Shown piece by piece: positions 1 to 53,417 of a DNA stretch of 53,417 nucleotides. Source of the stretch: a virus; IMG/VR virus record IMGVR_UViG_3300015194_000001, positions 1-53,417 of that record, one strand, 5' to 3'. The notes under the pieces are model-generated. The model saw only the letters and a program-made list of their open reading frames with translations, was not told the origin of the DNA and ran no database searches. Positions within the stretch are counted from its first letter, which is position 1, and every line of letters begins with the position of its first letter. The translations under genes were made by a program, and so were the position numbers.

Positions 1-1
1 G

Positions 2-1417
2 GCGTTTGCGTTGATGATCGCGGCGCTCTACAAGGCCGAGAAGACCGACAACGAGCAGCACGCCTACGCATGGTTCAACAGCGAGCTTGCCAAGCGCTTC
101 AAGGGAGAGCCGGACAACCCGATCGGATCGCCGAAGAAGATGGCTGTGCTGATGTACGAGATCATGAAGTTGCCGGTCAGGGTGCGCAATAAGGCCACCG
201 ACAAGATGCGCAACGTCGGGGTTTTTGAGGGCAACCCGAAGACCGATGCGCTTGCTATTTCCTACGGTGTACTGGACTCGACGGCTGAGCAAAAAATTGT
301 TCTCGAAGCACTCAAGCTGATGCAGATGGTGCGGACACGTCGCTCGCTCTACTACAGCAAATGGGTCCACTACCCGCACTGGAAGGACGGGCTTGTGAGG
401 CCGCAGCACAACCAATGTGCGACCAACACACGACGTGCGTCAGAGTCCAAGCCAAATAAGCAAGCTCTCAGCAAGCACGCCAAGGTCGAGGGCTATGCAC
501 CGCGCGTACGCGAAATGATCGTCCCGCACAAACGTGGCGCGGTGGTGGTATCGCTTGACTTTGACTCGCAGGAGCTTCGAGTCATCACAGACTACAGCCG
601 CGATCCCAACATGACGGCCTGCTATGTGGGCGACAGTCCGAAGGACATGCACGCTCTGACGGGTCTTGGGATCTTCAACTACAAGGCGAAGAAACGGGGC
701 GTCGAACCGATCGACTACGACACATTCATCGCGATCAAGGAACGTGCTGACAAAGCCGACCCGTTGTATCAGTACGTCAAAGACGACCGGGCAAAAGGGA
801 AGACAACTAACTTCGCGACGGAATATGGTGCAATGGCCCCAAAAGTAGCGCAAACTCTGCTCGTGAGCGAAGAGGACGCGCAGGCGTTTATTGATGCTCG
901 CGAGAGCGCCTTCGCAGTTGCGAAGGCATGGAAAGAGCGTGTGGTGCAGGAGGCTAAAGACGTCGGTTTCGTTCGATCAATGATGGGTGGTGTACGGCAT
1001 CTGCGTCCGATGCTCATGAGCGGTGACGCTTGGATCTCGAGCAAGGCAGAGCGGCAGGCGGTGAACTTCAAGGTGCAGAGCAGCTCGGCTGAGATGACGA
1101 AGTGTGCCGAGGGCAAAACGTTTAAAGACGGCCTGCTCTTCGACTTCGACGCAGCTTGCTACGGGCCTGTGCATGACGAACTCGTTTTTTCAGTTCTCAT
1201 TGAGGATCTCTACGAGTTCTTGCCGCGAGTGCATGCTTGCATGACCGCTCCGTTTGCGGGTATGTGGGTGCCAGTGGAGTCGTCGATCTCATTCGGCCCG
1301 TCGTTCGGACAACAGATCGAAATTGGCCTCAAGCCCACACGTCAAGCAATTGACCAAGGGCTCGCAGAGATGCGAGAAAAGTATGGGAAAGAAAACGGGA
1401 CCGCGGCCACCACTTGA
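2..1417 (+). CDS. Family A (Pol I-like) DNA polymerase, 5' end cut by the window
   Basis: Replicative phage DNA polymerase, polymerase domain only within the window. The frame is open to the first bases, so the start and any 3'-5' exonuclease domain lie upstream. Family A motifs appear in order: a T-x-T-x-RR-x-S-x-x-PN-like segment near 420-455, motif A as LDFDSQELR near 553-580 (catalytic Asp), motif B (finger helix) as RAKGKTTNFATEYGA near 787-831, and motif C as HDE near 1173-1181 (second catalytic Asp). About 470 residues are present. The gene overlaps the following HNH gene, which starts inside its last 35 bases. The family assignment is firm; the length of the whole protein is unknown. 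Confidence 0.93.
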   Translation, partial: AFALMIAALYKAEKTDNEQHAYAWFNSELAKRFKGEPDNPIGSPKKMAVLMYEIMKLPVRVRNKATDKMRNVGVFEGNPKTDALAISYGVLDSTAEQKIVLEALKLMQMVRTRRSLYYSKWVHYPHWKDGLVRPQHNQCATNTRRASESKPNKQALSKHAKVEGYAPRVREMIVPHKRGAVVVSLDFDSQELRVITDYSRDPNMTACYVGDSPKDMHALTGLGIFNYKAKKRGVEPIDYDTFIAIKERADKADPLYQYVKDDRAKGKTTNFATEYGAMAPKVAQTLLVSEEDAQAFIDARESAFAVAKAWKERVVQEAKDVGFVRSMMGGVRHLRPMLMSGDAWISSKAERQAVNFKVQSSSAEMTKCAEGKTFKDGLLFDFDAACYGPVHDELVFSVLIEDLYEFLPRVHACMTAPFAGMWVPVESSISFGPSFGQQIEIGLKPTRQAIDQGLAEMREKYGKENGTAATT

Positions 1418-2024
1418 AAAGGGCCAGCGGTGGGATCGGCTTGTCTACACGGGGGAACCGCTGCGGGTACAAGGCATTGCTTATCAGGTGCCTGTCAAGT
1501 GCGACTGCGGCGAGACGCGTTGGATGTTTCTCGCCAACCTGAAGAGAGGGATCAGCCGGTCCTGCGGCTGTTTACGAAAAGAGATGACCATCGAGAGGAA
1601 CACAACGCACGGGCTGAGCAACTCCAGGGTCGACAGTATTTGGTCTTCAATGTGGACGCGATGCACAAACCCAAAAGCAAATAGCTACAAAGACTACGGC
1701 GCCAAAGGCATCGTGCCTTGTGAGAAATGGCGCACTCTTGAAGGTTTTATCGAAGACATGGGGATGCCACCTGACGGGCTAACACTGGAGCGCAAAGACG
1801 GAAATCTCGGCTATAACAAAGACAATTGCGAGTGGGCTGACTACACCACGCAGGCACGCAATCGGTCTAACGCGCTCTGGTTTGATTGGGAAGGAAAATC
1901 TGTGCACCTGAAAGATCTGTGCGTTCAGTATTCGCTGGACTATCACGCTGTGTATTGGCGTCTCTTTGTCGGCAAGTGGTCGCTTGAAGACGCACTGCTA
2001 ACTCCTTCGCAAAAATTCCAATGA
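1383..2024 (+). CDS. HNH endonuclease with N-terminal Zn-binding Cys cluster
   Basis: Predicted 213-residue free-standing HNH endonuclease of the type often found as a homing-like element in phages. The start at 1383 is chosen because it follows a GAGAAAAG ribosome-binding stretch and gives a short overlap with the polymerase gene; the frame is open further upstream inside the polymerase. An N-terminal cysteine cluster (CDCG near residue 40, then SCGC about 20 residues later) probably binds zinc. The core has the usual family landmarks: an IWSSMWTRC segment, NSYKDYGAKGI, EKW, LTLERKDGNLGY and NCEWADYTTQARNR, where the family's HNH residues lie. It sits directly behind the polymerase gene, a common target neighbourhood for such nucleases. 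Confidence 0.82.
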   Translation: MGKKTGPRPPLEKGQRWDRLVYTGEPLRVQGIAYQVPVKCDCGETRWMFLANLKRGISRSCGCLRKEMTIERNTTHGLSNSRVDSIWSSMWTRCTNPKANSYKDYGAKGIVPCEKWRTLEGFIEDMGMPPDGLTLERKDGNLGYNKDNCEWADYTTQARNRSNALWFDWEGKSVHLKDLCVQYSLDYHAVYWRLFVGKWSLEDALLTPSQKFQ

Positions 2025-2629
2025 CCCACTACGCCACCCTCGACGTCGACATCAATGCTGACGACACCACGATCAAGCTAGCCTTCAGAAAGCTCGCGCA
2101 GAAGTGGCACCCCGACAGGAACAAGGCGCCCGATGCCGAAGCTCGCTTCAAGGCCATCAACGACGCGGCTGAGATCCTGCTGCACCCTGAGCGCCGGCGA
2201 CAGTACAACGAGACAGGCGAGAGCAACCTGCCCAAGCCGCGCGAGATCGAGGTGCGCAACAGGGCGATGGCCTGCATTCAGAAAGCGCTCAGCGGTGGCG
2301 ACGACATCCGCGTAGGTGCGCTGTCAGTCGCGCAGCAAGAGCTGAACCAGCTGACGGTCAAGAAGCAGCAGTGCCGTGCTGGCGTCGATATGCTGCGAAA
2401 GAAACGAGAGAGGGTCAAAGCCAAAGACGAGAATGGCTTGAACCTCTTTCACATGGTGATCGATCAGGCGATCACCAATCAAGAGCAAATGCTCGAGCAA
2501 CTTCATGCCGAAGATGATCTTTGGACAGAGGTGCTCGCGCTGTTGCAGGACTACGAGAGCGTTGCGTCGATGATGACGTCGCTGCCGCGGTTCCATTTCG
2601 GTACTTCAACTGCAACTTCAGGATACTGA
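2021..2629 (+). CDS. J-domain (DnaJ-like) protein
   Basis: A 202-residue protein whose first 70 residues are a J domain: YATLDVDINADD, helix II AFRKLAQKWHPDRN with the essential HPD at residues 30-32, and a helix III ending in RRRQYNETGE. J domains stimulate the ATPase of Hsp70 (DnaK). The remaining 130 residues are charged and helical with heptad-like stretches, probably a coiled coil, and lack the G/F and Zn-finger regions of host DnaJ. It overlaps the preceding stop by ATGA, so it is translationally coupled. Its likely role is to recruit host DnaK to phage replication or assembly; this is inference from domain and context. Confidence 0.85.
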   Translation: MTHYATLDVDINADDTTIKLAFRKLAQKWHPDRNKAPDAEARFKAINDAAEILLHPERRRQYNETGESNLPKPREIEVRNRAMACIQKALSGGDDIRVGALSVAQQELNQLTVKKQQCRAGVDMLRKKRERVKAKDENGLNLFHMVIDQAITNQEQMLEQLHAEDDLWTEVLALLQDYESVASMMTSLPRFHFGTSTATSGY

Positions 2630-2630
2630 C

Positions 2631-2948
2631 ATGAGCAAACATGAGACCCCCATCTTCATCACCATCACCGGCGCTAAGGGCGCAGGCAAGACGAGCGTCG
2701 CCAACATCGTCGGAGCGCGCTTGCGTGATCTCGGCATGATGGTCAAGGTTGCCGACGACAACGGCGCGACGATCCTCGACGAAGCAGTTCTCGACGGCAA
2801 CATCGTCCTGGAGCCGAACTCGCCGATCTTCATCACCACGAGCGATCGCGCCATCACCGAGACGCCATGGGCTGCTCCGGTCGGCGTGTATATCAGCTGC
2901 GTGGTCGGAGCAGCCGTCTTGGATTGGTGTTTAGCTTCTTGGTTCTGA
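2631..2948 (+). CDS. Small P-loop NTPase-like protein
   Basis: A 105-residue protein with a clear Walker A motif, GAKGAGKTS, at residues 14-22, preceded by a hydrophobic beta strand (IFITIT). It resembles the N-terminal half of a nucleotide or nucleoside kinase, but at this length it lacks a full lid and nucleotide-binding region. The last 25 residues are hydrophobic (VYISCVVGAAVLDWCLASWF). It lies between the J-domain gene and thyX, so a role in nucleotide metabolism or regulation is possible. It may be a degraded kinase or a distinct small P-loop family; the sequence does not decide. Confidence 0.7.
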   Translation: MSKHETPIFITITGAKGAGKTSVANIVGARLRDLGMMVKVADDNGATILDEAVLDGNIVLEPNSPIFITTSDRAITETPWAAPVGVYISCVVGAAVLDWCLASWF

Positions 2949-3003
2949 CGCTTTGGCCCTATGTGGCTTGAAAGTTCAGGCACGACAACGCAAAGGATTT
3001 CTG

Positions 3004-3870
3004 ATGGATCACACAATTAACGTCCTCGATCACGGCCTTGTGCGGCTGGTCAGCTATACGCAGCCAGCCGTACAAGAAGTCGAAGTGCAGCATCTCGAGC
3101 AGCGCCTTGCTGACGGCACCGTCGTCAAGCCTGCAGGCACGTCGATGATGGCTGCCGACTACTCCGACTGGACCGGCGACTTGGAGATCGTGCGCAACGC
3201 CCGCGTCTCCTACGACGCAGCCTGGCGCGCTGGAGAGGACGACGACAAGGACGCCAAGCTCGTCAACTATCTGCTGAAGAACAGGCACACGTCGCCCTTC
3301 GAGGCGATGAGCTTCACTTTCGAGGTGAAGGCGCCGATCTTCGTGCTGCGGCAGTGGCACCGGCACCGCACTTGGAGCTACAACGAGGTGTCGGCGCGCT
3401 ACGCCGAGCTGCCCGAAGAGTTCTATGTGCCGGAGCTAGACCAGATCACGACGCAGTCGACGAGCAACAAGCAAATGCGAACGACGGAGCAACATCCGTA
3501 TGCGGCAGGCTGGCAAGAGAATTTCCGCACAGCTTGCGAAGACGCCTTTCGTTGCTACAAGCAAGCCCTTGCTGATGGCGTACCAAGAGAGCTCGCTCGA
3601 TCGGTGCTGCCGGTGGCGACGTACAGCCACATGTTCGCGTCGGTCGACTTGCACAACCTGTTCCACTTCTGCGCGCTGCGCATGCACTCCCATGCCCAGT
3701 ACGAGATCCGCGTCTACGCCGAGGCGATGCTCAAGCTGATCGAGCCGATCTGCCCGGTGGCGGTGAAGGCTTTCAGGGCGCATGTGCTGAAGGTGGATGC
3801 GCCCGCACCTGTCGACACCACGCCTCGCATCGTGGTCGGCGTCGGCGGCAACACGCGCAGGCACTTCTGA
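3004..3870 (+). CDS. thyX: Flavin-dependent thymidylate synthase ThyX
   Basis: A 288-residue enzyme that converts dUMP to dTMP using FAD, NADPH and methylenetetrahydrofolate, supplying dTTP for phage replication. The ThyX signature RHRxxSxxxxSxR is present exactly at residues 120-132 (RHRTWSYNEVSAR), and the upstream RHTSPFE segment at 94-100 is also conserved. C-terminal conserved segments (LPVATYSHMFASVDLHNLFHF near residue 200) are intact. The ATG at 3004 is preferred over the in-frame start 51 bases upstream because AAAGGA lies just before it. The next gene starts within its stop codon (TGATG). Confidence 0.96.
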   Translation: MDHTINVLDHGLVRLVSYTQPAVQEVEVQHLEQRLADGTVVKPAGTSMMAADYSDWTGDLEIVRNARVSYDAAWRAGEDDDKDAKLVNYLLKNRHTSPFEAMSFTFEVKAPIFVLRQWHRHRTWSYNEVSARYAELPEEFYVPELDQITTQSTSNKQMRTTEQHPYAAGWQENFRTACEDAFRCYKQALADGVPRELARSVLPVATYSHMFASVDLHNLFHFCALRMHSHAQYEIRVYAEAMLKLIEPICPVAVKAFRAHVLKVDAPAPVDTTPRIVVGVGGNTRRHF

Positions 3871-4097
3871 TGGAAGACACGATGGCTGCGCTCATCTTGT
3901 GGCTGATCATCGTCTGCGGTGGCGGCTTCATGGTGCTGTTCACGCTCTTCATGCTGCTGGCCGTGACGCTCTATGCGATTGCAGCCTGCAAGTGGCCGGA
4001 AGCAGCAGACAGTATGACGCCCCTGCACATCATCAATCGGCTGCTCGATGAATCAAAAATACCCCACGCTGTGGGCTCGGATCCTAGCGAACACTGA
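3870..4097 (+). CDS. Small inner-membrane protein
   Basis: A 75-residue protein with a long hydrophobic N-terminal half (residues 6-43; ALILWLIIVCGGGFMVLF then TLFMLLAVTLYAIAA), enough for one or two membrane helices, and a polar C-terminal tail of about 30 residues. It starts in the stop codon of thyX, and its 3' end overlaps the next HNH gene by 50 bases. No family is recognised. Translational coupling to thyX argues that it is a real gene. Confidence 0.65.
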   Translation: MEDTMAALILWLIIVCGGGFMVLFTLFMLLAVTLYAIAACKWPEAADSMTPLHIINRLLDESKIPHAVGSDPSEH

Positions 4098-4437
4098 GCT
4101 CGATCCTGACGGCTGCTGGATCTGGAAAGGCCAGCGGTCGTCAACAGGCGGCCGCTACCCGCAGATCAGCATGCGTGTGGAGGGCAAGCACAAGACGCTG
4201 CGCGCGCACAGGTTGGTCGCCGAGATCATCCTGCGCCGACCGTTACACCCTGTCGACGAGACCATCGAACACACTTGCTACAAGACAGGTTGTATCTCGC
4301 CTAACTGCACGGGTATGATGACAAACTCGGCGAATGCGTCAGCAGCTCGACACAAGGGCGAGTACCTCCCCGGTACGCTGACGATGCTGAACAACGAGGG
4401 GCGCTACTGGCACCCCGAAGAACCGATCCCTTTTTAG
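4048..4437 (+). CDS. HNH endonuclease (HNH_3-like)
   Basis: A 129-residue protein with the pattern of small phage HNH nucleases: GCWIWKG near the N-terminus, a GRYPQI strand, AHRLVAE with the first His, then IEHTCYKTGCISPNC with paired Cys/His, and a NAS/A-rich helix. The start lies within the preceding membrane-protein gene, a 50-base overlap that is unusual for an acquired homing gene and suggests stable integration into the operon. This is the second free-standing HNH gene in 3 kb. Catalytic activity is not shown by the sequence alone. Confidence 0.82.
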   Translation: MNQKYPTLWARILANTELDPDGCWIWKGQRSSTGGRYPQISMRVEGKHKTLRAHRLVAEIILRRPLHPVDETIEHTCYKTGCISPNCTGMMTNSANASAARHKGEYLPGTLTMLNNEGRYWHPEEPIPF

Positions 4438-4446
4438 GAGAAACCA

Positions 4447-4857
4447 ATGAAACTGATTATCGCTACCGTCCTGGCCTTTATCACTGTCAGCGCCAACGCG
4501 CAGGCTGTCGATCCTCACGTCACGCAGGCCAACATCAAGTCGACGATCTGCACGCGCGGCTACACGAAAACCGTGCGGCCTTCAGTGCAATACACCAACA
4601 AGATCAAGCGTCAACTGATGACTGCGCAGCACCTGCCGATGACCACCATCGGGCAGTACGAACTCGACCACATCATCCCGCTTGAAGTCGGCGGCTGTGG
4701 CTCATGCCTGAACAACCTGCGTCTGCAGATCAAAGCCGGCGCAAATGGCGCACTGATCAAAGACGCCAAGGAGAACAATATCCACGCCTCCGTGTGCTCT
4801 GGCGCCACGACGCTGAAGGCGGGGCAGCAATACTTCGTGATCCACTGGGGCAAGTGA
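4447..4857 (+). CDS. Secreted HNH-type nuclease
   Basis: A 136-residue protein with a good Sec signal peptide: MKLIIATVLAFITVSANAQA has a Lys, a hydrophobic core and an ANA or AQA cleavage site at residues 16-20. The mature part carries an HNH-like core, YELDHIIPLEVGG at residues 71-83 followed by NNLRLQ at 89-94, with Asp74-His75 and Asn90 as likely catalytic or metal residues. Cysteines at about 35, 84, 87 and 119 could form disulfides in the periplasm. An AGGAG ribosome-binding site lies 6 bases before the ATG. Export of a phage nuclease is unusual; targets could be DNA in the periplasm or outside. The function is inferred. Confidence 0.8.
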   Translation: MKLIIATVLAFITVSANAQAVDPHVTQANIKSTICTRGYTKTVRPSVQYTNKIKRQLMTAQHLPMTTIGQYELDHIIPLEVGGCGSCLNNLRLQIKAGANGALIKDAKENNIHASVCSGATTLKAGQQYFVIHWGK

Positions 4858-5369
4858 TGGGTGAGTTCACCGACCACCTCGCTAAGAAGGCGAAGGGCAG
4901 CCAAGGCAAGGTCTCGGAGACGCGGGTGCAGGAGTACCTGCAGGCCAAGGGCAACGCCGACAAGACGTTCGACTGGCACCGCGCCTATGACGCACGCAGC
5001 GCCGGCGGCAAGGCGCAGCGCATCTGCGGTGACTTCAGCTGGTACAGGCCTAGCTCACACGGTGTGATCGAAGTAAAGGAGACGCAGTTCGACAATCGTT
5101 TACCTTATTCCAACTACGAGTTGCATCAAGTGGCCAAGGTCGTTGTGCGCAAGCTCGCGGGCGGCCGCTCGATCGTGCTGGTGTACTCGAAGAGCACCGA
5201 GATCTGGCGCTGGTTTCCGATCGAGTTCTTCCAGCACCGCGACACCAGCAAGGGTGTCGGCAGCTGGTACTTTCCCGAAGGGCAGCACACCTATCCCGAC
5301 TGCGACACCATCCTCGATCACTTCTTCAGAGGCTCGATCCCTATCCCGAAAGGATCTCGTCATGCGTGA
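4857..5369 (+). CDS. PD-(D/E)XK nuclease, RecU-like Holliday junction resolvase candidate
   Basis: A 170-residue protein with the restriction-endonuclease-like core: Asp59 in GDFSW, then GVIEVKET with Glu72 and Lys74, matching the D-x(n)-E-x-K pattern. The layout EVKET...RLPY...HQ...FYL-like strand is reminiscent of RecU resolvases, where the same core precedes a helix with HQ. It starts at 4857 within the stop of the secreted nuclease gene (GTGATG) and runs into the SbcD-like gene, which starts before its end. Context with SbcCD-like genes supports a role in recombination or branched-DNA processing during replication. VRR-NUC-type or other PD-(D/E)XK enzymes remain possible. Confidence 0.7.
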   Translation: MGEFTDHLAKKAKGSQGKVSETRVQEYLQAKGNADKTFDWHRAYDARSAGGKAQRICGDFSWYRPSSHGVIEVKETQFDNRLPYSNYELHQVAKVVVRKLAGGRSIVLVYSKSTEIWRWFPIEFFQHRDTSKGVGSWYFPEGQHTYPDCDTILDHFFRGSIPIPKGSRHA

Positions 5370-6417
5370 TCTCGTGATCGTCAATGACCTACACGTAGGT
5401 GTCCTACGCACTGGAGGTACAACCCCTGCCAGTGCACTTCGCCTCCGACAAGACTTGCTGTTTGGTGCGCAACAACTTTTCGAGCTGGCTGACGGCTGTG
5501 ATCTTTTGGTCAACGGTGATCTGTTCGATACATTCACCGTGCCCCTTACGGATATGTTCTCTATGCTGCAAATTGCGAGCGCATGGCTGCACAAGAACTC
5601 AAGTTCAATGCTATTCACAAATTTGGGCAACCACGACCTGGCGAAGAACAGAGAGATCTTCAGCAGCTTCGACTTTTTCACCCGCGCTCTTGCTCTTGAG
5701 TTTCCTGCTCGTGCTGTTGCGATCAGAGGGCTGGCACAGCTACCTGGCCGCAGCTTTTGGGTGCTGAGTCACGTCACCAACCAAGATGAATTCGAACTTG
5801 AACTGAGTCGCGTGCCACCTTGCGAATACCTTGCAGTCCACGCCAACTATGACAATGGTTTCGCTGCGAAGAGCGACCACAGCTTGAATCTCTCGCGGGA
5901 TCAAGCAGCAGCTCTGATGGGTCGGGGCATAGGCAACCTGATCTTCGGCCACGAGCATCAGCACAAACGTGTTCGCTTTGTCCAAGGCGACGTTCTAGTT
6001 GTCGGCAACCAGATGCCATCGAGCGTTGCCGACTGCCTTGGCAATGACCAGAAGTTTGCAGCGAAGATTGTTGACGGCCAACTTCATCTGATCGAGACCT
6101 GGCACGCCGAAGGCAACTTCACGCAGATGGACTGGCGCACCCTTGCCGATGACGGCGCGCAGTTCATTCGGGTCATTGGCGACGCGCAGTCCGACGAAGC
6201 ATCCGCTGTCGTGCAGGCCATCGCCAAGTTTCGTCAGCAGAGCAAGGCGCTGGTCATCACCAACGCCGTGCAGATCGCAGGCTCGTCGACAGCGGAGATG
6301 ACGGTGTCGCTGGAGCAGGTGCAGAACTTCAACGTGATGGAGGAACTCATGAAATTCATGGAGACCGACGAGCAGCGCGCGATGATCGCGAAGCTGATGG
6401 AGAGCAGCGATGTCTGA
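5362..6417 (+). CDS. SbcD/Mre11-like metallophosphoesterase
   Basis: A 351-residue calcineurin-like phosphoesterase, the nuclease partner of the SbcC-like ATPase two genes downstream. Metal-binding motifs are in order: DLH (Asp9, His11), NGDLFD (Asp53), GNHD (Asn90-His91-Asp92), VHANY (His about 160) and GHEHQH (His197, His199). The C-terminal 130 residues are a helical region probably used to bind the ATPase. The ATG at 5362 is chosen because it follows AAAGGA and overlaps the end of the previous gene by only 8 bases. It is similar in role to T4 gp47 or bacterial SbcD. Confidence 0.9.
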   Translation: MRDLVIVNDLHVGVLRTGGTTPASALRLRQDLLFGAQQLFELADGCDLLVNGDLFDTFTVPLTDMFSMLQIASAWLHKNSSSMLFTNLGNHDLAKNREIFSSFDFFTRALALEFPARAVAIRGLAQLPGRSFWVLSHVTNQDEFELELSRVPPCEYLAVHANYDNGFAAKSDHSLNLSRDQAAALMGRGIGNLIFGHEHQHKRVRFVQGDVLVVGNQMPSSVADCLGNDQKFAAKIVDGQLHLIETWHAEGNFTQMDWRTLADDGAQFIRVIGDAQSDEASAVVQAIAKFRQQSKALVITNAVQIAGSSTAEMTVSLEQVQNFNVMEELMKFMETDEQRAMIAKLMESSDV

Positions 6418-6598
6418 CGAAGAAGCGCTGAAGACTCTGGCCGGCAGCGAGTGGTTTGCTTGCGCTCAGGCAGACGGGCAACGACGGCCTGACTGGCATG
6501 CAGGTTTCGGCAAGTCGCTCAAGGTCCGGCTTGATGGGCGCTTCTCTCTCGAAGAACTGCAGGCCTTGATCCACTTCCACCCGAGCACCCATGTTTAA
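6410..6598 (+). CDS. Small protein between the SbcD- and SbcC-like genes
   Basis: A 62-residue polar protein overlapping both neighbours (8 bases with each), so its translation is coupled to the SbcCD-like pair. No family recognised. Features are an acidic N-terminus (MSDEEALKTLAG), a central GRFSLEELQALIHF helix, and two tryptophans. It may be an accessory factor of the nuclease complex, by position only. Confidence 0.6.
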   Translation: MSDEEALKTLAGSEWFACAQADGQRRPDWHAGFGKSLKVRLDGRFSLEELQALIHFHPSTHV

Positions 6599-8687
6599 GT
6601 CTCTGACACTCAGCAACTTTCGCAAGCATGCGAATCTGCACATCGACTTCAGCCAAGGCTTGATCGCGATCCGCGGCGCCAACGAGGCAGGCAAGACGAC
6701 GATTCAGGAAGCGATCTGCTACGCGCTCTTCGGTGTGAAGGGCCTGCGCCAGTCGCTGGTCGACGTCGTGACTTACGGCATGCCGGAGTCGGCGCTGAAG
6801 GTGTCGCTCATGCTGAGCGACGGCACAGCAATCACGCGCAGCAAGAGCGGCGCAGAGATCACGAACACCGGCGTGCTGTGCACTGGCCAGAAGGAGTGCA
6901 CGCGGTGGGTGGAGAAGCGCCTCGGCTGCGACGCTGACGTTGCGAGCCAACTCATGCTCGCAAGCCAGGCAAGGCTGCAGGGTGCGCTGGCCGGCAACGA
7001 GGCGGTGTCCCTGATCGAGACGCTTGCGGACTTCGATCTCATCGACCGCGTCGTTGGCCTGATCCAGAACAAGCTGCTGACCGGCAACACCACGACGGCT
7101 GAGGATGTGCTGGCGTCGCGCGAGGCGCAGCTGGCCGAGCTGCCGACAGCGCCGATCGACACGGCCGGCGCCGAGCTCGCAGTGTTCGCGCTGAACGAGC
7201 AGATGGGCACGCAATACTTCACGCAGAAGGAGCTATCAAACCAGCTGCAGGCCCTCGACATCGCCGCCGCCCGCCGCTTCATGGTGGACCTGGCCGCGGC
7301 CAAGCGCGATCTGCACGGTCTCGACCGGCAAGTCCTCGATCTTGGCGACGTGGTCGAGCGTCCGATCCCTGACCCCGCCGCGCCGCTCGAGCAGATCGAC
7401 GTGTGGCGACGCGAGCTGATGGGGTTGAAGGATGCGGCGGCGCGGCGGGAGGCCTTCTCAAAGCTGCAGGCACTGGCGCTGGCCGAGCCTGATGTCACAT
7501 GGGACGGATCGGCGCAGAGCTTTCGCGACGAGATCGCCGCCGTAGCACTCGGTATGGAAAGCAAAGCGGCTGACCGTGCAATCGCACAGCGCCAGATGGA
7601 CGCAGCAGCCGCACGCAAGATCACCGAGACCGCGTGCGCCTTCTGCGGTAAGGATCTCACTGATGTGCCTGAAGTAATTCGGCGCAATGTCGAGGCTGAC
7701 GCTGCATACGCATTGGCAAAAAAGCACTACGATGGATTCTCGACTGCTTATCTGGATAAGCAGGCCGAGTGGCGTGACCTGCATAGCGTGGACCAAAAGG
7801 CACACGAATACGAGTCTGCTCTCAATCGCTACGCAGCATTCATCATCAAGATCGACGACCGCTACCCCTTCCGGTGGCAGTGGCTCGGCGAGCCACCGGC
7901 CACCAGCGAGGCGGTCCCCGACTACAACGCCATGATCAGGGCAGCCGAGACCGCGCACGCGGCCTACAACCAGGCGCTGGGCGCGCGCAACGCGGCGCTG
8001 CAGCAGCTGAGCGCCCTGAAGGAGCACTACGACGCCCTGACGGCGACGCTGGCCTCCGCGCTGGCCGATGAGCCTGCCAAGGCCGAGGCGATCCGCGCCG
8101 GCGAGCAGCTCGAGCGCGAGATCTCCGACCTTGGCCGCAGGGTCGAGAGCACCAAGCTCGAGCTCCAGGACGCGCGCTTCCGGCTGGAACGGCTACAGAC
8201 GCAGGAAGCAGCGAGAGTGACCGCTTACACCACGGTCAAGGACCAGGTCGGGCACGCCCTGAAACAGCTGCGCGATCTGCGCTGGAACAACGCCCTGCTC
8301 AAGCGGGTGCGCGCCGCCCGGCCTGCGATCGCGGACAAGCTCTGGACGATCGTCCTGGCCTCCGTGGGGAACCAGTTCTCACAGATCCGCGGCGTGCAGT
8401 CTGTCATCACCCGCGCCGACAATGGCTTCAAATGCGATGGCCAGGAAGTACAGGGACTGTCAGGCTCCACGCTCGACGCTCTCGGCCTGGCAATTCGTAT
8501 CGCCTTGACCAAGACATTTCTGCCAAACTCTCGGTTCATGATGCTAGACGAGCCCGGCGCCGCTTGCGATGATGAGCGCGAGGGCAACATGCTGGGACTG
8601 ATCGCAGCCAGTGACTTTGATCAAGTGCTTCTCGTCACGCACTCTTCGATCGCCGACTCCTTTGCTTCACAGGTGGTGTCACTATGA
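6591..8687 (+). CDS. SbcC/Rad50-like ATPase with zinc hook
   Basis: A 698-residue SMC-type ATPase. The N-terminus has the family strand MFKSLTLSNFRKHANLHIDF, then Walker A GANEAGKTT at residues 29-37 and the Q-loop region. A long coiled coil is interrupted near residue 350 by CAFC, the CxxC zinc hook that dimerises two molecules. The C-terminal lobe has the signature-like LSGSTLDALGLAIRIAL near 623 and Walker B FMMLDEP near 648. It is shorter than host SbcC and comparable to phage gp46-type proteins. With the SbcD-like protein it should process DNA ends for recombination-dependent replication. Confidence 0.92.
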   Translation: MFKSLTLSNFRKHANLHIDFSQGLIAIRGANEAGKTTIQEAICYALFGVKGLRQSLVDVVTYGMPESALKVSLMLSDGTAITRSKSGAEITNTGVLCTGQKECTRWVEKRLGCDADVASQLMLASQARLQGALAGNEAVSLIETLADFDLIDRVVGLIQNKLLTGNTTTAEDVLASREAQLAELPTAPIDTAGAELAVFALNEQMGTQYFTQKELSNQLQALDIAAARRFMVDLAAAKRDLHGLDRQVLDLGDVVERPIPDPAAPLEQIDVWRRELMGLKDAAARREAFSKLQALALAEPDVTWDGSAQSFRDEIAAVALGMESKAADRAIAQRQMDAAAARKITETACAFCGKDLTDVPEVIRRNVEADAAYALAKKHYDGFSTAYLDKQAEWRDLHSVDQKAHEYESALNRYAAFIIKIDDRYPFRWQWLGEPPATSEAVPDYNAMIRAAETAHAAYNQALGARNAALQQLSALKEHYDALTATLASALADEPAKAEAIRAGEQLEREISDLGRRVESTKLELQDARFRLERLQTQEAARVTAYTTVKDQVGHALKQLRDLRWNNALLKRVRAARPAIADKLWTIVLASVGNQFSQIRGVQSVITRADNGFKCDGQEVQGLSGSTLDALGLAIRIALTKTFLPNSRFMMLDEPGAACDDEREGNMLGLIAASDFDQVLLVTHSSIADSFASQVVSL

Positions 8688-8908
8688 ACTTTCTCCTCGA
8701 ATGGAAAGTCATCCTCGCAGCGCAGCTGTACTGGCCTGCGTTCTTCATCACTGAGCTTGTGCAGAAGGACATCGTCGGTGCGGTCGCCATCGGTCTTGCT
8801 ACAGTGTTCCTCGCGTGGGCTGCCATCTGGCTCGTCGAGTTCGGACCTGTAGGTCGCAACCGATGGGTCCAGCAGCACCTGCACGTGCATCCGCACATCG
8901 AGCTATGA
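8684..8908 (+). CDS. Small membrane protein
   Basis: A 74-residue protein with two hydrophobic stretches (about residues 8-24 and 29-52, the latter VGAVAIGLATVFLAWAAIWLVEF) and a basic, His-rich tail. The start overlaps the stop of the SbcC-like gene by ATGA. No family recognised. It may anchor part of the replication machinery or be unrelated. Confidence 0.6.
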   Translation: MNFLLEWKVILAAQLYWPAFFITELVQKDIVGAVAIGLATVFLAWAAIWLVEFGPVGRNRWVQQHLHVHPHIEL

Positions 8909-9060
8909 CGCTGGTCGAGACGAGCACGGGACGCCTCGTCGTCCTGCTCAGCCTGCCGGGCGAGGATCCGGTGCGCTTTCGCTACGTGGATGACTTGACA
9001 ACGCGCACGATGTCGCTCATCCAGTTCACCAGCAACGGCTGGTTCGTGGCGGCCGCATGA
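8905..9060 (+). CDS. Small hypothetical protein
   Basis: A 51-residue protein, predicted beta-rich (TGRLVVLLSLPGEDPVRFRYVDD). The start at 8905 overlaps the previous stop by ATGA and its stop overlaps the next start, so it fits the tight operon spacing. No family recognised. Longer forms in the same frame would overlap the membrane-protein gene and are not supported. Confidence 0.55.
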   Translation: MTLVETSTGRLVVLLSLPGEDPVRFRYVDDLTTRTMSLIQFTSNGWFVAAA

Positions 9061-9317
9061 GCGAGCTTCAGGAGATCGTCAATCGCCTTGCGGTGTTGCC
9101 GCTTGTGCGCTACTGCCAAATCACCGGCGAGAACGCCAACGCGATTCACCAGCGCCGCCACCGCGGCGTGTGGGTCGTTGGCCGCGAGCTCCTCAAGCCC
9201 GAGGGCGGCGACTACTGGGTCGATCTAGTGGCCGTGCAGGACTGGGTCAAGGAACGCACTGGTCAAACGGTCGCGGCCCTCGTCGAGGGCCGCGTGAAGG
9301 AAGAGACGAAGCTCTAG
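9057..9317 (+). CDS. Excisionase (Xis)-like DNA-binding protein
   Basis: An 86-residue protein with the layout of small Xis-type winged-helix proteins: LVRYCQITGENANAIHQRRHRGVW, where the helix-turn-helix has the typical TG-x-x-x-x-AIHQRRxxGxW pattern, then a wing (YWVDLVAVQDWVKE). Such proteins help integrase during excision or act as small transcription factors. No integrase was recognised in the window, so a regulatory role is equally likely. It is the last gene of the plus-strand operon and overlaps the end of the converging DUF1996 gene by 4 bases. Confidence 0.7.
   Translation: MSELQEIVNRLAVLPLVRYCQITGENANAIHQRRHRGVWVVGRELLKPEGGDYWVDLVAVQDWVKERTGQTVAALVEGRVKEETKL
9272..9294. repeat. 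10-bp inverted repeat at the convergent gene junction
   Basis: CGCGGCCCTC, a 3-base loop GTC, then GAGGGCCGCG, perfectly paired. It lies in the 3' end of the Xis-like gene, just before the plus- and minus-strand transcription units meet at 9314-9317. No T-run follows on either strand, so it is not a standard intrinsic terminator. It could still hinder read-through or stabilise mRNA ends. Confidence 0.6.
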
Positions 9318-10975
9318 TTGCCGTTGAACGAGTTCATGGTGTGGCCGTTGCCGAGCATGTGCGCTTGGCAGTCGAGCAATGGGTGGATGCAGCCGTCGAG
9401 GAACCTCTTCTGAATGTCCAGCGGGATCGCGCCGAAGTAGTCGGCGTGCATCGAGACACCCGGCTTGACGATCCGACCATCGGACAAAACGATGTCACCG
9501 GGCTCTTTCAAGCTCGCATCCTGTGGCTTGTCGCTCGACAGCACCCACCGACCCGGGTCGTCGTTCGGTCCAATGGTCGTGATGACCAGCACTGCCACTT
9601 GCGGCAGCAAGATTGGATGATCCGGCATACAGCCGTTCGGCAGGATGTTCGCGGGCCACGGGCTCGGCGGGTAGGCCATGTGCGAGCCGTCAGGCTTGTA
9701 CAGGTTCACACCATCCCAGCAGTTCGCTGCGACGGCCGTCATCCACACCTCATGCCCCACGCCGCATTGAGCAAGAGTCGGGATGCGGTGAACGCCACCC
9801 GTGAAGGGCTCCGAGCTGTCGCTGGCAACAGCGATGCCATCGCACGAAAAGCCCGCGACACCCCATCGCGTGTAGCTGGTCGCGCTCGGGCCGCCAATCA
9901 CCATCTTCAAGCCGATCGGCACAGCCTGCACGGACGGGCCATCGGTCCAAGCCCCTTTCTTGTAGTAGACGATCACATCTCGCCCCGGACGTACTGTGTT
10001 GTCTTTGGTGTCGACCATCACAGGCGTCCACACTGCGCTGCAACTCACCGAGCCGCCGCGAAATGTCGATTCACAGTCAGCAAGCAGGGACGCGCTTGTG
10101 CTGTCCTTGTTGACGTTGACATTGCCGAAGAACTGGTGAAGGTGCGCAGTGTTGTCCTCGCCGGGGTGGACGATCGGATCGAACCAACCTAGCTTCGCGC
10201 GATACGCGACGTTGCGGAACGCGCCCGTGCCGTCGATGCTCGGACCGGGCCAATTGCAACCCGGCACCTTGTCGGCGGCGGTCTTGCAGTCGAAGTCGAC
10301 GGGCGGCGTGACGAGGATCTCGCGTGAGCCCGGCGTTACGGAAAGGTCAAAGCTCTTCTCGGCGATACCTGGCCAACCCGCATGCATGGTAGGTGGCGGC
10401 GGTGCAGGTGGGCATGCAGTCGCGGGCATCGTCGCCGGCGCCCAGTCCGTCACCTTCCAGTAGACCGGCGGCGTCGCAGGCACGTAGTCGCGAGTCTGCT
10501 GCCACGTCGCGCCGGGAGCAGAGCCAGCAGGGCACGACATCGACCTGAACTCGTCCTGCGGCTTGGGTGGCACGACCGGAGGCGGGCAATCACCCAGCGC
10601 TGGACTGACCGGCAGCCAGACGCCAGGCGCCCAGTAGACCGGCGCGGGTGCGCTGGCATAGGTGCGAGTCTGCTTGAACGTCGAGTCCGGCGTAGCACCA
10701 GGCGATGGGCACAGCCTCTGTCGGGTGTCATCTGCAGGCTTGGGCGGGATCGGCTTTTTCAGCGAAATCTTCGTGCTGGTCTGGCAGTAGAACGTCGCCT
10801 CCAGACCGAACGACTTGGCTTTGGCAAGGCAGTCGGGGTAGCTCGGTGTGCTGCTCAGCTTTCTCAACCCTTGGTACAGGTCGAAGGTACCGGGCGTCTC
10901 TGTGACGACCATCTGTGCGGTTGCAGCCAGCGGAATGAGGAATGCTGCGATCGCAGCGAGGAGGTGTTTCATCAT
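9314..10975 (-). CDS. Secreted DUF1996-domain protein
   Basis: A 553-residue protein with a signal peptide (MMKHLLAAIAAFLIPLAATAQ). Two similar Pro-rich modules of about 60 residues follow (DDTRQRLCPSPGATPDSTFKQTRTY and DEFRSMSCPAGSAPGATWQQTRDY segments, each leading to PVYW). The rest matches the landmarks of DUF1996: AHLHQFFGN, CWDGVNL, SHMAYPPSPWP, PDHPILLP and HADYFGAI. DUF1996 is best known from secreted proteins of fungi and actinobacteria; its activity is unknown. It is the last gene of the late cluster, directly after Rz/Rz1, so it should be expressed at lysis time. Many conserved His/Asp residues suggest metal or carbohydrate binding, but this is inference. Confidence 0.75.
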   Translation of the reverse strand: MMKHLLAAIAAFLIPLAATAQMVVTETPGTFDLYQGLRKLSSTPSYPDCLAKAKSFGLEATFYCQTSTKISLKKPIPPKPADDTRQRLCPSPGATPDSTFKQTRTYASAPAPVYWAPGVWLPVSPALGDCPPPVVPPKPQDEFRSMSCPAGSAPGATWQQTRDYVPATPPVYWKVTDWAPATMPATACPPAPPPPTMHAGWPGIAEKSFDLSVTPGSREILVTPPVDFDCKTAADKVPGCNWPGPSIDGTGAFRNVAYRAKLGWFDPIVHPGEDNTAHLHQFFGNVNVNKDSTSASLLADCESTFRGGSVSCSAVWTPVMVDTKDNTVRPGRDVIVYYKKGAWTDGPSVQAVPIGLKMVIGGPSATSYTRWGVAGFSCDGIAVASDSSEPFTGGVHRIPTLAQCGVGHEVWMTAVAANCWDGVNLYKPDGSHMAYPPSPWPANILPNGCMPDHPILLPQVAVLVITTIGPNDDPGRWVLSSDKPQDASLKEPGDIVLSDGRIVKPGVSMHADYFGAIPLDIQKRFLDGCIHPLLDCQAHMLGNGHTMNSFNGN

Positions 10976-11472
10976 GGCGGTGCTACTTCGTGAGAAGAGG
11001 ATTGAGGGTCAGGGCTTTCACCAGCGAGCTGTGGAGCTTGGCGCAGGCGACCAAAGAATCTCGCGAGTCCAGATAGGCCTGTGCCAGATCCTCGTTGGTC
11101 TGGAGCACTGGCGGCACTGGGCGCTGGCACGGCGCTGTCAGCGACGGCGGGATCCTCACCGGGAGCGGAGGCGGCGAGTTGGTCGCGCACCCCAGCAGGA
11201 ATGGGAGTGGCAGCCCACACAGGATCAGCTTTGAGCGCATCTGCGACCTTCCGGTTGCGGTAGACGATCTTCGCGGGCTGGACATCGGCCCAAGCCTGCC
11301 AATCGATCGCAGCATTCTCGGCCTTCTGATTGGCCGTGTCGATCAGCTTCACGGCTGCTACCTTGTCGGCTGCGATGACGCCAAGGTAGTGATCGCGAGT
11401 GAGCCACCAAGAGCTCGAGGCCGCGGCCGCTGCAATAGCGGCCGCGAGGATCAGCTGCAGCGTGCCGAACAC
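10972..11472 (-). CDS. Rz-like i-spanin
   Basis: A 166-residue inner-membrane spanin subunit. There is one N-terminal membrane helix (LQLILAAAIAAAAASSSWWL, residues 5-24), then a periplasmic helical part and a Pro/Ala/Ser-rich end. The strongest evidence is the Rz1-type lipoprotein gene nested inside it in another frame, the classical Rz/Rz1 layout. With Rz1 it would fuse the inner and outer membranes after the endolysin has acted. The 3' end overlaps the start of the DUF1996 gene by 4 bases. Confidence 0.82.
   Translation of the reverse strand: MFGTLQLILAAAIAAAAASSSWWLTRDHYLGVIAADKVAAVKLIDTANQKAENAAIDWQAWADVQPAKIVYRNRKVADALKADPVWAATPIPAGVRDQLAASAPGEDPAVADSAVPAPSAASAPDQRGSGTGLSGLARFFGRLRQAPQLAGESPDPQSSSHEVAPP
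10983..11240 (-). CDS. Rz1-like o-spanin lipoprotein, nested in Rz
   Basis: An 85-residue outer-membrane lipoprotein, wholly inside the Rz gene in a different frame. MRSKLILCGLPLPFLLGC gives a basic start, a hydrophobic stretch and a lipobox LLGC with the lipidated Cys at residue 18. It is followed by the Pro-rich stretch usual in Rz1 (NSPPPLPVRIPPSLTAPCQRP). The frame is open further upstream, but the start at 11240 is the one that creates a proper signal peptide. It should pair with the i-spanin to complete host lysis. Confidence 0.85.
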   Translation of the reverse strand: MRSKLILCGLPLPFLLGCATNSPPPLPVRIPPSLTAPCQRPVPPVLQTNEDLAQAYLDSRDSLVACAKLHSSLVKALTLNPLLTK

Positions 11473-11685
11473 TTACAGCTTCGTCTTGGTCTCGTCGACC
11501 GCGGCGCGCGCGCGAGCTTCAGCCGACTGGACGAAGGACGACGTCTTGTCGACGGCCGTGTTGCCGTAGACGTCAGCACGCGCAACTTCGTCGGGCCGGA
11601 TCTTGACCAGCTGCTTGCGGGCAAACCAGCCGACGAGCAAAGCGACGATGACGATGACGAGAAGAACGAGCGGATTGATCAGCAT
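11473..11685 (-). CDS. Small membrane protein in the lysis cassette
   Basis: A 70-residue protein with one strong N-terminal membrane helix (MLINPLVLLVIVIVALLVGW, residues 1-20) followed by an amphipathic charged helix. A GGAG site precedes the ATG. Its place between the holin candidate and Rz suggests a second holin, antiholin or other lysis factor; no family is recognised. The longer in-frame ORF has no supported start. Confidence 0.6.
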   Translation of the reverse strand: MLINPLVLLVIVIVALLVGWFARKQLVKIRPDEVARADVYGNTAVDKTSSFVQSAEARARAAVDETKTKL

Positions 11686-11722
11686 GTAAGCTCCAGATAA
11701 AAGATTGACAGAGAATCCGATC

Positions 11723-12031
11723 TTACATCGGGCCGCTGAGAGCCTTGTCGACTGCGTCGGCCTTGGCCGTCTCGATCTTTGCCTCGAGCTTGGGCTGCGG
11801 CCAGCCGTGTGCAGCGATGTAGGTGACGCCAAAGGCAATGAACGGGCCAAACTTGCCCAAGCCGAACGGCACTGCTGCGAAGAACGCAGCGTGATCGGTT
11901 TCGGTCATCATCGTCTGCCAGTAGACGACGATGCCACCCCACGCCGCCAGCACCCACACCGTGGAGTACTGGTACCAGGCCACCAGATTCAGTTTGGTCT
12001 TGCCCCACCAGCTCAGAATTTCCGTTCCCAT
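11723..12031 (-). CDS. Putative holin
   Basis: A 102-residue protein with hydrophobic stretches at about residues 22-41 (STVWVLAAWGGIVVYW) and 58-76 (GLGKFGPFIAFGVTYIAA), consistent with two membrane helices, and a charged C-terminal tail with Lys and Asp/Glu. A GAGGAG ribosome-binding site lies just before the ATG at 12031. It is directly downstream of the endolysin gene, and with a two-helix layout it is the best holin candidate. The family is not certain from sequence alone. Confidence 0.65.
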   Translation of the reverse strand: MGTEILSWWGKTKLNLVAWYQYSTVWVLAAWGGIVVYWQTMMTETDHAAFFAAVPFGLGKFGPFIAFGVTYIAAHGWPQPKLEAKIETAKADAVDKALSGPM

Positions 12032-12041
12032 ATTCGACTCC

Positions 12042-12671
12042 TCAGTCGGTTGCAAAAGAGAAACAATGATCGAACAGCTGGTGACGCTTGGCTGTTGCGT
12101 CGGCACTGTCGTACGGGTTGATCTTATGCGACACCGCGTCGATACCGCCAGTCGCAATCAGTGTGTTCAGGCCCTTGGCATACCAGAACCAAGTCGAGAT
12201 CCGAACAGCATCCGCCGGCACGGTGCGGGGCAGATTCGGGTTGTAGGTGTAGGCGGTGCCGAGATAGATGTCAGCGGCCTGGAAGTTGGCCTTGCCGGTG
12301 CACTGCAGCAAGCCGGAGCCTCGGAAGTCCCACCCGTCATTCGATGGTAGTGGCGCGTTGCCGAGATCCGCGCGGCCGCCGTAGACGAAGTTGGCCAGCT
12401 TCTGTGGCTTGCGCTCGTACTGTTGCGCGAGCGCAAGGGTCGGGAAGCGCCTGGGCCACACAGCCATCAGACGTGCGGCCGAGTAGCTCATGTTCTCTTC
12501 CATCTTCGTGAAGAACATCGACTCGTGCAGCGCCTCAGCGATGAAGCCCGACACCTGCAGGCGCGAGGTGATGCCACCATACTGGCAAGCCGCAGCCAGC
12601 GGCGCTGCGTAGACCGTGGCGATGTCGGGACGGACGCCGCACTGCGACAAGAACAGGGTCGTCGGGATCAC
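12042..12671 (-). CDS. Endolysin, GH19 (chitinase-type) muramidase
   Basis: A 209-residue peptidoglycan hydrolase of glycoside hydrolase family 19, cleaving the glycan backbone. GH19 landmarks are IAEALHESMFF with catalytic Glu50 after His49, EENMSYSAARL with the second acidic residue (Glu59) and Asn/Tyr, and NDGWDFRGSGLLQCTGKANF for the substrate cleft. No signal peptide or cell-wall binding domain is seen, so export depends on a holin. The start overlaps the upstream membrane-protein gene by 4 bases. Confidence 0.93.
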   Translation of the reverse strand: MIPTTLFLSQCGVRPDIATVYAAPLAAACQYGGITSRLQVSGFIAEALHESMFFTKMEENMSYSAARLMAVWPRRFPTLALAQQYERKPQKLANFVYGGRADLGNAPLPSNDGWDFRGSGLLQCTGKANFQAADIYLGTAYTYNPNLPRTVPADAVRISTWFWYAKGLNTLIATGGIDAVSHKINPYDSADATAKRHQLFDHCFSFATD

Positions 12672-13162
12672 GGAGCATCTTTCTGCACGTCTTCAACAAC
12701 CTGAAATGTCTTCGATCGCCAGGGCACGAGGTAGTTGTGATACTTCGTCCGAACGTCGGATAGGCCTTCGAAGTGATAGTGCGCAAGCGGGACGGTTGCC
12801 GGCACCTTGTTCGCTTCACTCACCTCCGTCCAGCAACCCGCGTCCAGCTGAATCGCCGAGTTGCCAGGCAGGTTGACTGGCAGCGCATGAGGATCATCGT
12901 CATTGATCATGCGCGTGCTGAAGGTATAGATGTGCACAGTGCTGTCGCTGTTGCACCGCTCGATCTTCATCGGCGCGCTGTGACCGGCGCGAACAGCTGA
13001 CTCCATCATGTCGAATGGCAGGTTTGGGTAGCTCAGCCAAGGGATGTCATTCGCTTCTGCCTCGCGCGCGGAGCTGTAGAAATGCCAGCCCGCAAAGCCA
13101 ATCACGAACAGGCCAACGAGGTTGGCCCACAGCAATGTGTTGCGAAGCGAAGTACTGAACAT
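12668..13162 (-). CDS. Single-pass membrane protein, unknown function
   Basis: A 164-residue protein with one N-terminal membrane helix (LLWANLVGLFVIGFAGWHFY, residues 9-28) and a soluble, probably periplasmic domain of about 130 residues with two cysteines (CNSD, CWTE). It precedes the endolysin gene with an ATGA overlap, so it belongs to the lysis block or the end of the tail block. No family recognised; a lysis regulator or superinfection factor is possible. Confidence 0.6.
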   Translation of the reverse strand: MFSTSLRNTLLWANLVGLFVIGFAGWHFYSSAREAEANDIPWLSYPNLPFDMMESAVRAGHSAPMKIERCNSDSTVHIYTFSTRMINDDDPHALPVNLPGNSAIQLDAGCWTEVSEANKVPATVPLAHYHFEGLSDVRTKYHNYLVPWRSKTFQVVEDVQKDAP

Positions 13163-13163
13163 T

Positions 13164-13556
13164 TCAATGCCCTGGAGGAGGTCCGCCGTGCGTCACGAAA
13201 TACCACAGCGTGTAGAGCGCAGTAATCGGAACGGCGAGTACGCCAAAGAATTTGATAAGGGTTACGAGAAGTTTGCCGCCGCTGATGATCGTCAGAATCT
13301 GCGACGTCATCTCGTTGTTTTTCTTCTGATCAGTTTCGATAGTGGTGACTTGACCCTTCAAGCCACCAACAATGCGGTGCAAGTCTTCAACGTGGCCCTT
13401 CAGGGCAAAGAGCCGAGTGTCCGTCAAGTTCCCGATGGCCCGGCGCTCTTGCCGTGCGTTGTCGGCGAGCCGATCGGCTTGATGCCGTCCGGTCTCAGCG
13501 TCAGCTTGCCAAGGTCCACTCTCGTCGAAGCCTTCGATGTGAATCGGATCCGTCAT
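13164..13556 (-). CDS. Coiled-coil membrane protein, XhlA/holin-like
   Basis: A 130-residue protein with a polar helical N-terminal region with heptad character (LFALKGHVEDLHRIVGGLKG then VTTIETDQKKNNEM), followed by one C-terminal membrane helix (LVTLIKFFGVLAVPITALYTLWYF, about residues 96-120). This N-coil, C-helix layout resembles haemolysin XhlA-type phage proteins that work with holins. The assignment is tentative and rests on topology and on its place just upstream of the lysis genes. Confidence 0.55.
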   Translation of the reverse strand: MTDPIHIEGFDESGPWQADAETGRHQADRLADNARQERRAIGNLTDTRLFALKGHVEDLHRIVGGLKGQVTTIETDQKKNNEMTSQILTIISGGKLLVTLIKFFGVLAVPITALYTLWYFVTHGGPPPGH

Positions 13557-13565
13557 CCAGCAACC

Positions 13566-14450
13566 TCATGCAATCGTGATCGTCCAGGTACCCGCGGCAT
13601 GAGTTTGCGGACTGCTAGCCGCAGCTACTGATCGAGCACCGCCGCTCAGCAGGTTCCAGAATAGCAGATTACCTCCTGTGAGTGAATCGAAAACTCCCTC
13701 GGAATTCGGCGAAAGCCACGACTCAGTAGGCGTCGGAAATGCCACCACGAGGTTGTTGGAGATAACGCCGCCGGTACCTCCACTGCCTACAGCCGCTGTC
13801 GTCGTGCCGGCTGTAAGGGTATTGCTGAAGCCAAGCAGACTGAACGGAATCGACTGACGCGAGTAGCTCGGGCCATTGACTTCGACACCACCTCCTGCAT
13901 TCGTTGGCGCAGTCGTGAAGAGCGCGAAGTAGGCATTGGCGGGGAAGGTGAATGCCTGGTTGCGAAACCACAGGTCAACGAACTTGTTGACGAGGTAGTC
14001 GCTGGATCCCTTGGATGCGTCGCCGATGCCGACAGTGCAGACGATCGCACCTGCTGCCAGAGATACGGGCACACCAGAGCCAATCACGATTGCCGTGATC
14101 GGATGGAACGACAGCACATTGCCGGCGCTGACGGCGTCGCAGATGATGATGAAGTTCGCCGTGCCCCACGCCGCTCCTGATGTCCCGAAGGAGATCGGGT
14201 TGCTGTTGCTGGTCTGATGCGTGGTGCCGTTGCTCGCAAGCGTGGAGCCGCTACCTTGCGTGCCGGAGAAGTTGGTGAGGCTGCGCATGTAGGGCTGACG
14301 TGCGTAGCCTGAGCCTGCGAGCTCGGTGAGCGAGCCGTCAGTTGCCGCTGAAGCCAGGCCGATGTAGAAGCTGCCGGGCAGCGATGCGAGGCCCTGACCG
14401 CGCACCCAGTCAGCGATCAGGTTCTCAGCGACGTCTGTGAAATTGCTCAT
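13566..14450 (-). CDS. Tail fibre-like protein with two copies of a fibre domain
   Basis: A 294-residue virion protein made of two related halves. Each starts with a strand like FYIGLASAAT or AYFALFTTAPT, then GYARQPY or SYSRQSI, and later a WGTANF...DAVSAGNVLSF or SWLSPN...DSLTGGNLLFW segment. This is a common phage fibre domain (LYVGLHTADP...GYAR...FD..TGGNLLFWG pattern). A third copy of this domain forms the protein at 44351-44788. It follows the gpJ-like gene, a typical fibre position, and has a GGAGAA ribosome-binding site. Host-receptor binding is likely but unproven. Confidence 0.72.
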   Translation of the reverse strand: MSNFTDVAENLIADWVRGQGLASLPGSFYIGLASAATDGSLTELAGSGYARQPYMRSLTNFSGTQGSGSTLASNGTTHQTSNSNPISFGTSGAAWGTANFIIICDAVSAGNVLSFHPITAIVIGSGVPVSLAAGAIVCTVGIGDASKGSSDYLVNKFVDLWFRNQAFTFPANAYFALFTTAPTNAGGGVEVNGPSYSRQSIPFSLLGFSNTLTAGTTTAAVGSGGTGGVISNNLVVAFPTPTESWLSPNSEGVFDSLTGGNLLFWNLLSGGARSVAAASSPQTHAAGTWTITIA

Positions 14451-14462
14451 CTGGTTCTCCGA

Positions 14463-17405
14463 TTACATTGCGCAGCCACCCGCACCGCTGTCACCACCGC
14501 CACCGCTACTGTCATAGGCTCCGAAGGCGTAGTTGATGTCAGCGATCAACGTCGTGTTGCTTTGGTTGATGGTCGATCCTACGCGGCGGATGAGCACGGT
14601 GTAAACCGCTTCGACAATCGAAGGTGCTCTCTCAGTCGGCACGCTATCAAACGAATAAGCAGGAATGACCATGTTCAATGGCGGGTGCAGTTGGCTGATG
14701 CCGAAACGCCAGGCATAGTCAGTTGCGCCAAGATTAAGCCAAGTGCCCAAAGGGCTACCGCTGAAGTTCGCAGGCTGCCCGAGAGGCGCAAGCACAGTGA
14801 CGTACACCTCGAAGCTGCTTGCTGTTGCGGGCTCCGGTGTGTCGTACAGCCACTCGCCGTCGTAGGCAGATGACGCGACCAGCGTGCCAGTGTCGAACTG
14901 CGGGCCTGTGTTCGAATACGCATAGCTCGCGACACCAGCGCGCGACAGGCGGAATTCAATCGCGCCGCCGAGCGTAGTTTGGCTAGGAGGATCGCCCTGA
15001 GTACCCACAACTTGGATATGCGACTGCAATGTGACAGGAGGCAAGCCGTCGCCGAAGTCTGCGCTGCTCGCAGTGTCGATCGTCGTCGTCGGCACAGGAT
15101 CCTGGATCACGCCGCCGGTTGGCAGATAGGCATTGTCGGCAGTGTGCACGAGGTTGTTCTCGGCGACGCCGCTCATCTCGATGATCGGATTGCCCTCTGC
15201 GCTGCGGCCGCGACCTTGAATGTTTGTCAGACGCACGATCACCTGGTGCTGGCCTTCTGGCCCGAAGACGTACTTCGTGCGCTCCACGTCGGAATCGAAC
15301 GTGGTCGGCGTGAAGCCTGGATCGAGGCCAAGCACCACATCGAACTTGGTCAAGCCGGGCGTCACCGGGATCGCGATCGAGAGCTGACCGTTAGGCTTCT
15401 CGAGCGTGATGAAGTGATCTTTGCCCGCCACCCAAGGCGGCGGCTCCGAGAGCGTGGCAGTCAGCGTGGAGCTCGCCCACACCACCACGTCGCCCGGCGA
15501 GCCCCAACCGGGCAGCGCCGGCGAGAAGATGACGGCGCTGCCGTAGGCCGCAAGCAGGCCTTTCATCTCGGTCTGCCACTTCGGGAACTTGCGCCGGTAG
15601 AGTGACTGCGCAGCGAGGTACGTCGCTTCGCGCAGCGCTTGCATCGAGCCTGAGATGCCGGTTACACGCAGCGTGATCGGATTGACCGGCGTCACCACAC
15701 CTGGCAGCTTTGCCAGGATCGGCACCCAGTCCCACGAGCGATAGTCGAAGTACTCGTAGCTGATGGCGTCGGGACTCTCCGGCGTCGTCAGCGCATAGCC
15801 GATCGAAGTCGAGCCGGCGATGATGTCGCGCGTCGAATACGCAGCAGACGGAAGTGCTTGGTACTGGTCGCGCGTGATGGTGAAGAGTCCCATGCGCTGG
15901 AAGACGATGGCACGGCCGGCCTGCGCCATCGTGCGGTTCGCATCTTTGCTGGTCACGCGCGAGTCGAAGAGGACGTCAAGGTGGTCCTGCCGTGCCTTGT
16001 AGACCTGGTCCAGGTCATAGAACGTCTGCAGATCGATCTCGCTGTCGAGCAAGCGGTCGCCGTAGACAGTGTTCTTCAGCTTGTCGACGATCGCCCAGCA
16101 GATACTGCGTGACTCTGCGTTAGCCAGATCCCACCCGGTCGTTGGATTCCACGTCTTGAGCTTGCGGCGCGCGATGACCGCGAGCTTCTTCTGTGTCAGG
16201 CCATTCAGCTGCTCGTTCGCCTTCATCGCGATCTCGAGGTACGTCGCCGTTGCGCACAGAGGCGCAGGCGTCGTCAAGCGCCCGCGCAAGCCGCTCAGCG
16301 TGATCGCGTTGATGACTAGGTTGCTGGTGTTGGCCGGCGTGAAGCGCGTGAAGCGCGCCGAGACCCGTCCAGGCGAGGGCAGATCCGCGGCGTAGCTGCG
16401 GCGCTGCGGTGTACGCGAGGCTGCTTTGATATTGCAGCGCGTGAGATTGATCCACGTGCCGATCGGCTGACCAAAATCGTTGATGTACTGAATGTCGACG
16501 TCGACCTGGACGAGAAACGTAGTAAAGGCTCCAGTCGCTCCGTCCGCAATACCGAGACCTTGGTCAGCGACGAGATCCCAACCGATCCGGTCGATCATCG
16601 TGCGCGGCTTGTTGACGACAAAGCCACCCACTGCGACCGTCGCGTCGAGCGCATTGCCAGCAACCTCGACTGCGGTAACGATGTTCGCTTTGACCTGTGT
16701 CGGCAGAGTGCCAGGCTGCAGCAGTCGGTAGTAGACGCTGTGGAAATTCGAGATCGGCGTGTCGTCGATCATCAGCGACTCAAGCGCGTACTCTCCCTGC
16801 CCGATGCACAGCAAGACGTAGTAGTACTGATCGTTGTTCTTGTACTGCACGTATGGTTGACACGCGAAGTCCGGCAACGTGCGCATACGTCCGTAGACAA
16901 CAGGGATCGGCTGGCTCAAGCGCGCTTGGTTGCCCGACAACGACGTGTTGTAAACGCTGCCTGGAGATATAGCCGAGTTCCCAAGCCCTCCTGCTGGGTT
17001 GATCGGAATCAGGGCGTTGATCAGCAGCTGAGCCGCAAGGTTCAAGACGATCGAGACTGCTGCAGTGCCCGCTGCACCACCGATACCAATCGCGGTAGCG
17101 ATGCCGGCGCTGAAGTAGGTGATCGCAATGATCGCGATGATCGTCAGGATGCTGCGCGATGCGTTGCCTCCTTGCGGAATGATGTGCCACTCGACCACAT
17201 CGCCTAGGAAGATCTCGCGATGCCAATGCGGCTGCATCAGCGCGGTGCCATTGACGATCACGATGGCTCGTCCGCACTCCTTCGGGATCGTGTCGCGGAT
17301 CCGAACGCCAAGCTGAGGCTCGTAGCTATAGGCCGGCTCGTCGACGCCACACAGCGGCACGTCGAAGACACGAACCTTCGGAAGAACGGCGAGAGCGGTG
17401 TTCAT
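14463..17405 (-). CDS. Tail tip / central fibre protein, gpJ-like
   Basis: A 980-residue protein at the end of the tail gene series, in the position of lambda gpJ. The N-terminal region has the hydrophobic stretch common in this family (SILTIIAIIAITYFSAGIAT near residues 105-125). Next come GLGNSAISPGSVYN, RLSQPIPVVYGRMRTLPDFA and the long beta-rich hub domains, and a Gly/Ser-rich tail (SSGGGGDSGAGGC). The start at 17405 overlaps the stop of the NlpC/P60 gene. It should form the tail-tip hub and carry or attach the receptor-binding part. The specificity region is probably in the C-terminal 300 residues. Confidence 0.85.
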   Translation of the reverse strand: MNTALAVLPKVRVFDVPLCGVDEPAYSYEPQLGVRIRDTIPKECGRAIVIVNGTALMQPHWHREIFLGDVVEWHIIPQGGNASRSILTIIAIIAITYFSAGIATAIGIGGAAGTAAVSIVLNLAAQLLINALIPINPAGGLGNSAISPGSVYNTSLSGNQARLSQPIPVVYGRMRTLPDFACQPYVQYKNNDQYYYVLLCIGQGEYALESLMIDDTPISNFHSVYYRLLQPGTLPTQVKANIVTAVEVAGNALDATVAVGGFVVNKPRTMIDRIGWDLVADQGLGIADGATGAFTTFLVQVDVDIQYINDFGQPIGTWINLTRCNIKAASRTPQRRSYAADLPSPGRVSARFTRFTPANTSNLVINAITLSGLRGRLTTPAPLCATATYLEIAMKANEQLNGLTQKKLAVIARRKLKTWNPTTGWDLANAESRSICWAIVDKLKNTVYGDRLLDSEIDLQTFYDLDQVYKARQDHLDVLFDSRVTSKDANRTMAQAGRAIVFQRMGLFTITRDQYQALPSAAYSTRDIIAGSTSIGYALTTPESPDAISYEYFDYRSWDWVPILAKLPGVVTPVNPITLRVTGISGSMQALREATYLAAQSLYRRKFPKWQTEMKGLLAAYGSAVIFSPALPGWGSPGDVVVWASSTLTATLSEPPPWVAGKDHFITLEKPNGQLSIAIPVTPGLTKFDVVLGLDPGFTPTTFDSDVERTKYVFGPEGQHQVIVRLTNIQGRGRSAEGNPIIEMSGVAENNLVHTADNAYLPTGGVIQDPVPTTTIDTASSADFGDGLPPVTLQSHIQVVGTQGDPPSQTTLGGAIEFRLSRAGVASYAYSNTGPQFDTGTLVASSAYDGEWLYDTPEPATASSFEVYVTVLAPLGQPANFSGSPLGTWLNLGATDYAWRFGISQLHPPLNMVIPAYSFDSVPTERAPSIVEAVYTVLIRRVGSTINQSNTTLIADINYAFGAYDSSGGGGDSGAGGCAM

Positions 17406-17836
17406 GCCTTCCTCCAGATCGTGATGTCGCGAAAGCACATGAACCACATCTCGCTAAAGGGCGTGAGTGTGACGCCTACATCCTCGAGTGCGTGCAGAAC
17501 ATGCAGCCCATTGTTGACTTTCAAGGCCAAGCCGACGTGCCTGCCGTGGGGGCCGTACATAAGCAGGATGTCCCGGTCATGCGGACGCGAATCAGCGCAA
17601 GCGCGCCAGCCTGTTTCTCGCTCGACGGCACGAATCGCGGCGTCACGTGATGTTCTGGTCTCGGTCTCGCCGACGTTGATGTAAGGCATCGGGATGTCGT
17701 AGATGTTATTGAACACCCACCGGACCAAGCCCCAGCAATTGAACGCGTCGGGGCCTTCGCCGTTGGCTATGTAGGGCTTGCCGATGAGGTCTACGGCCCA
17801 GTGCTGGTCAGGGTAGTGCAGGTCCATAGCGCTCAT
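17402..17836 (-). CDS. NlpC/P60 peptidase, tail assembly protein (gpK-like)
   Basis: A 144-residue NlpC/P60 cysteine peptidase domain. The catalytic Cys is Cys34 in FNCWGLVRWV and the His is His100 in GRHVGLAL, with a polar residue following in the usual fold order. In lambda-like phages this protein helps assemble the tail tip and may cut peptidoglycan during DNA entry. The ATG at 17836 shares bases with the upstream stop (TGATG); a TTG one codon upstream is a poorer choice. The gpK JAB domain is absent, so this is the NlpC-only form. Confidence 0.88.
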   Translation of the reverse strand: MSAMDLHYPDQHWAVDLIGKPYIANGEGPDAFNCWGLVRWVFNNIYDIPMPYINVGETETRTSRDAAIRAVERETGWRACADSRPHDRDILLMYGPHGRHVGLALKVNNGLHVLHALEDVGVTLTPFSEMWFMCFRDITIWRKA

Positions 17837-18399
17837 CAAATGACCAGACCCGGATGTTCGTCAACCGTGTACTCTTTGCGTGGGAAGGTGTTATTCGACG
17901 GGTCGTAGAACGAAGCCTGCGCGTTGACCGTCACGTCACCCACTATGATCGAGCGCAGGACCATTGTGATCGCCGGCAAGCGCGCGGGATTGTCGAGATC
18001 GTTGCTGGCATAGATGCGCTCTGTGACCTTGACTGGGTAGGGACTGAGGAGCGCGGCATCCAGTTGTTCTGCGATGTGGCCGCTGACGCCGTCGACCTGG
18101 ATCGAGATCGACGGGACGCTGCTGGTGTCACCCTCTTCAGGCCCACTGACCAGGACTGGCACCGCCGTGAAAGTCACGTACGTATTCGCATCAACTAGCG
18201 AAGCTGGCTCGAGCCGGGCCACGATGTCTACGAAGTCGTTGACCACGCGTATAGCAGTGACCACACCGTTCTCTTTGAAGTCGGGATGGCGGAACTCGTA
18301 GGTGGCCAGCATCACACGCGTGATCGGCGCCGACGACATCGCTTCAGCGTAGGCATCGCTGACCTTGCTGCCGTTGACAGGGGGCAGGTACGTGGTCAT
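17836..18399 (-). CDS. DUF1833 minor tail protein
   Basis: A 187-residue protein with the DUF1833 pattern: an N-terminal VSDAYAEAMSSAP helix, LATYEFRHPDF, AIRVVNDFVDI, a SISIQVDGVSGHIAEQL segment and VTERIYASNDLDNPARLP. DUF1833 proteins replace gpL-like functions at the tail tip in several siphoviruses, always next to the NlpC/P60 gene as here. The start at 18399 is preferred over an in-frame codon 15 bases upstream because it fits the end of the previous gene. Confidence 0.78.
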   Translation of the reverse strand: MTTYLPPVNGSKVSDAYAEAMSSAPITRVMLATYEFRHPDFKENGVVTAIRVVNDFVDIVARLEPASLVDANTYVTFTAVPVLVSGPEEGDTSSVPSISIQVDGVSGHIAEQLDAALLSPYPVKVTERIYASNDLDNPARLPAITMVLRSIIVGDVTVNAQASFYDPSNNTFPRKEYTVDEHPGLVI

Positions 18400-18971
18400 C
18401 AGACACACCTCCAACGCAGGCGATTGTCGACTGCCATTCCGAACGACTGCATGAGATAGCCGAAGGGCGCGGCCGTGGAGATGTACTCGATGCTGTAGCG
18501 ATCGCGTTGCCGGCGAAAGTAGATGCCAGTGTCCGCACCTTGGTAAGTAACGACAACGTCAGACGAGCTCGACATCGGATCTCGCGGGTCGTCCTGAACG
18601 ACCAGGATCCTAGTCGCGCCGGCGAAGACCGTAGTGACGAAAGAGTTGATGGTCGCATCCCACCAACGCAACTTGCAGGTACCAAGTGCGATGTAGGCGA
18701 TGTTGGGCTGGTTGCTCCTGTCCATCGCAACCGTTGCCTGCGTCACGTTCAGCATCGCAAGTGTCAGGCCGGTACCCGATACCTGCGGCGTGACGTAGAT
18801 GTTGGCTGCGTCGAACGTGCAGAGCCAGTCCTGAAAGTCGATCCCCGAGGTGCCGATGCCGGCGCTCGAGCCGCCGCGCACGAGGCTGGCAACACCATGC
18901 TCGACAAAGCGCTTCGACAGGAACACACCGCTCGAAGCAGTGCGTTCCGGCGCCATCGTGGGAAAGATCAC
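18399..18971 (-). CDS. Minor tail protein, unknown family
   Basis: A 190-residue protein of the tail-tip block with predicted beta structure (WLCTFDAANIYVTPQVSGTG, TRILVVQDDPRDP). It starts with GTG at 18971, overlapping the previous stop (GTGA). An ATG five codons later is an alternative. Position between the tape-measure distal genes and the DUF1833/NlpC/J block is the only functional clue. Confidence 0.6.
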   Translation of the reverse strand: MIFPTMAPERTASSGVFLSKRFVEHGVASLVRGGSSAGIGTSGIDFQDWLCTFDAANIYVTPQVSGTGLTLAMLNVTQATVAMDRSNQPNIAYIALGTCKLRWWDATINSFVTTVFAGATRILVVQDDPRDPMSSSSDVVVTYQGADTGIYFRRQRDRYSIEYISTAAPFGYLMQSFGMAVDNRLRWRCV

Positions 18972-19897
18972 GCGCGGTCCCAGCTATTGAAAAGTGTCAG
19001 CGCGAGTGTCTGCGACGCCAGCTTGGGCACACCGCCGCTGTCGAATGAGAACTGCCAGAAGGCCTGTGCATTCATAGTCGCCGCAGTGAAAGTGAAAGTC
19101 GATGCACCGATCGGGAAAGTTCCAGTGAAGCTCCGCGTCTTCGAGCCTGGCGTGTAGGCGTTGGCCACGACACTCGACCCAGTTGTCGAGCCTCCAGGCG
19201 AAGCCGCTCTCGTGCCGATGGAGCCTGCATAGCCCGTCATGCTGAGGCCACCACCTACATAGATACCGCTGATGCAGTTCATCCAGCTGCCGACGTTCGC
19301 CGGTCGGGCGACCCAACCGTAGGTGATGCCATTGATCACCACGGAGCCGCTTGCATCGGCTGCAGGCGGAAGGATTCGCTGGATGTAAGTGATGTCCAGC
19401 ACTTCAGTGCCGCCCACAGTGATCGTGGTCGGGGCGCCAACGCCGTCGAGAATCAAAGCACGAGCATAGAGACTCGTGCTGTACTTGACACCGACTTCAG
19501 TGATGTTGCCCGCAGCTACGCCTGCGGCGAATCGGTAGATGCTCGATCGCTGTCCGTATTCAGGCGACAGGTTGTAGCTAAGGACTGACGACAGGAACGA
19601 GCCGGCCGAAGAGATCTGCGCGACGAGCGCTGTGTCGGTATTCGCCGGCGCCGTCGAGCCAGTACCGACACAACATTGATTGATGTCGTAGCCGTTGCCG
19701 ATGAGATCAAGACCGGTATTGGTGATGAGGTTTGGCGAGCCGCCGTGCTCTTCTGCCATGCCGCGCAGGCGCATCGTCCCGGGAATGACGCCGCCCTTTC
19801 CATCTGACTCGTGCGTGTGCACGAGGAAGAAGCTTTTCATGCCGAAGCTCGGCATGTGAATGTGCGCCAGAGGGCGCTGTGAGGGCAGATAGATCAT
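18968..19897 (-). CDS. Tail protein, unknown family
   Basis: A 309-residue protein, rich in Gly, Ser and Thr, with a beta-rich pattern. An early segment, NLITNTGLDLIGNG, is of a type often seen in phage appendage proteins. A His-containing N-terminal stretch (LAHIHMPSF and LVHTHESDGKGG) could bind metal. ATGA overlaps at both ends show strict coupling with neighbours. Likely a tail-tip or fibre component. Confidence 0.6.
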   Translation of the reverse strand: MIYLPSQRPLAHIHMPSFGMKSFFLVHTHESDGKGGVIPGTMRLRGMAEEHGGSPNLITNTGLDLIGNGYDINQCCVGTGSTAPANTDTALVAQISSAGSFLSSVLSYNLSPEYGQRSSIYRFAAGVAAGNITEVGVKYSTSLYARALILDGVGAPTTITVGGTEVLDITYIQRILPPAADASGSVVINGITYGWVARPANVGSWMNCISGIYVGGGLSMTGYAGSIGTRAASPGGSTTGSSVVANAYTPGSKTRSFTGTFPIGASTFTFTAATMNAQAFWQFSFDSGGVPKLASQTLALTLFNSWDRA

Positions 19898-20649
19898 GCG
19901 ATAACTCCTGAAACAACACCTGCAGATAGTGAGTACTGCTCAAACGGAATCGAGTAGCTCACCTGGCCATTGGCGATCAAACCCGACACAACTCCGGCGC
20001 TCAAGCTGTACTGCTCGAAAGGCCAGTTTGTGTAGGTTCGCAAAACATTGGTAATTGTGCCGCTGGTGACGCCGGCACTCAAAGCATATTGCTCAAGCGG
20101 CCAGTTGGTATAGGAGCGCAAGAGGGTAGTGAGCACGCCGCTGGTGACACCTGCTGTCATCGCGTACTGTTCAACCGGCGGCCACTGGAATGAGCCTTTC
20201 GGTGCGCCCACCGTCATGCCGTAGCTGTCGATGACGAGGGCGGGGTAGATGACAGACGCCAACCACACCTCGCCAGCGAGGAACGGTGGCAGCGCAGCGC
20301 CGCGCAATTCGGTGCCGACCGTCACGCGCCAATACTCGTGCCCGATCAGCTCCCAGTGCGGAGGCAGCAGGAAACGAACTACGCCGGTCGTGGCGACAGT
20401 GACGCGCGGCCAGTTGGCCTGGAACCAGCGGCCGCCCTCAAGCAGCGTGGTGGTCCACCACAGGTTGAACAGGACGGCCTGTGGCGCTGTGAATTCCCAC
20501 TGCAGATTCTCGTAGCCGAGAAAATCCGACTGCATCTGCGCAGCCTGCGGCATGCCTTCGGCAATGCTCGACAGCTTGCGGCGCTCGGCCGGCGACATGC
20601 CGACGACCGAAGGCGACGGCAATGACGGAGGGAAGACAACAGCGCCCAT
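19894..20649 (-). CDS. Tail protein with four tandem 26-residue repeats
   Basis: A 251-residue protein. Residues 1-159 form a mixed domain with several Trp (LFNLWWTTTLLEGGRWFQAN, FLLPPHWELIGHEYW). Residues 160-251 are four tandem repeats of about 26 residues that begin EQYAMTAGVTSG, EQYALSAGVTSG, EQYSLSAGVVSG and EQYSLSAGVVSG, the last cut short at the C-terminus. Units one and two share LR-S/T-YTNWP linkers. The repeats probably stack as beta strands on the virion surface. It follows another repeat protein (20650-21003). No family recognised. Confidence 0.65.
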   Translation of the reverse strand: MGAVVFPPSLPSPSVVGMSPAERRKLSSIAEGMPQAAQMQSDFLGYENLQWEFTAPQAVLFNLWWTTTLLEGGRWFQANWPRVTVATTGVVRFLLPPHWELIGHEYWRVTVGTELRGAALPPFLAGEVWLASVIYPALVIDSYGMTVGAPKGSFQWPPVEQYAMTAGVTSGVLTTLLRSYTNWPLEQYALSAGVTSGTITNVLRTYTNWPFEQYSLSAGVVSGLIANGQVSYSIPFEQYSLSAGVVSGVIA

Positions 20650-21003
20650 CTATCCTGCGTAGCCTGCCTGGCCGCCTCCGGTGTTGATCGCAGTTGGTTG
20701 AGGCGCAGCATCTACAGGGCGCCCTAGAGGAACGATAAGAACCGCTTTGCTAAGCAGCAACTGAACAGAGTTTTGGTTGGTATTGTTATCGGTCGTAGAT
20801 TGCGCGACGACAACCGACCTCGCCAAAAGATTGAGGATGGTGCTAGTTGACTGCGCAGCTTTTTGGTTCGTGTTGTTGTCAGTGGTCGACAAGGCCACGA
20901 TGACCGGGAAAGGCATGCCATTGACAAGTACGCTTCGCGACTGCGCCGCTTTTTGATTGGTGTTGTTGGCCGTCGTAGTCGGCGCTGCAGCGTAAGTCGA
21001 CAT
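20650..21003 (-). CDS. Small tail protein with three 30-residue repeats
   Basis: A 117-residue protein made mostly of three repeats of about 30 residues. Each starts TTTANNTNQKAAQS, TTDNNTNQKAAQST or TTDNNTNQNSVQ and continues with a hydrophobic strand such as ARSVVVAQS. The end is Pro/Gly-rich (INTGGGQAGYAG). The repeats are polar and Asn/Gln-rich, typical of surface or fibre material. Its gene abuts the next repeat-containing tail gene without a gap. Confidence 0.58.
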   Translation of the reverse strand: MSTYAAAPTTTANNTNQKAAQSRSVLVNGMPFPVIVALSTTDNNTNQKAAQSTSTILNLLARSVVVAQSTTDNNTNQNSVQLLLSKAVLIVPLGRPVDAAPQPTAINTGGGQAGYAG

Positions 21004-21006
21004 GGC

Positions 21007-21879
21007 TTATTCGTACAGCATCGCCAAGCCATAGCTGGCAAGGACGTGGTTGTTCAAGCCTGTGTTCCCCATCGCGAGATAGGTGTGAGCTGTCGCGCCA
21101 ACCATGTTGACTGAAAAAGTCGTGCCCCGCGGAATGTCATTGATGTTCACTCCCGCAGCGTAAAGGAACGGGAGTACATCCGGCACATTGACATAAGCCC
21201 CGTAAATTTGGTAATTGCCGGCAGCATCTGCACTACTGAGCGGCTCTCCGACGGCGGTACAAAACTTAGTCGTACCTGTCGTGACTGACGCTGTTGCGAT
21301 CAAACGACCAGAAATCATGGTCGGACTAGAAGCTAATCCAAAGGCAGACAGAAAGCCGTAACCCGTTGTCGTTGTAGCTCCGGTGCCATCCACTGTCTTT
21401 CCAAGAATGACAAAGCCTCCAGGATTGCTGTTGGCGCCTGGCATCGAGGCTTTCCAGCACATCGAAAAATGCCCGGCTGTGCGGCTGAAATAACTTGGAA
21501 AATTCACCAGTGTGCTAGACGGAAGACTTCCGCAAGTGATAATTGTCCGAGCTGAGATAGCGCTGCCACCTGTGATCGTGCCGCTGCCGTTGCTGCCAGT
21601 GCCTACAGTCATCCACATCGACGGATAGCCTGCACCGTTTGGCCCCGTCCCGTACTCCATCTTGAAGTAGATAGTCGAGTCAGCGAAGCGCCAGATTTCA
21701 TAGCCGCCAACACTACTCGCTGTAGAGCTGTAAACCACAGTCGTCCAGTTGATCTGACCTGTGTCAGCCGTAGCCACCAGTCCAATCGCTGCAAGCTGCG
21801 TGCTGACTTCTAGCCCCCATGCGCGAAAGCCAGTCGTGCTGGTGTGGTCGATAGGCGTCAGAGTGGTAGTGGTCGTCAT
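21007..21879 (-). CDS. Tail protein, unknown family
   Basis: A 290-residue Gly/Ser/Thr-rich, beta-rich protein. The N-terminus, HTSTTGFRAWGLEVSTQLAA, resembles the start of phage appendage proteins; later segments (IWRFADSTIYFKMEYGTG, AGHFSMCWKASMPG) suggest a jelly-roll-like domain. It lies in the block between the tape measure and the tail tip. Function by position only. Confidence 0.6.
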   Translation of the reverse strand: MTTTTTLTPIDHTSTTGFRAWGLEVSTQLAAIGLVATADTGQINWTTVVYSSTASSVGGYEIWRFADSTIYFKMEYGTGPNGAGYPSMWMTVGTGSNGSGTITGGSAISARTIITCGSLPSSTLVNFPSYFSRTAGHFSMCWKASMPGANSNPGGFVILGKTVDGTGATTTTGYGFLSAFGLASSPTMISGRLIATASVTTGTTKFCTAVGEPLSSADAAGNYQIYGAYVNVPDVLPFLYAAGVNINDIPRGTTFSVNMVGATAHTYLAMGNTGLNNHVLASYGLAMLYE

Positions 21880-23079
21880 TTATGTCTCCCTGAAGTGGAG
21901 TTTGATTGCGATGAGAGTGAAGACAGAAGTTGCGTCAACGTGAAGAACTGCGACGTCACCAGCTGCAAACGCCTTTGTCCACCCGGTGAGTGTAGTGTCA
22001 ACGTAGGTCTTCGCTGCCGTTATTACCGGCTTCGCTGCAGCGCAGATGCTGTTCGCTGAACTCGGCGGGTAGCTACCGATCGGCACCTTGTAGACGTCAA
22101 GCTGGCAAGAGCCCACGCCTCCGAGGGTGACGATAGAGACACCCACAAGCACGCGCGCTCGCAGGAAGTAAATCGGGATGTCATTGACACCAACTGTGAG
22201 AGCTCCTGACGACGCGACCCACGTACCCTTCTCGTCCGGATACGTGAGTCCCTGCGTGATTGCAGCTGCGATCGCATTGCCGAAGCCTGCTGCGCTGCCC
22301 ACCGAAGGGTTGATCGGCACGCCAGAGACTGTCGAAGATCCTGCAGCCGTGCCTGTGTAACCGGTTGCCGACACTCCAGTCGCCGTCGACGTGCCTGCGG
22401 CGCTGCCTACTGGCGCCGGAGGAAAGTAGACGCCGGCCAGCAAGGCCAGCAGACAGCCGCCAGCGAGCACACCGCCTGCGGCCGCTGTGACGGGCAGCAA
22501 CGCGAACGTACAGCCGCCAGAGAGCGGCTGCAGCACCGTCAATGAGGCACTGCCGGTCAGCGCGAAGGTCGCGCCACCCGTCAGCGCGGACGATTGAGCC
22601 GGGCTGACGGTGCTGCCCTCTCCGAAGAGGACCAGCTTCATGGTGATCCGCCACCATGAACCTCCCAAGAACTCTGTCGAGTACGGCTTTTGCCCAATTG
22701 AACCCGAGACCCGCGCCTTGTACCAAAGCGTGCCTGGTCCCTGGTTGGCTACCTGAGCGGAGAAGAAAGCAGTGCCCGCGCCGAGCGCGTTCTCAAACCA
22801 GCTAACGAAGTCAGCCAGGCCGGCCTGCGTAACCTCGAGGCTGACTCCTGCCAGGCGCGGCGTCGCGAGGTAGAGGCGCCGGCGTCGCGACGCACCGGTC
22901 TGCATAGGCGTGTCGCCGAACATCGGCTGCTTGTCGAGCGAGTGGCCCTCGCGGCGGAATGGGCCGCAGCTATCCGGAATGGTTAGCGACGGCAGCGCAG
23001 CGGCTCCTGCCGGCGCTGGCGCCGTCAGAAACGCTTTCGCCGTCGATACGCCGGCTGCTGAACCTACGCTACCCGGCAT
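21880..23079 (-). CDS. Minor tail protein with SAAGxSTATG repeats
   Basis: A 399-residue protein. Its N-terminus (MPGSVGSAAGVSTAKAF) and a central part (VGSAAGTSTATGVSATG, GTAAGSSTVSGVP, VGSAAGFGNAIAAA) carry the same Gly/Ser/Ala repeat unit that forms the 1341-residue protein at 36306-40331. Between them is a globular domain near residues 50-170 (PRLAGVSLEVTQAGLADFVSWFENALGAG), and a second domain forms the C-terminus. The gene overlaps the tape-measure stop by ATGA, the place where the distal tail protein is usually found. Confidence 0.65.
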   Translation of the reverse strand: MPGSVGSAAGVSTAKAFLTAPAPAGAAALPSLTIPDSCGPFRREGHSLDKQPMFGDTPMQTGASRRRRLYLATPRLAGVSLEVTQAGLADFVSWFENALGAGTAFFSAQVANQGPGTLWYKARVSGSIGQKPYSTEFLGGSWWRITMKLVLFGEGSTVSPAQSSALTGGATFALTGSASLTVLQPLSGGCTFALLPVTAAAGGVLAGGCLLALLAGVYFPPAPVGSAAGTSTATGVSATGYTGTAAGSSTVSGVPINPSVGSAAGFGNAIAAAITQGLTYPDEKGTWVASSGALTVGVNDIPIYFLRARVLVGVSIVTLGGVGSCQLDVYKVPIGSYPPSSANSICAAAKPVITAAKTYVDTTLTGWTKAFAAGDVAVLHVDATSVFTLIAIKLHFRET

Positions 23080-26000
23080 CAGCGCCGCGGCAAGCCTGCC
23101 GCCCTATTGCTGCCGTACGTGCTCTCGATCGCTGAACCGACCTTGCCGCCGCCGGCGATGCTGTTGGCCACCTCGTCAACAGCAGCGTCGATGATGAAGC
23201 GAATCTCACGCGAGCCGTCACCCTTCTTGGTCTCGCGCGTCTTCACCTGACCGCCGCTGTGGTTCTCGACCACGACCGAGACCGGCGCAGCTTGCTGGCC
23301 GCCGCCGGTGTAGGCGACGCCGAGCGAGCCATCAGCGCCACGCTTGAGGGGCATGACAGCCTCGGGTCCGGCTTCGCCCATCTCGCCAATCGCCGCGCCG
23401 CCGCCGAACGAGAAGCGCGTAGGCTGCGAGAAGGTACGGTTGGTGAACGGGCTGCCCTTGGCAAAGCCGAAGACAGCGCCCAGCGCTGCACCGCCGGCGG
23501 TCGGCAAGCCGACAACACCAGAGCCGCTGCCGATGCCGTAGCCGCCTCTGTCGACCGTCAGACCGCTGTCGCCACCACCGCCGAGCAGGCGCGCGAGTGT
23601 GTCAAAACCTCCACCGCCTGACGCACCCTGGCGCATGTTCAACAGCGCCATCGACGCTTCGCCGACGGCTTCAATCAGGCGCGCGAATGCAGTCGTCGCC
23701 GGCTGCACACCGAGGTTGTTCATGGTGTCGAGTGCGCCAGCCGTCCGCTGCGCCGCGAGCGCAGCAGGATCCACCGTCGCCTGCGGCCGCGCGCCGAAGA
23801 TGCCCTCAGCGACTTGCTTGCCCAGCGCAGCCATCGCAGGTGCGACAGTCGACTGGTACATATTCTTGATCAGGATGTCCCTGATCGAATTGAGCATCTC
23901 GGTCGCGCTGAGCTTGCCTGTCGTCGCGAGTCGAGTGAACGCGGTCTCTCCCGTCGAGATAACCGCCGACACCGTGGCGTCGTACATCTCGGTCATGCGC
24001 TGTTGGACATTACTCCAACCGTCGATGAGAGTCTGCCACTGGGGCTTCAGTCGATCGACAATCGACTGTGCAGCAAAGGTGCCAGCTGTCTTCGCGCTCT
24101 GCTCCAGGCGCGTGACTGATCCCTGCAGCTGATCGACTGCATCGCTTGCCGCTTCAATCTTCTCCGCAGAGCCAGCACCGAAGTCGTTAGCCGCGCTCGT
24201 GTTCGGCTTGGTCTGCAGATCCTTGAGGTACTGCTGCGCTGCCGTCAGCTGCACCTTCTGCTTGTTGATCTCGTCGGTGTACTTGCCGGCTGCCGCAAGG
24301 CGCGCGTTCTCCACCTGCTGTTGGTCGAGCGTCAGCGTCAGGATGCTCTTCTTGACGTCGGCTTCCTGATTGGCAAGCACGAGCGCAGCCATCTGCTGCG
24401 TGATGAACTTACTGGTGTCAGCTTCGAGCTTGAAGTCACGTGCCTTCTGTTCCTCTTGCGTGATCTGCTGTGCAAGCAAGAGCTGGCTCTGCAGCGAGCG
24501 CAGATGAATCAGCTCCTTCTCCTCTTCGCCGATTGCACGTTGGTCCTTGTTCTTGTCGGGCCGACTCTGAAGCACCTTGAGCGCGCTCTCACGCTCTGAG
24601 ATATAGCCTTGCAGGTGCGCAATGCGAGTCGCAAATTGAGCCTGTTCGCGAGCCGTCTGCTCGAGCGTGTATTGGATGTCCGACGTCTGCCCACTCGTGT
24701 GGCGGATCGTTTCGATCTTGTTGATCTGGTCGTAGTGTTTCTTCAGCTCCGCTTCTTCTGCGGTGTAGATCAGCTTCAGCGCACCGAGCTTGTCGCCGGC
24801 CGCTTGCAGGCTGCGGTCTTTATCGATCTTGAACTGGCTGTTACCGCTCGGCGTGACAGGCTGACTCGGTTTGTCCAGCCGGTTGGCTTCCATCTGCGAA
24901 GCGCGCAGCACGTCCTGCGCAAGCTGAAGATCTTTCTTCTGCTGGATCTGCGATTCCGTCAGCCGAACGCCAGCTCGCAGGGTCGTGTTGTACTCACCCT
25001 CAAGCTGATTGACACGCCGCTGCGCAACCTCGCGGTTATGCGTAGCGTTAAGGAACAGATCCTCAGAGAAGGAGGGGTTGGCAGGCCGCGAACTCAGGTC
25101 CGCTCGCGCAGCGTCAAGCTCGCGCTGCTTGGACTCTCTCTGCGCCTTCTGCTCGTCGCTCGCCTTCAGCTGCGCTTGTTGCATATCCGACTGAGCCTGA
25201 ACACCCGCCATGCGGATGTCAGCTTCACGCGCGCTCACACCTTCGCGCAAAAGCTGATTACGTGCGTCAATCTTGTCGGACTCAGCCTCGAGCGCCTTGA
25301 TGATCTCGTCGGTCTTCAGTTTGGCGATGTCAGCCGCGCTGGTCACAGACGTTGCTGTCGTCGACTTGTAGTACAGCCACGCCGCAGCGATTCCGCCAAG
25401 CACGAGACCGATGAGACCCATCGACGCTTGCAGAGCGGTGAAGCCAGTTGCTGCGAGCAGAGTCGCGCCGCGCAGCCCCACCATGATCCCGGAGAGTGCA
25501 GACAGCGACGCACCGATCGCAGAAAAGACTGCTGCGCCGATGAGCGCGCCCTTCCAAACCAGCCACGCCTTCGCGACGTCAAGGATCGTGCTGAGGTTCT
25601 GCGCCAGGAACACAGTGAGATTGCCGACAGCCTCGACGATGCCTGTCAAACCTGCCTTGAACTCTGACGAATTGAAGGTGTCACGCAGAGTCTTCGAGAC
25701 CGAGAGGATCGTCGGCTCGAGATCTTGAAATGCCTGTACCAGCGAGCCCTGGAAGGCCGCCGCCACAGACTTCATCTGGTTCTCTGCAGTCAGCGACAAC
25801 GCGGCCATCGCGATGATCGCGAAGCCGTAGGACTCGTTGATCTGCTTGAACGTCTGCTCAGCTTGCGTGACGATCTTGCCTGACTCGTCAGTGATGTTCT
25901 TGCCCTGCTCGTCAGTCGCAGGCTTGAACATCGCGGACATGATCGCGCCTTCGGCGCGCTGTCCACGATTGTTGAAAGCGGCTGCAACAGCAGCAATCTT

Positions 26001-28190
26001 TTGCTCGCCTGTGTACTTCGCCAGAGACTTCGACAGATCCTCGTAGATGGCAATCAACGGACGCATACGCGTCACACCATCGATAGTCTCCATCGTGGAG
26101 ACGTGGAATTGCTTGAGAGCGTCGGTGCCTTTCTTCGTGGTGCCAGCAAGGCCTGCATACATCTGCGTCATCGCAGTACCGGCAGCTTGATTGCGAATGC
26201 CGATGTTGTTGACGAGGGCCAAGCCCATCGCCATGTCCTCCAGCGAGACTCCATATTGCTGGGCAACAACCGAAGACACGCGGAAGGATTCCGTCATGCC
26301 TTGGACACTCGACATCGAGATCGCGGCGGTCTTTGCGATAACGTCGTTGACCCGGCTGAACTGCCCAGCCGAGTAGCCATAGGCCGTCGAGATCGCAACG
26401 AGAGATTCAGCTGCTTTCTGCGCAGGCATCTCGCCCACGATCGACAGCGTCAGCGCATCTTTGACAGTTGTCGACACCTGAGCTGCTGTCAAGCCAGCCA
26501 GCGACAGTGCCTTCATCGCCTCTGCGACTTCCCTCGGACCCTGTGGCCCGTTCGAAGATAGCGCCAGCAAGCGCGCGCGCAGGTTGTCGATCGCCTGCGA
26601 GGTCTCTTCGCTCTGCTCCTTGATCACGGCCAAGGTCTGTTCGACCTCTGAGCCGACCTTGACCGTTTGCACAAACGCATTCGACAGCGCGGCACCAGCC
26701 AGCAGCGGCAGGACGCTGCCGTAGGTCAGGAACATCGCGCCGAAGCCTGACGCAAGGCCGCGAGCCGCAGCGTGCGCCTCGTTCATGCCTGTGCTGATCA
26801 GCTTCAGCTTGGGTACATGCTCTTCTGCTGCTGCTGCCGCCTGTTTGTGCGCTGTACGCAGAGAGTCGATGCTGGTCGCTGCCTGGGCCGCGGCGACAGC
26901 CGTCTCGCCGAAATTCTGCTTTACTGCAGCGAGTGGAATACCTTGATCGAGCTGGGAGCGCGCCCCGAGCTGCGCGCTGTTCCGCGTTCCAGTGCCCGCT
27001 GCGTTGTAGCGAGCCTCCGCAGTCTTGACGCGCAGTGCCTCAGCCTCGAAAGCTGCCGCAGTACGCGCAGCGGCCGCGCGAATCGCGGCCTCGTCTTTTG
27101 CAGCCTTATCCGCGACAGCCACAGCCAGAGCATCGGCCGCAGCAAGGCCACTCGCGAGTGCGGCATCCGCCTCTTGCGCTGCAGCCAAGCGGATGCGGTT
27201 GCCTTCGCGCTCCATCGCACCAAAGCCGCGCGCCGTCTGCAGGGAGATCTTCCCCATCTCCGCAGCCGAGCTCGACTCGTACAGCGTCCAAGCCGCTTCC
27301 TTACTGGCAGCGATCTGCGCAGCGGTCTGCGCGAAGTTCGCTGTGGCCATTTGCTTGAAAACGCCATCGGCAGCGGCAAGCTGGCCAGCACGCGCGATCG
27401 CCGCGGCGCGCGTGGCGTTGCTCGTGTCAGCAAAGGAGTCGGCGGCAGAGATGCCTGACGCTGCAGCCTTGTTCGCTTCAGCCACGCTGCGCGCACGTTG
27501 CGCTGCCAGTTGCTTCTCGATCGCGGCAAACCCAGCAAAACCCTGCACCTGAGCGCGCTCGATCTCAAGGTTGGCGAGACGATCAGCTTCGATCCAGGCT
27601 GCGGCTTTAGCCGCCGCGGCCTGATCGGCCATCTGCTTCTGATGCTGTGCGTAGGCCGCACCGATCTCACTGTCGGCTGCCGTCGACACCAACTGCCTCG
27701 ACGGGTTGCTGACTTGCCCCAGCGTGCGGTTAGCCTGCGACTGCACCGCGGCGATCGCAGCGATACGCTGGCGGTCAGCTTCAACGATCTGCACGCCGCC
27801 GGCGCGGATCTGAGCCAGCTCAGTGGCGGTGAACTGCGCCCGCTGTTGAATGGCCTGGTCGTAGAGAGCCTGGTTCTGTGCGCGCTCTTGCTGTGCAAGG
27901 CTGCGCTGGCGCGCGGCGCCAGCCTGCTGCTCGCCAGCAACCTTGGCGAAGCCGCCCTTGATCGTCTCGGCCAGATCTGCGAACGCGGTCTGAAGACCCG
28001 CGCCCGAGTTGGCCATGTCCTTGCGCAGGAGCTTGAGCTGATCGTTGGCGCCTGTCAGGTTCGACAGATCAGGCTTCCCAGCCTTCAGCGCCGACAGGTT
28101 GGTACGCAGCGAGGCAAGCTCGGCATTGAGCTTGGCGAGGGTCTCCTGACCGGCTGCGCTTACCCCTAGCTGAAGTGACGGCCCGGCCAT
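23079..28190 (-). CDS. Tape measure protein
   Basis: A 1703-residue protein, the longest in the window, setting tail length and acting in DNA injection. Residues 1-450 are Ala/Gln/Glu-rich coiled coil. A TP901-type core follows (about 480-740; for example EMPAQKAAESLVAISTAYG and NRGQRAEGA). A hydrophobic segment of several potential membrane helices lies at about 860-940. Further coiled coil leads to a C-terminal motif GEMGEAGPEAVMPLKRG near 1600, typical of lambda gpH relatives. At about 1.5 angstrom per residue the tail would be near 250 nm, an inference. It starts just after the G/GT genes, as expected. Confidence 0.92.
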   Translation of the reverse strand: MAGPSLQLGVSAAGQETLAKLNAELASLRTNLSALKAGKPDLSNLTGANDQLKLLRKDMANSGAGLQTAFADLAETIKGGFAKVAGEQQAGAARQRSLAQQERAQNQALYDQAIQQRAQFTATELAQIRAGGVQIVEADRQRIAAIAAVQSQANRTLGQVSNPSRQLVSTAADSEIGAAYAQHQKQMADQAAAAKAAAWIEADRLANLEIERAQVQGFAGFAAIEKQLAAQRARSVAEANKAAASGISAADSFADTSNATRAAAIARAGQLAAADGVFKQMATANFAQTAAQIAASKEAAWTLYESSSAAEMGKISLQTARGFGAMEREGNRIRLAAAQEADAALASGLAAADALAVAVADKAAKDEAAIRAAAARTAAAFEAEALRVKTAEARYNAAGTGTRNSAQLGARSQLDQGIPLAAVKQNFGETAVAAAQAATSIDSLRTAHKQAAAAAEEHVPKLKLISTGMNEAHAAARGLASGFGAMFLTYGSVLPLLAGAALSNAFVQTVKVGSEVEQTLAVIKEQSEETSQAIDNLRARLLALSSNGPQGPREVAEAMKALSLAGLTAAQVSTTVKDALTLSIVGEMPAQKAAESLVAISTAYGYSAGQFSRVNDVIAKTAAISMSSVQGMTESFRVSSVVAQQYGVSLEDMAMGLALVNNIGIRNQAAGTAMTQMYAGLAGTTKKGTDALKQFHVSTMETIDGVTRMRPLIAIYEDLSKSLAKYTGEQKIAAVAAAFNNRGQRAEGAIMSAMFKPATDEQGKNITDESGKIVTQAEQTFKQINESYGFAIIAMAALSLTAENQMKSVAAAFQGSLVQAFQDLEPTILSVSKTLRDTFNSSEFKAGLTGIVEAVGNLTVFLAQNLSTILDVAKAWLVWKGALIGAAVFSAIGASLSALSGIMVGLRGATLLAATGFTALQASMGLIGLVLGGIAAAWLYYKSTTATSVTSAADIAKLKTDEIIKALEAESDKIDARNQLLREGVSAREADIRMAGVQAQSDMQQAQLKASDEQKAQRESKQRELDAARADLSSRPANPSFSEDLFLNATHNREVAQRRVNQLEGEYNTTLRAGVRLTESQIQQKKDLQLAQDVLRASQMEANRLDKPSQPVTPSGNSQFKIDKDRSLQAAGDKLGALKLIYTAEEAELKKHYDQINKIETIRHTSGQTSDIQYTLEQTAREQAQFATRIAHLQGYISERESALKVLQSRPDKNKDQRAIGEEEKELIHLRSLQSQLLLAQQITQEEQKARDFKLEADTSKFITQQMAALVLANQEADVKKSILTLTLDQQQVENARLAAAGKYTDEINKQKVQLTAAQQYLKDLQTKPNTSAANDFGAGSAEKIEAASDAVDQLQGSVTRLEQSAKTAGTFAAQSIVDRLKPQWQTLIDGWSNVQQRMTEMYDATVSAVISTGETAFTRLATTGKLSATEMLNSIRDILIKNMYQSTVAPAMAALGKQVAEGIFGARPQATVDPAALAAQRTAGALDTMNNLGVQPATTAFARLIEAVGEASMALLNMRQGASGGGGFDTLARLLGGGGDSGLTVDRGGYGIGSGSGVVGLPTAGGAALGAVFGFAKGSPFTNRTFSQPTRFSFGGGAAIGEMGEAGPEAVMPLKRGADGSLGVAYTGGGQQAAPVSVVVENHSGGQVKTRETKKGDGSREIRFIIDAAVDEVANSIAGGGKVGSAIESTYGSNRAAGLPRR

Positions 28191-28193
28191 TGC

Positions 28194-28972
28194 TTACCCC
28201 TTCGGCGGATTATCAGGCGCGGCGCTGGTGGCAACAACTGCAGAGATGGTTCCCTTGTCATTCGCCTTTGCCACCGATGCCAAATATGCGCCGTCGAGGC
28301 GCTGCATGGTGGCCAGGAAGTCGGCGCGCTCATCAGTCACCGTAATGGCGAAAAGCTGGCAGTAGGCCGCGATGTCGCTGATCGTGATCGGCAGCGGACC
28401 GTTCATGCCGTACTGACGGCTCGATGACAGGACGTTGAAGGCCTGCATCAGCTGGCCCCCAAGGTCGTGCATCTCAGGGCGGGAAGCGAGACCCTTGGGC
28501 ATGATGCCCATGTCGTCGCGGAGTGCCTCAAGGTACGCCAGCTCACGGCCCCACGTGAGCTGCCACTCGAGGCACTCGATCAGTTTCCCGTGACTTCCTC
28601 GTCGACCGCCGACTTGTAGAGCGTGAAGTCGTTGGCCTTCTCGGCGACGAATGCGCGGAAGTCCTTGATGCGCAAGTAGCGCAGCGCGTTCTCGGCCGAG
28701 TACGGCACTTCGACACCCTTCTCGGTGACGCCACTCCAGCCCTTCAGCACCGTCTTGGCCAACACTTCGGCCATCAGGTTGTCCGAGAGAGTTTGCGATG
28801 CCTCGTTCTGCATGTCGAGCGCGCGCTTGTTGGCCTTGAACAACTTGCTGATCAACGTGTTGTAGGCATGACTGCCAGAGCGCGCAATGACGAAGGTCGC
28901 GTCGCCCATTTCGACGGCAACACCGTCTTGCTCTTTGGCGACGTCCGTGCCGAACTCGTTCAGGATATCCAT
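28194..28972 (-). CDS. Tail assembly chaperone GT, -1 frameshift product
   Basis: Fusion of the G protein (28972 to 28583) to the downstream frame by a -1 slip at GGGAAAC. After the slip the ribosome reads LIECLEWQLTWGRELAYLEA and continues through GIMPKG to the stop at 28194, so no stop interrupts the joint. The product would be 259 residues: 130 from G and 129 from T. In lambda, gpGT bridges the tape measure and the tail tube protein and is made at a low ratio to gpG; the place between the tube and tape-measure genes matches. The T part has no ribosome-binding site near its first internal ATG (28511). Confidence 0.85.
28580..28972 (-). CDS. Tail assembly chaperone G
   Basis: A 130-residue protein made without frameshifting, ending EEVTGN-stop right after the slippery site. 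The start at 28972 (MDILNEFGTDV) is chosen because upstream in-frame sequence runs through the terminator hairpin. The central part (NTLISKLFKANKRALDMQNE, ALRYLRIKDFRAFVAEKA) is helical and polar, as in other G-type chaperones. It should coat the tape measure during tail assembly and leave before the tail is complete. Confidence 0.82.
   Translation of the reverse strand: MDILNEFGTDVAKEQDGVAVEMGDATFVIARSGSHAYNTLISKLFKANKRALDMQNEASQTLSDNLMAEVLAKTVLKGWSGVTEKGVEVPYSAENALRYLRIKDFRAFVAEKANDFTLYKSAVDEEVTGN
28583..28589 (-). other. Programmed -1 frameshift site GGGAAAC
   Basis: On the minus strand the heptamer reads G GGA AAC in the G frame, a perfect X XXY YYZ slippery site, directly followed by the TGA stop of G. 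The lambda G/GT site is the near-identical GGGAAAG. The -1 frame downstream is open for 129 codons. The stop codon immediately after the site may promote slipping; no clear pseudoknot was worked out. Confidence 0.88.
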
Positions 28973-29031
28973 GAATTCCCCAGTGAAAAACAACAGTGTA
29001 GCAAGAATGGAAATAGTGGCAAGCGCGCTCG

Positions 29032-29060
29032 AAAAAAGCGGGGCACGGGGCCCCGCTAAA
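29032..29060 (-). terminator. Rho-independent terminator after the tail tube gene
   Basis: On the minus strand AGCGGGG, a 7-base loop, then CCCCGCT, followed by TTTTTT (29032-29037 on the plus strand). It lies 13 bases beyond the tail tube stop and before the chaperone genes, so it would raise tube transcripts over downstream tail genes. Confidence 0.85.
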
Positions 29061-29072
29061 AGTGATGGCTGC

Positions 29073-30293
29073 TTACGGCAGGGCAGCACCCACGCGATCG
29101 ATGATGAGCGTCTTGCGCAGCGAAGGCACGGCATTCGTGTCATCGGACAAGGCCATGTAGTCGAACGTGGCCATCAGATCCTGATCCTTCGCGCCGGCGA
29201 CGATCTTCGAGTTCATCAGGCTGACTCGCGGCAGCGTGAAGACGTAGCCGTTGCCCGAGGCATCCTGGCTCGAGACGATGATCGAGGTGTAGGTGTTCGC
29301 CAGGAACTTGTCGTAGAGCGCGCCGTCAGCGAAGTACGCTTCGATCGCGCCCTTCACCGCGATCGTGCCGGCGCCGACGCCAACCAGCGGAAGCTGGCCA
29401 ATGGCTTGCTGCGGGCGCAGCGCGTTGTCGTAGTCGAGCGTGAGCGACTTGATGAAAGTCGACGTCAGCGGCGCGCCGCCTTCCCACAGGCTGCCGACGC
29501 CGGTCGCGCCGTTGTGGATGTCGAAGGTCTTCGAAGCGACCAACGTACCAGGCAGCGCAGTCACCGTGCCGCGGACGCCGGCCTTGCCGATGAAGTCGAA
29601 CGTGCCGTCAGTCAGCGCACCACTCGCGATCTTCAGCGCCAGCTTCGAGGGCGTCATGCCCTTGTACGTCAGCACCTGCGTGACGTCAGCCATCTGCTTT
29701 TCGATCGTGAAGCTGGACTGCGCCACGCCATTGGTCATCCGCGACGTCTGCAGCTTCACGCCAACGACACCCGCCGAAACCGCGGCCGGAGTCGACGCAT
29801 CGAGCGTGATCACAGTCGTGGTCGGCGCGACCGACAACGAGACGCGCAACAGCTTGCCGTTGTTCGTGTCGGCACCCGCGTTGACGCGAAACCACTGGCC
29901 AAGCGCCAAGGTAGCCCAGCTGTCGGCGCCGGCGGTGGCGACCGAAGCCGTCAGCGTGGTGGTCAGGAAGCCGACCGTCGAAGAAGCGCCGCTCTCGCCA
30001 GCCGTGCCGAACACCGTGATCGGGTTCTGCAGCAACGACGACAGGAAGGGGTCGTACTCGCCGTAGTTCAGGTGAAAGTTGAAGCCGCCAGCGACTTGCG
30101 CCGCCACCGGCACCACCGAAGAGATCGAACGGTCAGCCCGGAGCTCCTTCGACATGTCCTTCGTGATGTTGTAGTCGAGCGACTCGCCCGTCACACGAAG
30201 ATAGCTGCCGTTGCCGGCACCGGGCGTAGTCCCGAAGATCGACTCCAGGATGTAGGCCAGCTGAACGCGACTGGTTGAAGCAAGCACGGGCAT
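29073..30293 (-). CDS. Major tail (tube) protein
   Basis: A 406-residue protein in the tube position, directly before the G/GT chaperones. The N-terminal part, RVQLAYILESIFGTTPGAG and YLRVTGESLDYNITKDMSKE, matches the usual start of tail tube proteins, with the GTTP and E-S-L elements. The second half has strands consistent with an added Ig-like or surface domain. A GGAG site precedes the ATG. Terminators on both sides suggest high, separate expression. Confidence 0.85.
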   Translation of the reverse strand: MPVLASTSRVQLAYILESIFGTTPGAGNGSYLRVTGESLDYNITKDMSKELRADRSISSVVPVAAQVAGGFNFHLNYGEYDPFLSSLLQNPITVFGTAGESGASSTVGFLTTTLTASVATAGADSWATLALGQWFRVNAGADTNNGKLLRVSLSVAPTTTVITLDASTPAAVSAGVVGVKLQTSRMTNGVAQSSFTIEKQMADVTQVLTYKGMTPSKLALKIASGALTDGTFDFIGKAGVRGTVTALPGTLVASKTFDIHNGATGVGSLWEGGAPLTSTFIKSLTLDYDNALRPQQAIGQLPLVGVGAGTIAVKGAIEAYFADGALYDKFLANTYTSIIVSSQDASGNGYVFTLPRVSLMNSKIVAGAKDQDLMATFDYMALSDDTNAVPSLRKTLIIDRVGAALP

Positions 30294-30309
30294 AGGAATC
30301 TCCGGGTGG

Positions 30310-30327
30310 AAAAAGAGCTTTCAGCTC
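30310..30327 (-). terminator. Possible weak terminator before the tail tube gene
   Basis: On the minus strand GAGCT-GAA-AGCTC followed by TTTTT. The stem is only 5 bp with a 3-base loop, so it is probably partial. It lies in the 54-base gap between the tail terminator gene and the tube gene. Confidence 0.5.
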
Positions 30328-30347
30328 AGATTATGGGTGATGGAATC

Positions 30348-30767
30348 TCAGGTGGCAACACGAACCCACCAGAAAGGAACCACGATCGGGTATCCCTCCC
30401 AGTCCTTGAAAGGATTCGACTTGGCGTACATGCCGGTTTGCGTGCGCACGCCAGACAACTCTTTCAATTCGAACCACGGGAGGAAGTAGTCGAGCAGCAG
30501 TCCCGAGGCGCGCTCACCAGAGTTCTGTTTGCAAAAAGCAGTGATGACAATTTGCCCATATTGCGCACTCAACGGTTTAGGGTTGAAGTCAAGCTGTTTG
30601 CCGTTGATATTCACGATGTCGAGACCAACCCAAGGCAGAACCTGAGTGGTGGTGTCAACCAGGTTCCGATTCGGATACTGCGCCACCGGTTTGGGCGACG
30701 TCGGGTAGGCCGCAAGCGCAGCGTCGAACTGCGTCACGATCGCAAGCCTGGCGGACTCGTTGTTCAT
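30348..30767 (-). CDS. Tail terminator protein (gpU-like) candidate
   Basis: A 139-residue protein just before the tube gene, the usual place of the tail terminator. It has a helical N-terminus (ARLAIVTQFDAALAAYP), a strand-rich core (PWVGLDIVNINGKQLDF, YGQIVITAFCKQNSGE) and a tail (YPIVVPFWWVRV), in line with the gpU fold. It overlaps the preceding stop by ATGA. The call rests on size, pattern and order. Confidence 0.65.
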   Translation of the reverse strand: MNNESARLAIVTQFDAALAAYPTSPKPVAQYPNRNLVDTTTQVLPWVGLDIVNINGKQLDFNPKPLSAQYGQIVITAFCKQNSGERASGLLLDYFLPWFELKELSGVRTQTGMYAKSNPFKDWEGYPIVVPFWWVRVAT

Positions 30768-31240
30768 CAGAGGGGGTCGTAGGTCGCGTAAACGTTCAGA
30801 GCGTGCGCGATCATCGCGACGCGTCCATCGAGCAGGTTGACCCCGCGAATATAGATCGAGTGCGCCTCCACTTCCGGAGCAATTTCAGCCGGGTTGAAAA
30901 TGAACACCGGCTCTGCGTATTCAAAGCTCGGGTCGAACCGCGCCTTCGAGATCTCTACTGCTTGAGGGTCTCCGCGCTGGTAGGGCGCCATGTCTTTTGG
31001 CAGCGGCCACATATACGCCTTCGAAGCGATCGTCTGCTCTACGCCCTCGTCAGACGTGGTACTCATGAACCAGTTGGCAGCCAGGTTGCCGGACCACTGC
31101 GGAGTGAGCTCGATGATGTCGTAGAAAATAATGCGTACCCACTCGCGATACTTCTCAGTGACCTGGTTGTTGAAAGCCTTCTGCTGCACGTCGAGTGCAG
31201 CGAGAAACGCGTCTATGCCGGCGAAGTCGACATTAACCAA
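30767..31240 (-). CDS. Tail completion / HK97 gp10-like protein
   Basis: A 157-residue protein with the gp10/gpZ-like layout: an N-terminal helix (IDAFLAALDVQQKAFNNQV), then ELTPQWSGNLAANWFMST, where the TPQWSGNLAANW segment matches the T-PvdTG-LR-S-like landmark of the family, and a C-terminal helix GRVAMIAHALN. The ORF starts with TTG at 31240, overlapping the previous stop by 8 bases; no better in-frame start is seen nearby. It joins the tail to the head. Confidence 0.65.
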   Translation of the reverse strand: MVNVDFAGIDAFLAALDVQQKAFNNQVTEKYREWVRIIFYDIIELTPQWSGNLAANWFMSTTSDEGVEQTIASKAYMWPLPKDMAPYQRGDPQAVEISKARFDPSFEYAEPVFIFNPAEIAPEVEAHSIYIRGVNLLDGRVAMIAHALNVYATYDPL

Positions 31241-32069
31241 CGCGTACGTGCAACAGCCAGCAGTCGAGTTCCGACTGGACCGTCAACACCCTCCAGGTCG
31301 TGCCCAGCATCGTGAATAGCGAGCCCACCTTCGGCGTCAACGCCGTCTTCGGCACAAGCACTGCCTCGTCGCCTTGCACATAGGGCGCGTCTGACGCAGT
31401 GTGCAACTGGTAGAGCTTGTTGTAGTCGACGATGAAGACTGGCGTCGTGATCGACACCGTCGCGTAGCTGTCGGTCGCAGAGTTGTAGGTGCCGTTCTCG
31501 GTGAACACCGCTGTCTGCAACGTGTTCGTCGGCATCTCGTCACACTCAGCCACTCGCAGGCCATCCACCGGCAAGTAGGTCATGCGCACACGCAACTTGA
31601 CGTCCGGCGTCACGATGATAGAGCCCGCGTCGATCGTTTCATGAGGCGACAAGAAGACATTCCAGGCCACGCTCGAGTCGGACTCAGACACCGTGTTGAA
31701 GATGTCCTTGAAGTACTGTTTCTGGACAAAAGCAAGCGTCGCACCTGTACCGCTGAGCGCCTGCGCCGGCGTACCAACCTTCGCAAGGTCGGTCGCCTTC
31801 TTCATGTTGTAGGCGACGCGTGCGATCGAGCCGCCGAAAGCGTCCGCGGATCCTGCGCCAACAATCCAGATCTCACCGTAGAGATTGATCGCGCTGCGCA
31901 GCGGAATCTCAGTGCCTTCCGGCACGCTGAGCACACGCCGGCGCGCCGTGGCGCCGCTTGCCGCGTGATCATCGTATGAGGTGAAGGCGCAAAAGAAGGC
32001 TTCGTCGCCGGTATAGGCGTCCGTCGCAAGCGTGTCGTTGAAGCGGCGCGCCGCGTCCTTCAGGCGCAT
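31233..32069 (-). CDS. Head-tail connector / stopper candidate
   Basis: A 278-residue protein. The N-terminus is helical (LKDAARRFNDTLATDAY) and the rest is beta-rich (GEIWIVGAGSADAF, KLRVRMTYLPVDGL). The end, KVGSLFTMLGTTWRVLTVQS, is typical of small head-closure proteins of the gpFII type, though this protein is much longer. It lies in the FII/stopper position between the adaptor and gp10-like genes. It may have an extra central domain. Confidence 0.55.
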   Translation of the reverse strand: MRLKDAARRFNDTLATDAYTGDEAFFCAFTSYDDHAASGATARRRVLSVPEGTEIPLRSAINLYGEIWIVGAGSADAFGGSIARVAYNMKKATDLAKVGTPAQALSGTGATLAFVQKQYFKDIFNTVSESDSSVAWNVFLSPHETIDAGSIIVTPDVKLRVRMTYLPVDGLRVAECDEMPTNTLQTAVFTENGTYNSATDSYATVSITTPVFIVDYNKLYQLHTASDAPYVQGDEAVLVPKTALTPKVGSLFTMLGTTWRVLTVQSELDCWLLHVRVG

Positions 32070-32575
32070 TACGCCCCCGTCACAGGATCCACGCCGAGGC
32101 CGACGGCCAGCAGCGCCGCGAACAGCACAGGATTTTTTGGTGTGGCCAACGGGTAGAGCACCAGGTAAGCGGCGAGCAGCCGCGCGCGCATCTGCTGGTA
32201 GAAAGTCTCGACGCCGGCCTTCACGTCCTTGTAGGGATCGGCAATGCGGACCATCTCTGTCTTCGAATCCTTGATGGTCTGCGGCGCGAACATATCGAGC
32301 GTCAGCAGCAAGTGGCGCGCGACAACATAGGTCGCATACACCTTCAGGATCGAGACGTAGCGGCTTTCGCTGACCGTCGGCGATGGCGTGACCGTGGTGT
32401 CGGTCAGATCGAGAAAATGCGCCTGCATCGTCGGCGTGAAGTCGCCGATGTCGCCGAGGTTGAAGCCCAGTACCTGCTCGAAGATCGACTGTTTCAGGAC
32501 GTCGTCGGGAATCTCTTCTTCGGCGACGCCAAGCGCAGACCGGATCTCATCGTAGGAAGCGTACTGGGTCAGCAT
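32069..32575 (-). CDS. Head-tail adaptor protein candidate
   Basis: A 168-residue, largely helical protein (YDEIRSALGVAEEEIPDDVL, YVSILKVYATYVVARHLLLT, GVETFYQQMRARLLAAYLVL). The acidic start with EEIPDDVL is typical of gp6/DUF4054-like adaptors, which bind under the portal after packaging. The position directly downstream of the capsid block fits. The start overlaps nothing, being the first gene after a terminator, and its stop overlaps the next start. Confidence 0.65.
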   Translation of the reverse strand: MLTQYASYDEIRSALGVAEEEIPDDVLKQSIFEQVLGFNLGDIGDFTPTMQAHFLDLTDTTVTPSPTVSESRYVSILKVYATYVVARHLLLTLDMFAPQTIKDSKTEMVRIADPYKDVKAGVETFYQQMRARLLAAYLVLYPLATPKNPVLFAALLAVGLGVDPVTGA

Positions 32576-32606
32576 GGCCGATTGTAGGAGTGAGGACTCA
32601 CAAATG

Positions 32607-32628
32607 AAAAGGCCCGCGGAGGCGGGCC
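32607..32628 (-). terminator. Rho-independent terminator after the capsid module
   Basis: On the minus strand GGCCCGC, loop CTCC, GCGGGCC, then TTTTC. It is a strong 7-bp GC stem with a short T-run, 30 bases past the stop of the 32658-33017 gene. It would reduce read-through from the highly expressed capsid genes into the connectors. Confidence 0.8.
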
Positions 32629-32657
32629 AGTTCAGCTTGCTTCAGGTCGACTGCAGG

Positions 32658-33017
32658 TCAGGTCGCGACGGCGCTCTGCATGCCGTTGCCCATCGTCTGG
32701 TCCGCGCCTTCGGTCGGCCGCTCGTCGAGCGCCGGGTTCTCGGTCGAAGCCGCCTTGCCCTTCGCGTCGGCCGGTGCGTCGACTTCCTCGAGCACGCCGG
32801 CTTCGATCTGCTTCACGACCCACTCAGTGCGAATCGCGCGTGTCGGAACGCCAGCCTCGAATCGGGCGCCACCTTCGGCATCGATCATGGGGTACTGTGC
32901 TTTCGACGCGAACCACTCGCCCTTCGCGTCGACGACGTTGAAGGAGGGAGAGCCTTCGCCCTCGCCCACGACGTTCGCGTCTTTCGCCGCGGCGTCCTTG
33001 CTCTTGTTCAGGCTCAT
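32658..33017 (-). CDS. Small capsid-module protein, FI-like position
   Basis: A 119-residue, highly charged protein with Ala/Lys/Glu-rich ends and a central folded segment (FNVVDAKGEWFASKAQYPM, IRTEWVVKQIEAGVLEEVD). It sits right after the major capsid gene, where lambda has FI. No family match is certain. It could be a virion edge or assembly protein. Confidence 0.55.
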   Translation of the reverse strand: MSLNKSKDAAAKDANVVGEGEGSPSFNVVDAKGEWFASKAQYPMIDAEGGARFEAGVPTRAIRTEWVVKQIEAGVLEEVDAPADAKGKAASTENPALDERPTEGADQTMGNGMQSAVAT

Positions 33018-33040
33018 GTTGTGTGCTCCTGTAGTTGTGA

Positions 33041-34267
33041 TCAGCTGACGGTCAGCGTGTCGAACGCGTCGTTGTGCAGCCGGTAGCAGATCTCGGCGAA
33101 CTGCACCATGAACGCTTCGGCCTGGCGCAGAGCGTAGTTCTCCGCGGCCGTCACGTCCGCCGCCGTGTTGCGCACACGGGCGATGGCGTAGCGGCTGTCG
33201 AGGCCGAGGATGGTGCCGGCCGGCAGCGGGCCACCGTCAGCAGCGTCGTCGACGATGAAGACCTTGACGTCACCGATCACCGAGTTGACCACCGTCGCCT
33301 GCGCTTCGAGGCGCGGCAGCTGGTTGTCGATCGCGGTAAGCGACGGGCGGCCGACGCGAGCTTCGATCAGCAGGTACGTCGCCAGGTCACACATGACCCA
33401 GTCGATGACCCGGTACTTGCGGCGCTTGAAGAGCCACTTGAGCCAGGCGGTCTGCGTGATCTTGCCAGTCGGGCAAGCCGGGTCGAGCGTGAGCGTCGCA
33501 GTGGTGAATCCGAGCGAGCTCAGCGAGCCGCTGTTGATGTCCGCATCACCCGCGTAGAAGTCGCTGATGTACGAGTTCACCCAGGCGTCCTTCTCGACCA
33601 TCATCTGGCGAGCGACGGACATGCCGACCAGATCGAGCGTCGTCGCGCGCAGAGCCTCCTTCGAGAACTCCATGCCGAGAGCGTACGTCGGGATCTTGCG
33701 CGTCACGTCGCTGGTCGTGAACTGCATCATGGCGTTCGGGCCAGCCAGCTGAGCACGACGGCCGGAGAGCGCCGAGTTCGGGCCGTTGTACGTGCCCATG
33801 TTGATCTGCGGCTGCTCGAAGCGGTCCTTGTCGACGGCGATGTCGATGGCGACCATCTTGTCGAACTGGACGCGATCCATGTCGTAGTTCTTGACCAGCG
33901 CCGTTTCCATGTACGCGATCAGCGCGGCAGGGAACAGCGTGCGCGACGTGCCAGTGGACGGAGCCGGGTTGCCGAACTGCTGCGTGTTCGGGCCGGCGCT
34001 GAAGCTCACCGTGCCGCTGAGGACGTCGGCCATCGACGGAGCGCGCAGGCCGTAGTTCGCCTGGACCTTCGGATCCGGAACGATCAGGCCCGTCGACGCC
34101 AGCATCTGGTTGAACGTCGAGCCGAAGGGGTTGCCCTCCTTCGTCGGGTACTGGCGGTTGATGTACGCCGGAACCGACAGGTTCGCGTCGCTCGCAGCCT
34201 TGTAGATCGTCGGCGGGAGCTCGACGTCTTGAAGAGCACCGGCTGCGTCGTAGTACTTTGCGCCCAT
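33041..34267 (-). CDS. Major capsid protein
   Basis: A 408-residue protein in the capsid position after the S49 protease/scaffold and decoration genes, as in lambda (gpE). The N-terminal arm includes LPPTIYKAASDANLSV and PEGNP-like TKEGNPFGSTF. The core includes YNGPNSALSGRRAQLAGPNA, a long helix (MSVARQMMVEKDAWVNSYIS) and DWVMCDLATYLLIEARVG with the spine-helix pattern of HK97-fold proteins, and PAGTILGLDSRYAIARV near the end. The family is inferred from layout and order rather than from a close match. Confidence 0.82.
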   Translation of the reverse strand: MGAKYYDAAGALQDVELPPTIYKAASDANLSVPAYINRQYPTKEGNPFGSTFNQMLASTGLIVPDPKVQANYGLRAPSMADVLSGTVSFSAGPNTQQFGNPAPSTGTSRTLFPAALIAYMETALVKNYDMDRVQFDKMVAIDIAVDKDRFEQPQINMGTYNGPNSALSGRRAQLAGPNAMMQFTTSDVTRKIPTYALGMEFSKEALRATTLDLVGMSVARQMMVEKDAWVNSYISDFYAGDADINSGSLSSLGFTTATLTLDPACPTGKITQTAWLKWLFKRRKYRVIDWVMCDLATYLLIEARVGRPSLTAIDNQLPRLEAQATVVNSVIGDVKVFIVDDAADGGPLPAGTILGLDSRYAIARVRNTAADVTAAENYALRQAEAFMVQFAEICYRLHNDAFDTLTVS

Positions 34268-34304
34268 GAAGGTTCCTTGGTGAAACGAGAGAGGTGTGGA
34301 AGGA

Positions 34305-34778
34305 TCAGCCGACTTGCGCCATCAGCGCGACGCTGCCGACGGCGCCGGAGCCCGTCCTGAAGCCAACGACACGCCAGTTGAAGAAGCCGACGGCTTGCGA
34401 CGTCGCCTTGCAGACGCGCACCGGCTCGGTCAGCGCGGTGTTGCGCGCAACGACAGTGCCGGTGACGAGGTAATCGCCGACAGCGATCGTGCCGGTGCCA
34501 GGCGTGCCTTGAAGGCCGTCACACGTGACGAACTTCGAGTCTTCTTCCTGAATGGAGCCGATCGAGAAGCCTTGGGCAGTCGCGGCATCCATCGAGACGA
34601 TATACGCCTCGATCGGATCGCCAGTGGCGCACAGGCCGTAGGCCGAGTCGCCGATGACCTTGACGATCTTGCCGATGTCGTTGGCGTTGTAGTTGTTCGC
34701 CGTACCGGCAATGCCCAGCTTCGTGGTGACTGACGAGCTGGACGGGAGAACTTCTGCGCGCGAGAAAGCACGAGCCAT
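34305..34778 (-). CDS. Head decoration protein candidate
   Basis: A 157-residue protein just before the capsid gene, where lambda-like phages have gpD. It is beta-rich with many Gly/Thr (GTPGTGTIAVGDYLVTGTVV, GSGAVGSVALMAQVG), with a short helical start (MARAFSRAEVLPS). It should bind the outside of the capsid lattice. The call is from position, size and composition. Confidence 0.65.
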   Translation of the reverse strand: MARAFSRAEVLPSSSSVTTKLGIAGTANNYNANDIGKIVKVIGDSAYGLCATGDPIEAYIVSMDAATAQGFSIGSIQEEDSKFVTCDGLQGTPGTGTIAVGDYLVTGTVVARNTALTEPVRVCKATSQAVGFFNWRVVGFRTGSGAVGSVALMAQVG

Positions 34779-34792
34779 GATGGTTCCTTGGG

Positions 34793-35422
34793 TTACTTGC
34801 CAGCTTGCGCGGCGACGAGAAACAGGGGCGGCGGCGCAGCATGCTGAACAGCAGGCGCGCGCTCGGTGGAGGCGGCGGTGCCGGCAGCGCCGCCCACCTT
34901 GAACTTCTTCAGGAACAGATCACTCGTCTCGCTGTGAGCGGTGATGACTTCCGGCGCTGACATGGTGGAGGCAGCTTCGGCATTGCCGCCAAGCGCAACC
35001 TTCATCTTGCCCACCGCGCCGCGCGCGATCTCGAGCAGCTTGGGGAAGGTCTCGGCAGTCACCGTCGCCTGAGTCTCGAGCTGCGCCAGCCTGACACCCG
35101 ACGTGATCGCATTGGCAGTGGCAGTGGCCAACTCGCCGCGAAGAAATGTCACCAGCGCGCCTTCGGCTTGAGTCGCGGCGGCAGCAGCCGTGCCGGCAGC
35201 AGCAGAGGCTTCAGCCGCGGCAGTGGCGGCCGCAGCAGCGGCAGCAGTGGCTTCGGCAGTAGCAGCCGGATCGGTACCCTCAGCGGCAGCCGCTGCAGCA
35301 GCCGCGGCGGTCGCCGCCTCTGCCGCCGCGGTTTCCGCGTCTTGTTGCGTTTCGCTGGCTTCGATGACGGCGCCCGACGCAATTGCTGCGAGGTCGGCGG
35401 CAGAAAGGGTTTTCTTCGTCAT
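34793..35422 (-). CDS. Scaffold protein from an internal start (Nu3-like)
   Basis: An in-frame internal ATG at codon 282 of the protease gene (MTKKTLSAADLAAIASG) is preceded at 5 bases by GGAG on the minus strand, a full ribosome-binding site inside a coding region. The product would be 209 residues, only the coiled-coil part. This is the same nested layout as lambda C/Nu3. The capsid would be built on this shorter form, with the full-length protein as a minor part. The translation start is inferred. Confidence 0.7.
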   Translation of the reverse strand: MTKKTLSAADLAAIASGAVIEASETQQDAETAAAEAATAAAAAAAAAEGTDPAATAEATAAAAAAATAAAEASAAAGTAAAAATQAEGALVTFLRGELATATANAITSGVRLAQLETQATVTAETFPKLLEIARGAVGKMKVALGGNAEAASTMSAPEVITAHSETSDLFLKKFKVGGAAGTAASTERAPAVQHAAPPPLFLVAAQAGK

Positions 35423-36265
35423 AGGGGCTCCAGAACTCCGCGTATTCTGCGGAGCGGTATGAGTATTGTCAACGCTCTGCAGTGCTTTCGCTGCAGAAAG
35501 AGCGCCTTCGTATGTCGAGATACCGTCAGCAAGGCCAGCCGATACTGCGCGCTTGCCCACGAATTCACGCCCTTTGCCCATTTTCGACTCGACTGCCGCG
35601 ACCGACATATCCCGGCCAGTGCTGACAGCCGAATGAAACACCGCGAGGATGTCGTCCGACAGCACCTGGAGCTCAGCTTTCGCGACGTCGCTCAAAGGCT
35701 CGACGGGATTCGCAAGCTGCTTGAACTCGCCTGAGCGAATGACGGTGTCGGTGATGCCGGCCGCAGAGCGCATCTTCGACATTTCGCTGTGCTTGAGCAC
35801 GACGCCAATCGAACCCGCGATGGTGGTCGGCCCGATGAGGACGGCCGACGCTTGGCTGCCAAGCCAATAGGCCGCGGAAGCGATCGTGCCGTCGGCGTAT
35901 GTGAGCACTGGCTTCACCGCATTGACTTGCGAGATCAGGGTTGCGCAGTCCGCGCAACCATCAACGGCGCCGCCGCCACTGTTGATCGCGAGCAGGATCG
36001 ACTTGATCTCGGGATTCTGCGCAGCTTCGACCAGCGCGTTGCGCACATCGCCGTAGCCGGTCAGGCCGAAGAAGGACATGAAGCCTGCTTCGCCAGGGAT
36101 CAGCGGGCCGGCGATCGAGATGACACCGACGTTGTCTTGCAGCGAGAGCAGGTCGCTCTTAATCGCTTCCTTGCCGCTCGTTTGATACGCCAGCGCAGCA
36201 GCTGAAGCATTGAGTGCGAAGTCGTACGACGCTTCATCTCCCGCCCACAGCTTTCCGAAATTCAT
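34793..36265 (-). CDS. S49 family prohead protease with C-terminal scaffold region
   Basis: A 490-residue protein. Residues 40-260 are an SppA/S49 peptidase: LLAINSGGGAVDG (93-103), TIASAAYWLGSQA with nucleophile Ser130, and TTIAGSIGVVLKHSEMSK with a downstream Lys (158 or 164) as candidate base. Residues 282-490 are an Ala/Glu/Thr-rich coiled coil plus a C-terminal helix, typical of scaffold. This fused layout is like lambda gpC with Nu3 as its C-terminal part. It should cleave scaffold and portal during prohead maturation. The Ala-rich stretch (about 310-385) may be hard to align. Confidence 0.88.
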   Translation of the reverse strand: MNFGKLWAGDEASYDFALNASAAALAYQTSGKEAIKSDLLSLQDNVGVISIAGPLIPGEAGFMSFFGLTGYGDVRNALVEAAQNPEIKSILLAINSGGGAVDGCADCATLISQVNAVKPVLTYADGTIASAAYWLGSQASAVLIGPTTIAGSIGVVLKHSEMSKMRSAAGITDTVIRSGEFKQLANPVEPLSDVAKAELQVLSDDILAVFHSAVSTGRDMSVAAVESKMGKGREFVGKRAVSAGLADGISTYEGALSAAKALQSVDNTHTAPQNTRSSGAPMTKKTLSAADLAAIASGAVIEASETQQDAETAAAEAATAAAAAAAAAEGTDPAATAEATAAAAAAATAAAEASAAAGTAAAAATQAEGALVTFLRGELATATANAITSGVRLAQLETQATVTAETFPKLLEIARGAVGKMKVALGGNAEAASTMSAPEVITAHSETSDLFLKKFKVGGAAGTAASTERAPAVQHAAPPPLFLVAAQAGK

Positions 36266-36305
36266 ACTGGCTCCCGAATGCGCGAGTGTAGGTGAGAAAA
36301 CTGCT

Positions 36306-39300
36306 TCACAGCAAGGCAGGAAACTGCACTGCAGGCTTGAGCGTGATGTTCTGCGGCTGAGTTTGCGCTGGAAGCATCACTTCCTGGTAGGCCGTTTTCA
36401 GTGTCGTCTGCGTAGTGGCTTGCAGGAGATTGATACCGCTGGCTGCAGGCCGCAGAGTGAATATCTGGTCGTCGAATACGACGCGAACGCCGCCACAATT
36501 TCCATTATTGTTGTTGACGGCAATTTGATAGTGCGTCTGGTTCACTCGAAGCTGCGCGCCCAGTCCGATGATCGCGTAGACACCCTTGAACCGGGCAAGG
36601 CTGACGTTGACGAGCGCCGAATAGCTCGGCGCGACAGCGACGCCAATGTCGATGAAGCCGAAAACTTGCCAGCGGCCAAACGCGGAGCTAGTGCCTACTG
36701 CGCTACCAACGCCCGTCACTGTTTCACGTGAAACGCCGAGTGCGGTCGAAGTGCCGGCTGCCCGCCCTGTGCTGACACCAGTAATGGAGGACTGGCCAGA
36801 GACCGTGGAGGAGCCGAAGGCCTGGCCAATCGCATTCGCCACTGCAAGGCCGACCGCCGTAGCGATCGACGTACCGCTGGCGTCGCCGCGCAGGACGGCG
36901 AGTGCAGAGCCAACGGCTGCCGCAATCGACGAACCTGCCGAGCTTGCAACAGCGATCGAGGCGGCAACACCAAAGCCACTGGCAGTGCTGGCACCAACGG
37001 AAGCTCCGACGCCCGGGTTGATGCCACCTGAGCTGGCGGAAGCGGCACCAGCCGCGTTGCCTGTCGCCCGCGCAAACGTTGCGCCAACACCTGTGGCTGT
37101 ACTGAGGCCTGTCGAAGTGCCTGTGGCCTGGCCGGACTGACTCGAAACGCCTGTCGCCGTGCCTGCGCCCGCCGCAGATCCTACGGCTTGAATGGCAAAC
37201 TGCGACGCGCCGGCTGCAGTCGACGTGCCAGCGGACGCACCGGCCGCCCGGAACAACGGAGCGCCTGCGCCAAAAGCTGTCGACAGGCCTGCGGCTGCGC
37301 CGGCGCCGAGCTCAAGCTCGACGGAAACGCCGCTGGCCGCCCCTGTACCCACTGCCGCGCCGACGCCGATCGCGAGCGGCGCGCCGACGCCGGCAGCAGT
37401 GCCAGCACCTGCAGATGATCCTGTCGCGGTACCGTTCTGATTCGAAGTGCCAGTTGCAGTGCCAGCACCTGCCGCTGAGCCAGAGGCCAAGACAAGCGAG
37501 AGGCTTGTCGCTGCGACCGTCGAAGATCCAGCAGCGGAGCCGGCGGCCGCGGAATTCTCGATGCCAACTGCAAGCGCTGCCGCAACGCCTGAGCTCGAGC
37601 CTGTGCTGCTGACAAAGCTCAGAGCCGAAGCGGACGCGCCCGCAACACCTGCCGATGCGCCTGCCGCAATTGCGAGAGGTAGGCCAGCGCCTGTTGCGAC
37701 GCCAGAGCCTGTCGACGAGCCTGCCGCAGCAGATGTTTGGGTTGCTGTGCCAGCGGCAACGGCAAGGCCTGCTGCTGTACCTGTGCCGATCGCGAGTGGT
37801 GCGCCAACCGCAGCAGTCGTAGATATGCCGGCCGCGCTGCCGGTGTTGGTCAGCGAGCTCGCGCCTAGGGCAGTGGCAGAGCCTGCTGAAGCTCCAGTGC
37901 CGATCGCAAGCGTCTTGCCCGTGCCGCTGACCGCGCCTGCACCGGTCGCTGCACCGGCGGCTGCCGAGTTCGCCGCGCCTACCGCAGTCGCTGCGCCGAC
38001 GCCTACGGCATTTCCGCGCTGCGCCGGCGCGCCGGCGCCTGTTGCTGCGCCGGCGCCTGTTGCTGCGCCGATGGAAACGGCTGAACCAGAGGCGAAGGCG
38101 AGAGCGGTGCTGGTGCCGACAGACGAACCTGTCGAAGTCGCAAGTAGCGAACCGACGCCTGTCGCGGCGCCAGAGCCTACAGCCGTGCCTTGATTGGCGG
38201 GAGCGCCAGCCGCTGTTGCAGATCCAACGCCGACCGCCGAGCCTGCTCCGATCGCCAGGGCTGTCGATGTCGAGGTTGCCGCGCCGGCGCCAGCCGACAC
38301 GCCGGTTCCGGCTGCACGCGGTGCGCCGACGCCTGTCGCTGCGCCTGTGCCTACAGAGCTGCCCTGGTCTGCAGGCTGCGACGTTGCAGTCGCAGTCGCC
38401 ACGCCCGCTGAGTTGCCGGCGGCTGCAGTCGAGGCCGAAGACGTAGCCGCGGCTGTCGCAACACCAGCACTCGATCCAGCCGCAATCGCAAGCGCAAAGC
38501 CGACACCGGCCGCGGCGCCAGCGCCTGCACTCCCGCCTGTAGCAACAGATGTCTGAGTCGACGTCGCAGCGGCAGTACCAACCCCTGCGCTGGAGCCTGT
38601 CGCCGCAGCATTGCTGCGGCCTACGCCTGTGACGGAGCTTGTGCCTGCAGAGGATCCAACCGTCTGCGTCTGACCGACCGCGGAAACAGTCGCTACGCCG
38701 GTAGACAAGCCTGCTGCAGCCGCAAGCGGTGTGCCTGTGCCTGTGGCAGCGCTGACACCCGATGACGCGCCGACAGCTTGAACCTGCCCAACCGCTGTTG
38801 CTGTGCCCGCACCAGCAGAGAGCCCTGCTCCGATCGCGAGGGGCGAGCCAACACCCGTCGCAGCGCTTGTGCCTGCAGAAGATCCAGTCGCAAGCTCGAT
38901 CTCGGTGCTAGCGCCAGATGCGGTAGCAACACCAGAACTGGATCCGGAAGCTACAGCAAGAGGAGAGCCAACACCCGTCGCTGCGCTTGTGCCTGCAGAA
39001 GATCCAGTCGCAAGCTCAATCTCGGTGCTAGCGCCAGATGCGGCACCTACGCCGGCGGCAAAGCCTGAAGCCTGCGCAGTAGACGTACCGACACCAAGCG
39101 CAGTGGCAACGCCTGCGGCGGCGCCAGTCGCAAGCTCGATCTCGGTGCTGGTGCCGCTGGCAGTCGCAACGCCTGCGCTGGATCCAGTAGCAGTGAAGCG
39201 CGGCGCGCCTGTTGCCGAGGCCGAACCAACGCCGGCTGCCAAGCCGACCGCCTGCGCCTGACCCACGCCCAGAGCGGAACCTACGCCTGCAGAGGAGCCC

Positions 39301-40331
39301 GTTGCGATCGCGAGCGCCAAACCGACACCTGTCGCCGCGCCGGCGCCCGCCGCCGAACCGACCGACTGGGTCTGCCCTACAGCAGCAGCAGTGCCGACTC
39401 CCGAACTCGAGCCTGTTGCGCTTGCCAGCGTCGCGCCTATCGCAGTCGCTGCCCCTGTGCCCGCCGAAGATCCAACTGACTGCACCTGCCCGAGCGCAGC
39501 CGCAGTGCCAACCCCCGCGCTGGATCCACTGGAGATGACGAGCGCAGACCCCGCGCCTGTGGCTGTGCTTGTGCCCGCCGACGAACCAACTGCGAGCACC
39601 TGGCCAATCGCGGCCGCAGTCGAAAGACCTGTGCTTGAGCCTATCGAGACCGCCAGAGAGGCGCCAACAGCCAACGCGGCACCAGTGCCGGCGCTAGAAC
39701 CAACGGACTGCGTCTGCCCTACAGCGGCAGCAGCACCAGCGCCTGCACTCGAGCCAGATGTGGCCACAAGCGAAGAGCCGACACCGGAGGCTGCTCCGGC
39801 GCCTGCGCTAGACCCTGCGGTTGTCGAAAGAACTGCGCTCGCGGCCGAGGCAGCACCAACTCCAGAGCTAGAGCCAACGGAAACCGCAAAGGTGGCGCCA
39901 ACCCCTGTCGCAGCGCCTGTTCCTGCGCTGGATCCCGTTGCAGCCGTGACCGTTGTACTGACGCCTGTCGCTGCGCCAGCGCCAGAACTAGCGCCTGCGG
40001 CAACTGCGAGTGTCGAGCCAACTCCTGATCCGGCGCCAACACCTGCGCTCGATCCGACCGAAGACGACAGCTCAGCGCCAACGCCTGCTACCGCTCCGAC
40101 TCCTGCGCTGGACCCAGTGCCAATCGCAAAGGTTGCACCAACGCTTGCTGCGGCTCCGACTCCTGCGCTAGATCCGACTCCGATTGCGAGCGCAGCGCCA
40201 ACGCCTGTTGCTGCGCCAACACCTGCCGCTGCTCCGGAACCAACGGCCGCACCGCTCCCCAGCGGCAGAGTCAGGCTCGCCCAGCTAACGCTCGCCTGTA
40301 CCGCGGAGCCGGGGAAGAGCAGGATCAGCAT
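36306..40331 (-). CDS. Giant Gly/Ala/Ser repeat protein
   Basis: A 1341-residue protein. After a short N-terminus (MLILLFPGSAVQASVSWASL) it consists of about sixty tandem repeats of mostly 20 residues (some 18), with consensus GSSAGVGxAxGVGxxLAxxT. A non-repetitive C-terminal domain of about 120 residues (from FGFIDIGVAVAPSYSALV) is ordinary sequence and probably folds. At DNA level the repeats are recent in part: 38845-38923 and 38965-39043 are 77/79 identical, one 120-base unit apart. Composition suggests a silk-like or polyglycine-type fibre. It lies among appendage-like genes between portal and protease, so it is likely a virion surface fibre. No family recognised. Confidence 0.72.
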   Translation of the reverse strand: MLILLFPGSAVQASVSWASLTLPLGSGAAVGSGAAAGVGAATGVGAALAIGVGSSAGVGAAASVGATFAIGTGSSAGVGAVAGVGAELSSSVGSSAGVGAGSGVGSTLAVAAGASSGAGAATGVSTTVTAATGSSAGTGAATGVGATFAVSVGSSSGVGAASAASAVLSTTAGSSAGAGAASGVGSSLVATSGSSAGAGAAAAVGQTQSVGSSAGTGAALAVGASLAVSIGSSTGLSTAAAIGQVLAVGSSAGTSTATGAGSALVISSGSSAGVGTAAALGQVQSVGSSAGTGAATAIGATLASATGSSSGVGTAAAVGQTQSVGSAAGAGAATGVGLALAIATGSSAGVGSALGVGQAQAVGLAAGVGSASATGAPRFTATGSSAGVATASGTSTEIELATGAAAGVATALGVGTSTAQASGFAAGVGAASGASTEIELATGSSAGTSAATGVGSPLAVASGSSSGVATASGASTEIELATGSSAGTSAATGVGSPLAIGAGLSAGAGTATAVGQVQAVGASSGVSAATGTGTPLAAAAGLSTGVATVSAVGQTQTVGSSAGTSSVTGVGRSNAAATGSSAGVGTAAATSTQTSVATGGSAGAGAAAGVGFALAIAAGSSAGVATAAATSSASTAAAGNSAGVATATATSQPADQGSSVGTGAATGVGAPRAAGTGVSAGAGAATSTSTALAIGAGSAVGVGSATAAGAPANQGTAVGSGAATGVGSLLATSTGSSVGTSTALAFASGSAVSIGAATGAGAATGAGAPAQRGNAVGVGAATAVGAANSAAAGAATGAGAVSGTGKTLAIGTGASAGSATALGASSLTNTGSAAGISTTAAVGAPLAIGTGTAAGLAVAAGTATQTSAAAGSSTGSGVATGAGLPLAIAAGASAGVAGASASALSFVSSTGSSSGVAAALAVGIENSAAAGSAAGSSTVAATSLSLVLASGSAAGAGTATGTSNQNGTATGSSAGAGTAAGVGAPLAIGVGAAVGTGAASGVSVELELGAGAAAGLSTAFGAGAPLFRAAGASAGTSTAAGASQFAIQAVGSAAGAGTATGVSSQSGQATGTSTGLSTATGVGATFARATGNAAGAASASSGGINPGVGASVGASTASGFGVAASIAVASSAGSSIAAAVGSALAVLRGDASGTSIATAVGLAVANAIGQAFGSSTVSGQSSITGVSTGRAAGTSTALGVSRETVTGVGSAVGTSSAFGRWQVFGFIDIGVAVAPSYSALVNVSLARFKGVYAIIGLGAQLRVNQTHYQIAVNNNNGNCGGVRVVFDDQIFTLRPAASGINLLQATTQTTLKTAYQEVMLPAQTQPQNITLKPAVQFPALL
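38845..39043 (-). repeat. Near-identical tandem DNA repeat inside the giant gene
   Basis: Two 79-base segments, 38845-38923 and 38965-39043, differ at two positions by eye and are spaced by 120 bases, two protein repeat units. This shows recent duplication and predicts length variation by recombination or slippage. Confidence 0.8.
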
Positions 40332-40334
40332 GTC

Positions 40335-42059
40335 TTACGTGTAGCTGATCGACAGCTTGACCTGTGCGGCGACGATGCCCGTGGTGTCAGCGTCGGCAAT
40401 CAGGTTGGTGATCGCGTAGGCCAGTCCCGTGGCCATCAACATACCCATCGCACCGAACTGCAGGTTCAGCGGCACGCCGCTCGCCGGAATCGAGAACGTC
40501 TCGAATGGGACGTCGGTGCCCACCACTGGGGCTGATGCCTTGTTGTAGAGCTTCAGAAAACAGACTGCCGCGCCGATGTTCGTCACCGTGATCTGCCACA
40601 CACGCGCACTCGACGTCTTCACCGACGTTGCGTTGGTCGTCGCCGCACTCGACAGGTTCGCTGCCGTAATTGCAGCCGGCGTTGAAGCTGAAACCGTGCT
40701 GACGGTCGTAACCGTGGCCAGCGTTTGTGCTGCGGCGAGCGCAGCAGTGACTTGAAAGTTCACCGCTGCCGACTGGAAGACAGAAGGTTGAACCGGAATG
40801 TGCGTCTGCGCGCTGAGACGCGTGAATGCCTGCAAACCGGTCGTCGTGCCTGTGATGCCGGTGGAGATGCGCGCGCGGAAGTAGCGGAAGTACAGCGGGC
40901 CGACAAACGTCCTGACCGTCGCCGATGTCACCGTGTAACCCGTGACGGGCGCGGCCGCCGGGCTGATCATGTCGTAGAGCGGGACCGCTTGCCAGTTGGT
41001 GTTGTCGTTCGACGCTTCAAACGTGACGACACCAGCCGTGACCGTACCCGCCGCCGGAACAATCTGAATTCCGATCGAGCGGTAGAGCAACACATCGCTG
41101 GCGCTGGCAGTGCTGCCTATCACCAGGTTGTTGTTCAGCGTCAGCTGTGCACTGTTGCCGATAAGTTGCGAATCGGCGATGTTGGCTTGATCGCTTGCAA
41201 GCACAACCGGCAGTGCGTTGACGCTCGTGTTTGCTCCTGACACGGGCACTTTGGTGAGCAAGCGCTTGATCAGCGCGATCAAACTGAACTGCCCAGTGTC
41301 GGTGCCTGCGCTGCTATCGACCTGATTGCCGATGTTCAGGTCTTGCACGACCACCGAGGGGTCAGTTAGAGCGACGTTGGTGCTCGCAGCTTTGACGGCC
41401 GCGCCGAGCGAGACGAGGTTGGTCGTGCCCGGCGTGGTCTGGTCGATGCCGACCTTACCGATGACGTTCGCGCCGCCTGGGATCGAAGCGTTCAGAAAGA
41501 CCGCGCCCACGCCGTCCGCCAGCCGGAGGAGCACCGCCGGGGTGCCTGTCAACGTACCGGTCTGGCGGCAGCGAAAGTACTTCAGCCCACTCGTATTGCC
41601 ACGGTAGATGCCACCGGTCGTTGCGTTGTTCGACAGCACAGTGTTGACCACACCTGTCTGCCGCCCATTCAGAGCGATCCAAGTGCCGTCGCTGCCGTTC
41701 GTCGAGTCAATCGAGCCCTCGAAATAAATCGCGCCAGTGGTCTGGCCTGTGATTTGCGCAATCCAAACGCTGTCGCCTCCTAGGGACAGGACGAACACCG
41801 CACTTCCGGCTGTCGGAACGCCAGTGACAGACACTCCCGCGCCTGCTGGGATACCAGCCACCACATCGGTCGCAGTGATCGTGCCGCTGGCCACAATGTC
41901 CGGGGCCATGATCACCTGAGTCGGCAACGGCGCAGCCACGGCGACTTGGTTGACCGCTCCAGCTGCACCCCACTCCATCTTGACGAGCTGGTGCGATTCG
42001 GCGGAGATCGTGTCGACAGCGATAACAGCGCCGCCGGCGGGGAGAGTAACGCCAGTCAT
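40335..42059 (-). CDS. Putative appendage / structural protein
   Basis: A 574-residue, beta-rich protein with multiple Ig-like or carbohydrate-binding-type segments (FVLSLGGDSVWIAQITGQTT with YFEGSIDSTNGSDGTWIALN; a second copy of the pattern with VTFEASNDNTNWQAVPLYD). The GSIDSTNG and EASNDNTNW elements suggest two related domains. It lies directly upstream of the giant repeat gene (3 bases between them). Such proteins are common in phage appendage clusters. A virion location is likely. Confidence 0.6.
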   Translation of the reverse strand: MTGVTLPAGGAVIAVDTISAESHQLVKMEWGAAGAVNQVAVAAPLPTQVIMAPDIVASGTITATDVVAGIPAGAGVSVTGVPTAGSAVFVLSLGGDSVWIAQITGQTTGAIYFEGSIDSTNGSDGTWIALNGRQTGVVNTVLSNNATTGGIYRGNTSGLKYFRCRQTGTLTGTPAVLLRLADGVGAVFLNASIPGGANVIGKVGIDQTTPGTTNLVSLGAAVKAASTNVALTDPSVVVQDLNIGNQVDSSAGTDTGQFSLIALIKRLLTKVPVSGANTSVNALPVVLASDQANIADSQLIGNSAQLTLNNNLVIGSTASASDVLLYRSIGIQIVPAAGTVTAGVVTFEASNDNTNWQAVPLYDMISPAAAPVTGYTVTSATVRTFVGPLYFRYFRARISTGITGTTTGLQAFTRLSAQTHIPVQPSVFQSAAVNFQVTAALAAAQTLATVTTVSTVSASTPAAITAANLSSAATTNATSVKTSSARVWQITVTNIGAAVCFLKLYNKASAPVVGTDVPFETFSIPASGVPLNLQFGAMGMLMATGLAYAITNLIADADTTGIVAAQVKLSISYT

Positions 42060-42068
42060 GGTCGTCCT

Positions 42069-43289
42069 TTAAGAAGCTGCGAAACGCAAGCGCAGATCGG
42101 TGTAATCCGTGATGTTCGCGGCCTGCAAACTGGTCACAGCCTGCGCAAAAGTCGTGTAGACCGCTGGTGCTGGATTGTGGGTCCAGGTTGCGATGACGGT
42201 TGCACCTTGCATAAGATCAACCGTCAAAATTCCTGCACCCTGGCACCTGTAGTTGACGATGTGGCCTGTGCTGACACCGGGACTGCTCGCTGCCTGCAGC
42301 TTGACGACCATCGTGCTCGCGTTCGGCGTACTGTCGTACTGCACATCGCTGGCAGGACTCTCGTTGATCGTGGCGTAGAGGCTGATGCCAGTGCTTGGCG
42401 TCCAGTTGCCGGCGCTGATGTCCGAGGCGGGATAAACGGTCTGGACGCTAACGCCCGGCGTAATCGGGGGCAGCGTGCCTTTGGTCTTGGCAAACAACTG
42501 CCACGGGTTCTTGCGCAGGCTGTTGATCTCGTTGTCCGACAGCACTCGGTTCCACCCTGCCACAAGGTCGATCAGCCCGTAGAACACGCATTGGGAGTCG
42601 GCCGGATCAGAGCCGATCTGCCGCGACAGCCCGGCGTCGGTCATGTTTTGGTTAGCGCCTGGGAACGTGCCCGTCAGCTTCGTCTCTTCAAACCAGACGG
42701 CGTGCGCAGCGCTGTCCTTGGTCTGCGCGTAGAAGTGTGGGCTGCCATCGTTGATTGACGCGGCGCACTGTGGTCGCAGTTGCAGGAGCTGTCCGTCGTC
42801 GGTTCGGTAGGTGAACTCGACGTTCGGCCCGGTGGTTGACCCACCGCTGTTGGCCCCGACGGGACCGATCTTGTAGATGTCCCCGCCGACCACGCCTGAG
42901 CGCTCACAGTAGATTGCGTCGCCGTTGTTGTCGATCACTTGATTACCGCTAGCTACGCCTGAGAGCGCCCCGTTCGTACCGGCGATGGCGATCAGTGTGG
43001 ACTGCGCAAGCACTCCCATGAGCGCGCCTGTACCAAGCAGAAGACCTGGGTTGCCGCTATTGGTGCCTGAGCTGACGGTCACACCATCGACGTACAGCGA
43101 ACCTGTCTTGGTCTTCGTGTATGTCTCGGTGCTGCTCGTTGGGATGAGTCCCAGCGTGCCCGGGTTGCCGCCTGCAACGTCCTTCTGAAACCCGGGCTGG
43201 ATCAGCATGATCAGCCCCTTACAGATCGGATTGCTCCAATCGGGGTAGGTCAGTGTCCTTGGCGGCAGTCTGCGCGTCTCGCGGGGCAT
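42069..43289 (-). CDS. LamG-like appendage protein
   Basis: A 406-residue protein. The first 260 residues have a LamG/concanavalin-like pattern ending in the typical landmark VAGWNRVLSDNEINSLRKNPWQLF (as W-N-R-x-L-S-x-x-E-I...NPWQLF). The C-terminal 130 residues form a second domain (DISAGNWTPSTGISLYATIN, IVNYRCQGAGILTVDLM) often seen after it in phage proteins. Glycan or surface binding is likely. The gene belongs to the appendage block between portal and protease. Confidence 0.7.
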   Translation of the reverse strand: MPRETRRLPPRTLTYPDWSNPICKGLIMLIQPGFQKDVAGGNPGTLGLIPTSSTETYTKTKTGSLYVDGVTVSSGTNSGNPGLLLGTGALMGVLAQSTLIAIAGTNGALSGVASGNQVIDNNGDAIYCERSGVVGGDIYKIGPVGANSGGSTTGPNVEFTYRTDDGQLLQLRPQCAASINDGSPHFYAQTKDSAAHAVWFEETKLTGTFPGANQNMTDAGLSRQIGSDPADSQCVFYGLIDLVAGWNRVLSDNEINSLRKNPWQLFAKTKGTLPPITPGVSVQTVYPASDISAGNWTPSTGISLYATINESPASDVQYDSTPNASTMVVKLQAASSPGVSTGHIVNYRCQGAGILTVDLMQGATVIATWTHNPAPAVYTTFAQAVTSLQAANITDYTDLRLRFAAS

Positions 43290-43305
43290 CTCCTGTTCTC
43301 CCCGC

Positions 43306-43755
43306 TTAGGCGTTCTGGCTGCTGACTTCCCGGTAGGAAACGGTGGCCGCGCTTAGCGCCACACCGCAGTCATTGAAAAAGATTAGCTTCTGGAAGTACG
43401 GCTGGAAGTTGAAGGCTTGCGAGATCTCGAAGACCTCGGTCGCTACTTGCGAGCTGGTGGTCACTCGGACGACGCCGATCTGGCGAAGCTGGTTCTCGTC
43501 CGTCGTCGTGGTACCGGTCTCGGGGCCGCTGCCGTAGGTGGTTCCGTCGAGTGACGGCTTGACGAACACCTTGATCAGTTTGTTGCCGGTCGGCGCACCG
43601 TTCGGTGTAACGCTGACGATGACGGAGAGACCTACAGGCTTGTTGGTGCTGACATCCAGAGCGGCGCTGACTGCGTACGTGGCGACAGCCAGTGTCGACA
43701 GACCGGTGACGGTCAGCGTCGTGGTCGTCCCTAGTGGCTGGTTGGTGGTCGTCAT
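43306..43755 (-). CDS. Appendage-block protein, unknown family
   Basis: A 149-residue, Thr/Val/Ser-rich, beta-rich protein (TTLTVTGLSTLAVATYAVSA, KPVGLSVIVSVTPNG, FNFQPYFQKLIFFNDCG). It is probably a small virion surface domain. No family recognised. Confidence 0.55.
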   Translation of the reverse strand: MTTTNQPLGTTTTLTVTGLSTLAVATYAVSAALDVSTNKPVGLSVIVSVTPNGAPTGNKLIKVFVKPSLDGTTYGSGPETGTTTTDENQLRQIGVVRVTTSSQVATEVFEISQAFNFQPYFQKLIFFNDCGVALSAATVSYREVSSQNA

Positions 43756-43781
43756 GATGCGGGTACTTCAGGCCCAGTCCG

Positions 43782-44258
43782 TCAGGAGTTGATGGCCAGA
43801 ACGATGTCGGGTTGGCTGAATGTGCCTTCGAAGACCAGGCTGCCTGGTGTCAGGGCGGTTCCGGTGCCGGTTGCGTACAGCGCCTCGCCGCGCCTGGCCG
43901 CTCGCTTCCAGAGTGCGAGTAGGGCTGCCTTGGTGGTTGCCGCGGAACTGAACACGTCGTCGAAGAACTGACGTCGGTCGGCGAGGGAGGGGTTCACTCC
44001 GTTGGGCGAAAACTGCGCGATGGTTTGCAGCCGCGTCTGGTTTGCGCCTGTGAGGTTGCCCAGTTCTGCGCCGTTAAAGGCGTCTCCGATGTCGTTGATC
44101 CTGACATTGGTCTTCCAGACGATGAACGCCCCGGCGGTGTTGTAGAAGTCCACCATTGGCCCCAAGGCCCCAGCCAGACGCGCGGCGACGAACGTCGGGT
44201 CGGTCTCAGCGGCGATCGCCGCCTTGAGAGTCAGGTACTGGGCAGGAGTGAGAGCCAT
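43782..44258 (-). CDS. Conserved phage protein of the appendage block
   Basis: A 158-residue, mostly helical protein with a pattern met in many tailed phages: MALTPAQYLTLKAAIAAETD at the start, LGNLTGANQTRLQTIAQF, LADRRQFFDDVFSS, then KRAARRGEALYATGTGT and LVFEGTFSQPDIVLAIN. Its role is unknown; it is often found near fibre genes. Here it stands between the fibre-domain protein and the 149-residue protein. Confidence 0.65.
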   Translation of the reverse strand: MALTPAQYLTLKAAIAAETDPTFVAARLAGALGPMVDFYNTAGAFIVWKTNVRINDIGDAFNGAELGNLTGANQTRLQTIAQFSPNGVNPSLADRRQFFDDVFSSAATTKAALLALWKRAARRGEALYATGTGTALTPGSLVFEGTFSQPDIVLAINS

Positions 44259-44350
44259 GACGCATCCTCGATGTCAAAGTACAAACGCGGTCACGAAGAC
44301 AGATCCTCGAGACCGCGCCAGGACCAAAGCCAGCCTGCGCCGGCTTCGGA

Positions 44351-44788
44351 TTAGTCTTCGGTGATGGCAGTGGACGTCGCGAGCTGCGGGGTCACACCGG
44401 TCGAGACACTCATGTTCGGCGTGACCGTGCCGCTGTAGAAGATCTTGCTGGCGCCGCTCACCGCAGCGCCGACAGAGAAGAAGGTGATCGTGTTGGTGCC
44501 CGCGGTGCAAGCCGGGAACGAGATCGTCGCCACCGGGTTGGCAGTCGTCGGCGCCGTGCCGCTGATAGCCCAGCCGCCCGAGGTGCGCGCCACCGTAGCG
44601 CGCGCGTAGCCGGTGTAGGTCGCTTCGGACGTCGCCTGCGTGCCGGTCTCGCCAGGGTCGGCGGTGTGCAGCGCGACGAACAGGTTGGTCAGCGGTGCAG
44701 TCGCCGCGTTGTCCGCGAGGTTCGCAATCGCAGTGGCGTTGAAAACCAACTTGAGAATGTCGCTTTCGAACGTGTCTGACTTGGACAT
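44351..44788 (-). CDS. Single-domain tail fibre-like protein
   Basis: A 145-residue protein made of one copy of the fibre domain present twice in 13566-14450: LTNLFVALHTADPGETGTQA, TYTGYARATVARTSGGW and ISFPACTAGTNTITFF followed by VSGASKIFYSGTV. The pattern is very typical for phage fibre or baseplate-associated domains. It is likely a virion surface component. A possible weak hairpin lies in the gap downstream of it. Confidence 0.72.
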   Translation of the reverse strand: MSKSDTFESDILKLVFNATAIANLADNAATAPLTNLFVALHTADPGETGTQATSEATYTGYARATVARTSGGWAISGTAPTTANPVATISFPACTAGTNTITFFSVGAAVSGASKIFYSGTVTPNMSVSTGVTPQLATSTAITED

Positions 44789-44815
44789 GCGGATACTCCG
44801 GTGAGAACTGTTGAA

Positions 44816-45130
44816 CTATACGGTAACGTCATCGGAAACCACAAGGGCTGCCGACTGCGTCGAGAAAATATGACCGCCTTGCGTGAACTGGATGTCCCAC
44901 CGCAACTCGCCCGTCGGCCAATTTTGCGTAGGGCCAGAGTCAAGCGTGAAATCACCGACACCAGCGCCGGCAGTTACAACCAGAGTGGAGATCAGTTTGC
45001 CGTCAGGTGTGCGCACCTGGCTCTTGATACTGATGCCAAGGCCGGCATACGCGGCCGGAACACCAGTCGAATCCAGATACGTGCACGCGGGGATGAAGGT
45101 ATCGCCGCGCTTGTGTTGAATCTTCTGCAT
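44816..45130 (-). CDS. Small beta-rich phage protein
   Basis: A 104-residue protein with KRGDTFIPACTYLDSTG, IKSQVRTPDGKLISTLVV and WPTGELRWDIQFTQGG segments. This RGDTF...SQVR...WPTG...D-Q-T pattern is found in small proteins of fibre clusters. Its start overlaps the portal stop by ATGA, so it is coupled to the portal gene. It may form the N-terminal attachment domain of an appendage; the function is inferred. Confidence 0.62.
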   Translation of the reverse strand: MQKIQHKRGDTFIPACTYLDSTGVPAAYAGLGISIKSQVRTPDGKLISTLVVTAGAGVGDFTLDSGPTQNWPTGELRWDIQFTQGGHIFSTQSAALVVSDDVTV

Positions 45131-46698
45131 CAGCCAGTTCCACCGCGCGTCTTGGTCGGCGCTTTCGAGTCGTTGGCCTTCTGACCAGCATTGCCGCCGC
45201 TACCGCTTCCGGATCCACCCCCCGCCGGCGCGTTGGAGTACGGGTTCTCGCCGCCGCCGCGCGACTCGCCCTGCGAGAACCGCGTGCCGCTGAGCGGCGC
45301 CATGCCAGGAGGCGGCAGGCTGCCAGTCAGGTCGATGCAAGCCTCTTCGTCCGTGAGCAGGCCGAAGCTCAACTGCTCGAGGATCCGGGACTGGCGCTGC
45401 GCGAAGAACGCCTCGAGCTCGTCCTTCGGCCGCAGCGCGATCGCGTCGTACTCAAAGGTCACAGCCACGTCGAGCCCGAACAGGCGCACCGCCAGCGTGA
45501 AGCCCTTCGAGAGCATCTCATTCAGCTTGCGCCGGATCATGCCGTCTGCCGTCTTCATCGCAAGCAGGGTCTCGCTGCTCGCGACGTTCTGGCTGCCGCT
45601 TCCGTGACCGAGCACCGACGGCATCGTCTTGCCACCCGTCGACAGCTTCGCGTTCAGCAACTTCTGCACGCCATCGAACACCTTGTCGGGCGACGCATTG
45701 CCCGCACCACTCGACACGATGTAATCGACGAGCAGGAAGTCGTAGTGGATCAGCGCATCTTCCGGCGCAAGGCCGTTGATCACGTTCGCGATGTCTGCCT
45801 GCACGCCATTGCGAAACTCGCGCAGCTTTTGCGGATCGTTCAGCACTTCCGGCGGCACCGACGCCTGCAGCTTCTCGGTATCGATCGTGACGTTCAGCCT
45901 CGGATGTACCGAGCGCTTGATCACACGACGCATGTCGTTGGTGAAGTCGCTGTCGGCCAGCACAGGCTGAATCGCTGCTTCGAATGGCGACTGCGCGTAG
46001 GCCGTGCGCAAATCCTGATCGAGCGAGCAGTAGAGGAACGTGGGGATGTCGAGGTCGATGTACTGCCCGCCGAGCAGCTGCTTGGGCACCACGCTCTTGC
46101 CGGCGACGTCCGGATACCAGATCACCTGCGCCACCGCGATCGGCACGAACTTCTGCGGCAGCCGCCCCTTGTCCAGCACCAGCTCCATCCCCATGCCGCC
46201 CGTCAGCATCAGATCCTTGCCGAGCTGCTCGCTCAGCGACATGATCGAGTTGACCGTGTTGAAGCCTTCGGTGTAGTCGGGCACCTGGTCCATGCGCTGC
46301 AGGATCTGGTACGCAAGTCGGGTGGCGTCCGGGTTGAACGTTCCGTCCGGATTCCAGGCCTTGATCTTGTAGCTCTCCGGAATGCCGATGCGCAGGTTTG
46401 CGGCCAGCGCCGCCGAGAGATCCGGAGACGCCGTCGCCAGGTCACGAATCGTGTCGTTGGTGTTGGCGCCGCGGCGCAGTGCCAGGATGTCGCTGTTGCC
46501 GAGATTGAGTTCCCGGCGCAGCAGCAGCGCCTGCTCGGACGGCTGCGCATTCGGGTAGACCGAGGGCAGCGACGTCTGCTTGGGCTTGACCTTCGGAGGC
46601 GGCTGCGGCGGCAGAGGCCCTGTTCCGCCACCGCTGGTCGGAGCCGCGCCGCCGCTCGCCTTGGCGAGAATCTGGACGGCTCGGTCGTAACTGCTCAT
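45130..46698 (-). CDS. Portal protein
   Basis: A 522-residue protein directly after TerL, the portal position. The N-terminal 60 residues are Pro/Gly/Ala-rich. The folded part has DILALRRGANTNDTIRDLAT, QLGKDLMLTGGMGMELVLDK (crown/wing region), FLYCSLDQDLRTAYAQSPFE, a long helix and LFGLDVAVTFEYDAIALRPK near the clip/stem end. The C-terminal 50 residues are Gly/Ser-rich. The start MSSYDR at 46698 is chosen over longer in-frame options that run into TerL. The fold is inferred from order and pattern. Confidence 0.8.
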   Translation of the reverse strand: MSSYDRAVQILAKASGGAAPTSGGGTGPLPPQPPPKVKPKQTSLPSVYPNAQPSEQALLLRRELNLGNSDILALRRGANTNDTIRDLATASPDLSAALAANLRIGIPESYKIKAWNPDGTFNPDATRLAYQILQRMDQVPDYTEGFNTVNSIMSLSEQLGKDLMLTGGMGMELVLDKGRLPQKFVPIAVAQVIWYPDVAGKSVVPKQLLGGQYIDLDIPTFLYCSLDQDLRTAYAQSPFEAAIQPVLADSDFTNDMRRVIKRSVHPRLNVTIDTEKLQASVPPEVLNDPQKLREFRNGVQADIANVINGLAPEDALIHYDFLLVDYIVSSGAGNASPDKVFDGVQKLLNAKLSTGGKTMPSVLGHGSGSQNVASSETLLAMKTADGMIRRKLNEMLSKGFTLAVRLFGLDVAVTFEYDAIALRPKDELEAFFAQRQSRILEQLSFGLLTDEEACIDLTGSLPPPGMAPLSGTRFSQGESRGGGENPYSNAPAGGGSGSGSGGNAGQKANDSKAPTKTRGGTG

Positions 46699-46730
46699 CG
46701 CCGGGATTGTGCCTGCTGCCTCTCCGGCTG

Positions 46731-48398
46731 TCACATGGTTTTGTTCTTGAACGTCGAGATCAGCGAGTCGTATGGCGCACGACCCTGCACCATACCCCTC
46801 AATCGCGTCGCAGTCGCGAGGTATAGAAGCGCGTGCATGAAGTGATCCTGCCCAGCCTCTGATTTCACCCACACGAACTCGATCTCACCATCCTTATTGA
46901 CGATCGCCTGTCGCTTCATGTCCAGCATGTGCGTGATGAGCAGCTCTTTCTCAGGCATGTCGACGAATACAGCCTCTCGCCGCAGGATTCCAGCCACCAG
47001 CTCATCGAGCGCAACGTTGCGGTTGATCATCACCGATTTGATCGGCAACTTTCCGATCAGGTTGTCTTCGACCTGTTCCTTGATTGAGTAAGTCGCCAGG
47101 TTCTTTGATCGGTGATACACGCCACCGAACAGATTCGGATCCCGCTTTTGCAACCGCATCACGATGTCGGTATACGGTAGGGCATCCATCACACAAATCA
47201 GCACTCTGAACTGCGCCGCAAGCTGCGCTCTACGCACTTCGAATTCTGCGAGCGGCACACGCTCGTAGTGCAGCACGAGCAGAACGTCATTCGAGTCTCT
47301 ATTCCCGACCACGATATGGCACACCGCGCCCATATCGCAGCCCATGTAGTTTCCCGAGAACACTTGCGTACCTGCAGCCACGAATAGCTGCCTGAGAAAC
47401 CCATCGGTCAGACTTTCTGTAGCATCTTCGTACGGCAACCCGAGGTTGAAGTTGACGAAGTCGGCTATCCGCTCGTATTTCGTCGACTTCTCTACGAGAA
47501 ATGGTATCGAGATGATGTTGGGGGCATCAAACGGCGAAATCGCGTAGCCTGCTGGTGAGTAGTTCTCATTCGGGTTTTCGAGAACCCACTCTCGGTTTGC
47601 ATAGCCCAAATCCGGTACTGCCTGGCAGTGAGGGCAATGCAAGGCCGCTTCGCGCCACCTCGTAAGGTGGATATTGTGCTTCGTGACGTCTTTAACGTTG
47701 TGTTCCCAGCCCGGAATTCGCACGTGTTGGTAGTAATCCGGCAAAAACCAGTCACTGCAGTGATTGCAACGCGCCATATTGAAGTGTCTGCGACTGCGGT
47801 CGAATCGGGCGCTAATACCACGCCCCGGAAGAGTCGGAGTCGAGAACTCGCGTCGTAGCTTGTACTTGCTGTGGGTGAGGCGGGACTCATAGCTGGTAAG
47901 CACCTCCATGTTGCTGAAATCCACCTCATCGTGCACTAATAGGTCCGCAGGCGTGGAAATCGCCTGATTCTGGCCAAAAGTACCGTTGAAATAGAGGAAA
48001 CTGCGCCCGAATTGCTTGATTTCGCTCGAATCCACGTCATTCGAGAGCGAAAACTTCAGGTCTTCGCTGTCATTGATGATCGGATCCACTCTAGTTTTGA
48101 CGATTTTCTCGACCAATTTCGACGTTGGCAGCGTGTAGATAGCCGTAGTGCCGTCGATGATGCGAAGAATCGCGAGTGTTTCTCTGAATGTCAGCTCGGT
48201 CAACCCGACCTGAGAGCACTTACGAACCACCTTCTCAGGGCTCTGATCCTTGAGAATCGCCTCCTGATACTCGTGATCGCGGAAGGAAAAGGGTATTCCG
48301 TTCAGCTTTGTGTTGCGCTGAATCCATCCGCTGATGTTGCCCAGCGAGTACGTGCGTTGAATGCCCGACCGCAGTCGAGCGATGTGCTCAGCGAACAT
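46731..48398 (-). CDS. Terminase large subunit, gpA type
   Basis: A 555-residue DNA-packaging ATPase and nuclease of the lambda gpA class. The ATPase has RKCSQVGLTEL as the Walker A-like motif of this class, LLVHDEVDFSN as Walker B with the catalytic Glu, and coupling motif segments near STPTLPGRGIS. A Zn-finger (CNHC and CPHC about 50 residues apart) lies between the domains, as in gpA. The nuclease half has GCDMGA and later acidic residues. The start at 48398 overlaps the preceding gene by 11 bases. gpA terminases usually act at cos sites. Confidence 0.88.
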   Translation of the reverse strand: MFAEHIARLRSGIQRTYSLGNISGWIQRNTKLNGIPFSFRDHEYQEAILKDQSPEKVVRKCSQVGLTELTFRETLAILRIIDGTTAIYTLPTSKLVEKIVKTRVDPIINDSEDLKFSLSNDVDSSEIKQFGRSFLYFNGTFGQNQAISTPADLLVHDEVDFSNMEVLTSYESRLTHSKYKLRREFSTPTLPGRGISARFDRSRRHFNMARCNHCSDWFLPDYYQHVRIPGWEHNVKDVTKHNIHLTRWREAALHCPHCQAVPDLGYANREWVLENPNENYSPAGYAISPFDAPNIISIPFLVEKSTKYERIADFVNFNLGLPYEDATESLTDGFLRQLFVAAGTQVFSGNYMGCDMGAVCHIVVGNRDSNDVLLVLHYERVPLAEFEVRRAQLAAQFRVLICVMDALPYTDIVMRLQKRDPNLFGGVYHRSKNLATYSIKEQVEDNLIGKLPIKSVMINRNVALDELVAGILRREAVFVDMPEKELLITHMLDMKRQAIVNKDGEIEFVWVKSEAGQDHFMHALLYLATATRLRGMVQGRAPYDSLISTFKNKTM

Positions 48399-48909
48399 CC
48401 ATCTCTGTCTCGTAGCGGCGCAAGAATTCGTCCTGCACCTCTGGCGCAAGGTCGCGCAGGATCGAGATCGTGATCGCCTCGAGTCTCTTCAGGCGTTCGG
48501 CGTTGTAGAGCTGCAGCTGCTGCTCTGCCAGGCTCTTCAGCAGGTTGTTCAGCGAGTTCGCTACCTGCGCCTTCTGGTTCACTGGCGTCTTGCTGTCGCG
48601 GATCACCTTGCCCAGCAGCCTCTTGGTCCTGTGGAACAGGTGCAAGGTCTCGCTGAGCAGGTCGATCTGCAGGAACCCTCCGGCCGGCAGCGGCTCGTCG
48701 TCGATGTCGACGTCTTCGTCGACGCGGTCGTCGTCTTCTGGCGGCGGCACATTCCCGATCGGCGGCACGGCAGCGCCGCGGCGCAGGCCCAGGTTGGGGA
48801 TCTGCAGGGCTTCTCTCAGCAAGCCCTTCATGGCTTCGCCGCCGGCGCCGTGTCCGACTGCGGCCGCGAGCTCGCGAACCTGCTGGTCGTCAGTTGACTC
48901 TTGGGACAT
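48388..48909 (-). CDS. Putative terminase small subunit
   Basis: A 173-residue protein with an acidic, disordered centre (PPPEDDDRVDEDVDIDDEP) and a helical C-terminal half (LGKVIRDSKTPVNQKAQVAN, LAEQQLQLYNAERLKRLEAI, LAPEVQDEFLRRYETEM). The latter pattern (NQKAQVAN...LYNAERLKRLE...FLRRYE) is seen in small-terminase-like genes preceding gpA-type TerL. Overlap with TerL supports the call. No HTH is obvious, so the DNA-binding part may be the double-HTH protein at 49072-49371. Confidence 0.55.
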   Translation of the reverse strand: MSQESTDDQQVRELAAAVGHGAGGEAMKGLLREALQIPNLGLRRGAAVPPIGNVPPPEDDDRVDEDVDIDDEPLPAGGFLQIDLLSETLHLFHRTKRLLGKVIRDSKTPVNQKAQVANSLNNLLKSLAEQQLQLYNAERLKRLEAITISILRDLAPEVQDEFLRRYETEMDVR

Positions 48910-49090
48910 ACACCTTCACCACGATTGCTCGAGAAACGCTCTGGTATAGCGACAGGTCGATCAATACCTGCTCTCTGATATGTCCCGACGGCCCCGCTGT
49001 CCAGAACTCCCAGTCTTCGAACAGCACGGCTGTGAAGTAGTGCGCGACGCCCTGTGCGTCGGGGTTGTGGCTTACTTCTTCAATTTGCAT
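48890..49090 (-). CDS. Small hypothetical protein
   Basis: A 66-residue protein (VAHYFTAVLFEDWEFWTAGP, SVSRAIVVKVYVPRV) overlapping both neighbours, by 20 and 19 bases. It is beta-rich with several aromatic residues. No family recognised; tight coupling to terminase genes supports it as a real gene. Confidence 0.5.
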   Translation of the reverse strand: MQIEEVSHNPDAQGVAHYFTAVLFEDWEFWTAGPSGHIREQVLIDLSLYQSVSRAIVVKVYVPRVN

Positions 49091-49371
49091 ACGTACCGAT
49101 ACAGCGTTCTGATACTGCAGTGTGCCTCTTTGGCCGCGGATTCAAGCCCTCGTCTACCCGATACCACCTGCTTTGCCAGCTTGATTCGAAACGCTTTTCT
49201 CGTCTCGAATAGCTTGTGCGTCTGGATTCGCTGCGCGCACACAGGACCAGGTGGCAGCTTGGGCGTGTTCCTGCTCAGGTAGGTAGGCGAGACGCCCAGC
49301 TGCTCTGCAAGGGCTGTTTTGGTGATCTTGCGCTGCTTCAGCGCCTTGAGCTGCGACGCCGTCAGGTTCAT
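49072..49371 (-). CDS. Double helix-turn-helix DNA-binding protein
   Basis: A 99-residue basic protein with two HTH-like segments: TKTALAEQLGVSPTYLSRN at residues 17-35, and GLESAAKEAHCSIRTLYRYV at about 75-94. It is the first gene of the leftward late cluster. It may be the DNA-binding small terminase, or an activator of late transcription. No ribosome-binding site is clear. Its position next to the palindromes at 49410-49484 would suit an operator-binding role. Confidence 0.65.
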   Translation of the reverse strand: MNLTASQLKALKQRKITKTALAEQLGVSPTYLSRNTPKLPPGPVCAQRIQTHKLFETRKAFRIKLAKQVVSGRRGLESAAKEAHCSIRTLYRYVCKLKK

Positions 49372-49409
49372 GGACGGCGATTATGGCATGTGAGTGGTCA
49401 CAAACAACG

Positions 49410-49430
49410 ACGCCCGCGGGAAGCGGGCGT
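49410..49430. repeat. Hairpin-forming inverted repeat in the late leader
   Basis: ACGCCCGC, loop GGGAA, GCGGGCGT; perfect 8-bp arms, 39 bases upstream of the double-HTH start codon. No T-run follows on either strand. It is likely a leader hairpin or operator. Confidence 0.65.
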
Positions 49431-49459
49431 TGAGGCCCCGGCTGTTTTCGCCCGCGTGT

Positions 49460-49476
49460 GTCTCTGTGTCAGAGAC
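49460..49476. promoter_or_regulatory. Operator-like palindrome
   Basis: GTCTCTG TGT CAGAGAC, perfect 7-bp arms with a 3-base centre, immediately followed by CGACGTCG (49476-49483), itself a perfect palindrome. Paired palindromes upstream of an HTH gene suggest a repressor or activator site; no protein can be assigned. Confidence 0.55.
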
Positions 49477-49721
49477 GACGTCGCAGTCGGGGCTGAAGAT
49501 TGTTACACAAATTTCAGAAAAATTTTTGGAAGGCGATCGGACCTGGAGGCGCCACGGCGCCGACCCCTCCCGCACAGTGTACCCGTCGACCCCCTCCCCC
49601 GACACCGACCGAGCCGGGGAAGTGAGCACTAACTTACAGTTGACATAACGTCCGTTGTCGCGGCAGCACGCTTCGACACTGCCTCGGCACGAACTGTGCC
49701 AGGGTCTATGTTAGTGCCTGC

Positions 49722-49741
49722 TACTGTAAATACATACAGTA
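49722..49741. promoter_or_regulatory. LexA (SOS) box
   Basis: The 20-base site fits TACTGT-N8-ACAGTA and differs from the ideal E. coli SOS box, whose centre is a TA run, at only two inner positions. The CTGT-N8-ACAG core is perfect and the site has two symmetric flanking bases on each side. Host LexA should bind here, repressing a nearby promoter until DNA damage. It lies 257 bases before the first plus-strand gene and 351 bases before the leftward genes. Confidence 0.8.
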
Positions 49742-49852
49742 CTGGGAAGGGCACGCATCGGGGCTAGGAGCGTGCCGACCCGTCGCCCACACGCTCCCAT
49801 GAAAAACTCTTTTTGACGCAGCCTGCGAGGTTTGTCTCATTTACACCACACG

Positions 49853-49896
49853 TTATCCACAGGTTATCCCCACGGGCTACGTGAAAGTTGTGCACA
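49853..49896 (+). other. DnaA-box cluster, candidate replication origin
   Basis: TTATCCACA at 49853-49861 is a perfect E. coli-type DnaA box. TTATCCCCA (49864-49872) follows at once, and TTGTGCACA (49888-49896) is a one-mismatch box. A neighbouring A/T-rich stretch (GTATATAG near 49916-49923) could unwind. Three boxes in 44 bases in a gene-free control region suggest an origin, unproven. Confidence 0.55.
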
Positions 49897-49997
49897 GGAT
49901 ACTAACAGAGTCGGGGTATATAGAAGCGGCGGCTTATGATGTCTCTGTCTGTAGTTTTGTGGTTTTTCGTGGTCAGGAAAGAGCACGCAGTACCGCA

Positions 49998-50162
49998 ATG
50001 CCCTACATTAATGACATGGATACCGCATCGCACCTCGCCCTAGTGGCCCACTCCGAGCGCAACGCACGAGAGCGCATTGCGCTCGCATCGTTCGCTCGTC
50101 CCTCACCCCTGCGTCGTCGCACTGGCATCCTCGCCATGCTGCGCCGCATCATCGGAGCGTAA
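49998..50162 (+). CDS. Small basic protein
   Basis: A 54-residue protein (MPYINDMDTASHLALVAHSE, then an Arg-rich end with RPSPLRRRTG and MLRRIIGA). The frame is open upstream to 49881, but that part lies in the control region, so the ATG at 49998 is preferred. It is the first rightward gene and may bind nucleic acid or membranes through its basic C-terminal helix. No family recognised. Confidence 0.5.
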   Translation: MPYINDMDTASHLALVAHSERNARERIALASFARPSPLRRRTGILAMLRRIIGA

Positions 50163-50168
50163 GCACCA

Positions 50169-50240
50169 TGACACCTATCCTCGTGACCCTTGCCCTAGAG
50201 GCATGCATCTACGTCTTACATAGGTTGGCGCTGCGGTAAG
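50169..50240 (+). CDS. Possible 23-residue peptide
   Basis: ATG at 50169, 6 bases after the previous stop, encodes MTPILVTLALEACIYVLHRL and three more residues. It is hydrophobic and could be a membrane peptide. Its stop lies in the left arm of the hairpin at 50231-50267, so it may act as a leader peptide. Weak evidence. Confidence 0.3.
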
Positions 50241-50279
50241 CACTCACTAACTTAGTGCTTACCGCAGGGTCACCCTGCG
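50231..50279 (+). repeat. 14-bp hairpin overlapping a second palindrome
   Basis: CTGCGGTAAGCACT (50231-50244), a 9-base loop, and AGTGCTTACCGCAG (50254-50267) pair perfectly. The last five bases CGCAG are also the start of a second palindrome, CGCAGGGT-C-ACCCTGCG (50263-50279). The two folds share bases and exclude each other. No T-run follows. It lies 40-90 bases before the Ala-rich protein gene and may control it. Confidence 0.7.
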
Positions 50280-50321
50280 CCGTTGACCGGTCGGACACTG
50301 GTCGCCTTAGAAGGAAATGTC

Positions 50322-50894
50322 ATGATGTCGAAGAATCAAACCCTCGTCACTGTCACCGCACTCGCCGGCGACAAGGAATCGTCACTCGTCGCCGCTTTCA
50401 GCGATCTGCAAAAGGCGATTTTCATGTTCGTCAAGTCTGGCACGCGTAACGCGCTGGAAGATACGCGCGCCGACTTGCAATGCATGAAAGGCAAGCGAGC
50501 CGCCGCAGTGCTGGCGTGCGTCGAGTCGGCCTATGCGGCCGCGAACGTCGAATTCGCACAGTGCCCACGCGGCAACCCTGACGCCGAAGCGATCGCCGCC
50601 GCGATCGCGCTGGACGCGCGTTGCGAATTCGAAGCGGCCGAAGCGGCCGCGACCGATGCCCGCAAGGCGAAAGCGGCCGCGACGAAAGCGGCGGTCGCGC
50701 ATGCGAAAAAGGACGCGGAACGCGCGCTGAAGACTGCGGCAAAGAGTGTCGAGCCGCTTGCCCGGGCGTTGACGCTCGCCGATGCGCTCGATCTGATCGC
50801 GTCGGCATGCGTCGCCGGTGACCAGCAGGCTATCAGCGGAGTCATGGCGTGCGTGCGGCTGTTCGCTGATGTGTCGGACGCCGTGACGGCGTAA
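50322..50894 (+). CDS. Ala-rich helical protein, unknown function
   Basis: A 190-residue protein preceded by AAGGAA. Residues 1-60 are mixed (TLVTVTALAGDKESSLVAAF); residues 70-160 are very Ala/Lys/Glu-rich helix (EAAEAAATDARKAKAAATKA), and the end is a short helix with IASACVAGDQQAISGVMA. It may be a coiled-coil protein. An upstream in-frame ATG at 50283 has no ribosome-binding site. The two overlapping 16-bp hairpins start 7 bases after its stop. Confidence 0.62.
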   Translation: MMSKNQTLVTVTALAGDKESSLVAAFSDLQKAIFMFVKSGTRNALEDTRADLQCMKGKRAAAVLACVESAYAAANVEFAQCPRGNPDAEAIAAAIALDARCEFEAAEAAATDARKAKAAATKAAVAHAKKDAERALKTAAKSVEPLARALTLADALDLIASACVAGDQQAISGVMACVRLFADVSDAVTA

Positions 50895-50900
50895 CGGCCC

Positions 50901-50966
50901 GCCTAGCCCTCTAGCGGCAACGCTAGAGGGCTAGGCACTGCGCGCACAGTGCGCAGTGCCTAGCCC
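50901..50966 (+). repeat. Two overlapping, mutually exclusive 16-bp hairpins
   Basis: First hairpin: GCCTAGCCCTCTAGCG (50901-50916), loop GCAA (a GNRA tetraloop), CGCTAGAGGGCTAGGC (50921-50936), perfect. Second: GGGCTAGGCACTGCGC (50928-50943), loop of 7, GCGCAGTGCCTAGCCC (50951-50966), perfect. Bases 50928-50936 are in both, so only one can form at a time, as in attenuators. No T-run follows the second. Confidence 0.85.
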
Positions 50967-51003
50967 CTTAAAACGACGCAAGCCCGGTCGAATAGCTAAC
51001 CTG

Positions 51004-51171
51004 CTGATAGGCGGACGCCTAGGCGCACACAGTGCCCCTACGCTGACCCTAGAAGCTGGCGATCCTTAACAACGTGCCGACAGAATCGCGCCCTTAGACT
51101 GCGGCGCCGTCCTGACCCTTCCCCTACGCTGATAGGGTGACGCCTAGGCGCACAGAGTGCCCCTACGCTGA
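51004..51171. repeat. Pair of 43-bp direct repeats (iteron-like)
   Basis: 51004-51046 and 51129-51171 match at 40 of 43 bases by eye. Each contains the palindrome GCCTAGGC and ends CCCCTACGCTGA. A third copy of the end is at 51121-51132 and a partial copy of the start at 51178-51191. The spacing of the full copies is 125 bases. Confidence 0.8.
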
Positions 51172-51725
51172 ACCCGTGACGCCTAGGCTGATCGAGTCAC
51201 AGACTGCGCCCCACGCCTAGCGGTTAGCACTGTCGGACAACGCCTAGCCCGGTATCGTCTACCGGTGCGAGTCTGCTAGTGCCAGCGATGCCGCAGCGCA
51301 TCGAACCCTAGTAGGCGACAGACTCCAATCCGCTCCTAATGCTTGCCCGCAGTGGCAAGGCTAGTGCGAGCGTGTAGGGGCATCCTCCGGCCTACAGCGT
51401 CCAGCGTCTGCACAGTCCCGCCAATCCATCGGCAGGCAGAAAAGACGAGTCACGGTGTCGGTCGCGCATGCATCCAAACCCTATACCGCACCCCTATCGA
51501 TAGGCGATAGCGTTTTCGTCCGGATTGCAGTCTGTAGCAGTACAAAGCCCGGCGGTAAAACACTTCGCCGAGCCTGCACCTAGCCCCCTATGCCATCGGA
51601 ATCGAACCCGGTCTAAGCATGGTGCTAGGTGCGCTGCCGCACGCCTCGACGGCGTGTTTGACGCGCATTTCGGCCCTTTTCGAGCCTCGCGTCGAAATTA
51701 TGTCAACTCACCAAAGGATCCCATC

Positions 51726-51875
51726 ATGACTCGTCAAACCACCCCCGGCGCGATCTCGAGCTACGCCCCGCCGATCGTCAAGCACCAACCCCGCGACCGC
51801 TCGCATTCCGTGCGCCAGGCGCCGAGCCACCTGGGCATCGGCCGCCCCGCGCAATCGAAGGCAGGTCAATCGTGA
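51726..51875 (+). CDS. Small protein
   Basis: A 49-residue basic, Pro/Ser-rich protein (MTRQTTPGAISSYAPPIVKH and on to SKAGQS). AAAGGA lies 8 bases before the ATG at 51726. Low complexity and no family; likely disordered. The frame upstream to 51525 is part of the repeat region and not taken as coding. Confidence 0.5.
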   Translation: MTRQTTPGAISSYAPPIVKHQPRDRSHSVRQAPSHLGIGRPAQSKAGQS

Positions 51876-51952
51876 GCGCCTCGTTCGTCCTGCTCTGCTG
51901 GCTCGGCCTGGCCTTCGTGCTAAGCCTGTGTTTCGCGTTCGCAAGCCGCTAG
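51872..51952 (+). CDS. 26-residue membrane peptide
   Basis: GTG at 51872 overlaps the previous stop by GTGA. The peptide is almost entirely hydrophobic (LLCWLGLAFVLSLCFAF core) and would form one membrane helix. A strong terminator follows 10 bases after the stop. Small size limits confidence. Confidence 0.42.
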   Translation: MSASFVLLCWLGLAFVLSLCFAFASR

Positions 51953-51961
51953 AGCTCGTAC

Positions 51962-51987
51962 GCATGGGCACCTGTGCCCATGCTTTT
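51962..51987 (+). terminator. Rho-independent terminator
   Basis: GCATGGGCAC, loop CT, GTGCCCATGC, then TTTT. The 10-bp stem is perfect. It closes the short rightward unit that ends with the membrane peptide. Confidence 0.88.
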
Positions 51988-52269
51988 GCGCTCCCGCAAA
52001 ACTTGACCACCTACCTCTTTTTACTCATTTCATATAGAGATACGTGTAAGGTGTAGTCAGGTCTAGTTGGGAATTTGTGGGGTGAAGTTGCGCGCTCCAG
52101 CGACCCCCCTTCGGGTAGCAAAACGGGTTGTGCCTTGCGTGCTCGGCGAAATCGCGTTTGCAAAAGAGAGCGTCGGGTGTCCTGGACCCCCGGAGCAAAT
52201 TTGAAGGCGAAAAGCGCGCCTTCCCCGCCCGTTTCTGCCTTACCAGACCTGACACGCCGAAGACAGCCT

Positions 52270-52333
52270 AAATAAACTTGACTTTCAACATCAGGTGATA
52301 CATTCTCCCCTCCGCTGAAAGTCAAGTTTATTT
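52270..52333. promoter_or_regulatory. 18-bp inverted repeat with -35-like TTGACT in both arms
   Basis: Left arm 52270-52287 and right arm 52316-52333 are perfect inverses (AAATAAACTTGACTTTCA and its complement) with a 28-base spacer. Each arm reads TTGACT on its own strand, a good -35; on the plus strand TGATACATT (extended -10-like) follows at a short 15-base spacing. It is likely a promoter/operator for the gene at 52366, possibly bidirectional. Confidence 0.6.
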
Positions 52334-52365
52334 TCAAAATCGTGGCATAACCTGGGATTTAGTGG

Positions 52366-52866
52366 ATGAAACCTGTCATTTTCAACCGTCGCGTGTACCT
52401 GATGAGCGACCGCTCGTGGCGCCTGTTGCTCGTGAGCCTCGCCGCTGGCGAGCCTGCCGACGACCTGGAGGAACGCTTCGGCGCGCGCTTCGTGGCCGGC
52501 CCTTGCCTCGACGTCGGCAGCCTTGACGCCGGTGACGCCAGAGCCTTGCTCGACCCTGCGTCCGCAGCTGCGCTCGACGTGGACCCGAGCGCACCACCGA
52601 CGCCACCTCAGCCGCGACGCCTCTACAAACCCTTGCGCACATCAGACAAGCTCAAGCCCAAGGCCAAGCGAGCACCTGCGCAAGCGCTCGTGACTCACGC
52701 AATCGCGCAGCTGATGGCGATCGGCTATCGCGTCACACTGCAAGGCAGGCACTACACCGTGTTTGACCCCGACGGCAACCGTGTGTTCGCCAGCAACAGC
52801 GAAGGCCTGACAACAACTACGCTCGACTCGCGCATGCTTGTCGATTTTGCGAAAGAGAGGCTGTGA
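52366..52866 (+). CDS. Hypothetical protein
   Basis: A 166-residue protein with a helical N-terminal half (RSWRLLLVSLAAGEPADDLE), a Pro/Lys-rich linker (PPTPPQPRRLYKPLR, KLKPKAKRAPAQ) and a C-terminal alpha/beta part (AIAQLMAIGYRVTLQGRHYT, VFDPDGNRVFASNSE). The linker looks disordered and basic. The first gene after the long inverted repeat, so probably early. No family recognised. Confidence 0.62.
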   Translation: MKPVIFNRRVYLMSDRSWRLLLVSLAAGEPADDLEERFGARFVAGPCLDVGSLDAGDARALLDPASAAALDVDPSAPPTPPQPRRLYKPLRTSDKLKPKAKRAPAQALVTHAIAQLMAIGYRVTLQGRHYTVFDPDGNRVFASNSEGLTTTTLDSRMLVDFAKERL

Positions 52867-53090
52867 TGCACAAGACCACTCTTCGCCTGATTGCCAACGC
52901 TGCGCGCGAAATGATGCACAGCGCGAACATCGAAAAATGCCCTAACGACCAAGGCAGGCTTGTGCTGACTGCTTATGTGCGCGCCGGCTATGAGGGCGTG
53001 TACTGGGGGCTGGATCTGCCAGAGACGCAGCAGTACAAGCTAGAGATACGTGTCGAACTCGCCCTGATGGGCTTCGATTGGAAGGAGTAG
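52866..53090 (+). CDS. Small hypothetical protein
   Basis: A 74-residue protein (LRLIANAAREMMHSANIEKC, then YEGVYWGLDLPETQQYKLEI). It starts in the previous stop (TGATG). Likely alpha/beta. No family recognised. Confidence 0.58.
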   Translation: MHKTTLRLIANAAREMMHSANIEKCPNDQGRLVLTAYVRAGYEGVYWGLDLPETQQYKLEIRVELALMGFDWKE

Positions 53091-53092
53091 CC

Positions 53093-53260
53093 ATGCCCAA
53101 GAACATTCGCGAGTGGGTCACGCTGATCGCGTTAGCGATCGGCATCGCTGCCGCTATCGCAGACGTGCGGCCGCTGGCCGCGTTCTGCTTCCTCGTCACC
53201 ATCGTGTTCGGCATCGCAGCCGCGAAGATCACCCGCAACGTCAACCGCTACAGGCTGTAG
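53093..53260 (+). CDS. Small membrane protein
   Basis: A 55-residue protein with two hydrophobic stretches (WVTLIALAIGIAAAIADV, about residues 8-24, and LAAFCFLVTIVFGIAAAKI, about 29-47) and a basic tail. AAGGAG lies 7 bases before the ATG at 53093. No family recognised. Confidence 0.6.
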   Translation: MPKNIREWVTLIALAIGIAAAIADVRPLAAFCFLVTIVFGIAAAKITRNVNRYRL

Positions 53261-53281
53261 CACTCATCAAAGGAGCCCACC

Positions 53282-53417
53282 ATGTACAGCGACACCAACT
53301 TCGCATCCAAAAAAGCGCTACGGGAAGCGCTTGCCGCGGGCAAACAGATCACCTGCCACAGCCCGGGCCCGTGGCCTTGCCCCGACAGCGGCTGGATCAG
53401 CCTCGAAGGGCCCCACT
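53282..53417 (+). CDS. Partial ORF at the right edge
   Basis: ATG at 53282 with AAAGGAG at 53269-53275 before it. 45 codons are visible (MYSDTNFASKKALREALAAG, then KQITCHSPGPWPCPDSGWIS), still open at the window end. Similar short starts with a Cys-x-x-PGPWP motif occur in small phage early proteins. Too short to assign. Confidence 0.5.
   Translation, partial: MYSDTNFASKKALREALAAGKQITCHSPGPWPCPDSGWISLEGPH

Follow-up and report, generated by a model that had tools for sequence, protein, structure and literature searches.

The region at 50895-51725 of the window, by which we mean the whole 53,417-nt stretch of DNA that was analysed, is best explained as the gene of a long untranslated structured RNA lying in the early operon on the plus strand, opposite terL, a reading to which we give a probability of about 0.58. 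A structured non-coding RNA was among the candidates named in a preliminary description of this DNA, and it is supported by a boxA on one strand, by a position relative to terL that is kept among relatives, and by covariation within the element of those relatives. We infer that the window region encodes the same kind of RNA as its relatives, that Nus factors bind the transcript made from it, and that function resides in the RNA and not in the DNA. One degenerate boxA together with synteny suggests the plus strand for the window RNA. Among the annotated and IMG/VR sequences compared, no relative is close enough to the window for a covariation test of its own element.

In the proposed mechanism, the RNA would be about 730-800 nt long, starting past the double hairpin at the end of the upstream gene and ending at the hairpins just ahead of the next start codon. 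Since boxA recruits NusB-S10 and Nus factors, an rRNA-type boxA early in the transcript would bring these in, and RNA polymerase would then read through the region and help the RNA to fold free of ribosomes. Nus factors at rRNA have been reported to aid RNA folding (PMC5725501). An RNA from the minus strand was favoured at first for its more stable fold and T-arm-like pieces; it was dropped as the main reading because folding z-scores, at about -4 on either strand, do not separate the two strands and the boxA lies on the plus strand.

Genomic context

The 53.4-kb virus fragment (IMG/VR record IMGVR_UViG_3300015194_000001, positions 1 to 53,417) encodes a family A DNA polymerase, a thymidylate synthase, an SbcC-like protein, tail proteins, a head protease, a portal and a terminase. 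In sequence comparisons its portal and TerL share about 30% identity with those of a group of ~80-kb siphophages that includes Vibrio SHOU24, Caulobacter Seuss, Achromobacter JWF, Xylophilus Lumi and Pseudomonas UAntarctica, Lana and PMBT3. The late genes lie on the minus strand and the early genes around 50895-51725 on the plus strand. A tRNA search found no tRNA genes. The minus-strand gene at 9314-10975 encodes a phage protein in which Pfam finds a DUF1996 domain (E 1.6e-26) and which has no PHROG match. Where late and early genes diverge, TACTGTAAATACATACAGTA (49722-49741) closely resembles a LexA (SOS) box, and a perfect DnaA box TTATCCACA is found at 49853-49861 with a second similar stretch alongside, marking a possible origin near the divergent region. 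Further downstream, a long inverted repeat (AAATAAACTTGACTTTCA...TGAAAGTCAAGTTTATTT, 52271-52333) precedes the gene at 52366.

Organization of the region

The features of the region are collected in Table 1. No open reading frame of at least 60 aa overlaps 50895-51524 on either strand, in agreement with the earlier claim that the region is gene-free, and its GC content of 0.61 stays within 0.58-0.65 throughout. Neither PHROG nor Pfam gives a match to the protein of the upstream gene. The double hairpin arises from two perfect inverted repeats of 16 bp (50901-50936 and 50928-50966) that overlap with one arm in common; it is probably a terminator or a processing boundary on the 5' flank of the RNA. 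The 43-bp repeats of the preliminary description proved real and measure 47 nt, with a partial third copy in addition; its palindromes and both hairpins are likewise as it described them, the hairpins overlapping through their common arm. All three copies of the GCCTAGGC palindrome in the whole window lie in the region, at 51017, 51142 and 51181. By position, the two hairpins ahead of the next gene may be the analogue of the covarying 3' hairpin domain in the Pseudomonas-phage RNA described below. No promoter was found within the region. The AGTTGACATAA/TTATGTCAACT motif occurs exactly at four places near gene starts, at 49638-49648 and 51698-51708 in the window and at 1216 and 1318 in the related locus L010, and no -10 element follows it.

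Table 1. Features in and around the proposed RNA gene (window coordinates)
Feature	Position	Strand	Remarks
Gene of small Ala-rich protein	50322..50894	+	Just upstream of proposed RNA
Arm-sharing double hairpin A-A'-B-B'-A	50901..50966	not assigned	7 nt past stop codon; -53 kcal/mol, z -6.4
Body of proposed untranslated structured RNA	50967..51697	+	No ORF of at least 60 aa up to 51524; folding; boxA on plus strand
Direct repeat copy 1, with GCCTAGGC and CCCCTACGCTGA	51003..51049	+	47 nt
boxA-like sequence CGATCCTTAACAACG	51060..51074	+	Weighted boxA score
Direct repeat copy 2	51128..51174	+	47 nt, 91% identical to copy 1
Partial third repeat copy, with GCCTAGGC	51160..51197	+	
Inverted repeat GCACCTAGCCCC / GGTGCTAGGTGC	51576..51632	+	
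Two hairpins just ahead of next gene	51640..51697	+	z -3.0
TTATGTCAACT motif before next gene's start codon	51698..51708	+	Present twice in L010 too
Short gene downstream of RNA	51727..51875	+	Sequence, ORF list

CTAG enrichment

Sixteen CTAG tetramers, spanning 50903-51625, fall within the 831 bases of 50895-51725, against 40 in the other 52,586 bases of the window, which is an enrichment of about 25-fold (0.63 expected at the rest-of-window rate; Poisson 2e-17). Base composition predicts 2.9, so that the observed number is a fivefold excess, and dinucleotide shuffles give 5.7 +/- 2.1 with a maximum of 13, none of 1000 reaching 16. The earlier count of about 16 where about three were predicted is thereby confirmed, and the density is far from equal to that of the remaining genome, the comparison that had been suggested as a check. 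In place of the accompanying idea that CTAG was selected as part of a site, the richness is better read as two effects, relief from the avoidance of CTAG in coding DNA combined with the use of CUAG in RNA helices and their flanks. In the ten covarying relatives of the Pseudomonas-phage type, CTAG occurs 52 times against 7.0 expected, or 7.4-fold. A different kind of CTAG-rich region is seen at 1-469 of locus L079, where a dense AGATGTCTAG/AGATGTCCAG tandem array holds 17 CTAG.

Position and sequence in relatives

Relatives were collected by TerL alignment, giving about 140 IMG/VR loci and two genome loci. The preliminary description had proposed conservation in related phages as a check, and here the outcome is divided: no DNA similarity to the region exists in annotated phages or plasmids, whereas its position and features recur. 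In the nearest relative, L010 (TerL identity 63%), the equivalent place is occupied by 861 bases free of ORFs, which hold 12 of the 19 CTAG of the locus, and despite this TerL identity the two elements have almost no sequence in common. The window region lies 2.5-3.3 kb from terL, and a similar distance recurs in relatives. Pooling 40 loci gives a CTAG maximum 2-3.5 kb upstream of terL, where the tetramer reaches about threefold the rate of the loci themselves; as the pool takes in the window and a few strong loci, this peak is a tendency across loci and not a rule.

Relatives of the upstream gene, 28-38% identical to the window protein, adjoin the equivalent element in L010, L012 and L019, and relatives are also found in L090/L091. 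The double hairpin stands right after the stop codon of this gene family in four phages (window, L010, L012, which is the same as L011, and L019) with wholly different sequences; its layout was also recognised by eye in L092, and the motif occurs elsewhere upstream of terL in L112 and L144. As the scan also picked up a small number of AT-rich pairs elsewhere (loci L066 and L068), the motif alone is not diagnostic. A scan allowing G-U pairs was swamped by false positives, and the alignment of the adjacent gene was too divergent to serve as a search query. Locus L004, found by GACGCCTAGGCGCACA, was rejected as a relative, the match being a chance one inside an unrelated gene. Tandem short-repeat arrays lie in or beside the element at L092 7070-7150, L138 3005-3110 and L100 8620-9070, and in part contain CTAG, as in CTGCCCTAGCGT of L138.

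A covarying RNA in Pseudomonas phages

At the equivalent place, the genomes of the cultured phages UAntarctica, Lana and PMBT3 contain gaps of 842-906 bp that hold no gene and whose DNA is similar among the three; that of UAntarctica is located 2.3-3.2 kb upstream of terL, with three tRNAs about 1 kb away. DNA-pattern scans brought the set to ten distinct sequences, namely these three phages, L158 (with the near-identical L156 and L159) and six contigs with an exact boxA, and across the ten the element is an RNA of about 650-700 nt with strong covariation and boxA-like sequences. Among the invariant blocks of their alignment are the boxA and, as a second boxA-like copy, CACTCTTTAACA. Changes on both sides are seen in 11 of the 18 pairs of the 3' hairpin domain (30 cells against 8.5 in shuffles, 0 of 500 shuffles; at most 5 in slid versions) and in 7 of the 10 pairs of the domain that CUAACCG/CGGUUAG closes (11 cells against 2.0, 0 of 500 shuffles). 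The G-U pairs fall on the strand opposite terL. A promoter-like sequence is conserved as well, from which the transcript would be expected to start. Rfam holds no family for this RNA, and in the passages searched the PMBT3 genome paper makes no mention of an RNA at this place.

Covariance models R1 and R2, built from two domains of the Pseudomonas-phage RNA, both recover their source phages and give no match at 50895-51725. Judged by these models, the window RNA falls outside the Pseudomonas-phage boxA RNA, and it would be either an analogue or a homologue beyond detection. In its features the window does agree: an untranslated stretch lies 2-3.5 kb from terL, it is enriched in CTAG, and a boxA stands on the strand opposite terL. 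The two thus have in common where they lie, their strand, a boxA, an abundance of CTAG and the absence of genes.

boxA upstream of terL

Matches to an rRNA-type boxA (TGCTCTTTAACAATT) occur in the zone upstream of terL on the strand opposite terL. The exact 12-mer GCTCTTTAACAA is present only twice in 1.6 Mb of relatives, in L008 and L100, both times in this zone and opposite terL. At a weighted score of at least 0.78 of the maximum, a site was found in 8 of 34 loci on the strand opposite terL, in none on the terL strand and in 3 of 68 control stretches (paired test p 0.016; against control p 0.006), p-values that are optimistic as the motif was picked after being sighted in these loci. The window boxA CGATCCTTAACAACG is the only site above this threshold in 53 kb on both strands; it scores 0.79 of the maximum (shuffle p about 0.017) and is degenerate, with two mismatches in the 12-nt core. 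L012 and L019, which have the double hairpin, carry no boxA above threshold. A conserved hairpin around boxA was rejected, folding of the one proposed in the window being no better than in shuffles, and so was CCCCTACGC as a general post-boxA motif, which only a few loci have.

Alternative explanations

Sites of the nut and put type are well under 150 nt, far shorter than the 650-800 nt involved in the window and its relatives, and the relatives show several covarying domains. For this reason it is possible but doubtful that boxA, hairpins and repeats form only a cis-acting leader, in which a region resembling nut or put would serve for antitermination or attenuation ahead of the early genes downstream, without an independent RNA product. 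Such a leader would fit a region inside the early operon that begins after a terminator-like double hairpin and carries a boxA, and boxA-containing nut sites are used by lambdoid and mEpimmI phages (PMC11893012). Fast-evolving intergenic filler, made of a terminator and neutral repeat expansion with CTAG escaping coding constraint, would account for sequence that is unconserved even at 63% TerL identity and for the tandem arrays at the equivalent place in L092, L138 and L100; we consider it rather improbable, given a CTAG count fivefold above composition and above dinucleotide shuffles, the positional recurrence together with boxA, and the compensatory changes in relatives.

For the two other candidates of the preliminary description, a replication origin and a packaging site, no specific support was found. 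Repeats and palindromes that could be initiator binding sites (iterons) are present, and the perfect DnaA box lies about 1 kb off, but an origin here is quite improbable: the region has no AT-rich segment (GC 0.61), its two to three irregular repeat copies do not amount to regular iterons beside an AT-rich unwinding element, the repeats are not common to relatives with the equivalent element, and the one-strand boxA and the covariation in the relatives' element point to RNA. That the region serves for packaging or forms an end of the genome close to the terminase genes is very improbable; its recurring distance from terL would suit this role, but it lies inside an oppositely transcribed early operon, no terminal-repeat signature was seen, and the relative Seuss has 1.7-kb terminal repeats at the record ends with no such element annotated there.

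Relation to known systems

As a long untranslated RNA, the product of the region would join a small set: to our knowledge, phage RNAs of large size have been described in very few cases, and what GOLLD and ROOL do is not known. A homo-oligomeric RNA cage is among the criteria for these two, and we know of no description of boxA elements or CTAG enrichment for them. They resemble the element in being large (600-800+ nt) structured phage RNAs often found near tRNAs (PMC12286853), as the UAntarctica element is near three. Rfam models including GOLLD and ROOL gave no match to the window region at permissive thresholds. The rRNA leader boxA (NusB-S10-SuhB antitermination) is resembled by the Pseudomonas-phage version, in which GCTCTTTAACAATT comes after an upstream hairpin and an untranslated RNA lies downstream; the phage RNA differs in not being rRNA and in having several boxA-like copies, and the window copy is degenerate. 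HK022 put is likewise a structured RNA in an early phage operon, but is short and works without Nus factors. A lambda nut site is marked by a boxB hairpin immediately downstream of boxA, together with an N-like protein. With lambda-type nut sites, also known from mEpimmI phages, the element has in common a boxA in an early phage operon (PMC11893012), whereas the structured RNA here is far longer.

A more speculative proposal, which we hold to be unlikely at present, is a new class of large phage RNA, fast-diverging but fixed in place, that would use an rRNA-type boxA to take over the host NusB-S10-SuhB machinery, either for its own making and folding or to draw it from host rRNA; copies of the RNA may associate with one another through the CUAG palindromes. 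The presence in cultured phages of a strongly covarying RNA that Rfam lacks and that has a host rRNA-type boxA offers a tractable system for asking why phages make large untranslated RNAs and whether rRNA transcription factors are exploited.

boxA in other viral contigs

A boxA scan of IMG/VR found 79 viral contigs (L161-L238) that carry CCGCTCTTTAACAATT, many of them in non-coding stretches and with another boxA-like sequence further downstream, so that boxA in untranslated regions of phages extends more broadly than the window's group. Among these contigs, CTCTTTAA recurs downstream in 11 loci, against 1 on the other strand. In L167, two hairpins resembling tRNA T-arms (GGTTCGATTCC) come right after the boxA, and the window has one such hairpin on the minus strand near 51598.
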